From assembly GCA_026415985.1 (NCBI GenBank), contig JAOAGA010000085.1, positions 1 to 5,639 of the forward strand: a DNA stretch of 5,639 nucleotides, written 5' to 3'. The stretch comes from Pseudomonadota bacterium. GTDB taxonomy: Bacteria > CALINM01. Position 1 is the stretch's first letter; each line of letters starts with the position of its first letter. Positions 1 through 5,639 of the stretch are shown here, piece after piece. Below the pieces are notes generated by a model. It ran no database searches and was not told the origin of the DNA. It saw only the letters and a program-made list of their open reading frames with translations. The translations under genes were made by a program, and so were the position numbers.

Positions 1-149
1 AAATCAAGGTCAACGGAAAACCTATTTAGTCCATAGCAGAGTCTTAACATTGTCCCGCCAGTAAAAATAAGACTATCAAGGAGTTTTCCACTTTTAAGTC
101 TATCTAAAACCTCTATCTCAAAGTGTTCCTGTTTAACTAAATCTTGCAT
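1..149 (-). CDS. abiEii: AbiEii-family nucleotidyltransferase toxin (N-terminal part only)
   Basis: Reading the minus strand from the ATG at 149-147 gives 49 full codons before the window edge, starting MQDLVKQEHFEIEVLDRL. Residues 31-49 carry the nucleotidyltransferase signature of the AbiEii/AbiGii toxin family: G31-G32-T33, then L35-R36-L37-x-Y39-G40, then R43-F44-S45-x-D47-x-D49. The GG(S/T) turn and the D-x-D pair bind nucleotide and metal in this superfamily. In type IV toxin-antitoxin systems the toxin blocks growth, with tRNA as the target for characterised relatives. The start overlaps the last 13 bp of the antitoxin gene, the usual abiE order and a sign of translational coupling. 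A GGAGG (minus strand, 168-164) lies 14 nt before the ATG, rather far for a ribosome binding site. The C-terminal domain lies outside the window, so intactness cannot be judged. Family is secure from the motif; the exact target is unknown. Confidence 0.88.
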   Translation of the reverse strand, partial: MQDLVKQEHFEIEVLDRLKSGKLLDSLIFTGGTMLRLCYGLNRFSVDLD

Positions 150-724
150 ATTGTCTGAAGAAGCCTCCGTGTTTTTTCAGGGAACTTTTTAATAAGGCTT
201 TTTATCCTTTTAATATCAAGTTTTCTTATATCAATTGAATCAATATCAAAGGCATATTTGCCAAAGGAATATAGATATATTGCATCAATAAAAGCTTTCT
301 CTTTTGAAGCTATAAAGAAATCTCTCTCCTTTATAAAATCAAAGTAAAGTTCCTTTTTAAGTTTATAAAAATTAAATCTTACCCCTTCAATTTCAAGTCT
401 TTCCGTTCTCTTAATACAGACTGATTCACAATAATTCCTTTGCACCTGAGTTGTCGCTTCATAATAGGAAAGTGCTGTCATTAGCGAAATATATGATGGC
501 ACTTGAAGAATATTTGAAATCTTGTAAAAGTCCTGTATAGAGCTTCTCTGCCATCTGTCTTTCAATATGTAGAAGTCTTTTTTAAGCCTTATAAAGATTC
601 CTTTTTCAACATATCTTGAACAAAAAACCTTCGCAGATGGCTCTTTTATTTCAAGAAGCTGAGCTACATCATTGTGGCTAAAATAGAGTCTGTCTTCCAA
701 GTCTTTGATTTTTAAATATTTCAT
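137..724 (-). CDS. abiEi: AbiEi-family antitoxin / transcriptional autorepressor
   Basis: A complete 195-residue protein, close to the usual length for compact AbiEi antitoxins. Residues 15-54 (FSHNDVAQLLEI... to FYIL) read as a winged helix-turn-helix, with basic residues R45-L-K-K at the wing. The C-terminal half has family-typical patches: P76-S-Y-I-S-L-x-x-A-L-S-Y-Y (76-88) and S140-K-E-K-A-F-I-D-A-I-Y-L (140-151). AbiEi proteins neutralise the AbiEii toxin without stable binding and repress their own operon by binding inverted repeats in the promoter. Here a palindrome lies exactly in the promoter spacer upstream (737-754), and the next gene downstream is an AbiEii toxin overlapping by 13 bp. 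No Shine-Dalgarno precedes the ATG at 724; the predicted transcript begins within a few bases of it, so translation may be leaderless. The family call rests on the HTH, the C-terminal motifs and the neighbour together. Confidence 0.85.
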   Translation of the reverse strand: MKYLKIKDLEDRLYFSHNDVAQLLEIKEPSAKVFCSRYVEKGIFIRLKKDFYILKDRWQRSSIQDFYKISNILQVPSYISLMTALSYYEATTQVQRNYCESVCIKRTERLEIEGVRFNFYKLKKELYFDFIKERDFFIASKEKAFIDAIYLYSFGKYAFDIDSIDIRKLDIKRIKSLIKKFPEKTRRLLQTICKI

Positions 725-733
725 TGAAGATAT

Positions 734-762
734 ATTATTAACATTTTTGTTAATTATGTCAA
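734..762 (-). promoter_or_regulatory. promoter of the abiE operon
   Basis: On the minus strand a perfect -35 box TTGACA (762-757) is followed, after 17 bp, by AATAAT (739-734). A 19-bp spacing to TAATAT (737-732) is the alternative. With either box, transcription would start within a few bases of the abiEi ATG (724), giving an almost or fully leaderless message. The spacer holds the palindrome described separately, so a bound repressor would exclude RNA polymerase. Confidence 0.65.
737..754. promoter_or_regulatory. palindromic operator candidate in the abiE promoter
   Basis: ATTAACA (737-743) and TGTTAAT (748-754) form perfect 7-bp inverted arms around TTTT. The site sits between the -35 box and the start of abiEi and overlaps the -10 box. 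Characterised AbiEi antitoxins autoregulate by binding promoter inverted repeats, so this is the natural operator. The assignment is inferred from position; the palindrome itself is directly visible. Confidence 0.55.
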
Positions 763-852
763 CTTAATAAAGTTTCAAAAAATCAAAAATGTAAGCTATA
801 TTTTTGTTATATCATAAGAGTTTTAGCTCTCTAGTATTGTTATGTTGTGTTA

Positions 853-885
853 ACCAAAATTTTAGTACCAAAAGAATTTTTTGGT
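853..885. repeat. ACCAAAA repeats (two direct, one inverted)
   Basis: ACCAAAA occurs at 853-859 and 867-873, with the inverted copy TTTTGGT at 879-885. The last two form a 7-bp stem with a 5-nt loop followed by T-rich sequence (TTTTAATTTTT), so on the plus strand it could be a weak intrinsic terminator. It could also be a protein binding array near the island junction. Stem G+C content is low, so neither role is strong. The rest of the 725-985 spacer shows no gene. Confidence 0.3.
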
Positions 886-909
886 TTTAATTTTTAATCT
901 TTTTCAAGC

Positions 910-938
910 CTATCCAAAGTCTATCCATATTCTATTCA
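910..938 (+). repeat. three CTATCCA-type repeats at 11-bp period
   Basis: CTATCCA starts at 910 and 921, and a variant CTATTCA at 932, so all three lie on the same face of the DNA helix. They end 47 bp before the RNA-gene fragment that marks the island junction. Arm-type integrase sites and excisionase sites next to attachment cores are often short phased direct repeats, so this may be part of an att site. The repeats are visible; the role is inferred. Confidence 0.4.
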
Positions 939-985
939 AAAGTAAAATAAAACCCAATAAATTCAATAACTTGTCTTCTGTTGTA

Positions 986-1013
986 GCGGGTTCGATTCCC
1001 GCCACCTCCACCA
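986..1013 (+). other. orphan 3' end of a tmRNA (ssrA) or tRNA-Ala gene; probable attachment-site scar
   Basis: GCGGG (986-990), TTCGATT (991-997) and CCCGC (998-1002) form a perfect T stem and T loop. They are followed by the acceptor 3' strand CACCTCC (1003-1009), discriminator A (1010) and encoded CCA (1011-1013). The acceptor strand places T at position 70 and A at 73, as in alanine-accepting RNAs (G3-U70). The GCGGG/CCCGC T stem matches that of E. coli tmRNA. No matching D arm, anticodon arm or 5' acceptor strand (GG[A/G]GGTG) precedes it, so it is not a functional gene. The tmRNA gene is a well known integration target, which makes it the preferred source, with tRNA-Ala second. Sequence left of 986 does not resemble an RNA gene, so the crossover lies near the T arm. 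Confidence 0.75.
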
Positions 1014-1021
1014 AAAGAAGA

Positions 1022-1924
1022 TTAGCCAAAAGTAATATTGTTTTTCCCTTTTCTCTTGCTTTCATACATAAACTTATCAGCTCTGTCAACTACAGATGCA
1101 ACAGAATCATTATCATAAATAATTGTTGCGCCAATTGATAAAGTTGCCTGAACCTTTTCGTTTTCAATCATAATAAAAGAGTTTTGTATAAGGTTATTTA
1201 TTTTGAATGTGATATTTTTTAAATCCTCTTCGGTTTTTAATTCAACTACCAGCACAAACTCGTCTCCTCCCCATCTTCCAACCGTATCATAAAATCTGAC
1301 ATTATTTCTTAAAGTAGAGGCAACCATAAGTAGCACTCTATCCCCGACATTATGTCCATAAGTATCATTTATAAATTTAAAGTTATCTATATCTATAAAA
1401 ATTACTCCATATGATCTGTTGTATCTTTTTGTTTCAAGTAATTTTGTTGATATTGTTAATTCTAAGAACCTTCTATTTGATAATCTTGTTAATTCATCGA
1501 GCAGAACAGCCTCTTCAAGATGTTTTACTCGTTCTTGAAGAGATTTTACATAACTTATATCTCTAAATATCTCCACAGCACCAATTACTTCATTCTTTAT
1601 ATTGAAAATTGGTGCACAATAAACCGAGACTGGTACACGTTGACCATTTTTATGATGCAAATAGACTTCTGCTTCTTGTGGTATTCCAGATTTAATTGCC
1701 CAGTCGAGAGGACAACTATCGGTGCATAATTCTTTTCCAGAATCATCAATATGTCTTAAAAGGTTATCCTTACAGTATCTCCCTAATACTTCCCTTTTTG
1801 AAAAACCTGTTAATTCAACCGCACATTTATTCCAGTACAAGATTTTTCTATATTTATCAGTGAAATAAACTCCATCATTAATGTTTTCAAGGAGTATTTT
1901 ATAAAAGCCCTCTGGAAAAATCAT
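1022..1924 (-). CDS. PAS-GGDEF diguanylate cyclase, soluble
   Basis: A 300-residue protein that should make cyclic di-GMP from two GTP in the cytoplasm. Residues 5-125 are a PAS sensor domain (DGVYFTD, then W31-N-K-C-A-V-E-L-T-G-F). A short coiled-coil linker follows (about 126-141), then DELTRLSNRR (143-152) opening the GGDEF domain. Metal and substrate residues are present: D178 in FIDIDNFK, and the full G219-G-D-E-F motif. R210-F-Y-D213 lies exactly five residues before GGDEF and is the RxxD inhibitory site for product feedback. No membrane segment or signal peptide is seen, so input comes through the PAS domain, which carries a cysteine cluster (C51, C67, C71, with H58). Met1 is preferred because it sits at the normal distance from the PAS core and the next Met is residue 200. 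No Shine-Dalgarno is visible. The stop codon lies 8 bp from the RNA-gene scar. EAL and HD-GYP domains are absent. Confidence 0.93.
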   Translation of the reverse strand: MIFPEGFYKILLENINDGVYFTDKYRKILYWNKCAVELTGFSKREVLGRYCKDNLLRHIDDSGKELCTDSCPLDWAIKSGIPQEAEVYLHHKNGQRVPVSVYCAPIFNIKNEVIGAVEIFRDISYVKSLQERVKHLEEAVLLDELTRLSNRRFLELTISTKLLETKRYNRSYGVIFIDIDNFKFINDTYGHNVGDRVLLMVASTLRNNVRFYDTVGRWGGDEFVLVVELKTEEDLKNITFKINNLIQNSFIMIENEKVQATLSIGATIIYDNDSVASVVDRADKFMYESKRKGKNNITFG

Positions 1925-1930
1925 AGAAGT

Positions 1931-1958
1931 ATTTTATATTATTTAAATTAGAAATCAA
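1931..1958 (-). promoter_or_regulatory. candidate promoter of the diguanylate cyclase gene
   Basis: On the minus strand TTGATT (1958-1953, 4 of 6 to consensus) and TAAAAT (1936-1931, 5 of 6) are separated by 16 bp. The -10 box ends 6 nt before the ATG, so transcription would start at or next to the start codon. This fits the lack of a ribosome binding site. In such AT-rich DNA chance matches are likely. The 1925-2092 spacer between the divergent genes holds no other clear structure. Confidence 0.4.
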
Positions 1959-2054
1959 GGGAAGTTATTAGATTGGGTATTAAATTTTAAAAAATTAAAA
2001 AAGTTATTAACAAAACTGTGGAACTAAAATTTTTAATGAAATTTTTTCTTTCAG

Positions 2055-2083
2055 TTGCTTTAAAAGTGTTTTAGTAATAAAAT
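2055..2083 (+). promoter_or_regulatory. candidate promoter of the ORF117-hppA unit
   Basis: TTGCTT (2055-2060) and TAAAAT (2078-2083) are separated by 17 bp, and the -10 box ends 9 nt before the ATG at 2093. No other promoter of this quality was seen before hppA, so it may serve both genes. It lies back-to-back with the diguanylate cyclase promoter. Confidence is limited by the AT-rich background. Confidence 0.4.
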
Positions 2084-2092
2084 TAAAAAATT

Positions 2093-2446
2093 ATGAAATA
2101 CTTTATATATGCATTTGCAGACCATGAAAGAAATTATTTAAAAAAAATTATTAGCATTTTTGTATTTTTATGTTTATTTTTCAATCCATCTTTCTTTACA
2201 GATTTACAAATAGATAAACCCTATGGCAACCTTAGTTATGTTGAAGATATCGTTCTTTTAAATCAAATAGATTTTTCACAATTCGACAAGGACCCCAGTA
2301 GGGTCCGTGTTGTCAGTTTAAACTCTGAAAACATTTGCCTGTTAGAAATATTTTTAAAAATTCTTTTTTGCTTTATATCAGTTACCTTTCTTTTAATAAA
2401 TCCAACCTTAACTTTTTTAGAAGATTTATTTGTAAGGGCTCCTTAG
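2093..2446 (+). CDS. hypothetical 117-residue protein with two membrane segments, upstream of hppA
   Basis: I do not recognise this protein. It has a charged N-terminus (DHERNYLKK, 10-18), a strongly hydrophobic stretch at about 19-35, a polar middle at about 36-81, a second hydrophobic stretch at about 82-103, and the tail EDLFVRAP. The likely topology is two membrane helices joined by a loop of about 45 residues. No enzyme motif is seen. Evidence that it is real: an open frame in a region otherwise without a gene, a promoter-like sequence just before its ATG, and only 63 bp to hppA on the same strand. It may be a small partner or leader for the pyrophosphatase. Against: no Shine-Dalgarno, a strong RNA hairpin within the frame (codons 65-74), and no known homologue that I can name. 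It might instead be a long structured leader of hppA. Confidence 0.5.
   Translation: MKYFIYAFADHERNYLKKIISIFVFLCLFFNPSFFTDLQIDKPYGNLSYVEDIVLLNQIDFSQFDKDPSRVRVVSLNSENICLLEIFLKILFCFISVTFLLINPTLTFLEDLFVRAP
2285..2314 (+). other. strong stem-loop within ORF117
   Basis: GGACCC (2290-2295) and GGGTCC (2301-2306) make a perfect GC-rich stem around the loop CAGTA. Outer arms GACAA (2285-2289) and TTGTC (2310-2314) add five more pairs across a 3-nt bulge (GTG). It stands out against the surrounding AT-rich sequence and is followed at once by the perfect palindrome AGTTTAAACT (2315-2324). There is no T-run, so it is not an intrinsic terminator. It could slow ribosomes, act as an RNA processing or stability element, or be a small palindromic insertion. 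Confidence 0.5.
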
Positions 2447-2504
2447 ATAACAAACCAAAAGACCATCTACACCTTATCTTTTTAAAATCTTAATTTAAAG
2501 GAGC
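2438..2504 (+). promoter_or_regulatory. hppA ribosome binding site and possible masking stem
   Basis: AAAGGAG (2497-2503) lies 6 nt before the hppA ATG at 2510 and is the best ribosome binding site in the window together with that at 5086. AAGGAGC (2498-2504) is perfectly complementary to GCTCCTT (2438-2444), and two further G-T pairs extend the stem outwards (2437-2505, 2436-2506). GCTCCTT runs into the stop codon of ORF117 (2444-2446). Ribosomes finishing ORF117 would open the stem and free the hppA site, the classic arrangement for translational coupling. The pairing is visible; its regulatory use is inferred. Confidence 0.5.
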
Positions 2505-2509
2505 TTAAT

Positions 2510-4957
2510 ATGCAGATATTGCTTTATGCATTTTTTTCTGTTTTTTCAATTGTTTTTACATCTTTTGGCTTAGCCTATGCAAGCGAAGCGGATATAAAAA
2601 TCCCTGAACTGGATAATGTTATTTTTCCTTTTTTTCATGGTACCCATGGTTTGGTCATTATGTATTCGGGTCTTATTGTTTGTTTGATAGGTATTTTATT
2701 CGCAATTATAAAATATATGCAGATTAAAAAAATACCGGTTCATAGAGAAATGGCAAAGGTTTCAAATATCATCTGGGAAACCTGTAAATCCTATTTAGCT
2801 CAGCAAGGAAAATTTCTTATAGTCCTTTGGGTGCTTATAGCGGTTTGTATTTATTACTACTTTGGTTTTCTTGAACACAAATCAGTGATCGATCTGGTTA
2901 TAATCCTTGCAAGTTCTATTCTTGGTATTCTTGGTTCCTATGGAGTTGCATGGTTTGGAATGAGATTAAATACTTTGGCAAATTCAAGGACAGCTTTTGC
3001 CTCTCTCCAGAATAAGCCAGTAAAAGTTGTTACAATTCCTATGCATTCAGGTATGAGTGTTGGGCTTTTACTTGTTAGTATAGAGTTATTCTTTATGATT
3101 TGCATCCTCATATTTCTGAAAGACCTTGCAGGTGCATGTTTTATTGGTTTTGCTATTGGTGAATCACTTGGTGCAAGCGCCCTTAGAATTGCTGGTGGTA
3201 TATTTACAAAAATTGCTGACATAGGCGCAGACTTAATGAAAATAGTATTTAAGTTACCCGAAGACGATCCCAAAAACCCTGGTGTAATAGCGGACTGTAC
3301 AGGCGACAACGCTGGGGATAGCGTTGGTCCTACAGCAGATGGTTTTGAAACTTATGGGGTGACAGGTGTTGCATTAATAGCATTTCTTGCAACTGCTTTT
3401 GGAGATAAACCTATAACCTCTATGCTTATCATATGGATATTTGCTATGAGGATTATAATGATTTTCACGTCGATAGTTTCTTACTTTATAAATTACGGTA
3501 TTACAAATGCTCTATATGGCAATTCAAAAAAGTTTAACTTCGAACAACCTTTGACAAATCTTGTTATGTTAACATCTGTGGTATCAATAATAGCAACCTT
3601 TGTCTCCAGTTATTTGCTAATAGGCGATGTGCAAGGCATACCATCATCTCTTTGGTGGGAATTATCGGTAATAATAAGCTGTGGAACTGCTGCTGGCGCA
3701 CTAATTCCTGAATTCACTAAAGTTTTTACAAGCACCTCATCAAGACATGTTAGAGAGGTTGTTACATCTTCTGAGCATGGAGGTGCTTCTCTAAACATAC
3801 TTTCTGGTTTTGTTGCTGGCAACTTTTCAGGATTCTGGCAGGGATTTCTGATACTTGCTCTTATGTTTATTTCCTATCTTGTGTCTCAAATGAGTGGTGT
3901 TACTCTTATCGTAAATTCATTAGGTATACCTTCATTTTCAGCCCCGATCTTTGCATTCGGCTTAGTTGCTTTTGGGTTTTTAGGAATGGGACCTGTAACA
4001 ATCTGTGTTGATAGCTTTGGTCCAGTTTCTGATAATGCACAGTCCGTATATGAGCTTTCGAGAATAGAATCACTACCAAATATAAGAGAAGAGATAAAAA
4101 GAGACTTTGGATTTGATCCTGATTTCGATAAGGCCAAGGAGTATCTTGAAGAAGCCGATGGAGCAGGAAATACATTTAAAGCTACAGCTAAGCCAGTTCT
4201 TATTGGAACTGCTGTTGTTGGAGCAACAACTATGGTATTTGGGATAATAATGGTGCTATCCCAGTACTTGAAAATGACTAATCCAAGCATAACAATCGTT
4301 GAAAAATTAAGTATAGTCCAGCCAGAAATCATATTTGGATTACTAATGGGTGGAGCCACGATTTATTGGTTCACAGGGGCATCTACACAAGCGGTTGTAT
4401 CAGGTGCATATAAAGCTGTAGTATTTATAAAAAACAACATAAACCTGAATATCGAAACCGCCTCAATCAAGGATAGTAAGGAAGTAGTAAAGATATGCAC
4501 CCAGTATGCTCAAAGGGGAATGATAAACATCTTTATTGCGATTTTCTTCCTTGCTCTTGCCCTTTCGTTTTTCAATCCCTATTTCTTTATAGGCTATCTA
4601 ATAAGCATTGCCTTCTTTGGACTTTATCAGGCAATATTTATGGCAAACTCTGGTGGTGCATGGGACAATGCCAAAAAAATAGTAGAAGTAGAGCTCAAGA
4701 AAAAGGGGACTGATCTACATTCTGCAACGGTTGTTGGTGACACAGTTGGTGATCCTTTCAAAGACACCTCTTCTGTTTCCATGAACCCTGTAATAAAATT
4801 CACCACGCTCTTTGGTCTTCTTGCAACAGAGATTGCAATAACCATGCACGGCAATGGCTTAAAGATAATGATAGGAACAGCTTTTCTATTAATAGCCCTA
4901 TTTTTTATTTATCGTTCCTTTTATGGAATGAGAATAGAGGAAAACTTAGAACTATAA
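2510..4957 (+). CDS. hppA: membrane-bound ion-pumping pyrophosphatase (divergent, K+-independent H+-PPase type)
   Basis: An 815-residue protein rich in membrane helices. It hydrolyses pyrophosphate at the cytoplasmic face and pumps H+ (or Na+) outward. The binding residues of the family are visible: K234-x-x-D237-x-x-x-D241, PEDDPKNPGVIAD (250-262), D262/D266/D270, D277 and E280 (gate position), D501 with D508-N509, N554/K561, D719-N-A-K722, and D744/D748/K751-D752 with K763. Lys557 in GNTFKAT occupies the position where lysine gives K+ independence, while Ala560 stands where Thr is usual in that class. Departures from canonical sequence are clear: GDNAGDSVGPTADGFETYGV in place of the common GDNVGDCAGMAADLFESYA, TSSVSMN in place of TSGPSLN, and an enlarged acidic loop (about 519-553). 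These fit the described divergent Na+-regulated H+-PPase group. Residues 1-24 look like a cleavable signal peptide ending AYA. The start is fixed by a strong Shine-Dalgarno. The pumped ion is inferred, not shown. Confidence 0.95.
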   Translation: MQILLYAFFSVFSIVFTSFGLAYASEADIKIPELDNVIFPFFHGTHGLVIMYSGLIVCLIGILFAIIKYMQIKKIPVHREMAKVSNIIWETCKSYLAQQGKFLIVLWVLIAVCIYYYFGFLEHKSVIDLVIILASSILGILGSYGVAWFGMRLNTLANSRTAFASLQNKPVKVVTIPMHSGMSVGLLLVSIELFFMICILIFLKDLAGACFIGFAIGESLGASALRIAGGIFTKIADIGADLMKIVFKLPEDDPKNPGVIADCTGDNAGDSVGPTADGFETYGVTGVALIAFLATAFGDKPITSMLIIWIFAMRIIMIFTSIVSYFINYGITNALYGNSKKFNFEQPLTNLVMLTSVVSIIATFVSSYLLIGDVQGIPSSLWWELSVIISCGTAAGALIPEFTKVFTSTSSRHVREVVTSSEHGGASLNILSGFVAGNFSGFWQGFLILALMFISYLVSQMSGVTLIVNSLGIPSFSAPIFAFGLVAFGFLGMGPVTICVDSFGPVSDNAQSVYELSRIESLPNIREEIKRDFGFDPDFDKAKEYLEEADGAGNTFKATAKPVLIGTAVVGATTMVFGIIMVLSQYLKMTNPSITIVEKLSIVQPEIIFGLLMGGATIYWFTGASTQAVVSGAYKAVVFIKNNINLNIETASIKDSKEVVKICTQYAQRGMINIFIAIFFLALALSFFNPYFFIGYLISIAFFGLYQAIFMANSGGAWDNAKKIVEVELKKKGTDLHSATVVGDTVGDPFKDTSSVSMNPVIKFTTLFGLLATEIAITMHGNGLKIMIGTAFLLIALFFIYRSFYGMRIEENLEL

Positions 4958-4962
4958 AAAAT

Positions 4963-5001
4963 AATAATTGGCTTCCTGCAAAAATCAGGAAGCCAATTAT
5001 T
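4963..5001 (+). terminator. terminator hairpin after hppA
   Basis: AATAATTGGCTTCCTG (4963-4978) and its exact complement (4986-5001) form a perfect 16-bp stem with a 7-nt loop, beginning five bases after the hppA stop codon. The plus-strand tail CTCTTTCG is only moderately T-rich. On the minus strand the stem is followed by a better T-tract (TTATTTTTTATAG), so it may also stop antisense transcription. It separates hppA from the protease gene. Confidence 0.8.
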
Positions 5002-5044
5002 CTCTTTCGATCTTAGTTTGCAACACTTTTCATATCTTCAATAT

Positions 5045-5073
5045 TTGCAAAGCAGAATAGTTTTTGATAAGAT
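5045..5073 (+). promoter_or_regulatory. candidate promoter of the aspartic protease gene
   Basis: TTGCAA (5045-5050) and TAAGAT (5068-5073) are separated by 17 bp, each 4 of 6 to consensus. The start would fall near 5080, leaving a short leader that contains AGGAG (5086-5090) 7 nt before the ATG. TTTGCAA also occurs at 5017-5023, 27 bp upstream. Its position after a terminator supports a separate transcription unit. Confidence 0.4.
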
Positions 5074-5097
5074 TAATCAAAAAACAGGAGAGCTTAT

Positions 5098-5639
5098 ATG
5101 CAGACTTTTCCTATAATAAAAGAAAAAGGTCATATAATCATAGATATTGATGGCAAACGGGCTCTTATAGACACCGGTGCACCATTTACCTTTGGATCAG
5201 GTGATTTCCAACTTTGCGGAAAATCTTACACACCACTTACAAACTTTATGGGTAATACAATTGAAAGCATATGCAAACTTTCGGGGATGAATTTCGACAT
5301 ACTCATTGGTAATGACGTATTAAGCAAGCAAAATATCAGAATTCGCTGGAAAGAGGGTTTTATTGACTTTGGTGATGATATAGATGAATATGATTACGTT
5401 CAACAATATAACAATTTTATGGGAGTTATCGTTTTTCCTATTAAAATTTCAGGGCAAGACACTAATGCCATTCTTGATACCGGTGCTTTCATTTCATATA
5501 TTTCAGATGATTTAGTTTTAGACAGAGAAAAAAGCGAAGAAATCGAAGACTTTCATCCCTTAGCTGGAAGATATAAAACGGATATTTACATAATCCCTGT
5601 CTGCTTAAATGTAAGAGACGTGGAACTACAATTCGGAAC
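5098..5639 (+). CDS. retropepsin-like (clan AA) aspartic protease with two DTG motifs, 3' end missing
   Basis: The frame is open from the ATG at 5098 to the window edge (180 residues); AGGAG at 5086-5090 fixes the start. The first lobe has the catalytic motif A22-L-I-D25-T-G-A and the downstream flap-closing motif F66-D-I-L-I-G71-N-D-V-L, both typical of retropepsin-like domains. A second, matching motif follows: A124-I-L-D127-T-G-A, preceded by the strand FPIKISG. The partner ILxG.D motif of the second lobe would lie past the edge. Retropepsin-type chains usually give one aspartate each and act as dimers; here one chain holds both, so a pepsin-like intramolecular site is possible. No signal peptide or membrane segment precedes the first lobe, so the protein is probably cytoplasmic, unusual for aspartic proteases. 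The substrate is unknown. No link to hppA is evident, since a terminator lies between them. A non-proteolytic role cannot be excluded. Confidence 0.8.
   Translation, partial: MQTFPIIKEKGHIIIDIDGKRALIDTGAPFTFGSGDFQLCGKSYTPLTNFMGNTIESICKLSGMNFDILIGNDVLSKQNIRIRWKEGFIDFGDDIDEYDYVQQYNNFMGVIVFPIKISGQDTNAILDTGAFISYISDDLVLDREKSEEIEDFHPLAGRYKTDIYIIPVCLNVRDVELQFG

Follow-up and report, generated by a model that had tools for sequence, protein, structure and literature searches.

We found that positions 910 to 1,016 of the window (forward strand) form, with a probability of about 90%, a right attachment site (attR), left where tyrosine-integrase recombination inserted an integrative element into the 3' end of a tmRNA gene, with the element, which bears an AbiE operon, on the left and host DNA with a diguanylate cyclase (DGC) gene on the right. 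The window, 5,639 nucleotides long, is the whole of contig C145 of assembly G000 (1.57 Mb, 161 contigs, 84% complete). A P arm, an IHF-like site and the core follow one another rightwards up to the host DNA, an order that identifies an attR and places the AbiE-bearing element on the left. The attR of a tmRNA-integrated element is an ordinary and well-known kind of feature; this member is new, its arm signature is informative and its AbiE cargo is unusually small. The predicted integrase-binding repeats are unusually clear and are common to distantly related hot-spring bacteria.

A displaced tmRNA 3' end in the window

The core of the attR is a tmRNA 3' end consisting of the T arm, the acceptor strand and CCA (986 to 1,013, forward strand; GCGGGTTCGATTCCCGCCACCTCCACCA). 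Using cmscan, these 28 nucleotides were aligned to the last 28 positions of the tmRNA family RF00023 (17.6 bits, E 0.0004, below the gathering threshold of 47), and the remaining 340-odd positions of the family were absent around them in the Infernal search. ARAGORN called no tRNA or tmRNA anywhere in the window, and with neither program did we find a tag reading frame or a 5' acceptor half at these positions. This confirmed the original prediction of an RNA 3' end lacking its 5' half, and no complete structured RNA gene including the fragment, which would have spoken against that prediction, was found by ARAGORN or cmscan. A structured match of 28 bases led us to dismiss a chance origin.

Positions 986 to 1,016 were identical at 31 of 31 bases to the tmRNA 3' end of G002, another genome from the same family. 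The exact 28-mer occurred once in assembly G000, in the window itself, and the single other match with at most two mismatches was the end of an intact tmRNA (G000:C127:748-1096), the only one in the assembly, which lies between smpB and metK. The two differing bases form one compensatory T-stem pair (GTGGG/CCCAC vs GCGGG/CCCGC), so this tmRNA is not an identical twin of the fragment, and no integrase was found beside it. The expected twin in the same genome, identical over the 28 bases and next to an integrase gene, was therefore not recovered. Viral contigs with the exact 28-mer were left out as support; 11 of them had no ARAGORN tmRNA, and about nine of these appeared by eye to contain real tmRNAs that had gone uncalled.

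The prediction had named a tmRNA or a tRNA-Ala as the source, and U70 and A73 are found in both alike. A tRNA-Ala gene is a highly improbable source. One locus, G045:C2, does contain a tRNA-Ala(CGC) that is accompanied by a truncated integrase and lies about 9 kb from a tmRNA-like fragment, but the tRNA-Ala 3' ends read clearly differ from the fragment (GGGGGTTCGACTCCCCCACCGTCC for CGC and GTGGGTTCGAATCCCTTCACCTCC for TGC), and the relatives of the AbiE operon stand behind tmRNA genes. All 106 tRNAs that were called in these loci had more than six mismatches to the 28-mer, whereas tmRNAs were at zero to two mismatches; this comparison of 3' ends ruled out the tRNA-Ala origin and left the tmRNA part of the prediction standing. 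The chance that the fragment is part of a functional RNA gene, for example a permuted tmRNA with a nearby 5' half, is negligible. A permuted-tmRNA match starting at 986 was returned by cmscan below threshold (19.4 bits, E 0.7, gathering threshold 47), but its second half falls inside the DGC coding region and its pairs are broken, normal one-piece tmRNAs are present in G000, G002 and the Thermodesulfovibrionaceae, and the sequence upstream of the fragment is an att P arm common to other orphan ends. We therefore rejected a permuted tmRNA, and equally a complete one, which ARAGORN did not call.

Predicted arm-type repeats flanking the core

Upstream of the core, the P arm (910 to 942, forward strand) contains three direct 11-bp repeats, CTATCCAAAGT, CTATCCATATT and CTATTCAAAAG, which share the motif CTATYC, start at 910, 921 and 932 with a spacing of 11 bp, and are predicted integrase arm-type sites at -76, -65 and -54 from the core. 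Three in-register copies were found in 0 of 2000 shuffled windows. Between arm and core lies an IHF-like site (961 to 973, forward strand; ATTCAATAACTTG, one mismatch to WATCAANNNNTTR), which is present at -25 in all four P-arm loci; the background of such sites is 1.5 per kb per strand.

The extent of the attR is based on an alignment of the orphan tmRNA ends (the window, L081, G058 and G045:C2) with intact tmRNAs. The left arm of the window (931 to 985) recurs ahead of the orphan ends in L081, G058 and G045:C2, three Thermodesulfovibrionaceae loci, in all of which the -54 copy of the repeat is conserved. The orphan ends have CTATCC-type repeats at -54, reaching -65 in G058 and -76 in the window. 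The G058 orphan end is located 7.7 kb behind the G058 tmRNA, and that of G045:C2 between type I restriction-modification (RM) genes and ilvC, on a different contig from the G045 tmRNA.

A second arm (P', CTATCCGAACTCTATCCGG) was found behind the intact tmRNAs of G002, contig C85, G050 and G052, with a repeat at +67 and, in three of the four, another at +78; in G048 the repeat is at +79. The displaced tail in L081 and G058 is flanked by both arms. Repeats are spaced 11 bp apart throughout the loci, with a consensus near CTATCCGAACT. Direct repeats therefore flank the core on both sides (-54/-65/-76 and +67/+78), which is the layout of a lambda-type tyrosine-integrase site. An IHF-like site also occurs near +41 at six loci, including G058 (+39), mostly with one mismatch and in AT-rich DNA; together with those at -25, these sites are only suggestive of IHF binding between arms and core. 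The P-arm repeats, the same arm at other orphan ends and the P' arm behind intact tmRNAs support the earlier placement of an element to the left of an island junction.

A profile of the right arm, trained without G052 and G048, picked up both of these held-out loci (83.6 and 62.3 bits, respectively). In 1.47 Mb of fetched sequence, part of it redundant, the exact repeat doublet had only five distinct contexts, each a tmRNA or AbiE end, and because it marked only such ends in this sequence, the signature should pick out the element family. Three element-arm patterns had no match in IMG/VR, and a looser pattern matched two IMG/VR viral contigs, neither with a tmRNA core or an adjoining integrase. 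The result is an exact, testable element end together with a signature, in which CTATCC repeats with an 11-bp spacing lie 54 bp upstream of the first base of the tmRNA tail or 67 bp downstream of it. This signature should reveal defence-carrying elements in Thermodesulfovibrionaceae and neighbours that integrase-based island finders do not detect.

The AbiE operon and its relatives

The left part of the window encodes, on the reverse strand, the 5' part of abiEii (1 to 149; toxin, nucleotidyltransferase; 94% DNA identity to locus L065 of G002), which is cut by the contig end, and the overlapping antitoxin gene abiEi (137 to 724, 195 aa; PADLOC AbiEi, 4.5e-24). The AbiEi protein matched the NCBIfam model TAA_AbiEi weakly (3e-6, below the cut-off) and no Pfam model above the cut-off. 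The full-length AbiEii orthologue in L065 has 222 aa and matched PF08843 (4.7e-21) and PADLOC AbiEii (4e-103). The predicted proteins thus form the adjacent pair of AbiEi antitoxin and AbiEii nucleotidyltransferase of a type IV toxin-antitoxin system, and the operon that had been proposed on the left is upheld, the same operon being found behind intact tmRNAs elsewhere. Upstream of abiEi we found an inverted repeat, ATTAACA-N4-TGTTAAT (737 to 754), within a stretch (727 to 771) that is 100% conserved in G002. AbiEi antitoxins are known to be autoregulatory, which makes this repeat a candidate AbiEi operator.

The AbiE sequence of the window shares 94% DNA identity over 771 bp with the copy in G002 (JAOABK010000018.1, MAG SKW176), which is located 450 bp behind an intact tmRNA. 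In the Thermodesulfovibrio MAGs SKW4 and SKYB9, a decayed AbiE operon lies directly behind the intact tmRNA (89-90% over 304 bp). A second SKYB9 locus, L081, has an intact AbiE operon (90%) and carries on its opposite side a copy of window positions 931 to 1,016, consisting of 55 bp of upstream sequence and a degraded tmRNA tail. A tmRNA 3' end adjoins AbiE in all five close copies. The AbiE genes are more alike than the smpB genes: AbiE identity is 87% between G002 and SKYB9, compared with smpB genes of G002 and SKW4 that could not be aligned as DNA, and 94% between the window and G002, compared with 75% for smpB between G000 and G002. At the level of sequence comparison, this shows that AbiE has been transferred horizontally between phyla. 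No AbiEi relatives were found in IMG/VR by tblastn, and when the rest of G000 was searched for the absent left portion of the element, only 27 bp at the contig end matched.

The right flank and the assignment of the contig

To the right of the core lies an intact PAS-GGDEF DGC gene on the reverse strand (1,022 to 1,924; PF00990, 5e-43). As had been noted, it is only 8 bp away: its stop codon (1,022 to 1,024) is 8 bases from CCA. The stop is natural, and a homologue on G000:C82 (74% amino acid identity) has equal length and the same end codon position. We infer that the DGC side is chromosomal.

The composition of this flank pointed to another genome. The tetranucleotide distance of 1,022 to 5,639 was 0.157 to G002 and 0.225 to G000, compared with an average of 0.14 +/- 0.02 for chunks of a genome against their own; in a control, the classifier was correct for 35 of 35 G000 chunks and 17 of 17 G002 chunks. 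Codon usage was less decisive: that of the DGC gene and of a protease open reading frame was closer to G002, while that of the membrane pyrophosphatase gene hppA was about equally near both. The DGC gene has a GC3 of 0.226 vs a G000 mean of 0.335. These values suggest that contig C145 is probably mis-binned and derives from an unsampled relative of G002. A close copy of the DGC gene or of the window hppA was absent from G002, and the DGC/hppA side had no synteny with G001 or G002. If the contig is mis-binned, the tmRNA of the true host may be outside the assembly, and mis-binning would also account for a fragment that is exact to the G002 tmRNA yet changed relative to that of G000.

In the comparison with relatives lacking the island that had been proposed, no clean empty site was found among 16 Thermodesulfovibrionaceae genomes, and none was found for the DGC side. 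Gene order behind the tmRNA differs in each Thermodesulfovibrionaceae genome looked at, so synteny was of no help in confirming the insertion. Gene content there also differed in every Thermodesulfovibrionaceae genome read (L205, L208, L209, L211), with smpB conserved upstream where that flank was read. The region behind the tmRNA is an apparent hotspot of insertion or rearrangement.

Larger elements with the same arms

The same arms were found at elements with other cargo, whose gene names were read from translations, some being tested against models: type III RM, RadC, PIN and MntA/HepT-like genes in G058, type I RM genes in G045, and McrBC and type III CRISPR genes in contig C85. Positions 1 to 208 of L066 (G002:C85) are a tmRNA 3' part that is 92% identical to the Thermodesulfovibrio tmRNA although it lies inside the G002 bin, and are followed by the P' arm and the McrBC-like and type III CRISPR genes. 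Most probably, this contig belongs to Thermodesulfovibrio, was mis-binned and carries a defence island at its tmRNA. In G045:C2 (L196/L204), type I RM genes lie between the tRNA-Ala(CGC) with the truncated integrase and a tmRNA-type attR beside ilvC.

Proposed model of integration and size of the AbiE unit

We infer the type and action of the integrase, the direction of integration and the mobility of the AbiE unit. The integrase would bind the 11-bp arm repeats as well as the core, which is the T arm of the tmRNA. After integration, the left end (attL) would consist of an intact tmRNA with the P' arm behind it, and the tmRNA tail, preceded by the P arm, would be displaced to the right end (attR, as in the window). 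The tmRNA loci of G002 and Thermodesulfovibrio would be the attL counterparts, and the intact tmRNA of the window's own element would lie beyond the left end of the contig, at a distance of approximately 0.7-1.0 kb. In the simplest model, the loci represent tmRNA-specific elements of one family, which includes integrase-less relics or units resembling cis-mobilizable elements (CIME-like), either mobilised in trans or decayed.

No integrase was found in the window, nor beside AbiE in G002, L081, L084 or L085, by motif scan and inspection of open reading frames; the sole integrase near AbiE or tmRNA in the loci scanned was the truncated one adjoining tRNA-Ala in G045:C2. The unit in L081 measures 1670 bp from core to P arm, and with the 76 bp of the window it comes to 1746 bp (approximately 1.75 kb), a composite of the two loci that contains abiEii and abiEi and no integrase. 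A unit of this size has no room for an integrase and would need one in trans, so the AbiE element is probably integrase-less and would be CIME-like. Each AbiE locus keeps one full att end, and both ends were complete in no locus read. More tentatively, and with doubt outweighing confidence, we propose that the element is a minimal cassette of approximately 1.75 kb in which the AbiE operon alone lies between complete lambda-type arms and is moved in trans by a tmRNA-specific tyrosine integrase, its arms being common to larger islands with defence genes (type I and III restriction, McrBC, type III CRISPR) in two or more phyla of hot-spring bacteria. If the integrase-less unit does move, it would be very small for its type, with an addiction module as its entire cargo. 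An account of the relation between L081 and the window as a permuted 1.75-kb circle was dropped for a simpler one, in which att sites with arm repeats stand in tandem or have been displaced.

The same loci can be read differently. The fragment could be a decayed scar, an old attR that was moved off its tmRNA by rearrangement inside G000 and is a mobile unit no longer. The highly variable gene order behind the tmRNA fits such rearrangement, as does the separation in G000 of the intact tmRNA (C127, by metK) from the fragment (C145); in G045, the attR-like end with type I RM genes is likewise on another contig than the tmRNA. However, the closer compositional match of the right flank to G002 means that this separation may be a binning artefact, and the core and P arm of the window are intact, whereas the isolated copy in L081 is degraded. 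We consider a decayed scar possible but rather unlikely. Transfer of AbiE together with the tmRNA end through homologous recombination or an insertion sequence (IS), with no integrase involved, is very unlikely: it would fit a stretch between tmRNA and AbiE in G002 that recurs elsewhere in G041 as an apparent IS remnant, and an rve-type transposase that adjoins AbiE in G045:C3, but it leaves unexplained why arm repeats flank the core on either side at constant distances, with varied cargo and in different phyla. IS inverted repeats or target duplications bounding the unit at 910 and at its left end were not seen. Integration at the tmRNA 3' end by a tyrosine integrase remains the preferred reading.

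Comparison with known systems

The predicted site resembles that of the Cluster K1 mycobacteriophages CrimD and Angelica, in which the attP core is the 24-bp 3' end of the tmRNA, used by a tyrosine integrase with arm-type sites (PMC3203893). In both cases the core lies at the extreme tmRNA 3' end with arm-type repeats on both sides, but the arm sites are inverted across the core in the phages and direct on both sides here, and the phages are whole with an integrase adjoining attP, whereas the window element has AbiE cargo and no integrase was seen (PMC3203893). The ssrA islands of Dehalococcoides similarly stand in tandem behind ssrA, are bounded by repeats of its 3' end and include members without integration genes that were proposed to be cis-mobilizable; they differ in having the serine recombinase DsiB and reductive dehalogenase genes, while the lambda-type arm repeats here suggest a tyrosine integrase, and defence or toxin-antitoxin genes make up the cargo (PMC3146451, PMC2764846).

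Like the tmRNA islands of the Islander type, which have the regenerated tDNA at one end and a displaced fragment at the other, the element has a displaced tmRNA 3' fragment at its distal end (986 to 1,013); Islander, however, requires a single replicon to carry both the integrase and the intact twin, and contig C145 has neither (PMC4383910). The window therefore behaves as an element end rather than being an autonomous island under that definition, which calls for the integrase. As in CIMEs, att ends are kept and integration genes are absent, but each AbiE locus has one intact end, the unit is very small and mobilisation here is putative (PMC5704250). AbiE is also cargo of the integrative element ICESsuHN105, where it stabilises a large conjugative element, while here it is nearly the sole gene content between the att arms (PMC11062541).

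Other features of the loci

An open reading frame in L081 (11,667 to 12,095), which adjoins a tRNA-Arg(TCT), had no Pfam match; by eye, its start was Cas6-like and its end resembled a frameshifted integrase C-terminus. At approximately 1,915 to 2,007, L084 contains a repeat of 60-100 bp that is present dozens of times in Thermodesulfovibrionaceae genomes (G050, G052, G054). The remainder of the window encodes a long membrane pyrophosphatase (hppA, 2,510 to 4,957, 815 aa; NCBIfam NF001950, 1309 bits), whose homologues in two sister genomes are distant and partly broken. Behind hppA lies a near-perfect inverted repeat (4,967 to 5,001; AATTGGCTTCCTG...CAGGAAGCCAATT) that is likely a bidirectional terminator. 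It is followed by a retropepsin-like aspartyl protease domain protein with two DTGA-type motifs (IDTGAPF and LDTGAFI), encoded at 5,098 to 5,637 and cut by the contig end.
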